From a virus, in the IMG/VR virus record IMGVR_UViG_3300021938_000096, positions 1 to 43,311 of that record: a stretch of 43,311 bases of DNA; one strand, given 5' to 3'. Position numbers and translations under genes: made by a program. Below are positions 1 through 43,311 of this stretch, one piece after another. How positions within the stretch are numbered: the first letter of the stretch is position 1; the number at the start of each line of letters is the position of its first letter. The notes beneath the pieces are model-generated. The model was not told the origin of the DNA. It did not search any database and saw only the letters and a list, made by a program, of their open reading frames with translations.

Positions 1-1
1 G

Positions 2-220
2 CGAGAACGGTCGATTGGTGTCCCATACAGAGATCAGCTAACTGACTTTGAGTACATGCAAGCAGAGATTGATGAGCTGAGCAAATTACTTGCAGGCGAA
101 AACGCTGCACTGGAAAAGCTACTGGCTGAACTCGATAAGAAGGCAGGTAGCGGTTTCATTCCGTGGGAGATTGAAGATGCTTTTGCGGAATACATGGGAC
201 TGAAGGAGAAAACGAAATGA
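2..220 (+). CDS. Partial small phage protein, 5' end outside window
   Basis: An open frame runs from the window edge to a TGA that overlaps the next start as ATGA, so only the last 72 residues are visible. The middle is charged and leucine-rich (IDELSKLLAGENAALEKLL) and probably forms a short coiled coil. The tail (GSGFIPWEIEDAFAEYMGL) looks like real protein rather than chance translation. An in-frame ATG lies at 56 but has only a weak Shine-Dalgarno sequence, and the residues before it also look coding, so I treat the gene as cut by the edge. It is co-directional and translationally coupled with the next gene. I do not recognise a family or function. Confidence 0.55.
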   Translation, partial: RERSIGVPYRDQLTDFEYMQAEIDELSKLLAGENAALEKLLAELDKKAGSGFIPWEIEDAFAEYMGLKEKTK

Positions 221-441
221 CAACACATGAAGAAGCGAAAAATTCAGCATTGATTGGAAAAGTTACAAATCATCTGAATAGAACAGGCGGGCCAGCGCAG
301 GGCAATGTCACTGTGCGAGACTATTTCGCAGCCAAAGCACTGCCATCAGCAATGATGATATCAAGCCAACAAGCTACGCCGGATCAAGTGGCTGTGTTTG
401 TCTACACAATGGCAGACGCTATGCTCAAGGCACGGCTATAA
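217..441 (+). CDS. Small conserved-looking phage protein (74 aa)
   Basis: The start is well supported: AAGGAG lies 8 bases before the ATG, and the ATG overlaps the previous stop. The sequence contains TVRDYFAAKALPSAM, a wording I associate with short hypothetical proteins in the early regions of phages of Proteobacteria. No transmembrane segment, DNA-binding motif or catalytic motif is visible. With its upstream neighbour it forms a small rightward operon opposite to all the other genes in the window, so it probably belongs to a different, likely early, transcription unit. Function unknown. Confidence 0.8.
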   Translation: MTTHEEAKNSALIGKVTNHLNRTGGPAQGNVTVRDYFAAKALPSAMMISSQQATPDQVAVFVYTMADAMLKARL

Positions 442-833
442 TCAAAGCGCCCTGTGATCCAGGGCCATCAAGAAAGAGCGCGGGCGTGCAAAACTGGACC
501 CTACAGCATGGACAGGTACCCGAATCCCAATCGGCCATGCAGATATGTCAAGGTGGTTCGCTCTTTTTCTTGATGGTGAAATGTGCAGGCTGATGCACGC
601 TGACTGCTCAGGTCATGAGCGAGGGGGTAAGCAGAGTGAATCTCAAGCGTTCATTCAATGCCGGAGTTCAGTACCGGCCACCATCAACTATCACGCAGGC
701 GGATTGTGCTACGTCGTTTTGTGGCATCCTTGCAAGGCAGTCCGCCGCCGTGATGGTTAAGCGGTCTAAGTTCAGCTTAGGCTGTCGGGTTGGAAGTTTC
801 TGGCCGCCATCACTTAATCATCAAAGGTATTCA
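442..833 (+). other. Noncoding stretch with several small inverted repeats
   Basis: No convincing gene is visible in these 392 bases; the open frames present have unnatural residue composition and no good ribosome sites. It holds several short dyads. CCCTG/CAGGG lies near 450-464. ATCAAGAAAGAGCG near 469-482 pairs with CGCTCTTTTTCTTGAT near 560-575, with two extra T bases in the second arm. CTAAG/CTTAG lies near 766-780. GTGATGG (750-756) pairs with CCATCAC (807-813), and GATGGTTAAG (752-761) could alternatively pair with CTTAATCATC (813-822). A 21-codon ATG frame at 508-573 lacks a ribosome site. Structured leader RNA is possible but unproven. Confidence 0.4.
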
Positions 834-1127
834 ATGACACCAAACAGTTTCGATGTCTCAACGTCAAAAGAAATAACGGGTGACGCAAGATGTCGGTCTA
901 TCGAATCCAAAGCGCGATTAGATGCGGATGCGGGGAATTATGACCCTCCTAAAATCAGCAATTCTTCGAGCTATTGGGCGAAAGCTCAAGAGGATTTTGA
1001 AGTCATTGTTTATTTTTCTCAGTACCAAAAGCGGCTCGATAGAAACCTCAGGAAAGCTGAACGGGATTCTTTATCAGCGCAATGCACCGCGCCACAGCAC
1101 GCGCTTCAATCAATCGGCCAGCTTTGA
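834..1127 (+). CDS. Small phage protein (97 aa), function unknown
   Basis: A longer frame begins at 615, but residues before the ATG at 834 do not look like protein. This ATG has AAAGG six bases upstream. The protein begins MTPNSFDVSTSKEITGDARC and continues with RLDADAGNYDPPKISNSSSYW, then a stretch rich in aromatic and charged residues (EDFEVIVYFSQYQKRLDRN). No membrane segment or known catalytic motif is seen. The last 20 or so residues look less natural than the rest and another frame is open there, so a small 3' frameshift cannot be excluded. It converges with the long leftward late region; no clear terminator is visible in 1128-1266. Confidence 0.6.
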   Translation: MTPNSFDVSTSKEITGDARCRSIESKARLDADAGNYDPPKISNSSSYWAKAQEDFEVIVYFSQYQKRLDRNLRKAERDSLSAQCTAPQHALQSIGQL

Positions 1128-1266
1128 GTAATCTTGCGCGGTAGGCTTTGAGCTTGTCAGTCAAAATTACATCCATTAAAATGAGGCATGAAAACAATTA
1201 TTCATTGGGTTATATTTCTTGCCACAGTGTTACATTTATATTCATGCATGGTTTTTAGCCAGTCAT

Positions 1267-4200
1267 TCATGCCGCAAGTTTAGATAGGCTTTCTGCCACT
1301 TTGTTTTTTTGCATTTGAATTGTCCTGATTAAATCCCGCTTCGCATCGGGCTCGATATTTGATCTTTCAATATACCGGATGCGTTCATTGAGTTTTGCCT
1401 CAGCCCGCTTCACTTGTTCAACATGCTTGTATTTAATCAAGTCATCGTTGTGTGATTCTTTGAACTCAGTGGCTTCTTGGAATTTGCCTTGCTTAACAAG
1501 GTCGCGGTAAGTTCCATACGACTGTTCAATTTCTTTTGCCTGTGTGTACATCTGGGTAACATACCGGCTGGGTGCGTCGCGCAAGTCGCTGACCATATTG
1601 CCCGTTGCAACTTTCCACATATCAGCCGATGCATGCTCTGCTTGACCTGTAGCGGGTCGCGCAACAATATCCGAAGCGCCGACCACAAACGATCCAAGCC
1701 AGCCGAAATAACCTCGTAGCATATGGTCTATTTGAACGGGGCTTAGTGATTCTTTGCCAACAATGCCAGTTGCTGCGTTCAGGCTGGTGCTGAGCCCTCG
1801 GGCAACCATGCTGGTTCTATCGTTGAACCGATATTCTGGCCTTAGATTTTCTTGCCCCATCGTTTCAATCGGTCGTCCTGTGAAGCTGTCTTTGTTGGCG
1901 TAGATATCAACAATAGGTTTGATAAGTTGAGGCACGGGATTCATGCTCAGGTTGTCACCCAATAAGGTCAGTACCTGATTCAAAAATCGCTTGTTGGTCA
2001 TTTCCTTGTCAAAGGCCAATTCAAAACCGCGTTCTGCCAGTGTGGCAATTGCACCAATTTCAAATGGCTTAGGGATGCGGAAAGCCGTACCGCCGAACTT
2101 GAACCACCAGAAATTATTGCGGTCTGATTCTTCGCGTTTTTTCCAATCGTCGTCATCGCCATAAGCGGCCAACAAGCCAATGGATAAAACAGCCGTTGCA
2201 CCCAGCACAATGCCGAAGCGCTTGGGGTCTTCCTTGGCGGACTTGCCCAATTTGTAAAGACCCTGGAGGCGGGCATTGAAGAACGGAACAACTTGGGTCA
2301 AGAAGCGTATGGTCGCAAAACTTCCCTGCATGGAGAAGTCCATCAGGTCACGCGCCTGCAAGCTGGCTTCTGCATGGTTCATGCCTTGCTTGACAAGCTG
2401 GTCATACAGGCTTGCCCGGTTAATCGCTTCACCACGATTACCAAGTTCGTTGTACGCCGTGACGCCCGGTTCAATGAACTTGCGGTAAAACGCTTTGACC
2501 TTGTGATCGTTGTTCAAAATGGTAGAGGCATCAACGCCGGATTCAACCAGTGCTTGTATGCGTTTGGCCTCGCTGCCTTCCATCATCGTGCCAAAGTGAA
2601 TTGTTCCACCGCCCGCCAGCAAACGGAAATAGGCGTCGCTTTTAGGATCGGTCAGCTTCCATCCCTCTGCAATGTTCTTGGCCGGGTTGTAGCTCAGGTT
2701 ACCAGTTCCGATGGCCTGGACAGAATCTCGAATCAGGTTGCGCACCTTGAAGAACGGGGAGGCCGTCACGCCAATCGTGAGCGCATGCTTCATTGAACTC
2801 ATGGCATTCATGACGGGATTGCGCATGCCTGCATATTCAAGCGATGTCAGCGCCGTCAATAGATAAGGACCGTCCTCTTGGTCGATCAGGCTATATCGTT
2901 TTTGACCACCGTCCATGAACCATACAACTCCCTGTTTGTTGTGAACAGACGATGCCATTTCTGCCAGCGTCGATTGATTCCCGCCCATCGCTGCACCCAC
3001 CGCCTCAGCGGCCTCAATCGTGGCCTTGGCAGCCCTGTTCTTGGCGGCTGCATCCAGGAGGTGAGCCCAGTTCATCAGCGTGTTGTCGAGCAGGTCAGCA
3101 TTGAGTGCACCCTTGCCGCCTTTGAGTGACTTGAATGCCTCTTGCCTGACAACGCTGCCTTTGATGTTCATACCTCTTACACCGCCTTCATCGGCAACGC
3201 GGTAAAAAGGAACGTAAAACTCATGCTCCCAGTACTTTCTTGATTCTGGGTCAATCAAGCCGGATTGCTCGGCCATGTCCAGAATGTTCTTGTTGAAACC
3301 ATTGAACACGCGCAAAGCATCGCCATAAATCAAAGACCTATCCCGCGTTACTTGTCCTGCTTTGGGGCCAGTCTGGATGGTGTAGCCAAAATCCGTGGTG
3401 CCTTCGGACAGTGTTTTCAGGGCTGCAATATCTTCTTTGGTAAACAGATTTTCTTTGCCGTCACCCATCAATCGTTCGGCGCGGTTCGCTGCAACCCAGC
3501 GCATGAAGTCATGGTGTTCACCTTGTAATGGAATCAGCAGCTTATCAACAACACCGCCTTTATTGGCTTGGTCAAAGTCATACACACCATCGGTTAACTT
3601 GAGTTTTCCGCCTTGCAAGAAAGCTTCGAATGCACCGCTTGCACCTTTGGCAAGTCGCATCAAGCCATAGGCTTTTTTATCCAAGTCCTTGACGGGCGCG
3701 AATTGATCGACAATGCCCTGCGCCATTTTCTTGCCCGCATCTTTCCACAGTAATTTGGCGCGCTCTTTCAGCGTGGGCTGGGTGACATCGAAGCCAACAT
3801 TCTTCATGGCTTTCAATTGTTCAGGGGTATGTTTTCGCGATGTTTGACCAACAATGGAGGATCGGCTGAAATAAATGTCAGGGTTCGTGCTGCCACTATC
3901 CGGCGCGGTTGGTTCATTCGGAATTACGGTATCGAGATCATCGTTGACGTAAGCCGATTTGATTTTCTTCAAGGCATCAGAAAATGTGTCTCTGCTGTAG
4001 CCATCGTCTGGCGCAAGGTTGATGTCTGTTTCGCCAAAATGATGCCCACGGTTCACGTTAGAGTGATCGGAAATCCTGACATTGATAATCACATCTTTTT
4101 CGTACCCATCCGCCGTCTTGCCAAAAGATTTGGTGATGGTGACGTACTTATCCCCGCGCCCGGAAACTTTGTAGCCCTCAGCTTCTGCCATATCGGCGAA

Positions 4201-7200
4201 TGCAAGCGACTTGGCTGTGATTTCTGTCGATTCGTCAATATCTCCTTCACCGCCATGTTTTTCAAACGCGGCTTGGGCATCAAATGCAGCGCCCGGTGTT
4301 GAGTCATCGGTAGATTTCCCCTGCTTCATAAATGAAGGAACAAACCCACCATTCATTGTTTTGCTTGAATGCGAGATGGCCGCATAGGCCAACATGGTGA
4401 TGTCGTCATTGTTCAGGTACTTGCCACCAATGCCGAACTCGTTGAACAAGAATGCCTTGATCTTGGAAATCAGTTGTTTGACGAGCGTCATCTCGGGATG
4501 GTTCTGCACCAGATAGGCTAAGTTTTCCTCAGGAATCTGACTTGGGCGAACTGAGTTTTTCTCGGCTTCGTCAAAGGCCGCTTGAACGGCTTTGTTCCCG
4601 GCGCGACGCATCACGTCCAGGCGCTTTATCACGCTGTCGTAACTCTTTTTACCCAACATGCGTTCAAAGCCATAGTGAACGCCGACCTCGTGCAAGACCA
4701 AGCCTTTAACCATGTCCTCCGTGAGATTGCTCAGGACGGCATAAGTCTTGTCGGTTTTAGGGTCATAGAAGCCATAGACAACATCGTTATCCCGCAAGAA
4801 TGGGACGATATGGTTAGGCAGGTTGGATTGGTTTGCCAGCGGGACAACTACACCTTTGGCAATCAGCTTATCAGCAACTTTCGCGCCGAATGCTTTTGTC
4901 AGTGCTTGGTTGAATTGAGTTTGGCTAAGTCCTCTTGGTACAGACTTTACACGAACTCCGCTTTCTGTTTTGGCGTAGAAGATGCCTTTGCTGGATGCAG
5001 GAAATTGACGCCCGACATCCACAAGCTTAGCCAGTATTCCGCTTCCAGGCCTTCCATCGCTGCTTTTTTCGCTTTCTTCGCGTACCAAAGCACTGAGGAC
5101 AGCGTTTCTTTTGTACGTTGCGATCCCAGCACCGCTCTCAGGTCTGCGTCCAACTTCGACAATTTGTCGTATGGCATCGTCATCAAAGACTCCACCCTCT
5201 GAATCTCGGAAGGTTCCAGTTGATAGGTCAAAGGTAAGAAGGTTCGCGCCTGCATGATCGAGTGACTCCATTGATACTTGAATGAGTGACTCGATATTAG
5301 CCAAGTCATCGCCGTATGTCCAGTGCAAAGGTGGAACGCCAATGGAACTTGCGCCTTCAAGCTGACGCGGGTGTGGTGCCAAGTGGCGTGTCGTACCAAA
5401 CTTCAAGGCTGACGATAACATGTTCTCGGTGCGCCTGCGCATGGCTGAATTACTCAATCCAGCTGGGTCTCCAATCAGAATACGCCCCGTATTGTGTGCA
5501 AATGTCGCCGCGATGTTGTAAACTTTTGCGCCATATCCCCCCTCTTTTAACGTGGAAACGTCAATGTAAACGTCCTCCATATCATCAGGAATTGACTCCG
5601 CATTGTCACCAGGTCGATCCGTAGTGACCTGCATATCACCTTCTTCATTTTGAGATATGCCGTAGGCCTGTGGGCCGTAGGGATTGACGCTACGCACCAT
5701 CAGTCGCGCCTTCGCGCCGTTAGGCATGGTAAGTACATAATTCTTCACCAAGCCAGGATATGCGACTGCCTTAACAGTAATGCTTGGGTCAGTGTCTGCT
5801 GCAATGCCTTGCACCGTCGTCTTATCAGATTTCGGCAAAGCAAAAATATCATCATTCTCGCTCAGTGCTTTCAATGCATTTTGTTCGCGTTGGACTGACT
5901 CTCGACTGAACATCGGCCCATCTGCAATCTTCATGCCTTGCTCTGCTTCTGCCACGCCAGTTTTAACATTGATTGAATCCAGTGGGTTGACATCTACTTT
6001 TTTGAGCGCAGCAGCAATGTTCTGGCTGGCGGTTACCCCTGCCATGCTGGTGGGTGTGCTCAGTTCTCCACCATGCACAATGATGGCTGCACCGGCGTTT
6101 GATTGGCTGATAGCGCGGTAGATAGCATTCAACTCGCCGGTGCTTCTCAATGGGCCGTGCATGCCTTGAGTTATGGGCATCCATCCAGCAATAGCGTGGT
6201 GGGCATTCAATAGCAAAATTCCAGGCCCATTGTTCTTGTTGTAGAGCGACTTGGCGGCAATCTTGGCATCTAATGGGCTATTGATCTCGTAGGCGGGCGC
6301 ACCCTTTCCTAGTTGGCGTTCTACCACGGGAACGGTTGCACCTTGTTTGGCGGATGGGATAGGACGATGCAGAGTTGCGTCACCGTGCCCGCGCTCATCA
6401 ACGTAGCTATACTTATCGCCTGCAACAGCCATGATTCCCATGGGCTCGATGCCGCTTCCGCGAAACACGTCGGACAGCGATTGATTCAGCAGCATATCGG
6501 CGCGTGACAGTGATGGGTTTCCGCTGGGGTGGTTGTGCGAAAACCATACGTGTGCAGCGCCGGGTATGCGTACCGCCTCGCCCATCAGGGTTGCCGGGTA
6601 AATTGAGGCTTGAGACAGCGCCCCTTTAAAACCGCCAATTACCGCGAGTGGCTTGCCATTTTTATCAGTGACAATTCCATCGAATCTTTCTACTGCCGAT
6701 TGGTAGAGGTAGCGGGTAGCTTGTGCTGCTTGTTCATGAGTTTGCACAAGGCTTGCGCCCAACTGTCGATCAGCCGTCTTACCCATGATGGTGTTGACGT
6801 AGAACGTGGCATTAGGCAAGTCTGTGTCGGATAGTGCGGCTGTGGGCTGTACGTCCCCACGTAACCCGGCGCGGTTGGATCGGCTGGGTTTAGTTTTTCC
6901 GGTTGGTGCGGGTAGTTCATTGCCAAAAAGATCGGTTGTGTAGTTGTCAGTGTAGTCTCGTTCAGTCTCATTTGCAACTTGGCCGCTATCCTCAATCCTG
7001 GATGGCTTTTCTTTGCTCACCAAATACAGTGGGTCATCCCTATATTCTGGGTTTGCATCTCGTGCCGTGTCGGTCAATGCAAACCGAATAGCGCTACCGG
7101 CATGAACCACGGGCTTGCCGTCTTTCATAGGCATCACGTCCAATCGGTCAAAGCGGGCGCTCCACGCGTAGTATTCAACCCCATTACTATCTATGACAAT

Positions 7201-10200
7201 TGCGCCGCGAGTCAGGTTTGCAGCCTGATCTGGGGTGATTGGCTTTTCTTCCTTGGCCGGGTACGCCGCTTTCAATTCATCTGGCGTGATGTCCCCTGAC
7301 TTGACATCTTTCAAGACGTCGATCCGCTCTTTGCCGGTGACATTGGCGGCGTCAAGAATCTCGGTGGCTTGCGCTGCAGGTGCTTTGTTGGATTTTGCCT
7401 TCTTCAGTTTATCCGCTGCGCCGTAAGCGTCTATGCTGTAGTCAGAATGTAGCACCCAATTTTGGTCATCCCCACGATCTTTGGGTTTGAGATTGGCAGA
7501 AACCATTTCTGTTTTCATCGCCTTTTGTGGCGATTCTTCACCACGAAACCAAACGCCATCCTCAAATTTGGCATAGGTTCCGTTGTCAAGTTTGTAAATT
7601 GCATTCTTGGACGGCGCTTGTTTGGCGTTACCTTGATTTGACTCAGCAAAGATACCGCCCTGACCCGATAGTGAATCCTCGGCGTTTTGACCTAATGCAA
7701 AGTTTTCAGCACTGGCGTATTGCCGGGCTTTTATTTCCACGGCATCGCGTTCAGCCTTTGCCTTCTTTTCGGCGTCAACGTCAGCTTTGATCTTTGCCTT
7801 TTCTTCATTGTCGGCGCGTTCCTGCTGCGCCAGAATATCGGCGCGTGTCGGTGAAACTAAGCCGTGTGCTTCATCGGTGTGGATGTTTCCCGCTTGGCTT
7901 TGTTGGCCCATATCCGCGCCAGAATTTCCACGGCCTGCGGCGATGGATTCTTGTTCGGCGATGGCAGTTTGGATGGCGTGTTTTGCGAGTTCATAGTATT
8001 CCTGATTAGATACGCTTTCGTTATGTTCTGCAACCTCCATCCGCACAGATTCTGAATCAATCCCTAGTGCGTCAAGTTGCGAAGACAGGGCAGCTACTTC
8101 CTGTTGAATCTCGGGGTTGGCTTCGGCAAAGCCTGTGCCTTGAAGATCGGCCTCAATAATGCCTTCACCCGCCATAGATGCAAACGGGTCATAGTCCTCA
8201 CTTTGTGCGGCATCTTGCTCTGCGGCCAGGTAATCGGCAAAGCGCTGATCGGCTTCGCGTCCGGCCATGAGTTCCGTATCCTGCGGGGTGTAGCGCGGGC
8301 TATTCAGGGATTGCTTGATGAGGTTACGGGCTTCTTCGTGGCTGTCGCCTTCGTTCAAGTAGCCTGATTCGATCAATCGCTCAGTGGCTTGCTCGATGGT
8401 CATCCCACGGCCAGCGCCTGCAAACAGACTGCGGTTGCCAATGCGAACATTGCCTTCCATTCCCATATCGGCGCGGGTACTGGGGGATAACATACCTTCA
8501 CCAGCAATAAATTCATGCGCAGCGATCGGTGTTCCGGCTTGTCCTGTGGTCGCCAAACCCAAACGGCGGGCCGCTTTTTCTTGGGCGGCAAGTTGTTTCT
8601 CGGTCTTGGGGGCCAAGGCGAATCCACCGGCCACCTTCACCACGCGTAACATGGGCTGCTGTTTCTTGGCGCTGTCGGCAGACTTCTTCGACTTGAAGGG
8701 TTTGCCGCCTTCACGTAACGGCGCGCTATCAACGCCCAAGTGTTCTTGGTCATGCGCTTCACGCTCGGCCTGAATTTCAGCCAGCGACTGGGTGATCTTT
8801 GCACGGGTCGATATCGGGATGGTCGCCCACTTCTTTTCTAGCAGCTTGCGGACTGTGATGTCGCCGCCTTTGGTTGCCATGCCTGCACGTCTAATGGCAT
8901 CGGTGCGAGCGCTCGCGTCCAAACTGTCCCAGTACTCAATCGGCCCACTGCCCGCTTGGGCGGGCGCATCACCCGAGACTGCGGGGGCTTGACTTTCAGC
9001 TACAGGCTCGGCAGTAGGTTGCTCCGAATTTACTTGTCGTTCGGTTCCTCGTTCCGACGTCGATTGTTCCGCTGCTGGCGCGATGGTTTTGGCGGACGTA
9101 ATGACATCGGTGGTTCCTTCAATATTGGGTTTAGTCGTGGCTTTCTGCATAGCCAACTGCATAGCCGTAGGCGCTTCTGCAATCTTCGCCGCTTCTAGTG
9201 CGCGTCCTTGGGCTTGCAGATCATTCAAATCACGGTCATTGGAAAACTCGCGTTGCAGTTCTGCCCGCAAGGTTTCCAAGTCGCGGCCTTCGCGTGTAAC
9301 GAGGTCGTTCAACTCATAGGCTTTTTCTGTGCCAACTTTAGGCAAAGTTGCAATGTCAGGATACGCCGACAACAACCCCGCTTCACCGCCATAGGCTTGG
9401 GCCGATTGCTGATCCCGAATAGGGGTTCCCGCTTTGACCGCATCTATGAAGTTGGTGACGGCTTGCGCGGACAGTACAGAATTGTCAGCGGCTTTGATGG
9501 CGTCATCAACGGTCGCGGCTTTGCCGATGTCGGCAATGTGGGTGATGGGGGCTTTTTGTGGGCTGCTTAGAATCCCGCCTGCGCTGCTGTGCAATACACC
9601 GCCTAGCATACCTTGGGCAGCGGCGTCGAGTGCATTGCCTTGGTTCGCTTCGGATTGATTCCATGGCAGCATATTGGCTTCATTGCCTTTGCCGTATTCC
9701 TCGATTCCAGTTTGTCCGTATTCGGTCAAACCTTCAATCGGCGCGGCTACCAATGAACTTGTCCCGGCACGGGTTAGCTTGCCTTTGATACCCGGCATTT
9801 CTCCCAGTTTCTTGCTGATGGCAAGTTTGCCTTTAAGGGCTTCAAGGCCCAACATGCGTTCGCCAAACTCAGCCGTTCCCGCCAAGAAAGTAGCGCCCAG
9901 GGCCTTGGCAATTTCTTCACCGGTTAATGCGCGGTTTTCATCCACGGATTTCTTGGCAATACCGCCGCCGATTTCACCGCCTTCCATACCGTAAGCACTA
10001 GCGCCCGTCGCTGTGGCTGCGCCAATCCGCCCGGCTACATTGGCCGTAGCCGCTTTCGCCAGTTGATCTGCTGAGAGTTTTGCGCCTTCTTCGGTAGCAG
10101 CCAATGCAGCGGCTTCTTTCGACACCATGCCACTGGCTAACTTTTCAACCGTCGCTTTCAAACCCGCTTTTCCGATCACGGAACCGAGTCCAGCCGTCGC

Positions 10201-10608
10201 CAGCATCTGCGCCGCTTGTCCGCCCGCATAGCCAATGCCGTGCGTCAACCAATCCACCATAGCGCCGAAGTCGCCTTCTTTGGCTTTGTCGTACGAATAG
10301 GTAAATGAATCGGATGGCAGTGCATCCTTTTGCATTTTGTCCTCATACGCTTGATAGCCTTTAACGCCCGCCTTTTTGATGCCAGTCGCAATACCGCCTT
10401 CACCGAAGGCTGTTTCTGCCGTTGCACCCGCACCCGCCATCAATCCATACCCGAGTTGCGGGAGTTGCTGGAATGCTTCTTTTACCCCTCGGCCTGCATT
10501 GGCAACGATGCCAACCGGTGCCGCTGGTTTTTCGGGTACAAACTTATCCCATTCATTGAACGTGGAAAAGTCCTGTGGCGCTTCCGGTTTGAATGTTGAC
10601 CAATCCAT
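1267..10608 (-). CDS. Giant multidomain virion-associated protein with RadC-like JAB motif and LPD38-like C-terminus
   Basis: This single intact frame encodes 3113 residues, over a fifth of the window. The N-terminus carries a short repeated phrase (DWSTFKPEAPQDFSTFNEWD) followed by Ala/Gly-rich amphipathic stretches (about 30-260), then long Gln/Glu/Ala-rich linkers. Around residue 1358 is HNHPSGNPSLSRAD, matching the metal-binding HxHPSG..SxxD motif of RadC/JAB domains; a second, degenerate JAB-like segment follows near 1436-1550. HEVGVH sits at 1973-1978. From about 2270 to the end the text resembles the LPD38-type polyvalent protein domain, with one hydrophobic segment (IVLGATAVLSIGLLAAYG, near 2800). 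By analogy with giant proteins of Bcep22-like podophages it is likely an internal, ejected virion protein combining DNA-delivery and effector-type activities; that role is inferred. It is the last gene of the late region. Confidence 0.9.
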   Translation of the reverse strand: MDWSTFKPEAPQDFSTFNEWDKFVPEKPAAPVGIVANAGRGVKEAFQQLPQLGYGLMAGAGATAETAFGEGGIATGIKKAGVKGYQAYEDKMQKDALPSDSFTYSYDKAKEGDFGAMVDWLTHGIGYAGGQAAQMLATAGLGSVIGKAGLKATVEKLASGMVSKEAAALAATEEGAKLSADQLAKAATANVAGRIGAATATGASAYGMEGGEIGGGIAKKSVDENRALTGEEIAKALGATFLAGTAEFGERMLGLEALKGKLAISKKLGEMPGIKGKLTRAGTSSLVAAPIEGLTEYGQTGIEEYGKGNEANMLPWNQSEANQGNALDAAAQGMLGGVLHSSAGGILSSPQKAPITHIADIGKAATVDDAIKAADNSVLSAQAVTNFIDAVKAGTPIRDQQSAQAYGGEAGLLSAYPDIATLPKVGTEKAYELNDLVTREGRDLETLRAELQREFSNDRDLNDLQAQGRALEAAKIAEAPTAMQLAMQKATTKPNIEGTTDVITSAKTIAPAAEQSTSERGTERQVNSEQPTAEPVAESQAPAVSGDAPAQAGSGPIEYWDSLDASARTDAIRRAGMATKGGDITVRKLLEKKWATIPISTRAKITQSLAEIQAEREAHDQEHLGVDSAPLREGGKPFKSKKSADSAKKQQPMLRVVKVAGGFALAPKTEKQLAAQEKAARRLGLATTGQAGTPIAAHEFIAGEGMLSPSTRADMGMEGNVRIGNRSLFAGAGRGMTIEQATERLIESGYLNEGDSHEEARNLIKQSLNSPRYTPQDTELMAGREADQRFADYLAAEQDAAQSEDYDPFASMAGEGIIEADLQGTGFAEANPEIQQEVAALSSQLDALGIDSESVRMEVAEHNESVSNQEYYELAKHAIQTAIAEQESIAAGRGNSGADMGQQSQAGNIHTDEAHGLVSPTRADILAQQERADNEEKAKIKADVDAEKKAKAERDAVEIKARQYASAENFALGQNAEDSLSGQGGIFAESNQGNAKQAPSKNAIYKLDNGTYAKFEDGVWFRGEESPQKAMKTEMVSANLKPKDRGDDQNWVLHSDYSIDAYGAADKLKKAKSNKAPAAQATEILDAANVTGKERIDVLKDVKSGDITPDELKAAYPAKEEKPITPDQAANLTRGAIVIDSNGVEYYAWSARFDRLDVMPMKDGKPVVHAGSAIRFALTDTARDANPEYRDDPLYLVSKEKPSRIEDSGQVANETERDYTDNYTTDLFGNELPAPTGKTKPSRSNRAGLRGDVQPTAALSDTDLPNATFYVNTIMGKTADRQLGASLVQTHEQAAQATRYLYQSAVERFDGIVTDKNGKPLAVIGGFKGALSQASIYPATLMGEAVRIPGAAHVWFSHNHPSGNPSLSRADMLLNQSLSDVFRGSGIEPMGIMAVAGDKYSYVDERGHGDATLHRPIPSAKQGATVPVVERQLGKGAPAYEINSPLDAKIAAKSLYNKNNGPGILLLNAHHAIAGWMPITQGMHGPLRSTGELNAIYRAISQSNAGAAIIVHGGELSTPTSMAGVTASQNIAAALKKVDVNPLDSINVKTGVAEAEQGMKIADGPMFSRESVQREQNALKALSENDDIFALPKSDKTTVQGIAADTDPSITVKAVAYPGLVKNYVLTMPNGAKARLMVRSVNPYGPQAYGISQNEEGDMQVTTDRPGDNAESIPDDMEDVYIDVSTLKEGGYGAKVYNIAATFAHNTGRILIGDPAGLSNSAMRRRTENMLSSALKFGTTRHLAPHPRQLEGASSIGVPPLHWTYGDDLANIESLIQVSMESLDHAGANLLTFDLSTGTFRDSEGGVFDDDAIRQIVEVGRRPESGAGIATYKRNAVLSALVREESEKSSDGRPGSGILAKLVDVGRQFPASSKGIFYAKTESGVRVKSVPRGLSQTQFNQALTKAFGAKVADKLIAKGVVVPLANQSNLPNHIVPFLRDNDVVYGFYDPKTDKTYAVLSNLTEDMVKGLVLHEVGVHYGFERMLGKKSYDSVIKRLDVMRRAGNKAVQAAFDEAEKNSVRPSQIPEENLAYLVQNHPEMTLVKQLISKIKAFLFNEFGIGGKYLNNDDITMLAYAAISHSSKTMNGGFVPSFMKQGKSTDDSTPGAAFDAQAAFEKHGGEGDIDESTEITAKSLAFADMAEAEGYKVSGRGDKYVTITKSFGKTADGYEKDVIINVRISDHSNVNRGHHFGETDINLAPDDGYSRDTFSDALKKIKSAYVNDDLDTVIPNEPTAPDSGSTNPDIYFSRSSIVGQTSRKHTPEQLKAMKNVGFDVTQPTLKERAKLLWKDAGKKMAQGIVDQFAPVKDLDKKAYGLMRLAKGASGAFEAFLQGGKLKLTDGVYDFDQANKGGVVDKLLIPLQGEHHDFMRWVAANRAERLMGDGKENLFTKEDIAALKTLSEGTTDFGYTIQTGPKAGQVTRDRSLIYGDALRVFNGFNKNILDMAEQSGLIDPESRKYWEHEFYVPFYRVADEGGVRGMNIKGSVVRQEAFKSLKGGKGALNADLLDNTLMNWAHLLDAAAKNRAAKATIEAAEAVGAAMGGNQSTLAEMASSVHNKQGVVWFMDGGQKRYSLIDQEDGPYLLTALTSLEYAGMRNPVMNAMSSMKHALTIGVTASPFFKVRNLIRDSVQAIGTGNLSYNPAKNIAEGWKLTDPKSDAYFRLLAGGGTIHFGTMMEGSEAKRIQALVESGVDASTILNNDHKVKAFYRKFIEPGVTAYNELGNRGEAINRASLYDQLVKQGMNHAEASLQARDLMDFSMQGSFATIRFLTQVVPFFNARLQGLYKLGKSAKEDPKRFGIVLGATAVLSIGLLAAYGDDDDWKKREESDRNNFWWFKFGGTAFRIPKPFEIGAIATLAERGFELAFDKEMTNKRFLNQVLTLLGDNLSMNPVPQLIKPIVDIYANKDSFTGRPIETMGQENLRPEYRFNDRTSMVARGLSTSLNAATGIVGKESLSPVQIDHMLRGYFGWLGSFVVGASDIVARPATGQAEHASADMWKVATGNMVSDLRDAPSRYVTQMYTQAKEIEQSYGTYRDLVKQGKFQEATEFKESHNDDLIKYKHVEQVKRAEAKLNERIRYIERSNIEPDAKRDLIRTIQMQKNKVAESLSKLAA

Positions 10609-10611
10609 GTT

Positions 10612-11856
10612 TCAATACCCAAGTTTTTTCAATATGGCAGGTGCACCATTGCCGAATTTTGCTTCGGCCGTGGCTTCGAGTTGATCTTTAAGGCTCTGAA
10701 ATTCTTTCGCGTACCGGGTCAGGCTTTGTGAATCGCCTGATTTTGCCACTGCGGCCAGTTGCTTCTGGGCATTTGATACCTTGTCGGCCAGTGGTCTTAG
10801 GGTATCAACGTTAGACGATTGAATTTGCTCAATTGAGTTTTCTGGCCGGTTGGTTTCGTAGGTGTTAAGAATACCAGCGGGTTTAACTATTTCTTTTTTC
10901 ACAACCTGTGGACTTCCGTCCGGCACAAACTTCCCATCCTTGACCACGCCAGACACACCGGCCACCATGCCTCGTGTTCCATCGGGTGGTGCGGCAGTTT
11001 GTGACCGATCTGCAATCACGGGGGCAACGCCTGCCAATTTCAAAAGCTCGTTCTTCGTCATTGTTCTGTCGGTCTCAAGCTCTTTGACTTGCTGCGCTAG
11101 AATTTTCTTTTCATCAGCATCTATAGAATTGGACTTTTGGAGTTGAAGTCGATCTTGTTGGGTTCCAATGTCTTTCAACACGCCCAGTAGTGATTGACGG
11201 GTGGACTGCAATTCTGCTTTACCCATTTGCTCAGAGGCTCGGCCTTCCATCCGGTTAGCCCTTGCTTCTGCAATCGAAGCTAATCGGTCTTGGTTCTTGG
11301 CACGCTCACGGTTAAATTCATCCTGGATATCCATCCGGCGCATGGATTCATCATGGCGGCGGTTGCCTTCAGCGTCACGGCGTGATTCTGAATCCCTCTG
11401 CAATTCAAGCCCCTGCTGGCTTCTGAAGTCTTTGGCATGGTCAAGCAAGCCCTTGCGTTCGGCAATCGAGGCTTTATCGTCATACTCTTCTGCACGGGTA
11501 CGATCGCGCAAACCATAGGCCTTGATAGCCTCGGGGTTGGATGCAATGGCCTTGGCATCCTCCGCCGTCATGCTCGAACCCTCTTTGAGGTTGATATTGT
11601 CGGCAATGCGTTTCAGGCGCAATTGATCCGCTTCATTGGAAATGGCTTCGCCTTGTGCGGCTCTGGTTTCTATGATGCGTTTTTCTTTGGCGATTTCGCG
11701 CTTGTCCTGCATGTCTGCCAACGCCGCGTCCCGCTTGGCCTGAATCTCGGCCTGTTTGGCTTGCAGTTCTTCCTGACCGTATTGCCTAGCATTTTGTTCA
11801 GCGACATCGCTCAAACCTTTACCAAGCCCTCCCAGTGCCCCAAAGATAATGCCCAT
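10612..11856 (-). CDS. Coiled-coil internal virion protein
   Basis: The 414-residue product has a short glycine-rich hydrophobic start (MGIIFGALGGLGKGLSDV). Long heptad-like charged helices rich in Gln, Glu, Arg and Ala follow from about 20 to 290 (for example ELQAKQAEIQAKRDAALADM). After a Pro/Gly linker, the final 110 residues are again helical (ETNRPENSIEQIQSSN onward). No enzyme motif is seen. Its position between the giant protein and other Ala/Gly-rich structural genes, with gaps of only a few bases, fits an internal core or ejection protein comparable in place to T7 gp14-gp16, although no sequence similarity to those is visible to me. Confidence 0.7.
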   Translation of the reverse strand: MGIIFGALGGLGKGLSDVAEQNARQYGQEELQAKQAEIQAKRDAALADMQDKREIAKEKRIIETRAAQGEAISNEADQLRLKRIADNINLKEGSSMTAEDAKAIASNPEAIKAYGLRDRTRAEEYDDKASIAERKGLLDHAKDFRSQQGLELQRDSESRRDAEGNRRHDESMRRMDIQDEFNRERAKNQDRLASIAEARANRMEGRASEQMGKAELQSTRQSLLGVLKDIGTQQDRLQLQKSNSIDADEKKILAQQVKELETDRTMTKNELLKLAGVAPVIADRSQTAAPPDGTRGMVAGVSGVVKDGKFVPDGSPQVVKKEIVKPAGILNTYETNRPENSIEQIQSSNVDTLRPLADKVSNAQKQLAAVAKSGDSQSLTRYAKEFQSLKDQLEATAEAKFGNGAPAILKKLGY

Positions 11857-11857
11857 A

Positions 11858-12322
11858 TCAAACCCTTCGTGCGTTGTTGAGTAAGCCTTTGGGGGGCTGA
11901 CTGATCATGGTGTTCATTTTGTCTTGGCTGACCCCAAACAATTGCAGGACATTAGCGGCCATGTCCTTGGTTGCGTCGGCCAAGAGTTCCGGCGTGACTT
12001 TGATTTTACCGGCCTGCTCCAAAAACCCTAGCGCTTCGCACATGAAAATGGTGGCAGCAGGCACGGCAATTTTCACCGGCATGGTTTTCTTGGACTGGAT
12101 AAACAAAATGCCAATCAGCTTGGCCGCGCCTTCTCCTGCATTATGGGCGAAGTCGTTGGACTTCATTAGTTGGCTTTTAAGCACACCGGCTTTACTGCCG
12201 TACATGATCTCAAAACCCGCCGTCAAGGTACGCTGCAAAGGGTTTTGCAGGTTCTGCGGGACACGGGCGGTAATGGCCTGCTCTGTTTGTTGGAGCAGGG
12301 GGTTGGTTGTTTTTCCGAGCAT
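11858..12322 (-). CDS. Putative virion protein (154 aa)
   Basis: The gene lies one base from each neighbour in a tight structural operon. The product is helical. Residues 38-95 include a moderately hydrophobic stretch (KKTMPVKIAVPAATIFMCEALGFL) that could be membrane-active, and the C-terminus (LLADATKDMAANVLQLFGVS) is amphipathic. I know of similar short proteins beside the giant protein in podophages of Burkholderiales, but no function is established to my knowledge. A role as a minor internal or ejected protein is inferred from position only. Confidence 0.65.
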   Translation of the reverse strand: MLGKTTNPLLQQTEQAITARVPQNLQNPLQRTLTAGFEIMYGSKAGVLKSQLMKSNDFAHNAGEGAAKLIGILFIQSKKTMPVKIAVPAATIFMCEALGFLEQAGKIKVTPELLADATKDMAANVLQLFGVSQDKMNTMISQPPKGLLNNARRV

Positions 12323-12323
12323 A

Positions 12324-13130
12324 TTAAAACCTTGCCTTGTTAAGAATGCCGCTGCGCGATTTGTTTTGGTTGCTCACGTTCGCGTTCAATTGTTTCTCGT
12401 AAGCAAACTGGTCTTCTTTCAGTCCTTGCGTACGGTCAAATTGATGGCCTGAGTTAATACCTTGTAAGACACCGCCGATCAATTGAGTACCGTTGTTCAC
12501 AAGATACTTATTTTCAGGCTTCTTGATAAATTCCCATGCGGTATTGAAGAAACTATTGCCTTTGGTTTCATCGGGTTTAATACCCTGGTTCCCGCTTTGT
12601 GTCGATCCGGCGGGCGTGTTGACATTGGTAGTTCGTGAAGGGTCGGTTGTATCGACAACATCCGTGACCGCAGCTTGTGTGGGGGCTTGTGTCGGTGCTT
12701 GGGATGATGTATCTACCGGTGCTGATTGTTCAATAGGTGGCGGCGCGACTGGCGTAGTATCTTGATTCAATGCCGTGCTGTCCGTGTTGATGTTTTCCAC
12801 GGGGGCATCTGCTGTCAGTGCATCAGACGCCAGTGAACTGACCGGGGCTGCATTTGACGATGCTTCAGACCACGGAACAGCGCTATCGTAAGCAGACGCT
12901 TCGCCTGCTAAACTTGAACCGACTCCCTCGCCTGCTAAACCAGCGCCCGTCATACCGGCCACGCCCCCGCCAATGGCCATCGCGCCACCAAGTTTTGAGA
13001 TGGTCGGGTCTTTGGTAACTGCGCCTACCACCGACATGGCGGCACCGACTTCGGCCAATGTCGTTGCAGCAACAACACCTTCCGCGACGGCTGAGTATTC
13101 TGCGATTGCCACGATTGCTGTAAATGCCAT
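12324..13130 (-). CDS. Ala/Gly/Thr-rich internal virion protein
   Basis: The 268-residue product starts with small-residue-rich helices (MAFTAIVAIAEYSAVAEGVV) and a Gly-rich stretch (about 40-75). A low-complexity Pro/Thr/Gln region follows (about 110-175, including APTQAPTQAAV), and the C-terminus is charged and helical (FDRTQGLKEDQFAYEKQLNA). This composition is typical of podophage internal core proteins that cross the cell envelope during ejection; that is inference. It is 8 bases from the upstream GNAT gene and 1 base from the next gene. No catalytic motif is visible. Confidence 0.6.
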   Translation of the reverse strand: MAFTAIVAIAEYSAVAEGVVAATTLAEVGAAMSVVGAVTKDPTISKLGGAMAIGGGVAGMTGAGLAGEGVGSSLAGEASAYDSAVPWSEASSNAAPVSSLASDALTADAPVENINTDSTALNQDTTPVAPPPIEQSAPVDTSSQAPTQAPTQAAVTDVVDTTDPSRTTNVNTPAGSTQSGNQGIKPDETKGNSFFNTAWEFIKKPENKYLVNNGTQLIGGVLQGINSGHQFDRTQGLKEDQFAYEKQLNANVSNQNKSRSGILNKARF

Positions 13131-13139
13131 TTTTATTCC

Positions 13140-13592
13140 TTAGAAAATCTTTGCCATCATGACTTCTTCCGTCTGATAGCCCATGCGTTTCAGAATGTCA
13201 GCCAAGTCGTTCACCAGTTTGGCGTGCCATACCATTTTGAATTTGCCCAGTTGCTTTTCCAACTCGAGCTCACAGTATTGGATCAAGCGGATGCCTGTTC
13301 TTCCTGTCCGGTATTCAGGATGGAGAAACAAAACATCGTTCACCGCGACAGTCAGGTCAGCATAGTGCATATGCTGGTTGATAAAAAACCAACTGTAGCC
13401 GATCAACTTTCCCTCTTGGCGGGCAGTATAGATATTCAATACCCCCGCTTGCTCCAATAAGGCGTACTTTTCCCACATGGGATTTAAAACGATACGCGCT
13501 TTATTCAGTGTCAGTTCTTCATAATGCATTGCAAGCAATGGCTCAATATCAGGCAAAACCTCAAAAAGAAGTTCTTTCTGGTAAGTGGTCAT
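13140..13592 (-). CDS. GNAT-family acetyltransferase within the virion gene cluster
   Basis: The 150-residue product has the GNAT layout: an N-terminal helix-rich part, the strand segment LIGYSWFFINQHMHY, then VNDVLFLHPEYRTGRTGIRL. The last contains the Q/R-x-x-G-x-G/A-like acetyl-CoA pyrophosphate loop (YRTGRTGI) at about 95-103. The helix ELELEKQLGKFKMVWH and C-terminal strands complete a short GNAT. Its start overlaps the previous stop by one base, so it is co-translated with structural genes. Stand-alone GNAT genes occur among tail/internal protein genes in several podophages. The substrate is unknown; modification of a virion protein or of a host target are both possible. Confidence 0.8.
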   Translation of the reverse strand: MTTYQKELLFEVLPDIEPLLAMHYEELTLNKARIVLNPMWEKYALLEQAGVLNIYTARQEGKLIGYSWFFINQHMHYADLTVAVNDVLFLHPEYRTGRTGIRLIQYCELELEKQLGKFKMVWHAKLVNDLADILKRMGYQTEEVMMAKIF

Positions 13593-14764
13593 TAATCGCC
13601 TGATGAAGATGTGAATTGTTGAGCGACTGGCGTTGCAGTCGTAGCGGCTGGCGTAACTACAGCCGTTGAGGCCGGGGCCGTATTGATGCCGGTAAAGTCA
13701 AGGTACTTTGACACGTCCGGCATATTCGTCATGGCCGACGATAGACTGATTTGCTGCTGGTAAGAATTGAATGCGTTTTGGTCAGCCTGCAAACGGGCAT
13801 TCGCGTCCAGCTTCGGATTCGTCGAATTGGAATACAGCGTATCCGCATATTTGGAATATGCACTGGAGGCGACTTGGCTGTTTTGAATCAGTGCCTTGTC
13901 ACGGCTTGCCAATTCAGCCAAGTGGGTTTGCGTGTCTGAATTGAGTTTGGCAAGGTTGTAATCATTGTTCGCGCTGGCGTTGAACTTGGCGAAGGTGTTG
14001 GTTTGGTCAGCGTTATAACCCGCAGCTTTAGCGTAGGTGGATGCGTCTGAGGTCGCAATCGGGAGTGCTGCGTTGTAAACAGAAGAATCCGCAGCGGTTT
14101 GTCCAATGCTAGAATTGAGCAGGCCGCGTGCATTGGCTGTCTCCATTCCTCGTGTTCGGGCTTGTTGAATCAGTCCGCTGTTTTCACCAATGACCTTTTG
14201 AATCCGGCCTTGAACAGTTTGGTCATCGGTCACGTTCCATGGGGTGATTGCTCCCAACTGAGACGCGCCGCCATTTACCCCATTGCCGCCATACTGATTC
14301 GTTCCTTGGCCGGATACACCAAAGCGTGAGGCAGTGCCATAATCCACGCCGTTCTTGACATTGTTGTCGGTCAGGAACTTTTGATACAAGGCAGCGCTTG
14401 CGTCCTGTCCTTGGGCTGATGCTGTAGCATAATCGGACTTGAGCTTGGCAGCTTGGTCGGGCGTGAGGTTGACGCCGTTGTTTTTGGCCCATTCATCGGT
14501 CAGGGTTGAGCTATCGCCCCCAGTGACGGCATTGGATGGCGCTTTGTACACGTCACCAATTCCAAAACCTCCATTGACGGTTTCTCCGTTCTTGGCTGCA
14601 TCGGCTTTAAAGGTGCTGAATAAATCCGAAGCATTGGCACCGCCTGCAATGGCCTTGTTCCAGTCGGCCAGCCCTGCCGGGTCGGCATCGCGCCCGAGGA
14701 CGCCTCGATACCAGTTATTTACATCCACCGGCGCTGTGGCCGTACCGCCGTCTAAAATTGCCAT
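13592..14764 (-). CDS. Internal virion protein with DUF4214-like N-terminus
   Basis: The 390-residue product starts with a segment (NWYRGVLGRDADPAGLADWN) that matches the DUF4214 signature, a helical module known from surface-layer and phage structural proteins. Residues 60-200 are Gly/Asn/Thr-rich. Residues 190-340 form long Ala/Gln/Asn-rich helices (GLIQQARTRGMETANARGLL and LASRDKALIQNSQVASSAYS). The C-terminus is a Thr/Ala/Pro-rich flexible tail. It sits directly after the spanin genes and before the GNAT gene. A component of the internal core or tail tip is likely by position. Confidence 0.65.
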   Translation of the reverse strand: MAILDGGTATAPVDVNNWYRGVLGRDADPAGLADWNKAIAGGANASDLFSTFKADAAKNGETVNGGFGIGDVYKAPSNAVTGGDSSTLTDEWAKNNGVNLTPDQAAKLKSDYATASAQGQDASAALYQKFLTDNNVKNGVDYGTASRFGVSGQGTNQYGGNGVNGGASQLGAITPWNVTDDQTVQGRIQKVIGENSGLIQQARTRGMETANARGLLNSSIGQTAADSSVYNAALPIATSDASTYAKAAGYNADQTNTFAKFNASANNDYNLAKLNSDTQTHLAELASRDKALIQNSQVASSAYSKYADTLYSNSTNPKLDANARLQADQNAFNSYQQQISLSSAMTNMPDVSKYLDFTGINTAPASTAVVTPAATTATPVAQQFTSSSGD

Positions 14765-14765
14765 T

Positions 14766-15284
14766 TCAATTCCTTACTGTGTAAGCGTCAGACCGACAAG
14801 CGATATAAGCATTGTTCACTTCGTCGGCTTCGTCTGTGAGTTTGAGAAGTAATCCGCTAAGCTGTTTTGAAAGTAACCCACCGGCTTGGGGAGAGTGGTC
14901 TGCACGATCACCGGCGGCGCTGGCAACTTCACTTGCGGGGCCACTACTGTTGCATCCGGCGTTTGGGTCGCGCAGCCGTCCAGCAGGGCCAGCAGCAGTA
15001 CGCAGACGATCAGCCAGATTATCAATGGTGGTTTTGTTTCTTGCATCTTGTAGCTCCTGTTTTTGGGTAGCGATTTGCAGCGCTTGGGTGATGGATAAAA
15101 CCTTGGCGGTTTCGCTGCTCAGTAATTCCGAAGCCTCAGCTTTTTGCTTTTGCAAAGCGGCTTCATATTTGTCGGTGGTGTGGCTCACGCCTAAAACATA
15201 TTGCCTGTGCCCATACAACAACATGGCCGCGATAAGGGCCGCGACGGATAATAGACCCGCAATGAGTTTGAATTGAATGTTCAT
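14766..15284 (-). CDS. Rz: Rz-like inner-membrane spanin
   Basis: The 172-residue protein begins with a signal-anchor (FKLIAGLLSVAALIAAMLLYG, about 5-25), followed by a periplasmic coiled-coil region (residues 35-95, EAALQKQKAEASELLSSETA). A second gene with a lipobox lies entirely within it in another frame (14816-15046). This anchor plus coiled coil plus nested lipoprotein gene is the classical Rz/Rz1 pair that fuses inner and outer membrane in the last step of lysis of Gram-negative hosts. The start overlaps the upstream DUF5675 stop, which places it in a lysis cassette. The function call rests on this architecture rather than on sequence similarity. Confidence 0.85.
   Translation of the reverse strand: MNIQFKLIAGLLSVAALIAAMLLYGHRQYVLGVSHTTDKYEAALQKQKAEASELLSSETAKVLSITQALQIATQKQELQDARNKTTIDNLADRLRTAAGPAGRLRDPNAGCNSSGPASEVASAAGDRADHSPQAGGLLSKQLSGLLLKLTDEADEVNNAYIACRSDAYTVRN
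14816..15046 (-). CDS. Rz1: Rz1-like outer-membrane spanin lipoprotein, nested in Rz
   Basis: The 76-residue frame lies wholly inside the Rz gene in a different frame. After a short basic start it has a hydrophobic signal (PPLIIWLIVCVLLLALLDGC, ending at Cys25) whose LDGC is an acceptable lipobox, so Cys25 would be lipidated. The mature part is proline-rich (PQVKLPAPPVIVQTTLPKPV), as expected of Rz1 proteins. The -2 position is Asp; in enterobacteria Asp at +2, not -2, causes inner-membrane retention, so outer-membrane sorting remains plausible. Confidence 0.85.
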   Translation of the reverse strand: MQETKPPLIIWLIVCVLLLALLDGCATQTPDATVVAPQVKLPAPPVIVQTTLPKPVGYFQNSLADYFSNSQTKPTK

Positions 15285-15718
15285 GCAGCGACGGCCCCAA
15301 CGTTAATCGTGACATCTTCGCCACGACCCAATGCGCCGCGCACCTCGCCTTTAACCAATTCAACGGCAGGACGCGACGTTCCGCCAATCAGTGTCACTTG
15401 CGTGGATTGCATCCCCAACAAAATACAACCTTCGGTATCGGCGCTGGTATTTCCGGGGTGCATGCGGATGTATTGAAATCCGGGTACGTCATTGATGGTC
15501 AATGTATCGGGGCCAAAACGAGAGCTTTGTTCAAGTGTCACTCGGTATTCACCCGTGGGGATAGCAGTTTCACCTTTTATTTTCCATGACTCAACGGGCT
15601 CACCCGGCACTTCACGCACCTCATCTTCCAGTGAGTGACAAGCAAAGACGCCATCAATATAAAGTTTACCGATGGTTGCGCCGCCGATGCTATCGGCACG
15701 GATGATTGAGAGTTTCAT
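15281..15718 (-). CDS. DUF5675-family protein, candidate peptidoglycan-active lysis protein
   Basis: The 145-residue product matches the DUF5675 pattern: a strand pair at the start, then IPTGEYRV (53-60), then GFQYIRMHPGNTSADTEGC (80-98) followed by ILLG. The His87...Cys98 pair within HPGN...TEGC resembles the HxxG...S/TxGC active site of YkuD-type L,D-transpeptidases, so a cysteine-dependent peptidoglycan activity is a reasonable inference. It has no signal peptide. It sits between holin-like membrane genes and Rz/Rz1, exactly where an endolysin is expected, and no lysozyme, amidase or transglycosylase is visible elsewhere. The start overlaps the previous stop by four bases. Confidence 0.75.
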   Translation of the reverse strand: MKLSIIRADSIGGATIGKLYIDGVFACHSLEDEVREVPGEPVESWKIKGETAIPTGEYRVTLEQSSRFGPDTLTINDVPGFQYIRMHPGNTSADTEGCILLGMQSTQVTLIGGTSRPAVELVKGEVRGALGRGEDVTINVGAVAA

Positions 15719-16032
15719 TTCATTTTCCGGCTGTTTTTCAAAAACATCACATTGTGGTCGCGGCGGTCATTCTTGTTTTTCATGACAATAAACTGTTTGT
15801 ACAGTTTGAATGCCGTCGCTACCATGAAAAACGCAACCCCTGCCACCAACAAACCCAAAACAAAAGGAGGCTCATTTTTCAATGCCCAACTTGCCAAACC
15901 CAAAGCCCCGATACAAATACACGCCAAGCCGACGCGCTGCATAAGTGTGTCATCCAGATGCGGCGCGAATACGCCAATGACTGCGATGATAGCAATCAAA
16001 TAGAGTAATCCATTAAATAAGAAAAATTCCAT
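15715..16032 (-). CDS. Small membrane protein, possible holin/antiholin partner
   Basis: I chose the ATG at 16032 (105 residues) over the longer frame because GGGGG lies 5 bases upstream and it follows the previous stop by one base. Three hydrophobic segments are visible: FFLFNGLLYLIAIIAVIGVF (3-22), VGLACICIGALGLASWAL (34-51) and PPFVLGLLVAGVAFFMVATA (55-74). The C-terminus is strongly basic (KNKNDRRDHNVMFLKNSRKM). Three membrane spans and a basic tail fit class I holin topology, but no family match is claimed. Its place next to another holin-like gene suggests a holin/antiholin pair. Confidence 0.65.
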   Translation of the reverse strand: MEFFLFNGLLYLIAIIAVIGVFAPHLDDTLMQRVGLACICIGALGLASWALKNEPPFVLGLLVAGVAFFMVATAFKLYKQFIVMKNKNDRRDHNVMFLKNSRKMK

Positions 16033-16033
16033 T

Positions 16034-16345
16034 TCAACCCCCGATGCGCTTTGAGATTCCAGCGACTGTAGATGTCCATATCTCCCTGATAGGAGTGACT
16101 TGAATAGCCTCCCATAATTTTGCTGTAATCGCCATGCCAAACATACCCACTAAAAACCCGGCAAACCCGTCTGGCAATCCGGTTTTGGATGCGACATACG
16201 AGGTGGCGTAGAGGCTGATAATTGCACCGCCAAACCCCATGGTGATGCGTTCCGGCCATGTTCCCTTGATGAAGTTCAAAGACAACAAAGCCCCGGCAAC
16301 GCCTGAGAATTTTGCAATAATAATATCAAGGGATACGTCAGTCAT
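16034..16345 (-). CDS. Holin-like membrane protein (103 aa)
   Basis: The product has hydrophobic segments at about 8-24 (IIIAKFSGVAGALLSLNFI), 36-52 (MGFGGAIISLYATSYVA) and 60-80 (FAGFLVGMFGMAITAKLWEA), with a charged C-terminus. This layout, a length near 100 residues and a position upstream of the DUF5675 and spanin genes support a holin that times lysis. It resembles the three-span putative holins of other phages of Burkholderiales in composition, although I cannot name the Pfam family with certainty. Confidence 0.7.
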   Translation of the reverse strand: MTDVSLDIIIAKFSGVAGALLSLNFIKGTWPERITMGFGGAIISLYATSYVASKTGLPDGFAGFLVGMFGMAITAKLWEAIQVTPIREIWTSTVAGISKRIGG

Positions 16346-16368
16346 GGGGCTTTCTCTTTTTTAGTTAA

Positions 16369-16857
16369 TCATTGTTGGATAAATACCAATGGTGCGCCCA
16401 AGTCCTGTGCGGCTTGCACTACCATATCAGGCCGCGACATGGAACCTAAATCAATTCCATCCCGGCTTAATACCTCGCGGACATAGGCCGCGCATTCGCT
16501 GACCGTACCTATGTCCAGTGGTTTGAAGAAGGCTTGTACAGCCGCCCATTCTGAATAATCAACGCCGACACTGGCCATGGCAAAGTTCTCAGCATCTTGT
16601 GACCAAGCAGCGTGCATGGGCAACAAATAGAAGTCGCCCGACTGGCTCAAGGGAAAAATACGCACTTTGGGTTTGACGGCTTCCAGAACAAACACCCGGC
16701 TGCCCACCACCCACGCTAAGCCAACGTGGCTAAAAGTAGAGCGGGTGAAGATGCGAACCAGATTCACTTTGATACCGTGCCATGTTTTCCAGTCGCCATG
16801 ACTGAACGCAAGCATATCGCCGGATTGAATCTGTGACCGTGCGTTTTCGTATTTCAT
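16369..16857 (-). CDS. Permuted papain-like (YiiX/NlpC-P60 clan) cysteine hydrolase
   Basis: The 162-residue product shows the circularly permuted papain order. GDMLAFSHGDW (13-23) is followed by TFSHVGLAWV with candidate catalytic His44, then VFVLEA with Glu59, and finally TVSECAAYVREVL with candidate nucleophile Cys122. This order (His, acidic residue, then Cys near the C-terminus) characterises YiiX/YaeF-type proteins, many of which act on peptides or lipids. It lies between a tail-fibre-associated gene and the holin-like genes and overlaps its upstream neighbour by four bases. It could be a lysis enzyme or a tail-associated cell-wall hydrolase. Confidence 0.75.
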   Translation of the reverse strand: MKYENARSQIQSGDMLAFSHGDWKTWHGIKVNLVRIFTRSTFSHVGLAWVVGSRVFVLEAVKPKVRIFPLSQSGDFYLLPMHAAWSQDAENFAMASVGVDYSEWAAVQAFFKPLDIGTVSECAAYVREVLSRDGIDLGSMSRPDMVVQAAQDLGAPLVFIQQ

Positions 16858-17381
16858 GAAACCCCCAGCGCTGTTTTAATGGCTTTCACAAAGGTGTCCC
16901 ATTGCGCCGCCACAGGAGCCAAGTCAGACGCCGTGCGTGCCGCCTCTTTGCGCGCCAGGCGGTTAGCACGGATCGACGCCTGCGCCCCGCGCCATGCCGT
17001 CGCCGTGGTCAAAATATCATCAGCGGCCCATTGCGCCGTTTGTGCTTTGGCGGTGGCCCAGCTTTGCACGCTGCCGGGCACTGTGCCGGTATAGCCTGCT
17101 GCTTTGTAGGCTATGGCATCCGTCTCGGCCAGTTGGTATTCCGGGCCACGGTTGCCCTGCACTGCAAGGTAAATCGCGTCGGTGTCAGCGTCTATTTTCT
17201 TGAGCAATGCGGCTCGCTCGTCCGTGGTCACGGTGTGCACAGGGGTAACCCAGTCACCCACCGTGGCACTACCCACCACGTTGTGCTGGTACTCAATGCC
17301 GTCACACACCCAGCGGTCTGACAGTTCGGTGATGATCGTGAACGGGCCAAGCTGCCCGGATGCGGTAATGAGCGCCTTCAT
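16854..17381 (-). CDS. Tail-fibre-associated protein (175 aa)
   Basis: The first 60 residues are beta-rich (GPFTIITELSDRWVCDGIEY, then VVGSATVGDWVTP). The rest is an Ala-rich helical region (KAQTAQWAADDILTTATAWR). This two-part structure and the position directly after a large fibre gene, with an ATGA overlap, match the small fibre-assembly or fibre-cap proteins found downstream of phage tail fibres. I see no specific family signature, so the assignment rests on context. Confidence 0.6.
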   Translation of the reverse strand: MKALITASGQLGPFTIITELSDRWVCDGIEYQHNVVGSATVGDWVTPVHTVTTDERAALLKKIDADTDAIYLAVQGNRGPEYQLAETDAIAYKAAGYTGTVPGSVQSWATAKAQTAQWAADDILTTATAWRGAQASIRANRLARKEAARTASDLAPVAAQWDTFVKAIKTALGVS

Positions 17382-19441
17382 TGTGCAGCCTCGATTCTTT
17401 GGATGGTGACTTGATTGGAACCAAGACCTAGCCCCGCATACACCCAGGATTCATTGGCTGCTGCGCCCGTAACGCCCGTGACGATGGCGTCTTGGATTAA
17501 AAAAATGGAGTTTGAAATAGGAAGGCTGGCCATCTTTCGAAATGAGTTGGCAGTGATCTGCCAATCAAATGCTGCACAAGGCCCTGCAATAAAGTAAGCC
17601 GAACTCCCTGCTTTTAACATCCCGGTATGGCGCTGGCCACGGTAGTTTGTTGTCCCGATCTGGGCGTATCCCAAAGTCACTGAGTTACCGCTGACGGGGA
17701 AGCCCGACAGGGTTTTAAAGCTGCTCACTGTTGGGCTGGTTCCTGAGCAATCGAAGTCATAAAGGATCAAGTCCGCCAAGCCAGCATTGCCATTGGAAAC
17801 TGCCCCGGACAACAAACATTTAGCCGTTGTCCCCGTGACAGACAAGCCATGTGATGCGGCTGCTGCCGTCTGGATGGTCAGGGTTAATGCCGTACCAACA
17901 GAGGCTGTTCCCGACGTGTCCGTCAACAGGTGGACACGGTGCACCGAGTTGTCATACACAATCGCAAGCGTCTTGGTTGTGCCCACATTGACCAACTCAA
18001 CAAACATGTGCGCCTCGACCCTCACCGATCCTGATGTGCAGCCCATAGCGACGGTGCTAACCGCCTCGGTTGTTCCCGTGAGATTGAAGATCGCCAGGCC
18101 GTAATCGGTCGCCGTTCCCGGTGAGCCTATCGGGTAAGCGACAACAATGTCACCCGCGCCGTTTTGCAGTGCTTTGGAATAGCTGTCAGCCATGCCACCA
18201 GTAGACGCCCCCGCCGATGTACCTAGCGTTAAGGTCGTGCCGGATACGGTAAAGGGTGAGCACCACACGCCGACGGTGATGTCTGATGTGACAACACGCA
18301 CAACAGAGCCTGAGACATAGGCGCGAATAAAGCCACTGCCATTTGTTCCCGCGCTTGCATTGCTTACTGCGCTGCCAAGTGTGGGAACCGTACCGCTCAC
18401 CGTGATAGCAAACGACTCTTGCGTTGCGCCACTTTTGGAATACGCGCAAACGAAACTCGATCCAACGGCCACCAAGACCGACATAGAGCCCGACCAGGAT
18501 GCCCCAGTGCCCAAGGTCACAGGCGTATTGACCGTGATCGCCGTCCCTGAGACCGTCAGCGTGACCGCTTGCACAACGTTGGTACTCGCGCAGGTCGTAA
18601 CCAGCACTTGATTCGTTGCTGACAAGATCGCCCCGGTCATGAACGACGGCATGCCGGTTCTGACTGTCACAACACTGCCCCATGTCTGAGAACTTGAATC
18701 GTAAACCACAGCGTAGCAAGTGGCCCTTCCAAACAAGAAACATGTTCGCGTGGCGTCCAGCGTAACAATCACGGGGAAAATTGTTCGCGTATTTCCGCCA
18801 CTTGCATTAGCCACCGAAGGCAATTCCAATTGTGCGGTAATAGCGGTTTTCTCAAGTCCGTAATATGCCCACACCCCCGCAGCGCTAGAGCTGTCCGAAA
18901 GTCCAATCATGGCCCCGGTGCGTGCGCGTACCCAGCCTAATTGCGTGCCTGCGTTGTCCTTGACGCCGTAGTCATAGTCACCGGCGTTGTAAACGCAATA
19001 GCTCGCCGTGCCTTTGGTGCAGGTCGTTGCATCGGGTAGGGTCACGTACAGGCCGGGGGTGGCCGGGGTGACGGTGATGGCTGACTGACTTGTGCTGGTG
19101 AGGGTGACATTACCTGTCGTGGTTTGACCGCCTGTGCCGATCAGAGTGGGTAAAGCAGCCCAGCTCGCAGAGGTTCCGTCTGTAGTAACAAACTTACCAC
19201 TGTTTCCAGTTTGGGCTGGTAGTGCTGAACTAAAGGCCGTGGCAGCAACAAAAGCAGTATTGGCAATCTTGGTACTGGCATCGCCAAACGGTTGTGTATT
19301 GGCAGTTCCATCGGTCAAACTGGGATTAGATGCGTCCAGTTTGGAATTGACTGCCGATTGAACCAATGCAAACTCATTGCGAATAAGGGAACTTGTCCCC
19401 CGTGTTTGTGCGATTGGATTGCCTGTAGGGGTATAGTTCAT
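17378..19441 (-). CDS. Tail fibre / receptor-binding protein
   Basis: The 687-residue product is Thr/Ser/Gly/Val-rich and beta-rich throughout. The N-terminal 100 residues have the wording common in phage fibres (LTDGTANTQPFGDASTKIAN, then AFVAATAFSSALPAQTG), probably the virion attachment part. The middle and C-terminus contain many short beta repeats (VTVSGTVPTLGSAVSNASAG-like phrases), suggesting a beta-propeller or beta-helix shaft. Start and stop overlap the neighbouring genes by four bases. It follows the tail nozzle gene, the usual place for the host-range determinant. No endosialidase or depolymerase motif was recognised. Confidence 0.8.
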   Translation of the reverse strand: MNYTPTGNPIAQTRGTSSLIRNEFALVQSAVNSKLDASNPSLTDGTANTQPFGDASTKIANTAFVAATAFSSALPAQTGNSGKFVTTDGTSASWAALPTLIGTGGQTTTGNVTLTSTSQSAITVTPATPGLYVTLPDATTCTKGTASYCVYNAGDYDYGVKDNAGTQLGWVRARTGAMIGLSDSSSAAGVWAYYGLEKTAITAQLELPSVANASGGNTRTIFPVIVTLDATRTCFLFGRATCYAVVYDSSSQTWGSVVTVRTGMPSFMTGAILSATNQVLVTTCASTNVVQAVTLTVSGTAITVNTPVTLGTGASWSGSMSVLVAVGSSFVCAYSKSGATQESFAITVSGTVPTLGSAVSNASAGTNGSGFIRAYVSGSVVRVVTSDITVGVWCSPFTVSGTTLTLGTSAGASTGGMADSYSKALQNGAGDIVVAYPIGSPGTATDYGLAIFNLTGTTEAVSTVAMGCTSGSVRVEAHMFVELVNVGTTKTLAIVYDNSVHRVHLLTDTSGTASVGTALTLTIQTAAAASHGLSVTGTTAKCLLSGAVSNGNAGLADLILYDFDCSGTSPTVSSFKTLSGFPVSGNSVTLGYAQIGTTNYRGQRHTGMLKAGSSAYFIAGPCAAFDWQITANSFRKMASLPISNSIFLIQDAIVTGVTGAAANESWVYAGLGLGSNQVTIQRIEAAQ

Positions 19442-21489
19442 CGTGTGAGCCTTAACGGATTGTAAGCGAGAGAGATACCCTGCACGGTATGTTTTCTGTC
19501 TTGGGCGCGGTTGCTGTAAAACAGGAACGAGATATTCGTTTCAATACCCGTCAACGACATGGTGATGGTATTGAATGTCCGGGTATCCCAAGAGAATGAT
19601 TCCCAAGTGAATTGATCCCAGTAACCACCACCGACAACGGTATTATTGGTGGAGCCCAAAGGGGAACCAACATCGGGGTTTCCATAGCCCAAGTCGTAGC
19701 TGATGTCCACTTTTGAGAATCCCGTAGGCTTCACTTCAAAGATGGCTCTTCTGTAGCGCTTTCTGACTTGAGGGGATTTCAGGTGATTGAAACAAGGTCG
19801 AATCCAGGCTTCAATAGGAGAACCGTCAAACGATGTCCCGATATTGTCCTGGTAGATATACCCATCGTCCGATCCGAACAAAGTAATCTCCCGCCCGCTG
19901 GACAGGGTTTGTGTGGTCATTACTCTAACCACTTTGCCGTAGTTAATGGGCAAAATTCCGCTGATGGTATCGCCGGTCAAACCTAGAACCAGTCCTGTTC
20001 CGTCATTGAAATACAGGCGGTATTGGTCTTTTCCTCTCAGTGCCGTAGAAGCTGTTTCCATGCCCCGCTTGGAAAAGATCAAGGGCTGGATCAAGTGCGA
20101 GACCGATGCGTAATCAAAGTCGCCATAGGTCAGCGTGGTAATCAGCGACTGAATCCCGCGTGCGGTTAATCCAAAGGTGAGGTTACTTGCAGGCTGTAGG
20201 GTATAGGCCGAATAACCCAACTCAAACACCGAAGCCACCAAGTTGAAGTTGGCTGAACTTGAACCGTAGAGCATATAGGTTCGGTTCTTGGTGAAGATAC
20301 CCAAGGTAGAACCGGCGTTATTTCCGCCTTGAGGAATAAAGCCGGTGACATATTCACCCAAAGCAATCTCACCCGCGCCAAGAATCACCGTCCACGAATA
20401 GGGCGAACCCAGTGCCGAATACTGAACCGACCCTAGAAACGACAGGAACAAATAGAACCTGTGAAACATGATATGACTCGGGGCGTCGGCCACCATGCCG
20501 GTATGAATCGGCACATAAGTTGTTCCGTCAAACTCGAAAGCGGGGTTAACACCGTCGCAGCCGTACAGTTTCTGGGTAGCTGTTGATCCTGTGAAGTTGG
20601 CATTCACATATTCAATCGTCCCGCCGGGGAGCCGGGTGATCGCTGCGCCGACGGAGGTCGTTGTGCAATAGGTGACGGCTAATGCGTTGTCCTTGATTAA
20701 CTCGCCACTGGTGAAAGTTCCAGAGGTCACGGTGTACACCAAAGTCCCTACGCCTGAACCGTTCCATGCGCCGGTTCTCAGAACAACGGCTTTCACCACA
20801 CCGATAGCGCCGGACGTTGCACCTTTGATGACTTGTCCTACGACCGGGCTTACCGTCCCGGTTGAGAAGTAAACCTCGTTCGGGAACACAATCTGCGTCC
20901 AGCCTGAAGTGGTCGCCTTGTACATATTTCCGGCGGTTCCGCCTGAATTGTCCCGAAAGGCATAGACCGTATCCGAATACACCGCAACACCCCGGATAGC
21001 ACCGGAACCGGGAACGACCCCGATATCAAGGCGCAGGTCGTTCGCAGCCAATAAGGAATAATCAGCGTCGTTGGATGGGCTTTGTTCGCCAGATTGTTGC
21101 GCGGTCGATGTGGCTGTCGCTTGCGTCACGGCGGCCACTTGCAGGGCATCATTCAACACAAAGGTTCCGGTCACACGACCTAAGACCAAAGTCGATCCGA
21201 CGATGGCAAGAATCTTTCCAGTCGCGCCCGAGGTCAGACCGGCGATCGTTTGACCAACGGTCAGCGTTCCCGTGGTCGTGGCGGTCAGAATCCAGTAGGG
21301 AGCTGAGGTTGGACTGGTATGACCGTCATACCGCTCAAAGCCGTCGATGCGGGAATAACCGCCCGAGATTTCCGGCTCATAGTTTTGCGAGTCAAACAAG
21401 ACGCCCGGCTTCATGGCGATTTGCGGCGTCACCAAGTCCAGCCCGCCACCCATGGAGTAGTATTGAATACTGACCTTGGGCAGGTTCAT
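19438..21489 (-). CDS. Tail tubular protein B / nozzle (T7 gp12-like)
   Basis: The frame is open to 21531, but the ATG at 21489 (683 residues, MNLPKVSIQYYSMGGGLDLV) overlaps the upstream stop as ATGA and is preferred. The sequence is all-beta. Two copies of a phage module, GLTSGATGKILAIVGSTLVL and GATSGAIGVVKAVVLRTGAW with the following GTFTSGELI-type strand, are visible in the first half. The C-terminal half (SHIMFHRFYLFLSFLGSVQY and later GIFTKNRTYMLYG) fits the propeller of gp12-like nozzle proteins. Its place after the gp11-like adaptor supports the call. It would form the distal end of the short tail. Confidence 0.8.
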   Translation of the reverse strand: MNLPKVSIQYYSMGGGLDLVTPQIAMKPGVLFDSQNYEPEISGGYSRIDGFERYDGHTSPTSAPYWILTATTTGTLTVGQTIAGLTSGATGKILAIVGSTLVLGRVTGTFVLNDALQVAAVTQATATSTAQQSGEQSPSNDADYSLLAANDLRLDIGVVPGSGAIRGVAVYSDTVYAFRDNSGGTAGNMYKATTSGWTQIVFPNEVYFSTGTVSPVVGQVIKGATSGAIGVVKAVVLRTGAWNGSGVGTLVYTVTSGTFTSGELIKDNALAVTYCTTTSVGAAITRLPGGTIEYVNANFTGSTATQKLYGCDGVNPAFEFDGTTYVPIHTGMVADAPSHIMFHRFYLFLSFLGSVQYSALGSPYSWTVILGAGEIALGEYVTGFIPQGGNNAGSTLGIFTKNRTYMLYGSSSANFNLVASVFELGYSAYTLQPASNLTFGLTARGIQSLITTLTYGDFDYASVSHLIQPLIFSKRGMETASTALRGKDQYRLYFNDGTGLVLGLTGDTISGILPINYGKVVRVMTTQTLSSGREITLFGSDDGYIYQDNIGTSFDGSPIEAWIRPCFNHLKSPQVRKRYRRAIFEVKPTGFSKVDISYDLGYGNPDVGSPLGSTNNTVVGGGYWDQFTWESFSWDTRTFNTITMSLTGIETNISFLFYSNRAQDRKHTVQGISLAYNPLRLTR

Positions 21490-22178
21490 GCGAGAGCTCC
21501 GGGGAACTGCATGGATGGAAGTTGGTTCCATTCCAGGCGGCGCATCATCTTGTCATAAAGACCCTTGCCTTCTTCATAGACTTCAAGCGCCGCTTCGCTC
21601 ACGCCGTAGAACATCATGGCCTTGTAAACAATCGCCATATGGAACTGGGTCGGTAGTGAGGGGATATCGGTATCGGCCGACATTTCCAGCGCGGCTTTGA
21701 AATACTCGCCCGTGATGGTGTAGCCCACTTCGGGGGTCGGGCCGAGTCCGATACCGGCGTCGGGCATCACGGTAAATTCAAAGGGTCGTGAACGTGTATT
21801 GCGCATTCCGCCGAATTGGTACACGTCGCGCCAATTCTCATAAGGCATGGACGGCATTTGAATTTCTGTATTCGTGCCCACGCTGGTTTGGTAACTGCGG
21901 AAGGTGTCTTCATCCCATGCGCCAAAGTTGGAGAAGTTTGTCCCCGTGGCTTGGATTTGTGCCAGCGTGTAATTTGGCTGGCCTGAAACGGTGGGAAAGC
22001 TCATGGCGTTTCGCATCCAGTTCCAGTTATTGCGCTCCTCCTGAATCTCCATCCATGCTTCATTGACCCAGTCAATCTTGCGTTGGATGTCCTCGATCTG
22101 GTTCACCAGCGTGACAGGTGCAGCCCCCGAGGAGCTTGTGCGTCGGTGCAGTCTTTGAACCAGTTGAAGAAAATTCAT
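21486..22178 (-). CDS. Tail adaptor / gatekeeper protein (T7 gp11-like)
   Basis: The 230-residue product starts with a helix (MNFLQLVQRLHRRTSSSG) and a second helix, DIQRKIDWVNEAWMEIQEER. A central beta insertion follows, then a C-terminal helix pair (LPTQFHMAIVYKAMMFYGVS and LYDKMMRRLEWNQLP). This helix-insert-helix layout is that of the adaptor proteins connecting the portal to the nozzle in podophages. The stop overlaps the start of the nozzle gene, consistent with coordinated production of tail parts. Confidence 0.75.
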   Translation of the reverse strand: MNFLQLVQRLHRRTSSSGAAPVTLVNQIEDIQRKIDWVNEAWMEIQEERNNWNWMRNAMSFPTVSGQPNYTLAQIQATGTNFSNFGAWDEDTFRSYQTSVGTNTEIQMPSMPYENWRDVYQFGGMRNTRSRPFEFTVMPDAGIGLGPTPEVGYTITGEYFKAALEMSADTDIPSLPTQFHMAIVYKAMMFYGVSEAALEVYEEGKGLYDKMMRRLEWNQLPSMQFPGALA

Positions 22179-22190
22179 GGCGGTTTTAAA

Positions 22191-22691
22191 TTAGGAGGGG
22201 CTACCCGTAGATAGCCCCGGATTTTTAAGAGGCTTGAGTGAAGGTGATGCCAGCGGCAACCTTGGACACCGCATACGCGAACCAAGATGTACCGTCGCTG
22301 AAAAATTCCACTTTGTCGCCTGAACAGCCTGAGCCGCTACAAAAGTCACGGTATCGTCAGCCGTGCCGAAGTCACCGGCTGTACCATCGACAGGCGTTTG
22401 AAGACCCTTGATGATGTTGGCTGAGTTGGCCGTAACGACCGTGTAGCTGCCGCCCGAAGGTGCCGTTGCGCAAATGACTTCATAGCGCAGGCCTTTGGCA
22501 GGCAGTGGCAGGGTCACCACAAAACCGCTGGACTGGTTCAGAAACAGGACAAGTCCGGTTTCATCAGCCGACAGTTGACGGGTGGCCACTGAGTTTTCAG
22601 CAGCGGTTTGCGATGCAAACGCAGCGGTCAGCGAGACTTGCGTCCGACGATCCGGCAGAGTGGACAGCGCTTGTTTGAGAGAAATAGCCAT
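22191..22691 (-). CDS. Virion decoration-like protein with an apparent 3' frameshift
   Basis: As read, the frame gives 166 residues, but the last 34 or so (TKWNFSATVHLGSRMRCPRL onward) are unnatural. One base over, the same DNA encodes GDKVEFFSDGTSWFAYAVSK and then VAAGITFTQAS, ending at a TAA at 22225-22227. That is exactly how this kind of protein normally ends. The shift maps near 22319-22320, where a GG pair would have to be GGG to restore the frame and give about 155 residues. The N-terminus (MAISLKQALSTLPDRRTQVS) and the beta-rich body look intact. It lies in the capsid/decoration cluster. A sequencing error or recent mutation is more likely than programmed shifting, since no classical slippery heptamer is visible. 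Confidence 0.75.
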   Translation of the reverse strand: MAISLKQALSTLPDRRTQVSLTAAFASQTAAENSVATRQLSADETGLVLFLNQSSGFVVTLPLPAKGLRYEVICATAPSGGSYTVVTANSANIIKGLQTPVDGTAGDFGTADDTVTFVAAQAVQATKWNFSATVHLGSRMRCPRLPLASPSLKPLKNPGLSTGSPS

Positions 22692-22703
22692 GATGTTTCC
22701 TTT

Positions 22704-23183
22704 TTAAGCCGAAGCTGCCACAGACTGGAACCACTTCATGCCGCCGCGTGGGTTTTGGTCGTCCACCAATCGAACGCGGTGGGAGCTTTGACCGCTGCCA
22801 CTCATGCGATTGAATTCATTACCATTGCCATCTTTACCGAAAGCACAGGCGAACTTGACCCGCTTTGCAGCCAAGAGCGAGTACAAATACTTGCGCTTGA
22901 TGACCTGCTCACAGCCTCGTTTGATGTACTGGGTGATACCGTTGTGTCCCGCAGAAATGAACACGGGAGAGTTCGGGTCATCGTCGGCTTCGATCTCGAC
23001 GGTGACCAAATCTTCCATGAACTTTGCTTCTGCGGCGGCTGACACCATTTGGTGAGCAGGGATGATGTCGATATCTTCCAGCTCAATTTCCGCGTCACGG
23101 AGTTCATCCGGGGCACGGCCAATGTTGATGCCATTTTGAACGTCATCACTTTCGATAATTGCGCGTCGGCGTGGGCCAGTCAT
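22704..23183 (-). CDS. Head-associated structural protein (159 aa)
   Basis: The start has AAGGAG six bases upstream. The N-terminus is charged and acidic (APDELRDAEIELEDIDIIPA). The middle carries VTVEIEADDDPNSPVFISAG, then ITQYIKRGCEQVIKRKYLYS, and the C-terminus is Gly/Ser/Arg-rich (MSGSGQSSHRVRLVDDQNPR). I have seen this kind of protein two or three genes after the capsid gene of podophages, without a defined role. An open frame on the same strand inside it is a shadow. Confidence 0.7.
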   Translation of the reverse strand: MTGPRRRAIIESDDVQNGINIGRAPDELRDAEIELEDIDIIPAHQMVSAAAEAKFMEDLVTVEIEADDDPNSPVFISAGHNGITQYIKRGCEQVIKRKYLYSLLAAKRVKFACAFGKDGNGNEFNRMSGSGQSSHRVRLVDDQNPRGGMKWFQSVAASA

Positions 23184-23195
23184 AGGTGCTCCTTA

Positions 23196-23210
23196 AACGC
23201 CCCCATCGGG
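23196..23210 (-). terminator. GC-rich hairpin between two virion genes, weak terminator or mRNA processing element
   Basis: GCCCCC, a 3-base loop and GGGGGC form a perfect six-pair hairpin in the 37-base gap between two decoration-type genes. On the minus strand only GTTT follows, so intrinsic termination would be weak. Protection of the upstream message from decay is an alternative role. Confidence 0.4.
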
Positions 23211-23220
23211 GGCTATGGGT

Positions 23221-23730
23221 TTAGATGATTTGCGGACGGTCAGGCAGGTTTGCAATCTGCGTCACGGAAGTCGTGATGCCGGTCGCAGTCCAGCTGGACG
23301 TGAACGCGGTGAATGCCGAGGCGTTGGGCGAGTTACGCACCAACACATAAGCAATCGGGCAGAAGTCATCGGGCAGGGCAGGGAACTGCGGTGCATTGAT
23401 GAAAGCGCCAGCGGTCGAACCCGTACCGGTCGCGGTGGGGACGATAGTGCCTTGAGCTGCGCGAAGCAGACCAGCGCCGGTCACGCCCAACACAATCACC
23501 GTCGCGCTAGGCGTGGCGGGGATTGTGGCGAAAGCAGCCAGCGTGGTGTAGTCCACCGTCGGCGAAGTGATTGCCGTATTGGCAGCAACACCGTAAGCCG
23601 TGGTGAATTTGCCACCGATAGCCGCGTTGGTAGCGGCGGTGGTGGTGATGGTGCTGGTCGTGCCGAGGGCAACGCCAGCGCTGAGGTGGTTCATCGTAGA
23701 ACCATGAAGGTCGCGTGCATTGATAGCCAT
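23221..23730 (-). CDS. Capsid decoration-type protein (169 aa)
   Basis: The product is small-residue-rich and beta-type (LGTTSTITTTAATNAAIGGK), with a central FATIPATPSATVIVLGVTGA and a more ordered end (LPDDFCPIAYVLVRNSPNAS). It immediately follows the major capsid gene, the usual place for decoration or head-stabilising proteins of podophages. The start, MAINARDLHGSTMNH, is preceded by an AAGGA ribosome site. No family could be named with confidence. Confidence 0.65.
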   Translation of the reverse strand: MAINARDLHGSTMNHLSAGVALGTTSTITTTAATNAAIGGKFTTAYGVAANTAITSPTVDYTTLAAFATIPATPSATVIVLGVTGAGLLRAAQGTIVPTATGTGSTAGAFINAPQFPALPDDFCPIAYVLVRNSPNASAFTAFTSSWTATGITTSVTQIANLPDRPQII

Positions 23731-23749
23731 GATGTTTCCTTGTTAAAAA

Positions 23750-24784
23750 TTACAGCAATGTGGAGACCGTGCACTCAGCAACGCACATCCAGCCTTGGTT
23801 TGTCACCAGACCAGCGTCGTAGAAAGTGGCAGAGCAGTAACCGCGTTCGCCGGTAGGGTCAGACTTGTCCACTTGGCCCACAGGAATGTGGTTGAACTTG
23901 AATGCGGACAGACCACGGAAAGCGGTATGACCCCATGCGTCTTTGGCAATCACAAACAACTGGTACACGTCGGCATTGGTGCCGGTGGTGGACAGGTTGG
24001 TCGTGCCCGACACAGCAGCGCCCGAGTCGATGATTTTTGGCATGTCAGGCGACAAGATGAATCGGACAGAACCGACACAACCAATTTCCATCTCATGCGC
24101 CACTTTCATGGAGCCGTAATCCGACACAGGCTTGAAGCCGGGGATGGCTTCGATGTCCTGTTGCAGATCTGTGTTGCCGAAAGCAAGGTAAGTCTTTTGC
24201 AGGCTCACAGTGCCGTAGTTGCCGCTGGAGCTGACTGCTGCACGCACGAACTTGGCATGGTTAGAAGCCAGGCTGCGGGTGATGCGGTTCACCAGATTCA
24301 GGGTGACGGGCTGGCTGGTGGTCAAACGGGTAGTACCACCGCTGTAGAAACGGTTAGTACCGCCTTGCAACGCGCCGATGTAAATCAGTTCGCGCACCAA
24401 GCCCAGACGTTCGCCCAGTTGCTCGGTCATCCAGCCGGGAACATCGTCTTCACCCAGAGAATCTTCCTTCTCGGTGTAGCCGTACAGTGCGCCGTACTTT
24501 TGCACCTGAACGGTCGTGTCCAGCACTACCAAGCTCTCAGAGGGAGGCGTGCTGCCCTCTTGGATCAGGTGGGCGGCAGCGGTCGTGCTGTAGGTGTTGG
24601 GGGCTGCAGCGGTTGCACCGAAAGGCACAACTTGACGGAACACCACCGTATCGCCCATCTTGACGGGCTGATTGAAAACTTCGCCGCTGATTTCAACGGT
24701 AGAAGTGTGGATCGCATGTTTGAGAATCTGACCTTTGATCCGACCAATGCGCTGTGTCGGGGAGGTGTAGGTAGCCATTACCAT
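23750..24784 (-). CDS. Major capsid protein, N4 gp56-like family
   Basis: The 344-residue product has the wording of the N4 gp56 capsid family. It opens with SPTQRIGRIKGQILKHAIHT, then GDTVVFRQVVPFG, the switch region QKYGALYGYTEKEDSLGEDD, RFYSGGTTRLTTSQP, and a C-terminal GERGYCSATFYDAGLVTNQG. It would form the HK97-fold shell. AAGGA is nine bases from the ATG at 24784; a second ATG two codons later is possible. It follows the scaffold gene by five bases, consistent with co-expression, and is probably the most abundant virion protein. Confidence 0.9.
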   Translation of the reverse strand: MVMATYTSPTQRIGRIKGQILKHAIHTSTVEISGEVFNQPVKMGDTVVFRQVVPFGATAAAPNTYSTTAAAHLIQEGSTPPSESLVVLDTTVQVQKYGALYGYTEKEDSLGEDDVPGWMTEQLGERLGLVRELIYIGALQGGTNRFYSGGTTRLTTSQPVTLNLVNRITRSLASNHAKFVRAAVSSSGNYGTVSLQKTYLAFGNTDLQQDIEAIPGFKPVSDYGSMKVAHEMEIGCVGSVRFILSPDMPKIIDSGAAVSGTTNLSTTGTNADVYQLFVIAKDAWGHTAFRGLSAFKFNHIPVGQVDKSDPTGERGYCSATFYDAGLVTNQGWMCVAECTVSTLL

Positions 24785-24789
24785 GATAG

Positions 24790-25584
24790 TTAGTCCTTGA
24801 ATTGTTCATCGAAGGCCTTTTGTGCGGCCTCTTCAGAGTTTTGATTGAGCGGGGCTTGCACCCTGCCCGTACCTTTTGGCGTTACCGCCGCTTCGAGTTG
24901 CTGTTTTCTTGTGGAAACAGGGGGTTTCACAGGTGCTTTTTTGGAATCCACGTAAAGCTGCAACATGCGCTTGGCATCCGACAACTCGTCCGATTGAGCC
25001 AACTGCCGGACTTCTGCGGGTTGGGATTGCTCCCAGTCCATGAAAGCTTTGGAGTTGCGCTCTTTCACCCAGTCACCGCCGACTACAGAGTCCAGCGCGA
25101 TGTCAATCTTCAGCCGAGGCATCAGACTTTCAACTTGCTGCGACACCAGTTTGTCGATGTCCGGGGTTCCCGTTCCTTTGAACTTGCCGAGAATCTTGTT
25201 CAGACCCTTGACCTGCATCTCTGCCAGTTCGGGAAATTCGGCCCGTAATTCCTCAAAGTCATCGGCTGTCACTTCCACACCCGAGGGTGTAGATTGAAGT
25301 TGGTTCAATACCCGTTCAATGCCGCCTATCTTTCCGAATGCTGTTCCAAAACTCTTGTCCTGCACGGCCTTCATTTCATCAATGAGGGACGCACGCTTCA
25401 CCAAGTCTTGGTATTGCTCTTCGGTAATCTGAGCGTATTTAGGGGCTTCAACCACTTCGGGTTCGGGTTCTGGTTTCTCTTCAGGTTCAGGCTTGTCCGG
25501 CGTTACCGTGGGACGTTCCCCAAACACATCATTGAAAGCATCACCATCACCGTCTTGATCGACCGATTCAATTTCTTCGTCCAT
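24790..25584 (-). CDS. Capsid scaffolding protein
   Basis: I prefer the ATG at 25584 (MDEEIESVDQDGDGDAFNDV) because GGAG lies six bases upstream; earlier in-frame starts at 25590 and 25596 (GTG) overlap that site. The 264-residue product is very acidic at the N-terminus, with a Pro/Glu stretch (DKPEPEEKPEPEPEVVE). It is then helical (SLIDEMKAVQDKSFGTAFGK) and ends with a basic/polar tail (GTGRVQAPLNQNSEEAAQKA). Acidic, helical, low-cysteine proteins encoded just before the capsid gene are typical podophage scaffolds that leave or are ejected before DNA packaging. A strong terminator hairpin sits directly before this gene. Confidence 0.85.
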   Translation of the reverse strand: MDEEIESVDQDGDGDAFNDVFGERPTVTPDKPEPEEKPEPEPEVVEAPKYAQITEEQYQDLVKRASLIDEMKAVQDKSFGTAFGKIGGIERVLNQLQSTPSGVEVTADDFEELRAEFPELAEMQVKGLNKILGKFKGTGTPDIDKLVSQQVESLMPRLKIDIALDSVVGGDWVKERNSKAFMDWEQSQPAEVRQLAQSDELSDAKRMLQLYVDSKKAPVKPPVSTRKQQLEAAVTPKGTGRVQAPLNQNSEEAAQKAFDEQFKD

Positions 25585-25596
25585 TACCATCTCCAC

Positions 25597-25622
25597 AAAA
25601 ACAAAAACCCTCTTTCGAGGGT
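25597..25622 (-). terminator. Intrinsic terminator directly before the scaffold gene
   Basis: On the minus strand ACCCTC, GAAA and GAGGGT form a perfect six-pair stem closed by a GNRA-type tetraloop, followed by TTTTGTTTTT. The U tract ends a few bases before the ribosome site of the scaffold gene. Transcripts from the portal gene would be partly stopped here, so scaffold and capsid expression needs read-through, antitermination, or another promoter that I do not see. Confidence 0.8.
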
Positions 25623-25674
25623 CTAATCAACAACCGGCGCGTTAACGTGGGTTGTCACCAAGTGCCGTGCTGGA

Positions 25675-25878
25675 TTACTCCAGGGCGGCGGGAACTTTGT
25701 CCAGGGCCATGCAAGCGCGAATCTCTGCGATTCGTCCTCTCAGCTTGGCCGCTTGGACTTCTGAAATATCGCCTTCAAGTTTGATGTGGAGTTCATCAAC
25801 CCGGCCTTCAAAATAGCGTGAAAGTTTTGACCACAGCGGCGTGTTGCGGTCGCTAAAGTCAATCTTGAATTGCGTCAT
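25675..25878 (-). CDS. Small protein coupled to the portal gene (67 aa)
   Basis: The ATG overlaps the portal stop as ATGA, indicating translational coupling. The sequence MTQFKIDFSDRNTPLWSKLS leads to a helical end (EVQAAKLRGRIAEIRACMAL). No motif is visible. It could be a small head-assembly factor. It is the last gene before the terminator at 25597-25622. Confidence 0.7.
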   Translation of the reverse strand: MTQFKIDFSDRNTPLWSKLSRYFEGRVDELHIKLEGDISEVQAAKLRGRIAEIRACMALDKVPAALE

Positions 25879-28187
25879 TCGGCAAACGCCTGTCCATTCG
25901 CAGCACGGCCAACGGGTTCAGTCGGAGGTGTCATAATCGGGTTCTGGTGCTTGTGAACATCAACGCTCAAAGCCTTGTCGGACAATTCACGTTGAACATT
26001 CAGCTTCATGGCGGTTTCAGCGAGTTGCGCCTTGATCGCGTCCAACTCTTTCTTGAGGCTGTTGTTTTCTTTGAACACTTCCAGTTCACGCTTGAGCGCC
26101 AGTTCTTTATCAGCGGACTCGGACTGGATCCGGGCACGTTCATTCAAAGCGTTCTGGTAGGCGGTGTCTCGATCCGTGTCCAGCTTGGACTTCTGCACAG
26201 AGGTCTGGTCGCGGCTGGCGGCAATCTTCTCTGCTGATTCAGCCCGCAACTTAGCTGCAGTGATGATGGGGTTCTCGGGTGGTGGCATGCTCGCCATCTT
26301 CGCCAGGTCTTCTTCGCTGTATTCCAGTTTTCTCGGGTCGAGACGCTTGGCACGCAGAATCTCAGTCACCACTTTCTTCGGGTCAATCCCGGCAGCAGGG
26401 TCTTTCGCCAGCGCGTAGAACTGAATCAAAGCCTGTTCTTGCACCGCTTTTTCAACCATGGCAATCGAGCCCTTGGCGTTGATCTGGAAGTCGCCCTTCT
26501 CATCTTCGGGCACGTCCTCGTCCAGCAATAGCCATTCGTACAGGTCGCGCACTACGGGGCCGGTGATGTTGTCATCCAAAATGTAGGCAACGGATCGAAG
26601 CAGGGTATGGGCATTGTTGTTCTGCAACTCTGCCGCACCAAAGGTTTCGGGCGAATCCGGGCCATCTCTTCCTTGGGTCACCAATGGAATGTTGGTCGCT
26701 TCTTCGGCCAATTTGAAAGCGTACTGGATCACGGCCATCAGTTGCGGGCCAAGATTGGGCAAGACCACGCTCATGAAAATCTTGCGGACATCATCCGTGA
26801 TGGCGTTGTCGGTCAGATACCAGAATTTACCCGGTGTCATATTCCAGTTGCCGTCCGCAGGAGTGATGGCACGTTGGTCGATTACTGTCTGCGCACCGGC
26901 ACTTTGACCGGCATTGTTCAATAGGGCACGGGTCGCGGCATTGACCATTTGTTGAGGCATGGCGACCTGTTCACCGGGACCAACACCCGCCCAAGAGCCT
27001 TCACGGCGTGACCACGGCATGGCCCGGTAAGGGAACTCGCCCGACTCCAGCGGATTGATCGTGGCGCGGATCACCGAATCATTTACTAAGGTGACAATTG
27101 CATTGACTTCGACCACATCGTCCGGCAAGTCCTCAATCCCAACTGCCCCCATGAGTACCATGTCCGCACGGCTAATGGTTCCGGTGAAGTGCCAGATTTC
27201 AAACGCGTTGCTCTTGTTGTGCTTGCGGTCGGATTCGTTGCACTTGTCCGGGCCTTGGGCAATGACCTTGTCAATTTGGCTGTTGATGTAGATCGGCTTA
27301 CCGTCTTTCAACATCTCTTTTTTAAGCGCCTTGAGCTTGGCATGGGTCAGCTTGTCGCGCTCAAAAATATAGCTGCCATCATGGATGCTTTCACCACATG
27401 AGGGATCGGGGAAAATGTCCCACGGCGAAACGCGGCGCATTCCCGGAGATACTGAGCGCTTGCGCTTGAGCATGCCTTGTTCACGGTACATCGTCGTTTT
27501 GAACTTGGGGAATGGGCTTTTCAGAACACCCACACCCAGACGAGCGGCGTCGTGCATCACCATCCGCATCTCGGCGGCGTAGTTGGATTCGACCATCCAG
27601 TCGTAGATACGCTTCTCGGCTTTCTCAGCGGCTTGCGCGGCCTCGTCCATCTTCATCTTGGTCACGTCCGCTACAGACGCTTGGGCCATCGCTTGCGGTT
27701 GTCCTGGCACTTGAGGGCCAGTCGGGCGCATCAAAGGCTGACCTTGGGCGTCCATCAAAAGCGTAGGATTATCCTTGTGCTTGATCAACTCGGGAACGGG
27801 AGTGGCTGACAGAGAAAAGGCTTTATCGTCCACCGGCAAAGCAATCTCACAGATTTTCGCTGCGCCCATGTCCACATATCGGCTGGTCATGCGGACAAAG
27901 GCCGATGACTTGCCATCGCTGGCCTTTTTGGTGTTGGCGTAAATCGGCCCGCTCATCGTCGTTGACTTAGACCAACGGGCGCTGTCGTTGCGGTTGGACT
28001 CGTCCAGACACAAATAAGCATCTTCACACGCCGCCCAGATTTCCTCGATACCCGAAGCGGTACGTCCTTGCACCGCTTCATCCCGCATGCTGGCGATGAC
28101 CAGACCAATCGCAGACAACAACACGTCATTTTCCACAGGCGTGCCAGTGTCCTTAAATTCATCTGGCATTTCTGGATCAAGATACAT
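25875..28187 (-). CDS. Portal protein
   Basis: The 770-residue product is of podophage portal type. It has an N-terminal helical region, DWMVESNYAAEMRMVMHDAA, a wing segment RRVSPWDIFPDPSCGESIHD, then FPYRAMPWSRREGSWAGVGP and EQVAMPQQMVNAATRALLNN, which match the core and stem of large portals. The C-terminal 170 residues are a long coiled coil (TYQNALNERARI-like text, then ELEVFKENNSLKKELDAIKA), fitting the barrel of P22-like or N4-like portals. AAGGA lies five bases before the ATG. It would form the dodecameric DNA channel at one capsid vertex. Confidence 0.9.
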   Translation of the reverse strand: MYLDPEMPDEFKDTGTPVENDVLLSAIGLVIASMRDEAVQGRTASGIEEIWAACEDAYLCLDESNRNDSARWSKSTTMSGPIYANTKKASDGKSSAFVRMTSRYVDMGAAKICEIALPVDDKAFSLSATPVPELIKHKDNPTLLMDAQGQPLMRPTGPQVPGQPQAMAQASVADVTKMKMDEAAQAAEKAEKRIYDWMVESNYAAEMRMVMHDAARLGVGVLKSPFPKFKTTMYREQGMLKRKRSVSPGMRRVSPWDIFPDPSCGESIHDGSYIFERDKLTHAKLKALKKEMLKDGKPIYINSQIDKVIAQGPDKCNESDRKHNKSNAFEIWHFTGTISRADMVLMGAVGIEDLPDDVVEVNAIVTLVNDSVIRATINPLESGEFPYRAMPWSRREGSWAGVGPGEQVAMPQQMVNAATRALLNNAGQSAGAQTVIDQRAITPADGNWNMTPGKFWYLTDNAITDDVRKIFMSVVLPNLGPQLMAVIQYAFKLAEEATNIPLVTQGRDGPDSPETFGAAELQNNNAHTLLRSVAYILDDNITGPVVRDLYEWLLLDEDVPEDEKGDFQINAKGSIAMVEKAVQEQALIQFYALAKDPAAGIDPKKVVTEILRAKRLDPRKLEYSEEDLAKMASMPPPENPIITAAKLRAESAEKIAASRDQTSVQKSKLDTDRDTAYQNALNERARIQSESADKELALKRELEVFKENNSLKKELDAIKAQLAETAMKLNVQRELSDKALSVDVHKHQNPIMTPPTEPVGRAANGQAFAE

Positions 28188-28195
28188 GGATGTCC

Positions 28196-29029
28196 TTATA
28201 TTCTTCGTATGTACAAACCACCGCCGCCACCTGTCGTGAGCGTGCCGGTGTAATCATTGCCATTCGGCCCGTAAACCACACCTGCCAGCACCTGGCTTGG
28301 CAATGGGTAAACAGCTCCAGCGAGTGAGAGAATCCCTGTAAAACCTGTTTCAACTTGTCCCGACAAACTCAGTGAGTAACTCGGGATGAAACTGCCCGTC
28401 GCCTGTGTCTGACCTGTACCCGACATGGACACGGAACCGACCGAAGTCATGGAGCCTGTGCTACCCGTCAACACGGAAGTGCTCAGCCCCGCCAACAACT
28501 GCGCGAGAACTGAACCCTGCGCCTGCGTCACTGTCTGACCGGCCACTGACAAAACCGTCGTTGCGACTAACGTCCCTTGACTCGTGGTTTCGGCCTGACC
28601 AGACAACTGAACAAACACGTCAGCAGTTGGCGTTACCGTCCCTTGCGATTCAGTTTCAGCCTGACCCGTGAGCGGGATAGCGAAGCTGACGCCAACACCG
28701 CCTTGTGACAATCCGCCGCTTTGGCCGGTAAAGGAAAAATTACTGTCCGGTACAAACGATCCCTGCGAGGATGTTTCGGATTGGCCCGTTAACTGAGCCA
28801 GCGTCGCCGTAGATGGCGTCAATGTTCCTTGTGAACTGGCTTCTTCCTGTCCCGTCAGGGCAGCAGAAGCAACAACACTTGGCGTTCCTTGAACTTGCGT
28901 TTCGGCCTGCCCGGACAAACCGAGCAAGATCGAAACACCAACTACCCCTTGGTTGTAGGACAGTGAAGCGCCTGAAAGCGCCGCACTGAAACTACTCCCT
29001 CCTGTCGTAAGGGCGAGTAGCAGGGACAT
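28196..29029 (-). CDS. Repeat-built virion appendage protein (GQxET..QGT repeats)
   Basis: The 277-residue product consists of about ten degenerate repeats of roughly 20-24 residues with consensus LSGQAETxSQGTLxP. Examples begin LSGQAETQVQGTPS, LTGQSETSSQGSFV, LTGQAETESQGTVT and LSGQAETTSQGTLV. The last unit is replaced by a Gly-rich end (TLTTGGGGGLYIRRI). Such short beta repeats suggest a fibrous beta-solenoid. The gene lies between the portal and a second appendage gene, so a head or neck fibre is likely. GGGAG eight bases upstream supports the start. Confidence 0.75.
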   Translation of the reverse strand: MSLLLALTTGGSSFSAALSGASLSYNQGVVGVSILLGLSGQAETQVQGTPSVVASAALTGQEEASSQGTLTPSTATLAQLTGQSETSSQGSFVPDSNFSFTGQSGGLSQGGVGVSFAIPLTGQAETESQGTVTPTADVFVQLSGQAETTSQGTLVATTVLSVAGQTVTQAQGSVLAQLLAGLSTSVLTGSTGSMTSVGSVSMSGTGQTQATGSFIPSYSLSLSGQVETGFTGILSLAGAVYPLPSQVLAGVVYGPNGNDYTGTLTTGGGGGLYIRRI

Positions 29030-29034
29030 TCAGC

Positions 29035-30522
29035 TTACTCCCAGCCGTAGTCGTACGTCACGACGTGGGCGACTACGCCCGCACTTGCTGCTGTGGTTCC
29101 GATGTTCTTCCTTACCAGGTTAACATACTCACCCGGGTTGACGTAGATAGGGTTCTGGAACTGAACACTACGTACCTGCTGCACTACCTCTGTACCTGCA
29201 GCTTGGGTGACCGCGATGACCTGAATGAACGGTAGCGCGATACGGCGGAATGCTTTGGTGTTGGCTGAATCGGCTGTGGCCAATGAAACCGCTGTACCGC
29301 CGAAAGCCAAGGACCATTGGCCAATGAGCGCCGTGTTACCGACCAGGGTCGTTTGGATATAGCTGGATAGCGACACGCCGGTGATAACCAGCCTACGCCC
29401 TGGAATGTTAACCGTCGGTGCGGGAACCTGATAGCTGCTAACAATACCGTCAGTATTGACCGCAACGGTGAATGTTTCCCAGAACTGACCACCCAAACCC
29501 GCGCCCAGGACTTGGGTGGTATTCGTAATCACGTTGGCTGTCGGGTTACCACTGTTACCGTAGTTTGCCAGCGAACCCATTGTTCCGCCAGACAGACCTT
29601 GATACGAGCCGTAGATACGATTACCTATTTGAGCCAACGTGTTCGCAGTTGTGACCCCGCCAAGACGAACAGAATAGGCATTAAAAGCCGCCTGTAGTGC
29701 TGCTGCGCCCGCACCACCCGTAATTCGCTGACCCATGAACCATCTAACGCCCGCGCCCAAACTGATACGTCCATTTCCAGTAGGCAGATGAATACCGCCC
29801 AAAAGAACAGCACCCGTACCGTCATTCACCCAGAAATTGGCGTCAACTGCGCTCATGTAAACGATGAACTGATAACGCTTGTTGTTGGTGTACGTCCATG
29901 TGCCCGTATTGTTAGGCCCCGTAAATACGCCGGTATTTGTCTCAGTACCGTTGATAGAGGTTACGCCCTGGAGACCAGCAGATGTCAGACGGAAGAACAC
30001 GCCGTCCGTTGGTGCCGTGGTAGCCGATGCGATGATCGGAGTGAATCCGAACTCGACGAAGTTGTTAGCGCTGGGTTGGTTGCTGAAGGAGACTTCGACG
30101 TCACCAGACAAAGTGTTAACACCGATGTTTGGAAAACTCGCATACGTCTGCAAGTATGTGCCTGTCGTTGTTGTGGTGATGGAGGTGCTGTTTGGGATGA
30201 ACTGCCCCGCAGTCCAAGAGGGCACCATCGTAGTAGTGACACCCTGGTGTTTACCCGTATTTTGCGCGGTGTAGTTGAACACCTCCTCGTCGAGCATCGT
30301 ATCTACCGACACACGGCTACGATAATCAACGTCCGCTTCAGGAGAGTAGAGAACAGGTACCGCTGTGATATACCCGCCGTCAACCTCGGAGAACACACGG
30401 CCAGCGCCGACGTTGTTCGGATTGCTGATGACGTTTGTTTCAGCGATGACCTTTAGTTGGTTAGTACCGGCCACTTCAGCCACGTTACCGGAGGTATTAC
30501 CCTCGATGCGAAAACCTGCCAT
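29035..30522 (-). CDS. Large virion surface protein (495 aa)
   Basis: The gene has an AAGGAG site six bases before MAGFRIEGNTSGNVAEV, an N-terminus I associate with structural proteins of diverse tailed phages. The body is beta-rich and lectin-like (VEVSFSNQPSANNFVEFGFT, GVFFRLTSAGLQG, RYQFIVYMSAVDANFWVNDG), resembling a jelly-roll concanavalin-type fold. The C-terminus includes RRLVITGVSLSSY and PIYVNPGEYVNLV, a second sandwich. It probably forms a decoration, head fibre or neck appendage that could bind the cell surface; this is inferred. Confidence 0.7.
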   Translation of the reverse strand: MAGFRIEGNTSGNVAEVAGTNQLKVIAETNVISNPNNVGAGRVFSEVDGGYITAVPVLYSPEADVDYRSRVSVDTMLDEEVFNYTAQNTGKHQGVTTTMVPSWTAGQFIPNSTSITTTTTGTYLQTYASFPNIGVNTLSGDVEVSFSNQPSANNFVEFGFTPIIASATTAPTDGVFFRLTSAGLQGVTSINGTETNTGVFTGPNNTGTWTYTNNKRYQFIVYMSAVDANFWVNDGTGAVLLGGIHLPTGNGRISLGAGVRWFMGQRITGGAGAAALQAAFNAYSVRLGGVTTANTLAQIGNRIYGSYQGLSGGTMGSLANYGNSGNPTANVITNTTQVLGAGLGGQFWETFTVAVNTDGIVSSYQVPAPTVNIPGRRLVITGVSLSSYIQTTLVGNTALIGQWSLAFGGTAVSLATADSANTKAFRRIALPFIQVIAVTQAAGTEVVQQVRSVQFQNPIYVNPGEYVNLVRKNIGTTAASAGVVAHVVTYDYGWE

Positions 30523-30534
30523 ATCAATCTCCTT

Positions 30535-30828
30535 TTAATCTGCCCAGACGTAACGCGCCTGAAACACACCTGTTAATCGTAGTTGGGTCGCCATCTGTGC
30601 GGTGAATCCGACCCCCGCAGTTATAGAGATACACTGCAAAGACACCCCGCCCAGCGGAAGCAACCGGTGCTCAACGGCGTTGTGCGTTGCCGTGCTGTCC
30701 ATACCCATCAGGTATATCTCTACCTTTGAACCGGAACTGATACCCGCATCAGCCACGACAGTGGTGTCGATGTTCGACCCCGGCACTGCGCCGAAGTCGA
30801 ACAAAATAGTACCCTGACCAGTTGCCAT
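30535..30828 (-). CDS. Small beta-rich virion protein (97 aa)
   Basis: The ATG shares a base with the previous stop (TGATG). The product MATGQGTILFDFGAVPGSNI continues with TVVADAGISSGSKVEIYLMG and RLTGVFQARYVWAD. Its size and strand pattern fit a small decoration or fibre-base domain. It lies in the fibre/decoration block between the terminase genes and the portal. Family unknown. Confidence 0.7.
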   Translation of the reverse strand: MATGQGTILFDFGAVPGSNIDTTVVADAGISSGSKVEIYLMGMDSTATHNAVEHRLLPLGGVSLQCISITAGVGFTAQMATQLRLTGVFQARYVWAD

Positions 30829-31277
30829 CAGGCAATACGGAACAAGCCGTTAGTAGAGTCATTCGTGGGCATGGTCAAACTGAAGTTGCCCGCCGTGATC
30901 GTCTGCGAACCAAAGGTGTACGTGCCCATCGCCTTATTGGACTGGGTGGAGTTGTACAGCAAGGCCGCATCGAATGGGCCAGCCGTTAAACCCGTCCAAG
31001 CAAATGAAGCGCTAGGCGTGGTGAATGCGGTTGTGCCAGTGCTTGATGGTGCAATCCAAGTGAAGGTCACGCCGCCAGCCGTGTAGCCTGCGCCCGTGAC
31101 TTCGTTGGTTGCGCTGTACGCCGTGGTTGCTGATCCGAGTGAAGCGGTTGTCAGAAACAACGCGGCCTTCCATGTATCGGCGGTGGTCGCACCACGGACA
31201 ACAGTCGTGCCCATAGCGTGAATGCCGTTCATTTGCTCGGTCTTAAAACTCGTTGCTAAAGATTGAGTGTTACTAAT
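30828..31277 (-). CDS. Small virion protein (149 aa), probable AUU start
   Basis: The first ATG (31232) lies inside a conserved-looking N-terminus: the frame upstream reads SNTQSLATSFKTEQ before MNGIHAMGTTVVRG, and the SFKxE...GIHxxGTT wording is what I recall for this kind of phage protein. A perfect AAGGAG (31284-31289) is six bases from an in-frame ATT at 31277, and no ATG, GTG or TTG is available there. An AUU start giving 149 residues is therefore my call. The product is Thr/Ala/Gly-rich and beta-type (ATNEVTGAGYTAGGVTFTWI). The start overlaps the end of the homing endonuclease gene. If AUU is not used, translation from 31232 gives 134 residues. Confidence 0.7.
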   Translation of the reverse strand: MSNTQSLATSFKTEQMNGIHAMGTTVVRGATTADTWKAALFLTTASLGSATTAYSATNEVTGAGYTAGGVTFTWIAPSSTGTTAFTTPSASFAWTGLTAGPFDAALLYNSTQSNKAMGTYTFGSQTITAGNFSLTMPTNDSTNGLFRIA

Positions 31278-32043
31278 TTTTGGCTCCTTGAGCGAAACGG
31301 AATTTCATTCCGCCCGCAGTTAAACGTTTACCTAAACAGACCTTACTAACTCCAGAAAAACAAATATTAGTTGCCTTTGCTGCTTCTAAAACAGAATCAA
31401 ATGTGCAAGCCAAATCAATACATTCAACTGGCTTTTTATTTTTCCCAGAGATGATTGCTGTAGTTTCAGCTGTGTGCCGAATACCCATGCGAGAGGCACT
31501 TAACTTGGCCCGACTTTCATCAGACCAAATTCGATTTCTTGCACTTTCACCAGCAGCTTTACTTCGTACTTCCTGATCAACAGCCGCGATTGCCTTTTTA
31601 AGGCTCTCTATTGCTTTAGCGCGAATCTCAGGTTTATCTATATACAACTGCTTCTTTAGCTGGCTCATTGCCGCGTTTTGCTCTGGCGTGCGTTTCTTGC
31701 CCGTATTGGCAATCCTGATCTTCTCAACCGTTTCGCTGGACGCTCTTTTCCCGACAGTAAACTCGCCGCCGTTTGTCTGGTTGTAATCTGGCTGGCGGTC
31801 AGCAATTACCAAACGCTCGACCAAAAAAGCATCTTCAACTCGTAAGCACGTTGCAATTTGAACCACTGAAAACGATTCAGAGCCATGCTTTGCAATAGCT
31901 CTATGAAAGTAAGTCACCGGCTTATTTTTAGCCTTCCAGCAATGCGCCATCCATCTAGTACGTAGTTTTTGGGATGTCAGTCCCACGTACGTCTTGCCAC
32001 TTTCATTGTGAGTAGCAATATAGATAATGGCCTGCTTAGTGAT
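31273..32043 (-). CDS. GIY-YIG homing endonuclease with NUMOD repeats, probable AUC start
   Basis: The frame reads TKQAIIYIATHNESGKTYVG, so the GIY (Tyr8) and YIG (Tyr19) strands are intact. They are followed by RTRW (Arg28-30), Glu76 in LVERLVIADR and an Asn-rich end (YNQTNGGE). Residues about 97-190 carry two NUMOD3-like units (GKRASSETVEKIRIANTGKK; SASRMGIRHTAETTAIISGK), and the C-terminus is a NUMOD1-like HTH (DSVLEAAKATNICFSGVSKV). No ATG, GTG or TTG precedes the GIY strand in frame; AGGA lies six bases before an ATC at 32043. The first usual start is a GTG inside the YIG motif (31986), which would remove the first catalytic Tyr. It is either an AUC-started gene or one that lost its start. 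It is a freestanding mobile gene placed between virion genes. Confidence 0.8.
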   Translation of the reverse strand: MTKQAIIYIATHNESGKTYVGLTSQKLRTRWMAHCWKAKNKPVTYFHRAIAKHGSESFSVVQIATCLRVEDAFLVERLVIADRQPDYNQTNGGEFTVGKRASSETVEKIRIANTGKKRTPEQNAAMSQLKKQLYIDKPEIRAKAIESLKKAIAAVDQEVRSKAAGESARNRIWSDESRAKLSASRMGIRHTAETTAIISGKNKKPVECIDLACTFDSVLEAAKATNICFSGVSKVCLGKRLTAGGMKFRFAQGAKN

Positions 32044-32046
32044 GAT

Positions 32047-32298
32047 TTATCCTAAGTTGCCCTGCACATTAAAAGCTGTACCTGGGGGGAGTTTGAAAAC
32101 ATCAGCGCCGCGCTTCACCAGCTTGTCGCCCAGAAAATAAGTCTCAACCAACGCAATGCCATCCGGCGAGAACTGCCAATCGACCTTACGGGTCAAGTCC
32201 TTCATGCGAAGGTTGACCATCTTTCCATCGATGGCCGCATAGATCATCGGCTCGTCTGTGGTGAACCGTGCCAATAGTTTTGCAATCAATAATTTCAT
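32047..32298 (-). CDS. Small phage protein (83 aa)
   Basis: The product MKLLIAKLLARFTTDEPMIY continues with AAIDGKMVNLRMKDLTRKVD and ends FKLPPGTAFNVQGNLG. It is beta-rich in the middle, and there is no membrane span beyond a short amphipathic N-terminal helix. The ATG overlaps the preceding stop. The homing endonuclease frame follows in the same reading frame directly after this gene's TAA. Function unknown; small proteins here are usually minor virion parts. Confidence 0.7.
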   Translation of the reverse strand: MKLLIAKLLARFTTDEPMIYAAIDGKMVNLRMKDLTRKVDWQFSPDGIALVETYFLGDKLVKRGADVFKLPPGTAFNVQGNLG

Positions 32299-32810
32299 GC
32301 GAATTTAGCCTTCAGGTCAGCGAGTGAATCACTCAATCGGGAATGGTCAGACATCAGATCGGCGTAAGCCTTTTTGCTGTTCATCAATTCATCATCGACG
32401 CTTTCCAGTTCGGCCTTCTTCGCCAAGATGGTGGCAGTCAGTGCGGCAATCTCCGCTGCCACTGCTGCCTTGGCATGCATGGCGTTGGTCGTGGCCGAAT
32501 CAGTCATGCGTTGCGATTCGGTTTTAGCTGCGTCAATGATCTCAGCCGCTGATTCAGTGGCTTCGGCGCGGGCTTGGGAAAGAATCTCAGCCGCCTTACC
32601 TTCGGCAAACTTGATTTCCGCCTTAATGCCTGCGAGTTGATCAACAGCTTTTGCGCATTCGGCTTCTGCTTTGGCGCGGGCGTCTTGTGCTTCTTTGCGG
32701 GCTGACTCCATCGAGCCGATACGGTCAAGCGCTTCTGAGGCTTGCTCGAACCCGCGCATTAGCGCGACTTGCCGCTTGAGAAAGTCGGCAGCTTCGGTTG
32801 CGTTGCTCAT
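32295..32810 (-). CDS. Coiled-coil protein (171 aa)
   Basis: Almost the whole protein is Ala/Glu/Lys-rich helix with heptad character (SARKEAQDARAKAEAECAKA through EIAALTATILAKKAELESVD). There is no signal sequence, membrane span or catalytic motif. It lies between the terminase and the decoration genes, and the downstream gene overlaps its stop. A chaperone-like, scaffolding or fibre-bundling role is possible. I cannot name a family. Confidence 0.7.
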   Translation of the reverse strand: MSNATEAADFLKRQVALMRGFEQASEALDRIGSMESARKEAQDARAKAEAECAKAVDQLAGIKAEIKFAEGKAAEILSQARAEATESAAEIIDAAKTESQRMTDSATTNAMHAKAAVAAEIAALTATILAKKAELESVDDELMNSKKAYADLMSDHSRLSDSLADLKAKFA

Positions 32811-32818
32811 GTTAGTCC

Positions 32819-33181
32819 TTAAATTCGGAGGGCTTGCTGGCGGCGCAAGACCATGGAGATCACAACTGACGTCACCCCCACCGAGGCGCGAGGCCGTGCG
32901 AGTTGGGTAATCTCTACCACTTGCTCCAAGCCGGGGGCAGTCTTGCTTATGGCAACGGCTTGAGCGTCGGTCAGAACCTGATAGTTCGTGCCGTCGTTAT
33001 TCGATCCTTCAAAGACCACAGTGCCACCACCAAAAGCGCCTTCAAATTGAACAGTGCGGTCAGCCCATTGAACCATGCTCACGGGTGCGCCATCGTCTGT
33101 GCCTGTGAGTGTCCACTGGTAGCGGATGCATGATCCATCATTGGGCAGGAGCGGGGTGATAACGGGGGCTACGGTTGCCAT
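32819..33181 (-). CDS. Small beta-rich virion protein (120 aa)
   Basis: The product MATVAPVITPLLPNDGSCIR continues with YQWTLTGTDDGAPVSMVQWA, GGGTVVFEGSNNDGTNYQVL and ASVGVTSVVISMVLRRQQAL. This is a compact beta sandwich pattern common in phage decoration proteins and tail completion factors. It directly follows the terminase large subunit. The start is supported by an AAGGA upstream. No closer assignment is possible. Confidence 0.7.
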   Translation of the reverse strand: MATVAPVITPLLPNDGSCIRYQWTLTGTDDGAPVSMVQWADRTVQFEGAFGGGTVVFEGSNNDGTNYQVLTDAQAVAISKTAPGLEQVVEITQLARPRASVGVTSVVISMVLRRQQALRI

Positions 33182-33193
33182 ATGGTTCCTTGG

Positions 33194-34681
33194 TTATCCC
33201 AACATGCCCATTGAGGGCTGTGGGTTACTGTATGCCGCAAGCCTCTTTTGCTGCGGCGTTGATTGAGTTTTTGCGAAGCGAAGTGCCATTAATGCGTACC
33301 TTGTGGCCGACATCAAATCGTCGCCTTCTTTGACTACTTTCCCGTCTTTGCGGTGGTAGATTCGGAACTCTTCCCACCAATCGTGAAGGTGTTTCGCCAC
33401 TTTTAATCGGCCTGTTTGCATCCGGTCTAGCATGTCCATCAGACCTGCTTCAACGCCATTTCCGCCTGTGCCTTCTTTGTCACCACGGGCTGGCGCATGC
33501 GTCACCTTGTCTTTGAGCATCGCAACACCTAGATTGCGGTATTGCATCGCCAGGGCATCGCCAGAGCCTTTGTCGTGCTGCAATCCATCATGCGGCCAAG
33601 CTACAGGAATCCATGATCCTTTGGCTTTGATCGCTGCGGCATGGATGACCGGCGTTTGTTCTTTGACGCGGTAGCAGTCGTAAACATGGGCAGTATCTGT
33701 ATCCCTGTCCCAAGCAATCCATACCGCAGCGGTAGGGTGATCCCATCCGAAGTCAAGTGCACAGATACGCGGCCAGTGATTAGGGATTGAAACCGGCATT
33801 TCCCGGATGACATCCTCAGACACCGGGAAAATTGCACCGCTGCCTAGTGTTGGGGTTCCGTTTGACCTTGCCTCACGCTCATGCAGTGGGTAGCTGGCAA
33901 TGATCGACTTCCGTTGTTCTGGCGTGTAGTGCATCGCATCGGCAATCCCCATCTTGGTGACATGCGTGCCATGCGGCTTCTCGACAAGAAACTTTTTAAC
34001 TACGTTGCTCATGCCCTGTAAAGGCGTGAATGTGATAAATGTGATGCCTGATACGCCCTCAGAGCCATTAGAACCGACGTTGGTGCGCGTCAAGCCTTCC
34101 GAGTAGATATCTTCGGGCGGCTCTTCGTCAAACCAGACAAAATCCAAACTGGGCCCCTGCCATTTCTCACGGCCTTTTTCGTAGGCCTTAAAGCTGACGA
34201 TTGAAATGCCACCGGAAACATGCTTAACCTTGATCGAATCTACAGCATCAGCAATGCCATGACCCGCACGCGTCACTTCAATAATGTGTGACTTTGGGAT
34301 TGATCCCGTACCGTGCTGCCCAGGCAGTCCAAGCAAAATCTTCTGCGGGTTATCACGGGTTGATTCTCCGGTCACACCAGATGCCCACCCGATAACACGC
34401 CGATTCCAGCGCTTACCATCCCACCAATCCGGATAGAGTCCAGTCAGGTGCATGGCAACCTCAAAACCAGCCGACCACGTTTTCCCCAGCTGATTTCCTG
34501 CGCAAAGTAAGCGCTCCCTTACACCAACATCACCGCCAGCATCATGAAAATCCTGCTGCTTTTGGTAAGGCGTGTAATCAGCCAGCTTGTTTTCGTCAAG
34601 CTTCTTGCGTATTTCAATGTCGAGTGCTGCCAGCGCCTTTGGCGACAACGCCGACAGGCTCTGCATAAGCTCTGATTTCAT
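33194..34681 (-). CDS. terL: Terminase large subunit
   Basis: The 495-residue product has the two expected domains. The ATPase has an adenine-binding FHDAGGDVGVRERLLCAGNQ region with Walker A GNQLGKT (62-68), Walker B VWFDEEPP (182-189) and a coupling segment ITFITFTPLQG (213-223). The RNase H-type nuclease has ALDFGWDHPTA (Asp310, Asp314), AWPHDG (Asp365) and an acidic VKEGDDLMSATRYALMALRF near the end. It pumps DNA through the portal and cuts the concatemer. The gene overlaps the small subunit by 68 bases; an alternative ATG at 34666 shortens this little. Confidence 0.95.
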   Translation of the reverse strand: MKSELMQSLSALSPKALAALDIEIRKKLDENKLADYTPYQKQQDFHDAGGDVGVRERLLCAGNQLGKTWSAGFEVAMHLTGLYPDWWDGKRWNRRVIGWASGVTGESTRDNPQKILLGLPGQHGTGSIPKSHIIEVTRAGHGIADAVDSIKVKHVSGGISIVSFKAYEKGREKWQGPSLDFVWFDEEPPEDIYSEGLTRTNVGSNGSEGVSGITFITFTPLQGMSNVVKKFLVEKPHGTHVTKMGIADAMHYTPEQRKSIIASYPLHEREARSNGTPTLGSGAIFPVSEDVIREMPVSIPNHWPRICALDFGWDHPTAAVWIAWDRDTDTAHVYDCYRVKEQTPVIHAAAIKAKGSWIPVAWPHDGLQHDKGSGDALAMQYRNLGVAMLKDKVTHAPARGDKEGTGGNGVEAGLMDMLDRMQTGRLKVAKHLHDWWEEFRIYHRKDGKVVKEGDDLMSATRYALMALRFAKTQSTPQQKRLAAYSNPQPSMGMLG

Positions 34682-35132
34682 TGATTGCGTCTTTCATAGA
34701 CTGTAAATCAGCATGATCCAATCCATCAAGCGGGCCTGTCTTAACTTCAGACCGATCCACAAACATGGAAAATTCTTTGCCAATTAGCTCAAGTGCTTTA
34801 TTCGATGCGGCTAGATTCTGTGCGGCTTTGTATTCGCCCGTCGGTTCGCCATCTGAATTGATGATGGGCTCGCCAGTCTTTCCTAGTTTGACAATCTCAA
34901 CCAGCTCATTCATGACCCAAGCTCTATCAATCCCGGTCTTCTCCGTAACCCGTTCCGTAGCCAGCCTTTGAAGTTCCGCAATTCTTCCACGTACCTCAGG
35001 CTTAGCTGCTAACTCACTCCCTGTTACAGTTGCGCGCTTTTCAGCAAATCCAGCGGTTACGGCAGATTCCGTTGCGGTTACGCCTTTTGCCATCAATTGA
35101 GCGAAGTGTTCCCACTTAGGATTCTTCAACAT
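34614..35132 (-). CDS. terS: Terminase small subunit
   Basis: I prefer the ATG at 35132 (MLKNPKWEHFAQLMAKGVTA), four bases after the previous stop, over 35162, which overlaps the upstream gene. The 172-residue product has the Terminase_2-type N-terminal HTH (EHFAQLMAKGVTATESAVTA, then GFAEKRATVTGSELAAKPEV), a central oligomerisation helix (VRGRIAELQRLATERVTEKT) and a C-terminal tail. It would bind the packaging site and recruit TerL. Confidence 0.85.
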   Translation of the reverse strand: MLKNPKWEHFAQLMAKGVTATESAVTAGFAEKRATVTGSELAAKPEVRGRIAELQRLATERVTEKTGIDRAWVMNELVEIVKLGKTGEPIINSDGEPTGEYKAAQNLAASNKALELIGKEFSMFVDRSEVKTGPLDGLDHADLQSMKDAINEIRAYAEPVGVVAKGAGSTRH

Positions 35133-35136
35133 AAAC

Positions 35137-35334
35137 TTACTCAGCCATGGATTCGGTTGCAATTACGCTCAGATCAACTACGCAATCATCATTCAGCCAA
35201 CTTAGGATCATCTCGGCGGTCTTGTGGGCTTCTGAGTCTGGGTTGTATCCACCCTCATAAGCGACGCGCATGCCGACATTGGGCTCACCGGACTCTGTTT
35301 GTCCGGCATCATCCAGAACAATGATGACTTGCAT
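35137..35334 (-). CDS. Small acidic phage protein (65 aa)
   Basis: The product MQVIIVLDDAGQTESGEPNV continues with SEAHKTAEMILSWLNDDCVV. The first strand and the helix near residue 40 suggest a small alpha/beta fold. It overlaps the preceding stop by one base and precedes the terminase small subunit. Function unknown. Confidence 0.7.
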   Translation of the reverse strand: MQVIIVLDDAGQTESGEPNVGMRVAYEGGYNPDSEAHKTAEMILSWLNDDCVVDLSVIATESMAE

Positions 35335-35624
35335 TAGGCGGCGACGCTGTTAAAGCCTTCTTGCATGGCTTTGTCTTGACCGTTGGTGTCTGCCATAGCT
35401 CCCTCGTTCTTTAGGGCTTCTAGGGCAGCTGTTAATGCACCTTTGATGTCGGGGAAGGTTTGAGCACCGGGCTCATTGGCTTCTTCGGCGGGGTTCTCTT
35501 GGGGGGCCATGCCTGGAGCTGCCCCGGCTGCAGCTCCAGCTTCTGGCTCCATGTCTTCCTCGGGTTGCTCGACATAGACTTTGTAATCGCCCTGATCCGT
35601 GGCTTCGATGCAGACAGTAAACAT
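35334..35624 (-). CDS. First gene of the late operon: small Ala/Glu-rich protein (96 aa)
   Basis: A longer frame starts at 35684, but it would run through the terminator hairpin at 35645-35663. The ATG at 35624 (MFTVCIEATDQGDYKVYVEQ) gives a natural N-terminus and lies just after that hairpin. The middle is low-complexity (EPEAGAAAGAAPGMAPQENP) and the end helical (IKGALTAALEALKNEGAM). It is the first gene downstream of the late promoter and terminator pair. Function unknown. Confidence 0.75.
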   Translation of the reverse strand: MFTVCIEATDQGDYKVYVEQPEEDMEPEAGAAAGAAPGMAPQENPAEEANEPGAQTFPDIKGALTAALEALKNEGAMADTNGQDKAMQEGFNSVAA

Positions 35625-35638
35625 GGTATGGCCCAAAT

Positions 35639-35663
35639 AAAAAAGCCGATCACTTGGATCGGC
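35639..35663 (-). terminator. tR'-like intrinsic terminator ahead of the late operon
   Basis: On the minus strand GCCGATC, a five-base loop and GATCGGC form a perfect seven-pair stem followed by TTTTTTATTT. It lies about 130 bases downstream of the predicted late start point and 15 bases before the first late gene. All late genes lie beyond it, so it must be overridden for late expression. Confidence 0.85.
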
Positions 35664-35799
35664 GTAAAGATCGACTTTCGTCAACCTATGGAGTTCGGTA
35701 GTTACAGACGCCCCATTTAGAGGGCTCTCTTATTTTTTTAGTGTCGTCTGCCCCTCCAATGGATAGGGCGATGCGTGTATGCACTATTCGCTGGTGCAT

Positions 35800-35827
35800 A
35801 GCATACCATGAATTTGATTCATATCAA
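35800..35827 (-). promoter_or_regulatory. Predicted late promoter (pR'-like) with a dyad in its spacer
   Basis: On the minus strand TTGATA (35822-35827), 16 bases, then TATGCT (35800-35805), preceded by TGG as an extended -10. A perfect six-base dyad, ATGAAT-TTG-ATTCAT (35808-35822), fills the spacer between the boxes. Overlapping it, TGATT and AATCA form a second dyad around the -35. The site lies between the Q-like gene and the terminator at 35639. Confidence 0.5.
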
Positions 35828-35851
35828 TCAGAAGTTGCTTTTTTGCAACAA

Positions 35852-36238
35852 TCAAGCTGTTTCTGCAATTCTTTCGACACGGTTACTTAGCATTTGACGT
35901 CCATCAATCACCAATTGGTTAAGCCCGTCGATGTTTACCCCTAGCTTTCGACACATTTGCCAGTAGTTTGTTCCGGTCACGTAATACCAACGGATTGACT
36001 CTCTTTGTTTATCTGGGAGTGCGGCCACGGCTTTCTCCATCTTGTGCCCGTCCAGGGTGTCGCATGACTTCCTTAATTCTGGGGCATGCCATTGGCGGGA
36101 ATTGCTTTGGGTGTTGGCCCACATTGGATGTTGTTTACTTCCAAACCCCACTTTGACATACGATGCCCAGTTCTCCAGACGCTCGTGCATGGCGGATTGA
36201 TGGGCGGGGACAAAAAACAGATCAACTTCTTTTTTCAT
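35852..36238 (-). CDS. Late gene regulator, Q-like antiterminator
   Basis: The 128-residue product has a C-terminal half (MEKAVAALPDKQRESIRWYY, then CRKLGVNIDGLNQLVIDGRQ) resembling the sigma region-4-like HTH of phage late regulators (antitermination Q, ArpU and RinA type). The wording AxxxLPxxxRExIRWYYV is common in phages of Burkholderiales. AAAGG lies five bases before the ATG. It is the last gene of the middle region and sits directly upstream of a promoter and terminator followed by all late genes, just as lambda Q does. It would let RNA polymerase pass that terminator. Activation of the promoter is the alternative. Confidence 0.75.
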   Translation of the reverse strand: MKKEVDLFFVPAHQSAMHERLENWASYVKVGFGSKQHPMWANTQSNSRQWHAPELRKSCDTLDGHKMEKAVAALPDKQRESIRWYYVTGTNYWQMCRKLGVNIDGLNQLVIDGRQMLSNRVERIAETA

Positions 36239-36264
36239 TGATGCCTTTGTGATGGATGTTTATT

Positions 36265-36594
36265 TTATTCGGATAAATCAGGAACTGGAATGCCTTTGGG
36301 CCACACCCTGCGACTGACCAGCTCCAGGATGGTCTTAACGTGGGCCTGCCTCCATAGCTCGTTCCGCTCGTCCCCAGTCAGACAGTAGCTTTGATCTACG
36401 TCGTTATGGCAACGGGCGCACAGGCTGGCGCAATAGATGTCACTTGCCTTGATGCCTCGCCCTTTGCCGTGCCTTGATTGGTTTGAGTGCGCCCCGCAGA
36501 CCGTCCCATCATCCCGCCCGCAATGTTGGCATGGGATAGCCCGATAAGCTTCCATGAGTTTCTTCGAGCGGATGTAGGTGAATTTAGGGCGCAT
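36265..36594 (-). CDS. YbcO/DUF1364-like putative nuclease
   Basis: The 109-residue product contains IPCQHCGRDDGTVCGAHSNQ, then SRHGKGRGIKASDIYCASLC and ARCHNDVDQ. These are the spaced CxxC, His and CxxCH pattern of the YbcO (DUF1364) family found in lambdoid prophage recombination/late control regions. The family is thought to be a zinc-dependent HNH-like nuclease acting on DNA. It lies one base from the upstream gene and just before the late regulator, an arrangement similar to the ninR-like region of lambdoid phages. Confidence 0.8.
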   Translation of the reverse strand: MRPKFTYIRSKKLMEAYRAIPCQHCGRDDGTVCGAHSNQSRHGKGRGIKASDIYCASLCARCHNDVDQSYCLTGDERNELWRQAHVKTILELVSRRVWPKGIPVPDLSE

Positions 36595-36920
36595 TAGTCG
36601 GCCATCGAGTCGATTGATAGCAGAAGCCCTCGCTTATTCATCTGTTTATTAAGTTCCGCAAACATGACGTCCGGGAAAGCCTCGGCCATTGCCTTTATGT
36701 CTAGCTTCTCATTACTTGTTGCATCCGAGGAATGCTTAGGATTGCACCCAAGCTGACGGCGTAGGAGCTTCTCAATCTGATCCAACGCCTCACGAATCGC
36801 AGACTCATGATTTTCTCTATACGTTACTAATTGACGGTTTATTTTTTCATCACTCCATGATACTTTTCCAGTATCGGAAACATGACGGTTTCCCGTGCAA
36901 ACGATAATTTCAATGTCCAT
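36594..36920 (-). CDS. Hypothetical protein (108 aa)
   Basis: The product starts MDIEIIVCTGNRHVSDTGKV and has helical, charged stretches (NHESAIREALDQIEKLLRRQ; KAMAEAFPDVMFAELNKQMN). No cysteine cluster, membrane segment or HTH of known family is visible. The stop overlaps the start of the YbcO-like gene. It lies in the small-gene block between replication and late control. Function unknown. Confidence 0.7.
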   Translation of the reverse strand: MDIEIIVCTGNRHVSDTGKVSWSDEKINRQLVTYRENHESAIREALDQIEKLLRRQLGCNPKHSSDATSNEKLDIKAMAEAFPDVMFAELNKQMNKRGLLLSIDSMAD

Positions 36921-36923
36921 AAA

Positions 36924-37097
36924 TTACCCTTTAATATGCTCAATCCACTTGCAAGCCAACTCGGTGCGACGGTCAATCAGCGTTTTCCCACGCGTCCAGT
37001 TGGTGAACGATGTAATATGCACCCCTAGCGCTGCCGCTGCTGACGCATGTGTGTAGCCCATGCGCCGCTTCCATTGGAGTAGTTCTGTGATGGTCAT
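36924..37097 (-). CDS. Small XRE/Cro-like HTH protein (57 aa)
   Basis: The ATG at 37097 is chosen because AGAGGA is four bases upstream; a longer frame to 37136 lacks a good site. The product TITELLQWKRRMGYTHASAA continues with AALGVHITSFTNWTRGKTLI, a helix-turn-helix of Cro/XRE type (recognition helix near ITSFTNWTRG), and ends with RRTELACKWIEH. It may regulate early or middle phage transcription. The target is unknown; no operator repeats were identified nearby. Confidence 0.75.
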   Translation of the reverse strand: MTITELLQWKRRMGYTHASAAAALGVHITSFTNWTRGKTLIDRRTELACKWIEHIKG

Positions 37098-37098
37098 T

Positions 37099-37575
37099 TC
37101 ATCCTCTCGCTTGTGTGTACTTTGCGAATGGCCCACGGATCAGACGGTGGAACTTTTCCGCCGCTACTTCATCGTGATCCAGTTCGGCACGGCTATCAAT
37201 GCCGCACATATCGCGCACGAATTCAGCCGCATGATCTGCGCTCACAATCGGCCATGTCATTTCAGCAACTCCATTGATCCATACCCAAAACTCAGGGCTT
37301 GCGCACCACATGCCCGCCAGTTTTGACAGTGCGCCGCCTTTTGGCTTATCCGATGCCGGAATAGCGGTTTCGGACTTTTCGGGGGTGTCCACTTTCTGGA
37401 CATCCTTTGCTACCGCATATCCTACCGCAAGCGCAGCAATGGCCGCAGGCGTCCCAGGCGCGGCGAACAAGCGGAAAGCGTCTTGTGCGTGCATGGGCTC
37501 GATGTCGAATGAGATCCGAAGCGTTCCGTCCGCCATCGTTTTTAGGCTGACGCTGGCGCAAGGTATGGCGCTCAT
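37099..37575 (-). CDS. Hypothetical phage protein (158 aa)
   Basis: The ATG at 37575 overlaps the upstream stop as ATGA and is preferred over the frame start at 37593. After an N-terminal beta part (ASVSLKTMADGTLRISFDIE) comes an Ala-rich stretch (TPAAIAALAVGYAVAKDVQK), a linker, then KLAGMWCASPEFWVWINGVA and VSADHAAEFVRDMCGIDSRA. The W-rich AGMWC...FWxW segment is a wording I associate with replication-region proteins of betaproteobacterial phages. Function unknown. Confidence 0.7.
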   Translation of the reverse strand: MSAIPCASVSLKTMADGTLRISFDIEPMHAQDAFRLFAAPGTPAAIAALAVGYAVAKDVQKVDTPEKSETAIPASDKPKGGALSKLAGMWCASPEFWVWINGVAEMTWPIVSADHAAEFVRDMCGIDSRAELDHDEVAAEKFHRLIRGPFAKYTQARG

Positions 37576-37856
37576 TTCTGCACCCCGCGCCATGGCAGTT
37601 GCTGACGGCTGGCGTCGTTGAGGTTATCGAGCCAGACGTTTTGGCGAGTCCTCGGGTTAAACCACCAATAGGCTGGGCCTTTGACATACCAGATGCCTGG
37701 ATAAAGGATGCTTTTCTTGTTTGAGTCGCCCTGCCACAGGTCAAGCGTGATCTCATTGCCCACGCCGTCCTCGTAGTTGCACTTGCGGTGGTCGCGCTCG
37801 TACCAGCCATCACGGGCAGGCACTTGGCTGGGCTTGTACCATTTCGTTTTCTTCAT
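37572..37856 (-). CDS. Hypothetical Trp-rich protein (94 aa)
   Basis: The ATG at 37856 overlaps the upstream stop as ATGA. The product begins MKKTKWYKPSQVPARDGWYE and contains DLWQGDSNKKSILYPGIWYV and PAYWWFNPRTRQNVWLDNLN. It is tryptophan-rich and probably beta-type, resembling small proteins that start with a W-x-P...vPaR-x-GWYE pattern in phage early regions. Function unknown. Confidence 0.7.
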   Translation of the reverse strand: MKKTKWYKPSQVPARDGWYERDHRKCNYEDGVGNEITLDLWQGDSNKKSILYPGIWYVKGPAYWWFNPRTRQNVWLDNLNDASRQQLPWRGVQK

Positions 37857-38371
37857 GCTGCAAGCCCTCCCAATCCCGCCCAGTGCCCGCCGTACTCTTT
37901 CCAAGCCCGCCCCGCTTTAATGCCCGTTATCAGGCTGCGGTTCACCCCATAACGCAGCGCCAGCACCGGGCCACTTTCAGTGCTTGAGCGAATCTCGCGG
38001 GCTTGCTCCATCGTCAGCTTCATCTTCCCGCGCCTTGATTCGGCAATCTTGGATGCCCGGACAATGCCTGAGAATGCGCCGCGCTTGGCTGCACGCTTGG
38101 CAATCTTGCTGGTGGTGGATTGAACCAAGTGAGCCGGGTTAATGCAGCGCTTCTCCCCGCAGGTCGTATCTATCGGCTTACGCGGGATCAATTCGCCGCC
38201 GTTGAGTTGGTACATGGCGCGGCGTACCAGCGTGCAGGGTTGGCCGTAAGGCTTGTAAATGGGATGACCCGTCCCTGAGCCCACAGCGCCCGTCCACAGC
38301 AGGCAGTCGCCATACTCTTCGGTGCGCTCAATCAGGGCCATCATGTGCAGGGTGTCGGCTTCTTCGTTCAC
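37853..38371 (-). CDS. Degenerate HNH_3-like protein with C-terminal HTH
   Basis: The 172-residue frame starts at a GTG that overlaps the RusA stop as GTGA. It follows the HNH_3 plan: CLLWTGAV near 23-30, YQLNGGELIPRKPIDTTCGE, then KRCINPAHLVQS with the zinc-binding C...NPxHL. The first catalytic His (usually in AHR) reads LVRR, and the HxC position reads TTC, so nuclease activity is doubtful. The C-terminus (MEQAREIRSSTESGPVLALR, then YGVNRSLITGIKAGRAWK) is a resolvase/NUMOD-like HTH. It may be a DNA-binding derivative of a mobile endonuclease. Confidence 0.75.
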   Translation of the reverse strand: MNEEADTLHMMALIERTEEYGDCLLWTGAVGSGTGHPIYKPYGQPCTLVRRAMYQLNGGELIPRKPIDTTCGEKRCINPAHLVQSTTSKIAKRAAKRGAFSGIVRASKIAESRRGKMKLTMEQAREIRSSTESGPVLALRYGVNRSLITGIKAGRAWKEYGGHWAGLGGLAA

Positions 38372-38760
38372 AAATTCACCCCGCTACGGATCTGGACTCC
38401 AACGGCCACCACCAGCGCCCCGACTTTAGGCTGCCCTGGTATCCAGTCCACCAGTACGGGCCGAAACCGGGAATCATCCACGCCCAACGCCTCGGCCATG
38501 CCATCGAGCAGCGCTTTTGACGCGGCTAGCATGTTGTCGGCATCACGCTTGCGCTTGTCGGGCAGCATGTAAACGAGCGAGAGCGGAATGAACTCGGGCC
38601 ATTTTTTTGTCGCCGGTCGGTCTTGCATCGCCTCTTTTGTGCAAATCACTCCGGCCAGGCGCTGCGCGTCTTTGACGGCTTTCGTCTTTGTCCAGTGCGT
38701 GCCGTTTTTCCGGTTGGGGAAAAGAGCGGCAGCGGGGAAAGGTAGGCGGATTACCATCAT
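38368..38760 (-). CDS. rusA: RusA-family Holliday junction resolvase
   Basis: The 130-residue product has the RusA signature: FPNRKNGTHW near the N-terminus, then LPDKRKRDADNMLAASKALL with Asp73 and Asp75, and LDGMAEALGVDDSRF with Asp95/Asp96. These correspond to the acidic metal-binding residues of E. coli RusA. It would cut recombination or replication junctions so that DNA can be packaged. It overlaps its neighbours by four bases on both sides. Confidence 0.9.
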   Translation of the reverse strand: MMVIRLPFPAAALFPNRKNGTHWTKTKAVKDAQRLAGVICTKEAMQDRPATKKWPEFIPLSLVYMLPDKRKRDADNMLAASKALLDGMAEALGVDDSRFRPVLVDWIPGQPKVGALVVAVGVQIRSGVNL

Positions 38761-39077
38761 CGTGATTCCTCGATGATCTTGAGCAACTGCGCCAAAGTCT
38801 TGACCTTGCGCATCTTTCCGCCCGGTGGGCTTGCATCGTGCGGGTTTTTACCCATTTCATTGTCGAATTGATACCAATTCAGCCAATCGGACTCATCCCC
38901 CAAAGCAGCACTCAGCGCAAGCGTGTGATAGCCAAAAGACTCCCAAACCGTCTCATAAAACTTGGTTTCAGGCATGTGGCCAAAGATGGCATGCACTGAG
39001 TCGCACAGCTTTTCGATCTGGTCATGGTTTCTTTTCCAGTCTTCGAGAAGTTGCATTGCGTATTTTGTTTCTATCAT
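38757..39077 (-). CDS. Hypothetical protein (106 aa)
   Basis: The ATG directly follows the HNH stop. The product is helical (MIETKYAMQLLEDWKRNHDQ; FYETVWESFGYHTLALSAAL) and ends MRKVKTLAQLLKIIEESR. No catalytic motif is visible. Similar short proteins occur next to RusA in phages. Function unknown. Confidence 0.7.
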   Translation of the reverse strand: MIETKYAMQLLEDWKRNHDQIEKLCDSVHAIFGHMPETKFYETVWESFGYHTLALSAALGDESDWLNWYQFDNEMGKNPHDASPPGGKMRKVKTLAQLLKIIEESR

Positions 39078-39452
39078 TTAAATCCCCATAGGTTGCCGAT
39101 AATCTGTCATGTGCTTGTTCCCCTTGTCTTTGTTGCATAATCCGCAAAGCACTTGCAAGTTTTCAAAGCTAAGCGCTAACTCAGGATAAAATTTACGCGG
39201 CTTCACATGGTCAACATGAATACGACGCGTGTTGTCCGAGGTGTACCCGCAGCACATGCACTTGGCACCATATTTCTCTAACACCTTTGCCCTCAATTCA
39301 CGCCATGCTGTGGATCGCAGGAAGTCACCGCCAGTTGTTTTAATGTCCTCTGCAATCTCGTTAGCGCTCTTCTTCTTGAGTGAAAAAACAAAGTCAGACT
39401 TTGCTGTCCTCATCTTCAATTTGGCTATGAGCCGTTTCTGTTTGCTGATCAT
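39078..39452 (-). CDS. HNH endonuclease
   Basis: The ATG at 39452 (MISKQKRLIAKLKMRTAKSD) is chosen over a TTG at 39473 that lies inside the terminator tail. The 124-residue product has the HNH core: STAWRELRAKVLEKYGAKCM with CMCCG, then RIHVDHVKPRKFYPELALSF (catalytic DH), ENLQVLCGLCNKDKGNKH with the second zinc pair. This is the common freestanding McrA-like HNH form. It could assist packaging or recombination, or be a homing-type nuclease. The gene is preceded immediately by a structured RNA and terminator. Confidence 0.85.
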   Translation of the reverse strand: MISKQKRLIAKLKMRTAKSDFVFSLKKKSANEIAEDIKTTGGDFLRSTAWRELRAKVLEKYGAKCMCCGYTSDNTRRIHVDHVKPRKFYPELALSFENLQVLCGLCNKDKGNKHMTDYRQPMGI

Positions 39453-39470
39453 GTTTGTCGTTATGTAACG

Positions 39471-39581
39471 CAAAAAACCCGCTAAGGTTTTCGACTCTCC
39501 GCGTGGCAGCGAGGGGATTTCTCCCCGAAGAGCCGAAGCCTTAACGGGTTCGGTGTTTTGTGTCTTGCTGCCACGCTTGAC
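39471..39581 (-). ncRNA. Predicted structured small RNA or leader with crossing helices and terminator
   Basis: On the minus strand a transcript of about 110 bases is predicted. Two long pairings cross each other. GCGTGGCAGC (39567-39576) pairs perfectly with GCTGCCACGC (39501-39510). AACCCGTTAAGG (39539-39550) pairs with CCTTAGCGGGTT (39476-39487) with one mismatch and is extended inward by CTTCGGCTCT/AGAGTCGAA (39529-39538 with 39490-39498, one mismatch). A GGGG-AGAAAT-CCCC hairpin (39513-39526) lies inside. The last arm is followed by TTTTTT, so one pairing is a terminator. The order gives either a pseudoknot or two alternative folds. I do not recognise a known family. Confidence 0.6.
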
Positions 39582-39587
39582 GAATAA

Positions 39588-39615
39588 ATATTACCACGAT
39601 TTTGATGCAGGTCAA
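39588..39615 (-). promoter_or_regulatory. Predicted promoter of the structured RNA
   Basis: On the minus strand TTGACC (39610-39615), 16 bases, then TAATAT (39588-39593). The start point would fall near 39581, just before the first long arm of the RNA. The -35 matches consensus at five of six positions; the -10 is weaker. Confidence 0.5.
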
Positions 39616-39625
39616 TAAAAAACAA

Positions 39626-39727
39626 TCATTTTTTCACCCTCGTAACCTTCAAAACACCTTTTGCAATCAATACGATCGTTAGTACGATGCCAACTATTAA
39701 CCCTAGTCCAAAATATAAGGCGTACAT
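39626..39727 (-). CDS. 33-residue single-span membrane peptide
   Basis: This frame lies in the gap between the methyltransferase and the structured RNA. GGGGA is eight bases before the ATG, and the ATG follows the methyltransferase stop by four bases. The product MYALYFGLGLIVGIVLTIVL is followed by IAKGVLKVTRVKK, one hydrophobic span (about 3-22) and a basic tail, giving an N-out or tail-in topology. Its good ribosome site and compact placement make chance unlikely. Function unknown; such peptides in phages can modify membranes or host functions. Confidence 0.6.
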   Translation of the reverse strand: MYALYFGLGLIVGIVLTIVLIAKGVLKVTRVKK

Positions 39728-39731
39728 TAAT

Positions 39732-40448
39732 TTATTCCCCAGTCTTTTTTGCTTCGGTTGATGATTTCTTCGCCAGATTCAAAAGAATCCGCCATGCTGT
39801 TGCAGCCACGATTGGTATTTGTCCATTGCCAGTTGCTCTAAGTCGCTCCATCCTATGGGCCATCCCATCAACCACTCGTGATTCATTGGGGTAGGTATCC
39901 CAAATACCGCTGTAAATGCACGGGCGCTTGGCCACTTTTGCATGCTCTGAGCTGTGTAGTTCGCTGTGCATGTCGGTGTATGCAAGTAGCCAATATCGCT
40001 TCCTAACATGGTCTGCACCCAAGTCTTTCGCGGATAGGGAAATGCATTTGGTTTGGTAACCCATCTGCTCGCAGTCGGTCGCTGCCGTTTCAATTGATCG
40101 TCTGCTGACGTTCTCGGCAAATACGTACCGGGGAGCGACATCTGCCACGATCCGTCGCATTTCCGGCCAGAGATCGTCTGCATTGTTTCTCCCAGAAGCT
40201 GCCGTGCTGTAGGCTTGGCACGGAAACCCGCCAGATACCACATCAACAATGCATCTCCATGGCTTTCCGTCAAAGGTGCGGACATCATCCCAAATCGGGA
40301 AGGGCGGGAGTAGTCCGTCATTTTGGCGAGCGATGAGTACACTTGAGGAGTACGAATCAATTTCAACTCCACAAATAGTGCGCCATCCAAGCAATTGGCC
40401 TCCGAGTATTCCACCACCAGCGCCCGCGAATAAAGCCAGCTCATTCAT
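39732..40448 (-). CDS. DNA cytosine-C5 methyltransferase (Dcm family, compact)
   Basis: The ATG at 40448 has GGGAG four bases upstream. The 238-residue product shows the family's ordered motifs: I, LALFAGAGGG (4-13); IV, SGGFPCQAYS with catalytic Cys77; VI, FAENVSRR (110-117); VIII, GADHVRKRYWLLAY; X, GNGQIPIVAATAW near the C-terminus. The target recognition region between VIII and X is only about 40 residues, shorter than in most Dcm enzymes. No partner restriction enzyme is visible, so it probably protects phage DNA from host restriction. A second open frame across it is a shadow. Confidence 0.9.
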   Translation of the reverse strand: MNELALFAGAGGGILGGQLLGWRTICGVEIDSYSSSVLIARQNDGLLPPFPIWDDVRTFDGKPWRCIVDVVSGGFPCQAYSTAASGRNNADDLWPEMRRIVADVAPRYVFAENVSRRSIETAATDCEQMGYQTKCISLSAKDLGADHVRKRYWLLAYTDMHSELHSSEHAKVAKRPCIYSGIWDTYPNESRVVDGMAHRMERLRATGNGQIPIVAATAWRILLNLAKKSSTEAKKTGE

Positions 40449-40449
40449 T

Positions 40450-40635
40450 TCACTCCCCATTTTTCGGCACTGCGCCGGATGATTTCTGCGCCAGCATCTC
40501 GCGTTTCAGATCGTCGGCTATGGCTGCCCATAGTCCCGACTTGTCTGCTGCCATTTCCTGCGCTCTTGCCCAGGCATAGGCTTTGTCCATTTGGGCTATC
40601 CATACGAGATGGGCTAAGTGGTCGGTGTAGGTCAT
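40450..40635 (-). CDS. Small conserved-looking phage protein (61 aa)
   Basis: The product MTYTDHLAHLVWIAQMDKAY continues with AWARAQEMAADKSGLWAAIA and DDLKREMLA. This HL...A.AWARAxELxADxSGLWxxIAxxL pattern is one I associate with short proteins in phages and prophages of Burkholderiales. It lies one base from the methyltransferase and overlaps its upstream neighbour by four bases. No function is known to me. Confidence 0.75.
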   Translation of the reverse strand: MTYTDHLAHLVWIAQMDKAYAWARAQEMAADKSGLWAAIADDLKREMLAQKSSGAVPKNGE

Positions 40636-40850
40636 ATTGCATCTTTTTCTGGCCTTGCAGCGCTTCTCTCAATCAATACTTCACGATGTCTATCGGCCAT
40701 TTCGGTGCAAACTTTAAACGTTCCTACCATTAGCACAATGTAATCGTGCGATGTGTCAGCCATAAAGCTCTCTTGGTTTTTCGCCAGCGATTCGACCAAG
40801 TTTTGAACATGAAAGCAATTTTGCTTCTTACTCCATTCAAGACAGTACAT
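40632..40850 (-). CDS. Hypothetical protein (72 aa)
   Basis: The ATG shares a base with the helicase stop (TAATG), indicating coupling. The product MYCLEWSKKQNCFHVQNLVE continues with SHDYIVLMVGTFKVCTEMAD and RHREVLIERSAARP. It has two cysteines and a short strand-helix pattern but no recognised motif. Function unknown. Confidence 0.65.
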   Translation of the reverse strand: MYCLEWSKKQNCFHVQNLVESLAKNQESFMADTSHDYIVLMVGTFKVCTEMADRHREVLIERSAARPEKDAI

Positions 40851-42226
40851 TACATTCCCCTTTGTTTAAATTGATCCTGCTTTTTTGCTGGTGGTTCGCC
40901 ATTCCATTGGCCGAATTTTGTTTGTTCACCGACATAAAAAAGGTGAACATCGCCACACCGACCTTGCCGGTTTTTGGATACCCTGAGCAATGCGTAGTTG
41001 GCGTATTCAGCCCCGAAGTCTGGGTTTGCCATGATGGGTCGGTGAATGAAGGCAACCACGTCTGCATCCTGCTCAATAGCCCCAGAGTCACGCAGTTCAT
41101 GCAGTCCAGGGGGATGATTACCTTTATCGGCTGCACCCCGGTTCACTTGGGCCAAGCACACGACCACAATGCCCATGTCTTTCGCCATCGTTTTCAACCC
41201 CCGGCTGATTTCCTCGATCTGGTAGGCGCGGCTCACTTTGGAATCCATGCCTGACATCAGTCCGATGTAGTCCACGATCAACACGTCAAGCCCTTTTCGG
41301 CGCTTAAGCGCCTTGGCCTTGGCCTTGACTTGCAGGATGTTCAATCCGCCCTGCTCAACCACGTAGAACCGGCGCGACTTCGATGCCTCCACTGCGTCAA
41401 CAATCCGGTCATATTGAAGCCCGCGTGTGGGTCGCTTGATATCCGAGATTGAAACCGATCCGAGAATAGCCGCCTGCCTGTCGCTCACGTCGGCCCGGCT
41501 CATCTCCATACTGATAAACCCGACGCTGTAGGTTTTAGCCATGCTCAGGCCGATTGTCAGACCCAGAGCAGATTTACCCATGCTTGGCCGCGCACCGATC
41601 ACCACCATGTTTCCACGCTGTAGCCCTCCGTCGAGCATTTCATCCAAGTCGTGGATTCCTGTGGCCATGCCAACAATCGAGCCGTTCTCGCGCTGTTCTA
41701 TCAAGTCCAGGTGTTTGATGGCTGATTCATGGGCATCGATCCATTCGCCAAAGTCGTCCTTGTCCTCAAGTTCGATCAAAGCGCTTGAGACTTGATCGAT
41801 CCTTTCTTGAATCGGCGTGGTTTCGAAAGCCAGCGTCTGTACCAAAGCGCTCATGCCGTACAGTTTACGGCTCTTGAAGGCATCAATCACGCGCTGGACA
41901 TGCTTGGCTATGCCTCGGGCTCCATGGTCGTTGTAGCGGGCTATTTCAAGCACTTCGGTAAGCTGCATCGAACCGTTGAAGGATTCGGCCACGGAAATGA
42001 TGTCGTACGGCCCTTTGGCGTGCTGTTTCCGGCATTCTGCAAAAATAGCCCGCAAACAGTCATCAGAAAAGTGTTCTGGCTGCAACTTGTCGCATTCGTC
42101 GTGAGCTTGCGGAAAGTTCAGCAGAATGGATACCACCGACATCTCGGATGGCTTCACGCCAACGGTGTTTGCCGTCGATTTCATGTAGCTCACAAAATCA
42201 ATCTCATCATCAACAATCGTAGTCAT
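40850..42226 (-). CDS. dnaB: DnaB-like replicative helicase
   Basis: The 458-residue product has the DnaB two-domain plan. The N-terminal helical domain includes SEMSVVSILLNFPQAHDECD. The RecA-like domain has Walker A GARPSMGKS (211-219), GFISMEMSRADVSDRQAAIL (motif H1a region), Walker B VLIVDYIGLM (315-324) and the Gln motif IVVVCLAQVNRG. The C-terminal HELRDSGAIEQDADVVAFIH and the ALLRVSKNRQGRCGDVHLFY arginine finger region are present. It unwinds DNA at the fork. It overlaps the initiator gene by four bases, the usual initiator-helicase pair. Confidence 0.95.
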   Translation of the reverse strand: MTTIVDDEIDFVSYMKSTANTVGVKPSEMSVVSILLNFPQAHDECDKLQPEHFSDDCLRAIFAECRKQHAKGPYDIISVAESFNGSMQLTEVLEIARYNDHGARGIAKHVQRVIDAFKSRKLYGMSALVQTLAFETTPIQERIDQVSSALIELEDKDDFGEWIDAHESAIKHLDLIEQRENGSIVGMATGIHDLDEMLDGGLQRGNMVVIGARPSMGKSALGLTIGLSMAKTYSVGFISMEMSRADVSDRQAAILGSVSISDIKRPTRGLQYDRIVDAVEASKSRRFYVVEQGGLNILQVKAKAKALKRRKGLDVLIVDYIGLMSGMDSKVSRAYQIEEISRGLKTMAKDMGIVVVCLAQVNRGAADKGNHPPGLHELRDSGAIEQDADVVAFIHRPIMANPDFGAEYANYALLRVSKNRQGRCGDVHLFYVGEQTKFGQWNGEPPAKKQDQFKQRGM

Positions 42227-43014
42227 GCTGCCACCTTGTTTTCGTAGTTGCCTTGGACTACTTTTGAAAAGTTATCCGCCTTCACCAGCCACCCAAGGTC
42301 ACAAGACCATTTACCTTCACGCCCGGTTAGAAAATCACTTTCGCCAACGTAGGCAAAGAATCTAGAAAACCAATCCAGCCCCTCGGCCTTGTCAGTAGCG
42401 TAACGCTCGCCTGTCTTTTTCTTGGCCGTCAGTAGCCATGCCCAACGCTGGCGTAAAGCTGTTGCCCTAGCACCAGACCATAGCTCTGCCTTCGGCTGGG
42501 GGAGGTTTGGCAGGTGTTGGGCATAAAGCTCGATGATCTCAACGTGCGGGCAGGTCGGCGGCGTAGCCGTTGACGAAGAAGCTTTAGCTTCTTTATTTTC
42601 TATAGGTGAAGGTGAAGGTGAAGGGCATTCGTCAAGCAATGCTTGTAGCATGCTTGTAGCATTGCTTTTAGCATCATTACCCCATCTTTTTGATGCTGCA
42701 TTGACGGCTCGCTTGTGATTGCGTACTTTATTGTCAATAGCGTTAGTTTTTTCTTGCTCTATGCGAGTGTGAATGAGCATGCCATCGCTATGCTTGAAGA
42801 ATGCTCGAAGTGTGCTTGAAGCATTGCTCCAAGCATCGCCAAGCCTGCTTATAATTGATAGTCGAACGTCATCATCTGGAATCGGGCCAGACTTCCAATA
42901 ATGGAGAATGAGCATCAAATATGCGCCATGCTCAGCAGGAGTTAAGTGCATGGTGTCAGACAAATAATCGGCCACGTAAAATGGCATCCAAATGTCAGTT
43001 TTCCCCGGCGCCAT
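42223..43014 (-). CDS. DUF1376-family replication initiator / replisome organiser
   Basis: The 263-residue product starts with the DUF1376 pattern DIWMPFYVADYLSDTMHLTP followed by AEHGAYLMLILHYWKSGPIP, a winged-helix-like module of phage replication proteins. A low-complexity linker (CPSPSPSPIENKEAKASSST) leads to a Trp-rich C-terminal part (GLDWFSRFFAYVGESDFLTG and SCDLGWLVKADNFSKVVQGN) that probably recruits the helicase, as in lambda O/P or DnaT-type systems. Two blocks of 11-bp direct repeats lie within the gene (42639-42672 and 42790-42845), suggesting that the protein binds its own coding region as an origin. It overlaps the helicase gene by four bases. Confidence 0.8.
   Translation of the reverse strand: MAPGKTDIWMPFYVADYLSDTMHLTPAEHGAYLMLILHYWKSGPIPDDDVRLSIISRLGDAWSNASSTLRAFFKHSDGMLIHTRIEQEKTNAIDNKVRNHKRAVNAASKRWGNDAKSNATSMLQALLDECPSPSPSPIENKEAKASSSTATPPTCPHVEIIELYAQHLPNLPQPKAELWSGARATALRQRWAWLLTAKKKTGERYATDKAEGLDWFSRFFAYVGESDFLTGREGKWSCDLGWLVKADNFSKVVQGNYENKVAA
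42639..42672. repeat. Iteron cluster 1 (three tandem repeats)
   Basis: ATGCTTGTAGC at 42639-42649 is repeated perfectly at 42650-42660 and imperfectly as ATTGCTTTTAGC at 42661-42672. It lies in the coding sequence of the DUF1376 gene just after the Pro/Ser linker. A tandem perfect 11-mer is unusual in coding DNA. Confidence 0.7.
42790..42845. repeat. Iteron cluster 2 (four to five tandem repeats)
   Basis: Consecutive 11-12-bp units read ATGCTTGAAGA (42790-42800), ATGCTCGAAGT (42801-42811), GTGCTTGAAGC (42812-42822), ATTGCTCCAAGC (42823-42834) and a weaker ATCGCCAAGCC (42835-42845). The consensus is close to that of cluster 1 (ATGCTTGWAGC), with the two clusters about 120 bases apart. A moderately AT-rich stretch near 42719-42765 lies between them. 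Confidence 0.7.
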
Positions 43015-43211
43015 TATTCGGCGTCCTTTAATTCTTCATCATGGGTTTCAATGCTTTTTTTGGCTTCCCGCAAAGCCTTGATAAGCAAATTAACATTAGA
43101 TGGCTGAATGGCGATAAATGAAGGCCCATCAAGCGGGTCATTTTGTGATATTGATATTGAACCACCTTTGTTTACAAAAACATCAATGCCTTTTTGTTCT
43201 GGGATTACCAT
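43014..43211 (-). CDS. Small hypothetical protein (65 aa)
   Basis: The product MVIPEQKGIDVFVNKGGSIS continues with ISQNDPLDGPSFIAIQPSNV and ends with a helix (NLLIKALREAKKSIETHDEE). GGA lies eight bases before the ATG. It is the first gene downstream of the hairpin and terminator at 43225-43300 and overlaps the DUF1376 start by one base. Function unknown; a regulator or accessory replication protein is possible by position. Confidence 0.7.
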   Translation of the reverse strand: MVIPEQKGIDVFVNKGGSISISQNDPLDGPSFIAIQPSNVNLLIKALREAKKSIETHDEELKDAE

Positions 43212-43224
43212 TTATTTTTCCAAT

Positions 43225-43300
43225 AAAAAAGCCTAGCTCAGAATCTCATCCTTGCGGAAGTTGGGGAACGGAATAGTACCGTCAGATTCTGAGCTAGGCC
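43225..43300 (-). ncRNA. Predicted compact RNA: 16-bp stem, three-way junction, terminator
   Basis: On the minus strand GCCTAGCTCAGAATCT (43284-43299) pairs perfectly with AGATTCTGAGCTAGGC (43231-43246), followed by TTTTTT (43225-43230). The 37-base interior can form two small hairpins, ACGG-TACTATT-CCGT and CTTCC-GCAA-GGATG (GNRA-type loop, one mismatch), giving a three-way junction. A -10-like TATAGT lies just upstream. The unit is either a small RNA or an attenuator for the gene at 43211. Confidence 0.55.
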
Positions 43301-43301
43301 C

Positions 43302-43307
43302 ACTATA
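43302..43307 (-). promoter_or_regulatory. -10-like box before the terminal RNA
   Basis: TATAGT on the minus strand matches the -10 consensus at five of six bases and would start transcription near the first base of the hairpin stem. The -35 would lie beyond the window edge, so the promoter cannot be confirmed here. Confidence 0.35.
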
Positions 43308-43311
43308 AAAC

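Follow-up and report, generated by a model that had tools for sequence, protein, structure and literature searches.

The DNA analysed here, referred to below as the window, is a stretch of 43,311 nucleotides covering positions 1 to 43,311 of an IMG/VR virus record (IMGVR_UViG_3300021938_000096). On its minus strand, a gene for a Q-like regulator is followed by a promoter, a leader, a terminator, an open reading frame of 96 amino acids and the genes for the small and large terminase subunits. HNH, RusA-like, methyltransferase, DnaB-like and O-like replication genes are located farther upstream. The gene order across the region is O-like protein, DnaB, RusA, HNH, Q and terminase, which we take to be that of a lambdoid phage. 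All elements named in the original prediction are present on the minus strand: the Q-like reading frame (36238–35852), a promoter with TTGATA and TATGCT separated by 16 nt, a perfect 6-3-6 dyad in the spacer, and a terminator at 35663–35639. The features discussed in this report are the following.

35852..36238, minus strand: gene for the Q-type regulator, 128 aa, predicted phage-21 Q fold
35822..35827, minus strand: -35 hexamer TTGATA
35808..35822, minus strand: dyad ATGAAT-CAA-ATTCAT, tentative candidate for a binding site
35800..35808, minus strand: extended -10, TGG followed by TATGCT (hexamer 35805–35800)
35792..35793, minus strand: expected transcription start, placed by its distance to the -10
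35783..35788, minus strand: -10-like AATAGT, possible sigma-dependent pause element
35768..35791, minus strand: P1, predicted 5'-terminal leader hairpin GCGA-AUA-GUG-CAUA-CAC-GCA-UCGC
35757..35758, minus strand: putative hairpin-pause site at a U|G step, 10 nt past P1
35752..35767, minus strand: P2, possible second hairpin
35639..35663, minus strand: intrinsic terminator, tR'-like, stem 35663–35645 and T run to 35639
35334..35624, minus strand: first reading frame past the terminator, 96 aa, starting at 35624
34614..35132, minus strand: terminase small subunit
33194..34681, minus strand: terminase large subunit

A TG precedes the -10 hexamer, and the last T of the dyad doubles as the T of the extended -10. 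The terminator lies about 130 nt past the expected start, and the leader of the window is about 155 nt long. No family match was found for the 96-aa reading frame. Elsewhere in the window, a reading frame of 3113 aa (1267–10608, minus strand) spans more than one fifth of the contig. The numbers of promoters and terminators between positions 34000 and 38000 do not exceed those in shuffled sequences (2 compared to 3.9 for promoters, 2 compared to 4.6 for terminators).

The regulator and its relatives

The Pfam matches of the window protein are limited to sigma-70 region 4 (PF08281, E = 0.0044) and PF06530 (E = 0.11), the latter being the family of phage 21 Q, or Q21, according to PMC7171158. The PF06530 score of 12.9 bits is below the curated cut-off of 26, and for this reason we did not place the window protein in that family. 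The lambda Q family (PF03589) is absent among its Pfam matches at E ≤ 1, a search in which the HMMER filters may drop very weak matches. Of the 14 members of the regulator alignment, two match PF06530 at E ≤ 1 (best E = 1.3e-5) and 13 match phrog_79, annotated as "anti-termination protein Q-like", at E ≤ 0.1 (best E = 2.7e-6). The AlphaFold2 model of the window protein has a pLDDT of 79, and the best re-aligned solved structure is Q21 (6p18_Q), with a Z score of 10.8 over 115 residues, which is nearly the whole chain, noting that Z scores below about 13 can be common among helical proteins. The next three structures are also Q21 chains (Z = 9.2–9.7), followed by sigma region 4 structures at 8.7 or less; Foldseek alone ranked Q21 37th with E = 0.32. 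We find the full-length coverage, together with the position of the gene, persuasive, and the model argues for a Q21 fold of the window protein.

Relatives of the regulator are present in Variovorax (L018, L019) and other genomes of the same family. The regulator profile matched in 29 of 399 same-family genomes, with scores above 50 bits at 11 places in 10 genomes, while most of the remaining matches covered only the sigma-like part; the sole strong match in a class-wide sample of 369 genomes was G001. We worked with 27 distinct Q loci. Repeats of other loci or copies (L014, L019, L020, L023–L026, L028–L031, L061) were dropped, as were weak or sigma-factor-like matches (L016, L017, L032, L042–L060, L062–L067). 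A promoter and leader were found in 25 of the 27 loci and a clear terminator in 24. Twenty-three leaders were read directly from the DNA downstream of the Q-like genes, and two (L012 and L107) were located with an RNA model; the latter were added late and are in none of the tests that use 23 leaders. The DNA following the gene in L040 and L041 was read and no leader was found, and the 200 bases taken from L004 held no clear terminator. Leader lengths range from 88 to 165 nt by our leader-length rule. Because the relatives repeat this arrangement (gene, promoter, leader, terminator), the set as a whole exceeds chance. Searches among annotated phages with three Q-like proteins and one leader gave no matches.

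We consider it highly probable that the locus is a late antitermination switch, and by predicted fold and layout the switch appears to be of the Q21 kind. The original prediction described a lambda-like Q switch. Its Q-type late antitermination part is supported by the match to the phage-21 Q fold, the lambdoid gene order, and the promoter, leader and terminator conserved in the relatives. Phage-21-like is a better label than "lambda-like".

Several irregularities of layout were seen along the way. In the record of L021, the leader of L107 is separated from the Q gene before it by about 4 kb. In L012, a transposase-like gene is inserted between the Q-like gene, which ends at 3363, and the leader at 4997, with promoter, leader and terminator intact beyond it. 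A similar-looking small reading frame directly follows the Q-like gene in L012, L027, L036, L037 and L040; wherever a late promoter was identified, this frame precedes it. The window has no such reading frame. Within the window leader, the segment GAGCCCTCTAAATGGGGC (35727–35710, minus strand) is similar to the relatives' terminator stem (GAGCCCTC...GGAGGGC) and lacks a T run. Most leaders are about 50 nt shorter than that of the window, as though a decayed old terminator had given way to a later one.

Promoter spacers and the start of the leader

The dyad between the promoter hexamers was originally proposed to be the binding element of the regulator. Shuffling the spacer region yields a dyad as good in 5–6% of cases (94 of 2000 with mononucleotide and 304 of 5000 with dinucleotide shuffling), and the whole window contains 14 perfect 6-3-6 dyads. 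Among 23 promoters, window included, five have arms of at least 5 compared to 1.4 expected (P = 0.008), with dyad centres scattered from 7.5 to 14 bp from the -10. The dyad is absent or out of register in most relatives, and we reject it as an operator common to the family. Direct repeats, the style of binding element used by Q21, fare no better: the longest direct match in the spacer region of the window is 3, and there is no enrichment over the 23 promoters. When 22 spacers are aligned on the -10 (L009 is omitted), the letters favoured, counting back from the hexamer, are G at the first position, G at the second, T at the third and T at the fifth. The extended -10 motif is TRTGn. The conserved letters fit that motif, and a common spacer motif acting as operator is likewise rejected. 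We can see no common operator in the spacers of the relatives. Each factor could have its own DNA site, and that of the window may be the dyad, as with GafZ. The dyad as binding element is a tentative reading: its position is that of the near-palindrome needed by GafZ, while the shuffles, the relatives and the extended -10 speak against it.

In a consensus fold of the leaders, a helix appeared right at the beginning of the transcript. We defined this hairpin, P1, by an apical GC-N4-GC or GYG-N4-CRC located 8–24 nt after the -10 and an outer stem score of at least 4. Of 23 leaders, 21 conform to the rule; in 500 rounds of dinucleotide shuffling the mean was 1.17 and the highest count 4 of 23. 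This comparison is subject to the rule having been framed after the leaders had been inspected, to promoters picked by eye beside the leaders, and to relatedness among many of the leaders. The two that do not conform, L010 and L037, were scored as misses; in L038 the rule counts the stem GGTTG/TAGCC, which is not the one read by eye. In the 22 leaders with the apical motif, the pairing score of a leader's own arms is 4.43 compared to 3.13 for swapped arms (0 of 20,000 permutations). The 21 stems are of 15 kinds, with all four Watson–Crick pairs occurring at each of four positions and G.U in 10 of the 73 cells of the stem table.

The P1 arm starts 6–10 nt after the -10 in all 23 leaders, that is, at approximately +1, and the two arms are 12 to 20 nt apart. 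Such variable spacing disfavours P1 as a site for a protein dimer on DNA, and RNA is therefore favoured. Judged from these alignments, the leaders of the relatives open with a predicted 5'-terminal RNA hairpin that is conserved and covarying, a feature that the earlier reading of the window missed. By folding energy alone the P1 signal is weak, as positions +1 to +55 fold just slightly more stably than shuffles (mean z = -0.8). The minimum-energy fold of the full-length window leader (z = -2.87) contains P1, whereas the fold of 68 nt does not. We saw no P1 by eye in the enterobacterial PF06530-type leaders (L099–L106), where the promoters are uncertain and the result is no firm negative.

An RNA model, R1, was built on seven leaders and recovers leaders from outside its training set: L012 with 51.9, L034 with 46.6, L035 with 40.1, L015 with 29.5 and L107 with 60.9 bits. 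Built from other members, it gives the window leader just 8.5 bits, and for this reason the assignment of P1 in the window relies on the P1 rule and not on R1. Searches of 299 and 399 genomes at E ≤ 5e-4 yielded G001 and G107, both with Q, and G136, G797 and G961; the last three matches are away from Q, overlap reading frames and are probably due to chance. Nothing in the window reaches a gathering cut-off in Rfam 15, and the single match of the window leader in E-value mode was judged to be chance. Rfam matches in 13 loci were limited to two tRNAs and Betaproteobacteria-1 in L012, which lies upstream of the Q gene and is unrelated.

In eleven leaders (L011, L015, L018, L022, L027, L034–L039) TGAGCA or TGAGCG occurs just inside P1, a few bases past the expected start. 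TGAGCA is the hexamer bound by phage-21 Q as a direct repeat, according to PMC6606751; the likeness is possibly coincidental.

Proposed pausing and loading of the regulator

The leaders were also compared in terms of elements that could hold RNA polymerase near the promoter. A -10-like element, defined by A at position 2, T at position 6, at least 3 matches and a start 6–14 nt after the -10, occurs in 2 of 23 leaders (the window and L033) compared to 4.2 in shuffles, and is not enriched; the lambda sequence AACGAT passes the identical test. Hairpin pauses generally take the form of a hairpin followed by a pyrimidine–G step, the distance from the hairpin being about 11 nt in known cases. A TG 7–12 nt after P1 is found in 18 of the 21 leaders with P1, each of the 18 having one at 8–10 nt, compared to a mean of 7.9 in shuffles (0 of 1000 reach 18), an enrichment inflated by the relatedness of the leaders. 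The distance is shorter than the approximately 11 nt of the known hairpin pauses. P2, which directly follows P1 and looks real by eye in several leaders, is no more stable than in shuffles (15 of 21 at ≤ -3 kcal/mol compared to 13.0). Part of the family has a long-range helix CUGAGC/GCUCAG, with scores of 4.69 for own and 4.21 for swapped arms in 24 leaders (14 of 10,000 permutations). This helix would compete with P1.

Since the -10-like element is not enriched while TG is enriched 7–12 nt after P1, we propose P1 as the element that supplies the loading pause. RNA polymerase would start at the extended -10 promoter just past the regulator gene, make the leader of about 155 nt and halt at the terminator. 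When present, the Q-type protein would join the polymerase near the promoter, and the modified polymerase would pass the terminator into the terminase and later genes. P1 could fold behind the polymerase and hold it at the U|G step 8–10 nt further on, which would give the factor its loading time, a job that in lambda, phage 21 and AlpA is done by a sigma-dependent pause. The window, with its AATAGT, could use either route. We lean slightly towards this explanation as a whole, that is, a late switch run by a distant phage-21-Q-like factor with P1 supplying the loading pause. The pausing step taken separately, with the hairpin giving the loading time, is somewhat doubtful. In its general form, in which a hairpin pause in the nascent RNA takes the place of the sigma-dependent pause for loading of a Q21-type antiterminator, and competition between P1 and the long-range helix produces a two-state leader RNA in part of the family, the idea is rather unlikely.

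The classical scheme for Q would have the factor bind the spacer dyad and load at a sigma-dependent pause on AATAGT, the hairpin being irrelevant to loading. Both elements are suitably placed in the window, GafZ, an antiterminator with a sigma-like helix-turn-helix, requires a near-palindrome between the -10 and -35 (PMC11150451), and the excess of long-armed dyads over the 23 promoters is in line with this scheme. According to PMC9371919 and PMC6606751, Q proteins depend on two elements, a -10-like one for pausing and one for binding to DNA; PMC9371919 says so of all Q proteins and shows the pause requirement for AlpA. Among the relatives, however, the dyads are unregistered and mostly missing, -10-like elements are at or below chance, and P1 is conserved and covarying; moreover, the direct repeat used by Q21 (PMC6606751) has no enriched counterpart here. 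We regard the classical scheme as unlikely.

Two further scenarios assign the hairpins a role other than loading. The terminated leader could be a working sRNA of the lysogen or infected cell, with P1 guarding the 5' end or binding a host protein or target and no role in antitermination. A terminated late leader can serve in this way: according to PMC7873438, the Hfq-binding sRNA StxS of coliphages arises by processing of the terminated pR'-tR' transcript. The place of P1 at the extreme 5' end and the lengths of the leaders would suit such a function, but the tight spacing between promoter and P1 and between P1 and U|G suggests a transcriptional role, and we find the sRNA scenario improbable as a replacement for the P1 loading pause, with which an sRNA role is compatible. 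Alternatively, the hairpins could resemble the put RNA of HK022 in function: acting in cis, they would render the polymerase resistant to terminators, and the Q-like protein would serve as activator or helper. Hairpins near a transcript start can themselves modify polymerase, as described in PMC9378689, and the start position and the two neighbouring hairpins seen by eye resemble put. Against this stand the size of put, about 70 nt with two long stems compared to about 40 nt here, the stability of P2, which is at the level of shuffles, and the nearby Q-fold gene, which would be redundant. We consider this scenario very improbable.

If the proposal of a loading pause at P1 is true, a Q21-fold family with an RNA hairpin as cis element would show that RNA can supply the loading pause. 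The locus offers a compact module of promoter, hairpin and terminator for testing a pause supplied by RNA, and adds a phage RNA structure unmatched by searches of Rfam 15.

Comparison with known systems

What appears new, on the evidence of the sequences, is the recurrence of promoter and leader in the relatives and the conserved 5' leader hairpin, the latter being the unexpected part. We found no conserved leader hairpin for Q systems in literature listings that include few subscription papers. Two known systems are similar in what the transcript may do. As described, HK022 put shares with the present leaders a hairpin structure where the phage transcript begins and the need of that transcript to escape terminators, but put belongs to early operons, is longer and acts independently of protein. 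The StxS sRNA derives from a terminated late leader of coliphages; the likeness is to the predicted terminated leader here, for which an sRNA role is hypothetical.

Other systems resemble the locus in regulator and promoter. GafZ, from the Caulobacter GTA, is a sigma-like helix-turn-helix antiterminator whose element ZBE is a palindrome in the spacer between -10 and -35. The dyad of the window is placed likewise, although 5–6% of shuffles have one as good; GafZ differs in that it works with GafY and IHF. AlpA with its element ABE in Pseudomonas has a Q21-like fold, an element between -10 and -35, and a terminator past the promoter, but it requires a sigma-dependent pause (PMC9371919), whereas the -10-like element is not conserved here.

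The lambda Q/pR'/tR' system has the same gene order and leader–terminator layout, and its leader also has a predicted hairpin from about +1. It differs in that lambda Q belongs to another Q family by fold and in that the apical motif is not matched in the lambda leader. The lambda late leader (L098, J02459) is predicted to fold into two adjacent hairpins from about +1, and the first arm is the AACGA of the pause element. Phage 21 Q (PF06530), with its late promoter and terminator, shares with the window the predicted fold, the gene position and the order of promoter, leader and terminator. The window differs from it in a sequence below the Pfam cut-off and in having no direct-repeat element, and the relatives studied here differ in lacking a conserved -10-like element and in having a conserved hairpin at the 5' end of the leader.

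Follow-up and report, generated by a model that had tools for sequence, protein, structure and literature searches.

The question raised by this locus is whether a short stretch between two phage genes encodes a structured RNA and, if so, whether this RNA acts on its own or as the leader of the HNH endonuclease gene that follows it. The locus lies in a 43-kb virus record (IMG/VR record IMGVR_UViG_3300021938_000096), and the whole 43,311-nt stretch that was analyzed is called the window below. A first-pass annotation had described here two long helices with interleaved arms, and had proposed either a freestanding RNA folded as a pseudoknot or a leader whose two folds switch termination ahead of the HNH gene.

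A crossing-helix RNA gene in the window

Both interleaved helices are present on the minus strand, S1 with 10 pairs and the lower part of P2 with 12 pairs, and so are the GGGG/CCCC hairpin, the inward extension of the second helix, the U tract, and the −35/−10 pair before the first arm (Table 1). The locus is flanked by the HNH gene on one side and, on the other side, by an open reading frame for a small membrane peptide, which is located downstream from a cytosine methylase gene. This 33-codon frame (about 39625–39730, minus strand), with the methylase gene on one side and the RNA promoter on the other, encodes the small hydrophobic peptide MYALYFGLGLIVGIVLTIVLIAKGVLKVTRVKK. Elsewhere in the window, positions 1267–10608 of the minus strand form a single open reading frame of 3113 codons.

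Table 1. Positions of the RNA gene, its parts and its neighbor in the window
Feature	Position	Strand	Remarks
−35 hexamer TTGACC	39610..39615	minus	16-nt spacer to −10
−10 hexamer TAATAT, extended (TG ahead)	39588..39593	minus	
RNA gene	39472..39581	minus	predicted +1 G39581, predicted 3′ end in U tract; about 105 nt
S1 5′ arm GCGTGGCAGC	39567..39576	minus	39576–39567 with 39510–39501, 10 perfect pairs; covariation
Linker AAGACACAAAACACCG	39551..39566	minus	
P5 alternative hairpin CCGAA.CC/GG.UUCGG, from P2 5′ arm alone	39533..39553	minus	suggestive only
P2 lower 5′ arm	39539..39550	minus	39550–39539 with 39487–39476, 12 pairs including one G-U; covariation
P2 upper 5′ arm	39527..39537	minus	39537–39527 with 39500–39490, 11 pairs, P2 total 23 bp; covariation
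P3 hairpin GGGGA/UCCCC, GAAA loop	39513..39526	minus	covariation
S1 3′ arm GCTGCCACGC	39501..39510	minus	between P3 and P2 3′ arm
P2 upper 3′ arm	39490..39500	minus	covariation
P2 lower 3′ arm	39476..39487	minus	covariation
U tract of predicted intrinsic terminator	39472..39477	minus	
HNH endonuclease gene 3′ of RNA, likely ATG 39452	39078..39452	minus	Pfam HNH; neighbor, outside RNA

The structure is unusual for its composition. The minimum free energy (MFE) of the 121-nt segment was −51.5 kcal/mol, as compared to −33.5 ± 3.4 kcal/mol for shuffled sequences (z of −5.3), and a crossing pair of 10-bp helices appeared in 0 of 2000 dinucleotide shuffles. No second such pair was found among 4320 overlapping 121-nt stretches covering the whole window on both strands. 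Scans of the window with promoter and terminator consensus sequences alone gave no more sites than in shuffles, and matches of this kind carry weight only because they are conserved in relatives.

Conservation of the RNA in uncultured phages

Pattern scans of IMG/VR detected the same RNA in at least 36 contigs besides the window, all of them from uncultured phages and with one copy per phage record. The first scan, which required both exact S1 arms with 40–70 bases between them, returned eight stretches, of which three proved to be true relatives that share the architecture but differ in their terminator stems; the rest were coincidences. In the second scan the pattern combined the cores of both arms with the AGACA linker between them, and it matched 26 stretches, among them groups D, E, and F. 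S1 pairing was not demanded in the third scan, which used the 5′ element alone, nor in the fourth, which used only the 5′ flank, the linker and the terminator end. These pairing-free scans gave new groups, in which the two S1 arms had changed together (GCATCGCAGC/GCTGCGATGT, GCATTGCGGC/GCCGCAATGT, GCGTTGCGGC/GCCGCAACGT, GCGTAGCGGC/GCCGCTACGT, GCGTCGCGGC/GCCGCGATGT, and GCGTGCAGGC/GCCTGCACGC). The extra matches from a looser viral scan were coincidences only, and a locus of a jumbo phage (L040) looked suggestive but was not matched by the covariance model.

The 36 contigs and the window fall into roughly ten sequence groups: A (the window), B (L005, L007), C (L008), D (L015, L017, L019–L021, L024, L026–L028, L030, L031, L033, L034), E (L013, L014, L016, L029), F (L018), G (L068, L070–L072, L075, L079, L080, L086–L088, L092, L093), and the singletons L077, L082, and L095, each a group of its own. 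Because many contigs inside groups D, E, and G are closely related, the number of independent cases is about ten. A covariance model trained without group D matched group D at an E-value of about 1e-6, and a model trained without groups C and D recovered both. The best-conserved letters of the family are at the 5′ end and in the linker; the invariance of GUC, AGACA, and the terminal GG-N-UUUU was imposed in part, because these letters were included in some of the search patterns.

Covariation, which the first-pass annotation had suggested looking for, was found at both S1 and P2. S1 forms 10 of 10 pairs in all 26 members examined, while its letters vary. Taken alone, this helix is 100% paired, with 5 of its 10 pairs altered on both sides, and one of its pairs shows all four Watson–Crick types; its covariation score was 0.467, while shuffles gave 0.169 and slid arms no more than 0.152. 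For S1, P2, and P3 together, in the 18 distinct sequences outside groups D and C, 98.3% of cells were paired, 22 of 37 pairs were altered on both sides, and the score was 0.519 (shuffles, 0.220 ± 0.015; slid, at most 0.163), which includes covariation of P2 and P3 as well. The lengths of the helices change little. S1 has 10 pairs in every member examined, P2 consists of 12 and 11 pairs with a small bulge in nearly all of the 18 rows, P3 ranges from 4 to 8 pairs, and the linker from 9 to 17 nt; in groups C and D, P2 is shorter (13 pairs) and short single strands are located beside S1. The S1 3′ arm, which is unpaired in the nested fold, is always placed between P3 and the P2 3′ arm. Two other candidate helices were put aside: a 5′ mini-hairpin GUC..GC/GC..GAC, proposed by RNAalifold, could not be judged because its letters are invariant, and another hairpin would join the P2 3′ arm to bases after the U tract, where purine-rich and U-rich stretches pair easily.

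Because pairing is kept while the letters differ, and this in at least 36 other contigs, the family is real, and the phage RNA is confirmed as a crossing-helix RNA that did not arise by chance. As S1 and P2 share no bases, they point to a pseudoknot rather than to alternative folds, and in structural kind the RNA, with S1 and P2 crossing and both covarying, is predicted to be a small RNA with an H-type pseudoknot. The earlier idea that these two helices are the two states of a switch fails, since they use different bases and can coexist.

The ends of the RNA are also conserved. A match to TATAAT in at least five of six bases is located 5–8 nt before GUC in 24 of 27 members, as compared to 0.6% at random places in the same loci. 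Because this distance is fixed, transcription likely starts at GUC (G39581 in the window), and the promoter is of the sigma-70 type. P2 is followed by 5–7 U in all members examined, which is the makeup of an intrinsic terminator, and termination is predicted there.

Relation to known RNAs

Rfam 15 at gathering thresholds gave no match in the window or at the loci of six relatives, and nothing credible at a relaxed E-value, which agrees with the early impression that the fold lies outside known RNA classes. BLASTN of a phage collection with six queries (the window and relatives) returned nothing beyond chance matches; inspection of the one in Pseudomonas phage Itty13 showed no such RNA. The RNA was not found in a plasmid collection, nor in cultured relatives recognized by their capsid or terminase, namely MEP301, Dunaliella virus SI2, Rhodoferax P26218, Rhizobium RHph_N2, two Manatee Spring phages, and 50 kb of Achromobacter CF418P1; the cultured phages were searched by BLAST or as a few genomes only. 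In bacteria, a pattern run over 84,980 species gave four matches, which were coincidences lacking the terminator, the covariance model found none in 398 Pseudomonadota genomes, and the pattern of the 5′ element occurred at about control level. No relation of the RNA to tRNA was seen, and no description of it was found in the open-licence literature. The family is apparently new and undescribed, and it is probably restricted to phages.

Several known systems resemble this RNA in part. GOLLD and ROOL RNAs are linked to phages or prophages. They are free-standing and strongly structured RNAs, for which a role has not been established (PMC12286853), and the likeness consists in these three traits, while GOLLD and ROOL are several hundred nucleotides long and ornate, and the window RNA is about 105 nt long, has its own terminator and lacks an Rfam match. 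Type III antitoxin RNAs, ToxI and CptI, also form pseudoknots near a terminator (PMC8860590, PMC5772629). However, in ToxI and CptI the unit is repeated in tandem ahead of a gene for a ribonuclease toxin, while the phage RNA is a single unit: the tandem pseudoknot repeats typical of ToxIN, CptIN, and TenpIN are absent, each locus having one unit and each phage record one copy. Downstream genes gave no match to a toxin family such as ToxN-like endoribonucleases, the neighbors being HNH, replication, helicase, Rha, and queuine transferase genes and some unnamed ones.

In the phage lambda pR′–tR′ leader (6S transcript), and in other early-terminated leaders, a promoter is followed by a short transcript, a terminator and then phage genes, and the phage RNA shares this order. 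It differs from the lambda leader in being itself structured and in its position before many kinds of operons; no match to a Q-like gene was found among about 20 window proteins, several of them without a family. The put RNA of phage HK022, which consists of two stem–loops without a terminator of its own, is similar in that both are structured phage RNAs that could act, while nascent, on polymerase, but its architecture is different, a distinction drawn by description rather than by sequence comparison. Like riboswitch attenuator leaders, the RNA has a predicted junction fold that competes with the stem of a terminator; in contrast to them, it conserves the letters of its junction only in the linker, and its downstream genes have no shared pathway. 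As to the omega RNA of IscB (HEARO), there was no Rfam HEARO match, and the neighboring gene encodes an HNH protein of 131 amino acids without an IscB-type RuvC–HNH arrangement or any other domain match.

Genomic surroundings and possible roles

The RNA is found next to very different genes. It precedes replication genes in groups D and C (for example in L028), a gene followed by an exonuclease gene in B, and a Rha-like gene in L095. Two contigs carry it in divergent regions, where it points to the exonuclease-side operon in L007 and precedes an SNF2 helicase gene, across from the exonuclease operon, in L077. In group E it is placed some 240 nt before a gene resembling queuine tRNA-ribosyltransferase, upstream of terminase; in L013 and L016 this downstream gene adjoins an apparent queuosine-precursor transporter. 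It lies between the scaffold and capsid genes in group G (for example in L075), and beside NinG, divergent and on the other strand, in group F. In co-directional settings the RNA always has the orientation of the next gene. Since in other phages the RNA stands before genes for replication, recombination, a helicase, the capsid and other functions, and genes of the same HNH family follow it in some phages only, its dependence on the HNH gene is not supported. From the initial interpretation, the structured phage RNA with its own promoter, pseudoknot and terminator is supported, while the two-helix switch and the dependence on HNH are not.

Group G is informative about autonomy. There the −35 box of the RNA promoter falls within the reach of a terminator located upstream, and the capsid gene is served by a separate promoter, TTGACA-15-TATAAT; because of this terminator and the separate capsid promoter, the RNA is insulated. 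In L070, L072, L075, and others the hairpin of the upstream terminator, GCCCCTGCTTGACAGGGGCTTTTTTT, holds the −35 box about 30–50 nt before the RNA start. Two further observations were made in this group. The HNH gene occurs here as an optional insert that separates the RNA region from the capsid gene. The RNA is directly followed on its 3′ side by a stretch of about 240 nt (L075:4557–4800, with equivalents in L068, L070, L071, L080, L086, L087, L088, L092, and L093), which is non-coding as judged by indels and 88–94% identical in most pairs, while capsid genes are as low as 58–76%; Rfam gave no match to it, and this stretch is a candidate for another conserved element, of RNA or DNA.

The presence of one copy per phage, the unrelated loci and the separate promoters in group G favor a free-standing RNA over a leader of HNH or of any particular gene. 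We give about an even chance to the reading in which this is a free-standing phage small RNA gene whose product acts in trans through the shape that it shows to a protein. The action by shape is suggested by helix lengths that are nearly fixed while the letters are free, which means that the shape is kept; binding of a protein in trans is our best guess. Host-type sigma-70 polymerase would start transcription at G39581, and in the emerging RNA the S1 5′ arm would pair with the S1 3′ arm, closing P3 and, weakly, P5. When the P2 3′ arm emerged, P5 would be displaced and the 23-bp terminator stem built, after which transcription would stop in the U tract. If S1 stayed paired, as it could, the product would be a compact H-type pseudoknot, about 105 nt long, whose 5′ end is paired and whose 3′ end is the terminator. 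The candidate partner would be a host RNA-binding protein, the polymerase or a defense protein, rather than an antisense target. The sequence data show the family, its helices, and promoter and terminator sequences that are conserved; expression, termination, the folding order, the coexistence of S1 and P2 in one molecule, the action in trans and the protein partner are what we infer. Energy estimates favor S1 and P2 together in most members at an assumed pseudoknot cost of 9.6 kcal/mol, and the compatibility of a 10-bp S1 and a 23-bp P2 with a 9–17-nt linker was argued from length alone.

A second reading, which we regard as possible but tentative, is a cis-acting transcription attenuator, in which a three-way junction of S1, P5, and P3 would be the read-through fold and P2 the terminator fold, and a signal (a ligand, a protein or polymerase speed) would decide the transcription of downstream genes. 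P5 is predicted to form in members outside groups D and C from the P2 5′ arm before the P2 3′ arm is made; it shares bases with P2 and so conflicts with it, which gives the look of a regulated terminator. It can form in every lineage other than D despite differing letters, and in several members the linker AGA is predicted to pair with UCU at the P5 end, making the three-way junction; in the window AAGA can pair with UCUU at 39531–39528 before the terminator forms. For every prefix ending after S1 and before the P2 3′ arm the MFE fold contains S1 in 26 of 26 members, and the next start codon is located about 20–40 nt past the U tract in the window and in groups B, C, and D, as expected for a leader. 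On the other hand, the downstream genes have nothing in common, the capsid gene of group G has its own promoter, and the next gene is some 240–750 nt away in E, F, G, and L077. The covariation of P5 is modest, with two pairs altered on both sides in the subset counted, and its counterpart in group D is weak. Among six types of hand-chosen P5 arms, 4 of 4 pairs formed within groups and on average 2.6 of 4 between groups, and z was near −0.5 in some members of group G. Competition of P5 with P2 is thus suggestive.

It is unlikely that the RNA is a trans-acting base-pairing or antisense-type regulator with a seed in the conserved 5′ end (GUCRAGC, AAGACA). Its 5′ end and linker are indeed the best-conserved letters, but the search patterns account for part of this conservation, and the letters of S1, which makes up most of the 5′ end, vary freely while pairing is kept. 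Moreover, no second copy of an arm stands out in the window, where 6 were found with one mismatch allowed as compared to 4.9 expected.

That the RNA and the HNH endonuclease make up one homing unit appears very improbable: the HNH gene of the window is 48% identical to the one 3′ of the RNA in the otherwise unrelated phage L072 (L072:9192–9524), and related genes follow the RNA in some group G phages, but it has no HNH neighbor in groups B, C, D, E, and F and in several G members, and the relative L002 has HNH and no RNA in the stretch examined. Least credible of all is a DNA-level signal of two inverted operator sites with an ordinary terminator alongside; the S1 arms are an inverted repeat, and joint changes at both sites could be enforced by a repressor, but the many arm sequences, the G-U pairs between arms, the constant unpaired position of the arms inside the P2/P3 hairpin and the covariation of P2 and P3 around them fit RNA rather than an operator.

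We tentatively suggest that a phage-only RNA with two folds, passing from a three-way junction to a pseudoknotted terminator, serves across unrelated phages to sense a factor or to act as a protein-binding decoy. If this is true, it would sense a host or phage factor during its own synthesis, or divert, for example, a host RNA-binding or defense protein. It would also be uncommon for an RNA to be completed or controlled by a terminator to whose apex the transcript's own 5′ end is bound. Few small phage RNAs have a known mechanism, and this family, with its model and promoter now defined, can be tested directly. The maintenance of one shape across unrelated phages, together with its absence from the sampled bacterial genomes, points to a common host target or regulatory trick.

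Follow-up and report, generated by a model that had tools for sequence, protein, structure and literature searches.

A probable replication origin inside the DUF1376 initiator gene of a virus, marked by two repeat blocks and a hairpin

We analyzed a 43,311-bp virus record (IMGVR_UViG_3300021938_000096; hereafter, the window) and identified on its minus strand two adjoining genes that could participate in DNA replication. The first encodes a 263-aa protein that matches Pfam DUF1376 (PF07120) over residues 9-88 (E 8e-20, 71.5 bits against a gathering cut-off of 30.1) and whose PHROG matches carry the names primosomal or replication initiation protein. Pfam returned only DUF1376 and a sub-threshold TraM for this protein and no match to Phage_rep_O (PF04492), the lambda O family. 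Directly downstream, its start overlapping the end of the initiator gene, lies a gene for a DnaB-type replicative helicase with 32% identity to gp12 of phage L across 267 positions. A DnaB-like helicase had been proposed as the neighbor in an earlier note on this DNA, and the Pfam DnaB_C match (E 1.3e-65) bears this out. Among relatives, the ORFs adjoining DUF1376 genes (n = 133) included Pfam matches to DnaB_C (15), lambda P (12) and IstB/DnaC-type proteins (8) and, in PHROGs, P-like loaders (22), DnaB-like (19) and DnaC-like (8) proteins. The features of the locus are:

40850 to 42226, minus strand: DnaB-type replicative helicase gene
42223 to 43014, minus strand: DUF1376 replication initiator gene, with the putative origin inside
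42576 to 42593, minus strand: hairpin with a 7-bp stem and the loop C-TAAA-G on the coding strand
42582 to 42604, minus strand: A+T-rich stretch, a candidate unwinding element, overlapping the 5' arm and loop of the hairpin
42604 to 42621, minus strand: hexamer repeat, TCACCT three times on the coding strand (TRF)
42633 to 42673, minus strand: block B, near-palindromic 11-12-bp repeats in linker codons about 114-128 (TRF)
42791 to 42837, minus strand: block A, near-palindromic 11-12-bp repeats in DUF1376-domain codons about 60-75 (TRF)
42805 to 42840, minus strand: codons 59-70, encoding the helix predicted to recognize DNA in the winged-helix domain (AlphaFold2, pLDDT 95-98)

Elsewhere in the window we noted a C5-cytosine DNA methylase gene near the replication genes (39732-40460, Pfam E 2.1e-20) and a very long minus-strand ORF of 3,113 codons (1267-10608). 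The minus strand also carries an inverted repeat of two perfectly matched 16-bp arms around a 37-nt loop, with a T6 tail (43231-43299), just upstream of a 65-aa ORF (43014-43211). Its RNA fold (-37.6 kcal/mol, z -4.9) is terminator- or attenuator-like; it had no match in Rfam, and a 21-base piece of the loop had no exact match in viral contigs.

Within the initiator gene, seven units lie within two mismatches of TGCTTSWAGCA (starts at 42628, 42640, 42651, 42663, 42791, 42813 and 42825), and a perfect 11-mer, ATGCTTGTAGC, stands twice in tandem at 42639-42660, in block B. All five exact copies of TGCT-N3-AGCA in the window fall inside this gene. The gene contains 115 near-repeat pairs, compared to a mean of 31.0 and a maximum of 66 in 2,000 synonymous-codon shuffles that kept the protein, and its repeat score (z 9.0) compares with scores of at most 2.8 for 24 other ORFs tested. 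The two blocks of 11-12-bp units and the perfect tandem 11-mer described in the earlier note are thus confirmed: both blocks are recovered by TRF and the repeats exceed chance. That note had missed three properties of the region. The repeat unit is almost its own reverse complement, so that direct and inverted repeats are indistinguishable; one of the blocks (A) codes for part of the DUF1376 domain; and the linker block (B) is followed by hexamer repeats, an A+T-rich stretch and a hairpin. Two matches to the DnaA-box pattern TTWTNCACA occur in the window (10895 and 28129; 3.74 expected), none of them near the gene. A promoter scan found 2 sites where 3.1 were expected, and Rfam gave no match in 40000-43311. 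The cumulative GC skew has its minimum at the window end and was discounted as evidence for an origin, because most long ORFs run on one strand.

Relatives were fetched with an alignment of nine DUF1376 proteins and comprised the best 80 of 588 viral-contig matches, the best 80 of 181 bacterial-genome matches and annotated phages, a selection that makes the survey lean towards the nearer kin of the window. Our own profile recognized a DUF1376 gene in 175 of the 185 sequences. Once genes shorter than 450 nt, a duplicate (L001) and near-copies were left out, 144 non-redundant genes were retained; later tests, which needed longer genes or an aligned W62 column, used 143, 140, 139, 135 or 130 of them. 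As controls we took the longest other ORFs on the same strand of the same loci, which may include spurious ones. Near-repeats in the 144 DUF1376 genes were 3.52 times the synonymous-shuffle expectation, compared to 1.41 times in 114 control ORFs, and the excess was significant (p<0.05) in 58% of the DUF1376 genes versus 12% of the controls, which leaves about 42% of the surveyed genes without a significant repeat excess. It was strongest at codons 110-149 (ratio 2.3-2.9) and second strongest at codons 50-69 (2.1-2.3); codons 10-29 gave a ratio of 2.2-2.3 too, at low coverage. TRF alone identified two blocks at the same places of the gene in Leptolyngbya phage Lbo-JY16 and, with a different motif, in Pseudomonas phage UFJF_PfDIW6. 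The repeat motif itself differs between phages despite the same gene positions. The ydaU gene of Rac-SA53 (L008) has no word common to A and B and a modest near-repeat excess; Rac is described as carrying an active origin, oriJ (PMC3945230).

Two motif classes could be drawn by eye, class I (TGCT..AGCA or AGCA(N)TGCT) and class II (AACG-NN-CGTT). When relatives were compared at positions with the same amino acid, using classes assigned from block B alone, the excess of codon identity was +0.52 (class I) and +0.43 (class II) in block B, +0.11 and +0.35 in block A, and at most +0.05 elsewhere in both classes. Conservation at the DNA level, which the earlier note had proposed to look for in relatives, is therefore present, with the repeats at the same gene positions and the codon-identity excess concentrated in both blocks. 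Units of block B are spaced by 11 bp (13 cases) or 12 bp (19 cases). These observations bear on the already disfavored proposal that the repeats arose by replication slippage in a tolerant linker and have no function. In its favor, the linker that contains block B and the hexamers is modeled with low confidence (pLDDT about 51-55, residues 121-150) and the hexamers preserve the reading frame, but block A sits within the folded domain (pLDDT 95-98) and the 11-bp spacing breaks the frame (lag 11 is found in 0.19 of the genes, where 0.005 is expected). The confinement of excess codon identity among distant relatives to the blocks, the occurrence of class II block-A sites in two reading frames and the agreement of the A and B motifs within genes also argue against slippage, which we regard as very improbable.

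The AlphaFold2 model of the initiator (76 sequences, mean pLDDT 86.8) places block A in the codons of a putative DNA-reading domain. Its predicted elements (helix 26-42, strand residues at 45-46, helices 49-56 and 59-70, strands 74-76 and 79-81) follow the winged-helix order helix-strand-helix-helix-strand-strand, an order that would make helix 59-70 the one that recognizes DNA. Comparison with solved structures returned mainly winged-helix proteins, with weak scores (Foldseek best E 0.19); VIA gave similarly weak matches to ORC chains (best Z 6.0), followed by MarR-type regulators and 4pta 'MDR initiator', and a search of solved structures by sequence found none up to E 1. The motif learned from block B matched the codons W62 to W62+4 in 27 of 139 genes (3.0 expected) and W62+5 to W62+9 in 30 of 139 (2.9 expected), with 12 in the next best five-codon bin. 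Thus, one of the iteron blocks extends over codons of the helix that presumably reads the DNA. In block A, class II sites occur in two reading frames (10 and 4 cases), which speaks for the DNA as the conserved thing. The helix sequence also differs by class (mostly DAWSNA.. versus N[DE]RW..), a difference for which the DNA motif alone accounts. Two relatives (L153 and L109) carry class-I repeats in B and none in A, and their helix at 59-70 is different and more basic; the helix is, therefore, not a simple code for the motif.

Where block A carries a class motif, block B nearly always carries the same one. Class I was found in the A blocks of 23 of 143 genes, 22 of which were also class I in B, and class II in 11 of 143, all 11 of which were class II in B. 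The class is thus the same in B for 33 of the 34 genes with a class motif in A, and in none of the 143 genes were the two blocks of opposite class. The agreement extends to individual words: pairs of words shared by A and B within genes numbered 1,218 in 140 genes, compared to 464 with swapped partners (maximum 712 of 2,000) and a mean of 387 (maximum 463) under synonymous shuffles. The observed sum was reached in 4 (class I), 1 (class II) and 0 (unclassed) of 2,000 swaps, and the unclassed genes agree with the classed ones on this sharing. Block A is not general: no more than 34 of 143 genes have a class motif there, and the sharing of words between A and B reaches significance (p<=0.01) in 33 of 140. 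A tree of the 143 rows, itself poorly resolved, held 33 class changes, and the joint A/B switches amounted to five independent pairs on supported branches, too few to reach significance. As read from these sequence comparisons, the motif appears to drift between phages and blocks A and B to drift together.

The limited distribution of block A also bears on the alternative that block B alone is the origin and block A an operator at which the initiator or a repressor holds down transcription of the initiator gene. Consistent with this proposal, block A is absent from most relatives and from lambda O, phage L gp18 and P22 gp18, whose origins are known or annotated; further, many genes have B but no A, and only 1 of the 34 genes with a class motif in A lacks that class in B. 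Block A is, however, located in the middle of the gene rather than at a promoter, and the scan detected no promoter-like site on the coding strand there. An operator function for block A is, in our estimate, unlikely, though well short of improbable.

The elements behind block B recur in the relatives as well. A 6-bp unit repeated about three times or more was present in 78 of 143 DUF1376 genes (10.5 expected) and in 3 of 114 controls (2.6 expected), and the A+T content rises behind the hexamers in 75 anchored genes, an effect about half of which is explained by the amino acids. An excess of stems was first noticed at codons 121-170 of the relatives, with hairpin centers enriched near the blocks. 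The hairpins have a common tetraloop, made of T, then AA, AG or GA, then A or C (TRRM), closed by C-G in 26 of 30; such a hairpin is found in 29 of the 135 genes of sufficient length (1.4 expected), and the one at 42576-42593 is the only hairpin of the C-TRRM-G type with a stem of at least 6 in the window. Using a test independent of pairing, in which every CT(AA|AG|GA)[AC]G hexamer was taken and scored for a stem of at least 6, we found such stems at 22 of 76 hexamers in codons 121-190 and at none of 1,492 elsewhere, comprising 133 from other parts of the genes, 731 from the flanking DNA and 628 from the opposite strand. The stems vary between most phages, and whole hairpins measure 14-34 nt. 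Among DUF1376 genes, the hairpin accompanies a window-like C-terminus more often (9 of 22) than other C-termini (16 of 113, p 0.006), and its occurrence does not depend on the block-B class. In 17 of 26 cases a further hairpin follows, a suggestive excess over the 9.6 expected. From the fixed order of the elements behind block B, and from the loop's preference for one strand, it seems that the hairpin forms either on the coding strand once this is opened or in a transcript.

Every loop opens with a stop trinucleotide as its first three bases (TAA, TGA or TAG, never TGG), placed out of frame and in one fixed frame in 29 of 30; in frame, it would end the protein. A loop of this kind could act as a primase start trinucleotide or as a boxB-like RNA for an antiterminator. 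By eye we also noted, behind block B or the hexamers of five relatives (L003, L018, L098, L057 and L178), parts or the whole of a word resembling GATCAAAAGC..TTGTGATCAGCAAGCTGA. This word stands in genes of different iteron class or of none, and holds a second hairpin type with a CAAG loop (8 cases).

A further alternative places the function of the palindromic blocks in the mRNA, where pairing between A and B or local stems would control the translation or decay of the initiator message. What the proposal can draw on is the palindromic nature of the units, which makes A and B inverted repeats of one another as well (arms of 29 nt, 79% complementary), and the enrichment of hairpin centers near the blocks. 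A tandem spacing of 11-12 bp is, however, the helical repeat of DNA, and in phage L gp18 the same arrangement is built from direct, non-palindromic repeats. Nor did Rfam return a match or the segment behind block B (42540-42640) fold unusually (z -0.98 as DNA and -1.72 as RNA). We consider an action of the blocks in the message improbable, if less so than slippage.

The hairpin is not confined to DUF1376 genes. It ends the annotated origin of P22, occurs in phage L gp18 with a stem of 10, and is found twice in the DUF6291-type initiator of Aeromonas phage phiA005. Contigs found with P22 gp18 contained it in 63 of 80 cases; after removal of redundancy it was present in 9 of 19, with the loops TAAA or TAAC, and none of 67 hexamers on the other strand had the stem. 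It was absent from the initiators of lambda (O), Stenotrophomonas phage SOVA965 and Marinitoga virus 2, the last two of which do have near-repeats. Among loci retrieved with a DUF6291 query, 1 of 10 non-redundant ones had the hairpin, and this locus (L275) was matched by its C-terminal part; the hairpin does not, therefore, follow the DUF6291 N-domain. In two Aeromonas phage initiators (L015:3-680 and L268:1412-2100), the first of which matches DUF6291, SDSDSD is encoded by numerous hexamers of the GATAGT type, and two C-TRRM-G hairpins follow one another, one with the loop TAAC and one with TGAC.

We conclude that the DUF1376 gene quite probably holds the replication origin of the phage, in the style of lambda O and P22 gene 18, with a protein that would bind the repeats and deliver the adjacent DnaB-type helicase. 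The locus has the features of a lambda-type intragenic origin, namely putative sites inside the initiator gene, an A+T-rich tract and a helicase gene downstream. As we infer the mechanism, the winged-helix DUF1376 protein would bind the repeats of block B, which come about once per helical turn, and also block A, where present, about 120 bp upstream of B. The nucleoprotein complex would then melt the adjacent hexamer and A+T-rich stretch, and the DnaB-type helicase that the phage itself encodes in the next gene would be delivered by the C-terminal domain of the initiator. A broader proposal is more tentative and, in our judgment, somewhat less likely to be right than wrong. In a subset of DUF1376 phages, the origin would be partly written in the codons of its own reading helix, so that reader and site share about 40 bp and block B must follow when the motif changes. 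Added to this would be an undescribed strand-specific origin hairpin that spans initiator types (DUF1376, P22 gp18, phage L gp18 and the DUF6291-type of phiA005), with a free stem and a C-T(AA/AG/GA)(A/C)-G loop that could serve as the entry point of primase or helicase on opened single-stranded DNA or as a bound transcript element.

If the preferred reading holds, DUF1376, a 'domain of unknown function' that numerous phages and prophages carry (one scan gave 588 viral-contig stretches), gains a testable role as an origin-binding initiator, and the start of replication becomes predictable from sequence alone. The codons of block A would clearly exemplify the constraint on a DNA-reading helix that is encoded by its own binding site, and would offer a natural experiment on the joint change of specificity of initiator and origin. 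The hairpin, which also ends the annotated origin of a classical system, P22, would count as a new element conserved among origins. With respect to known intragenic phage origins, we regard block A and the hairpin as the new parts. In the open-access literature, none of the papers found for DUF1376 concerned replication origins by title, and we found nothing describing block A or the hairpin, which for open-access sources alone is no proof of absence.

The closest parallels are other phages with iterons inside their initiator genes. In lambda, the origin is described within gene O, with an A+T-rich tract beside the iterons and the helicase-loader gene next to it (PMC7466680). The parallel with the O iterons drawn in the earlier note stands for block B, which, like those iterons (codons 117-144 of O), lies behind the DNA-binding domain; it fails for block A, which has no lambda counterpart. 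The two systems differ further in that O matches PF04492 while the window protein belongs to DUF1376, in that the O iterons are 18 bp and the window units 11-12 bp, and in that O carries neither iterons in its DNA-binding domain nor a C-TRRM-G hairpin. The lambda-O family could not be surveyed in the same way, because all relatives found were 99-100% copies, and these 80 loci were left out. The initiators of lambda, P22 and L are described as carrying different iterons inside their own genes (PMC8022706). According to the same source, P22 and phage L resemble the window in having iterons within the initiator gene 18 and the DnaB-type helicase gene 12 next, and the repeats of phage L are 11 bp long; we can add the C-TRRM-G hairpin behind the iterons of both. 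By contrast, gp18 of phage L has no DUF1376 match and its repeats are direct rather than palindromic, and neither P22 nor L has repeats in the gp18 DNA-binding domain. The window protein and phage L gp18 aligned by BLASTP at E 0.19, and a C-terminal profile built with both listed P22 gp18 at 22.4 bits and did not list lambda O. In SPP1, gp38 binds direct repeats within gene 38 at oriL, beside an A+T-rich element (PMC6316719), but this phage has a second origin outside the gene and a separate loader, gp39. The repABC plasmids also have an origin within a coding sequence, repC, and need an A+T-rich region (PMC3155836); they differ from the window in being plasmids and in that this source reports no iterons in repC. 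For lambda and SPP1, steps that parallel the mechanism proposed here are described as established (PMC7466680, PMC6316719).
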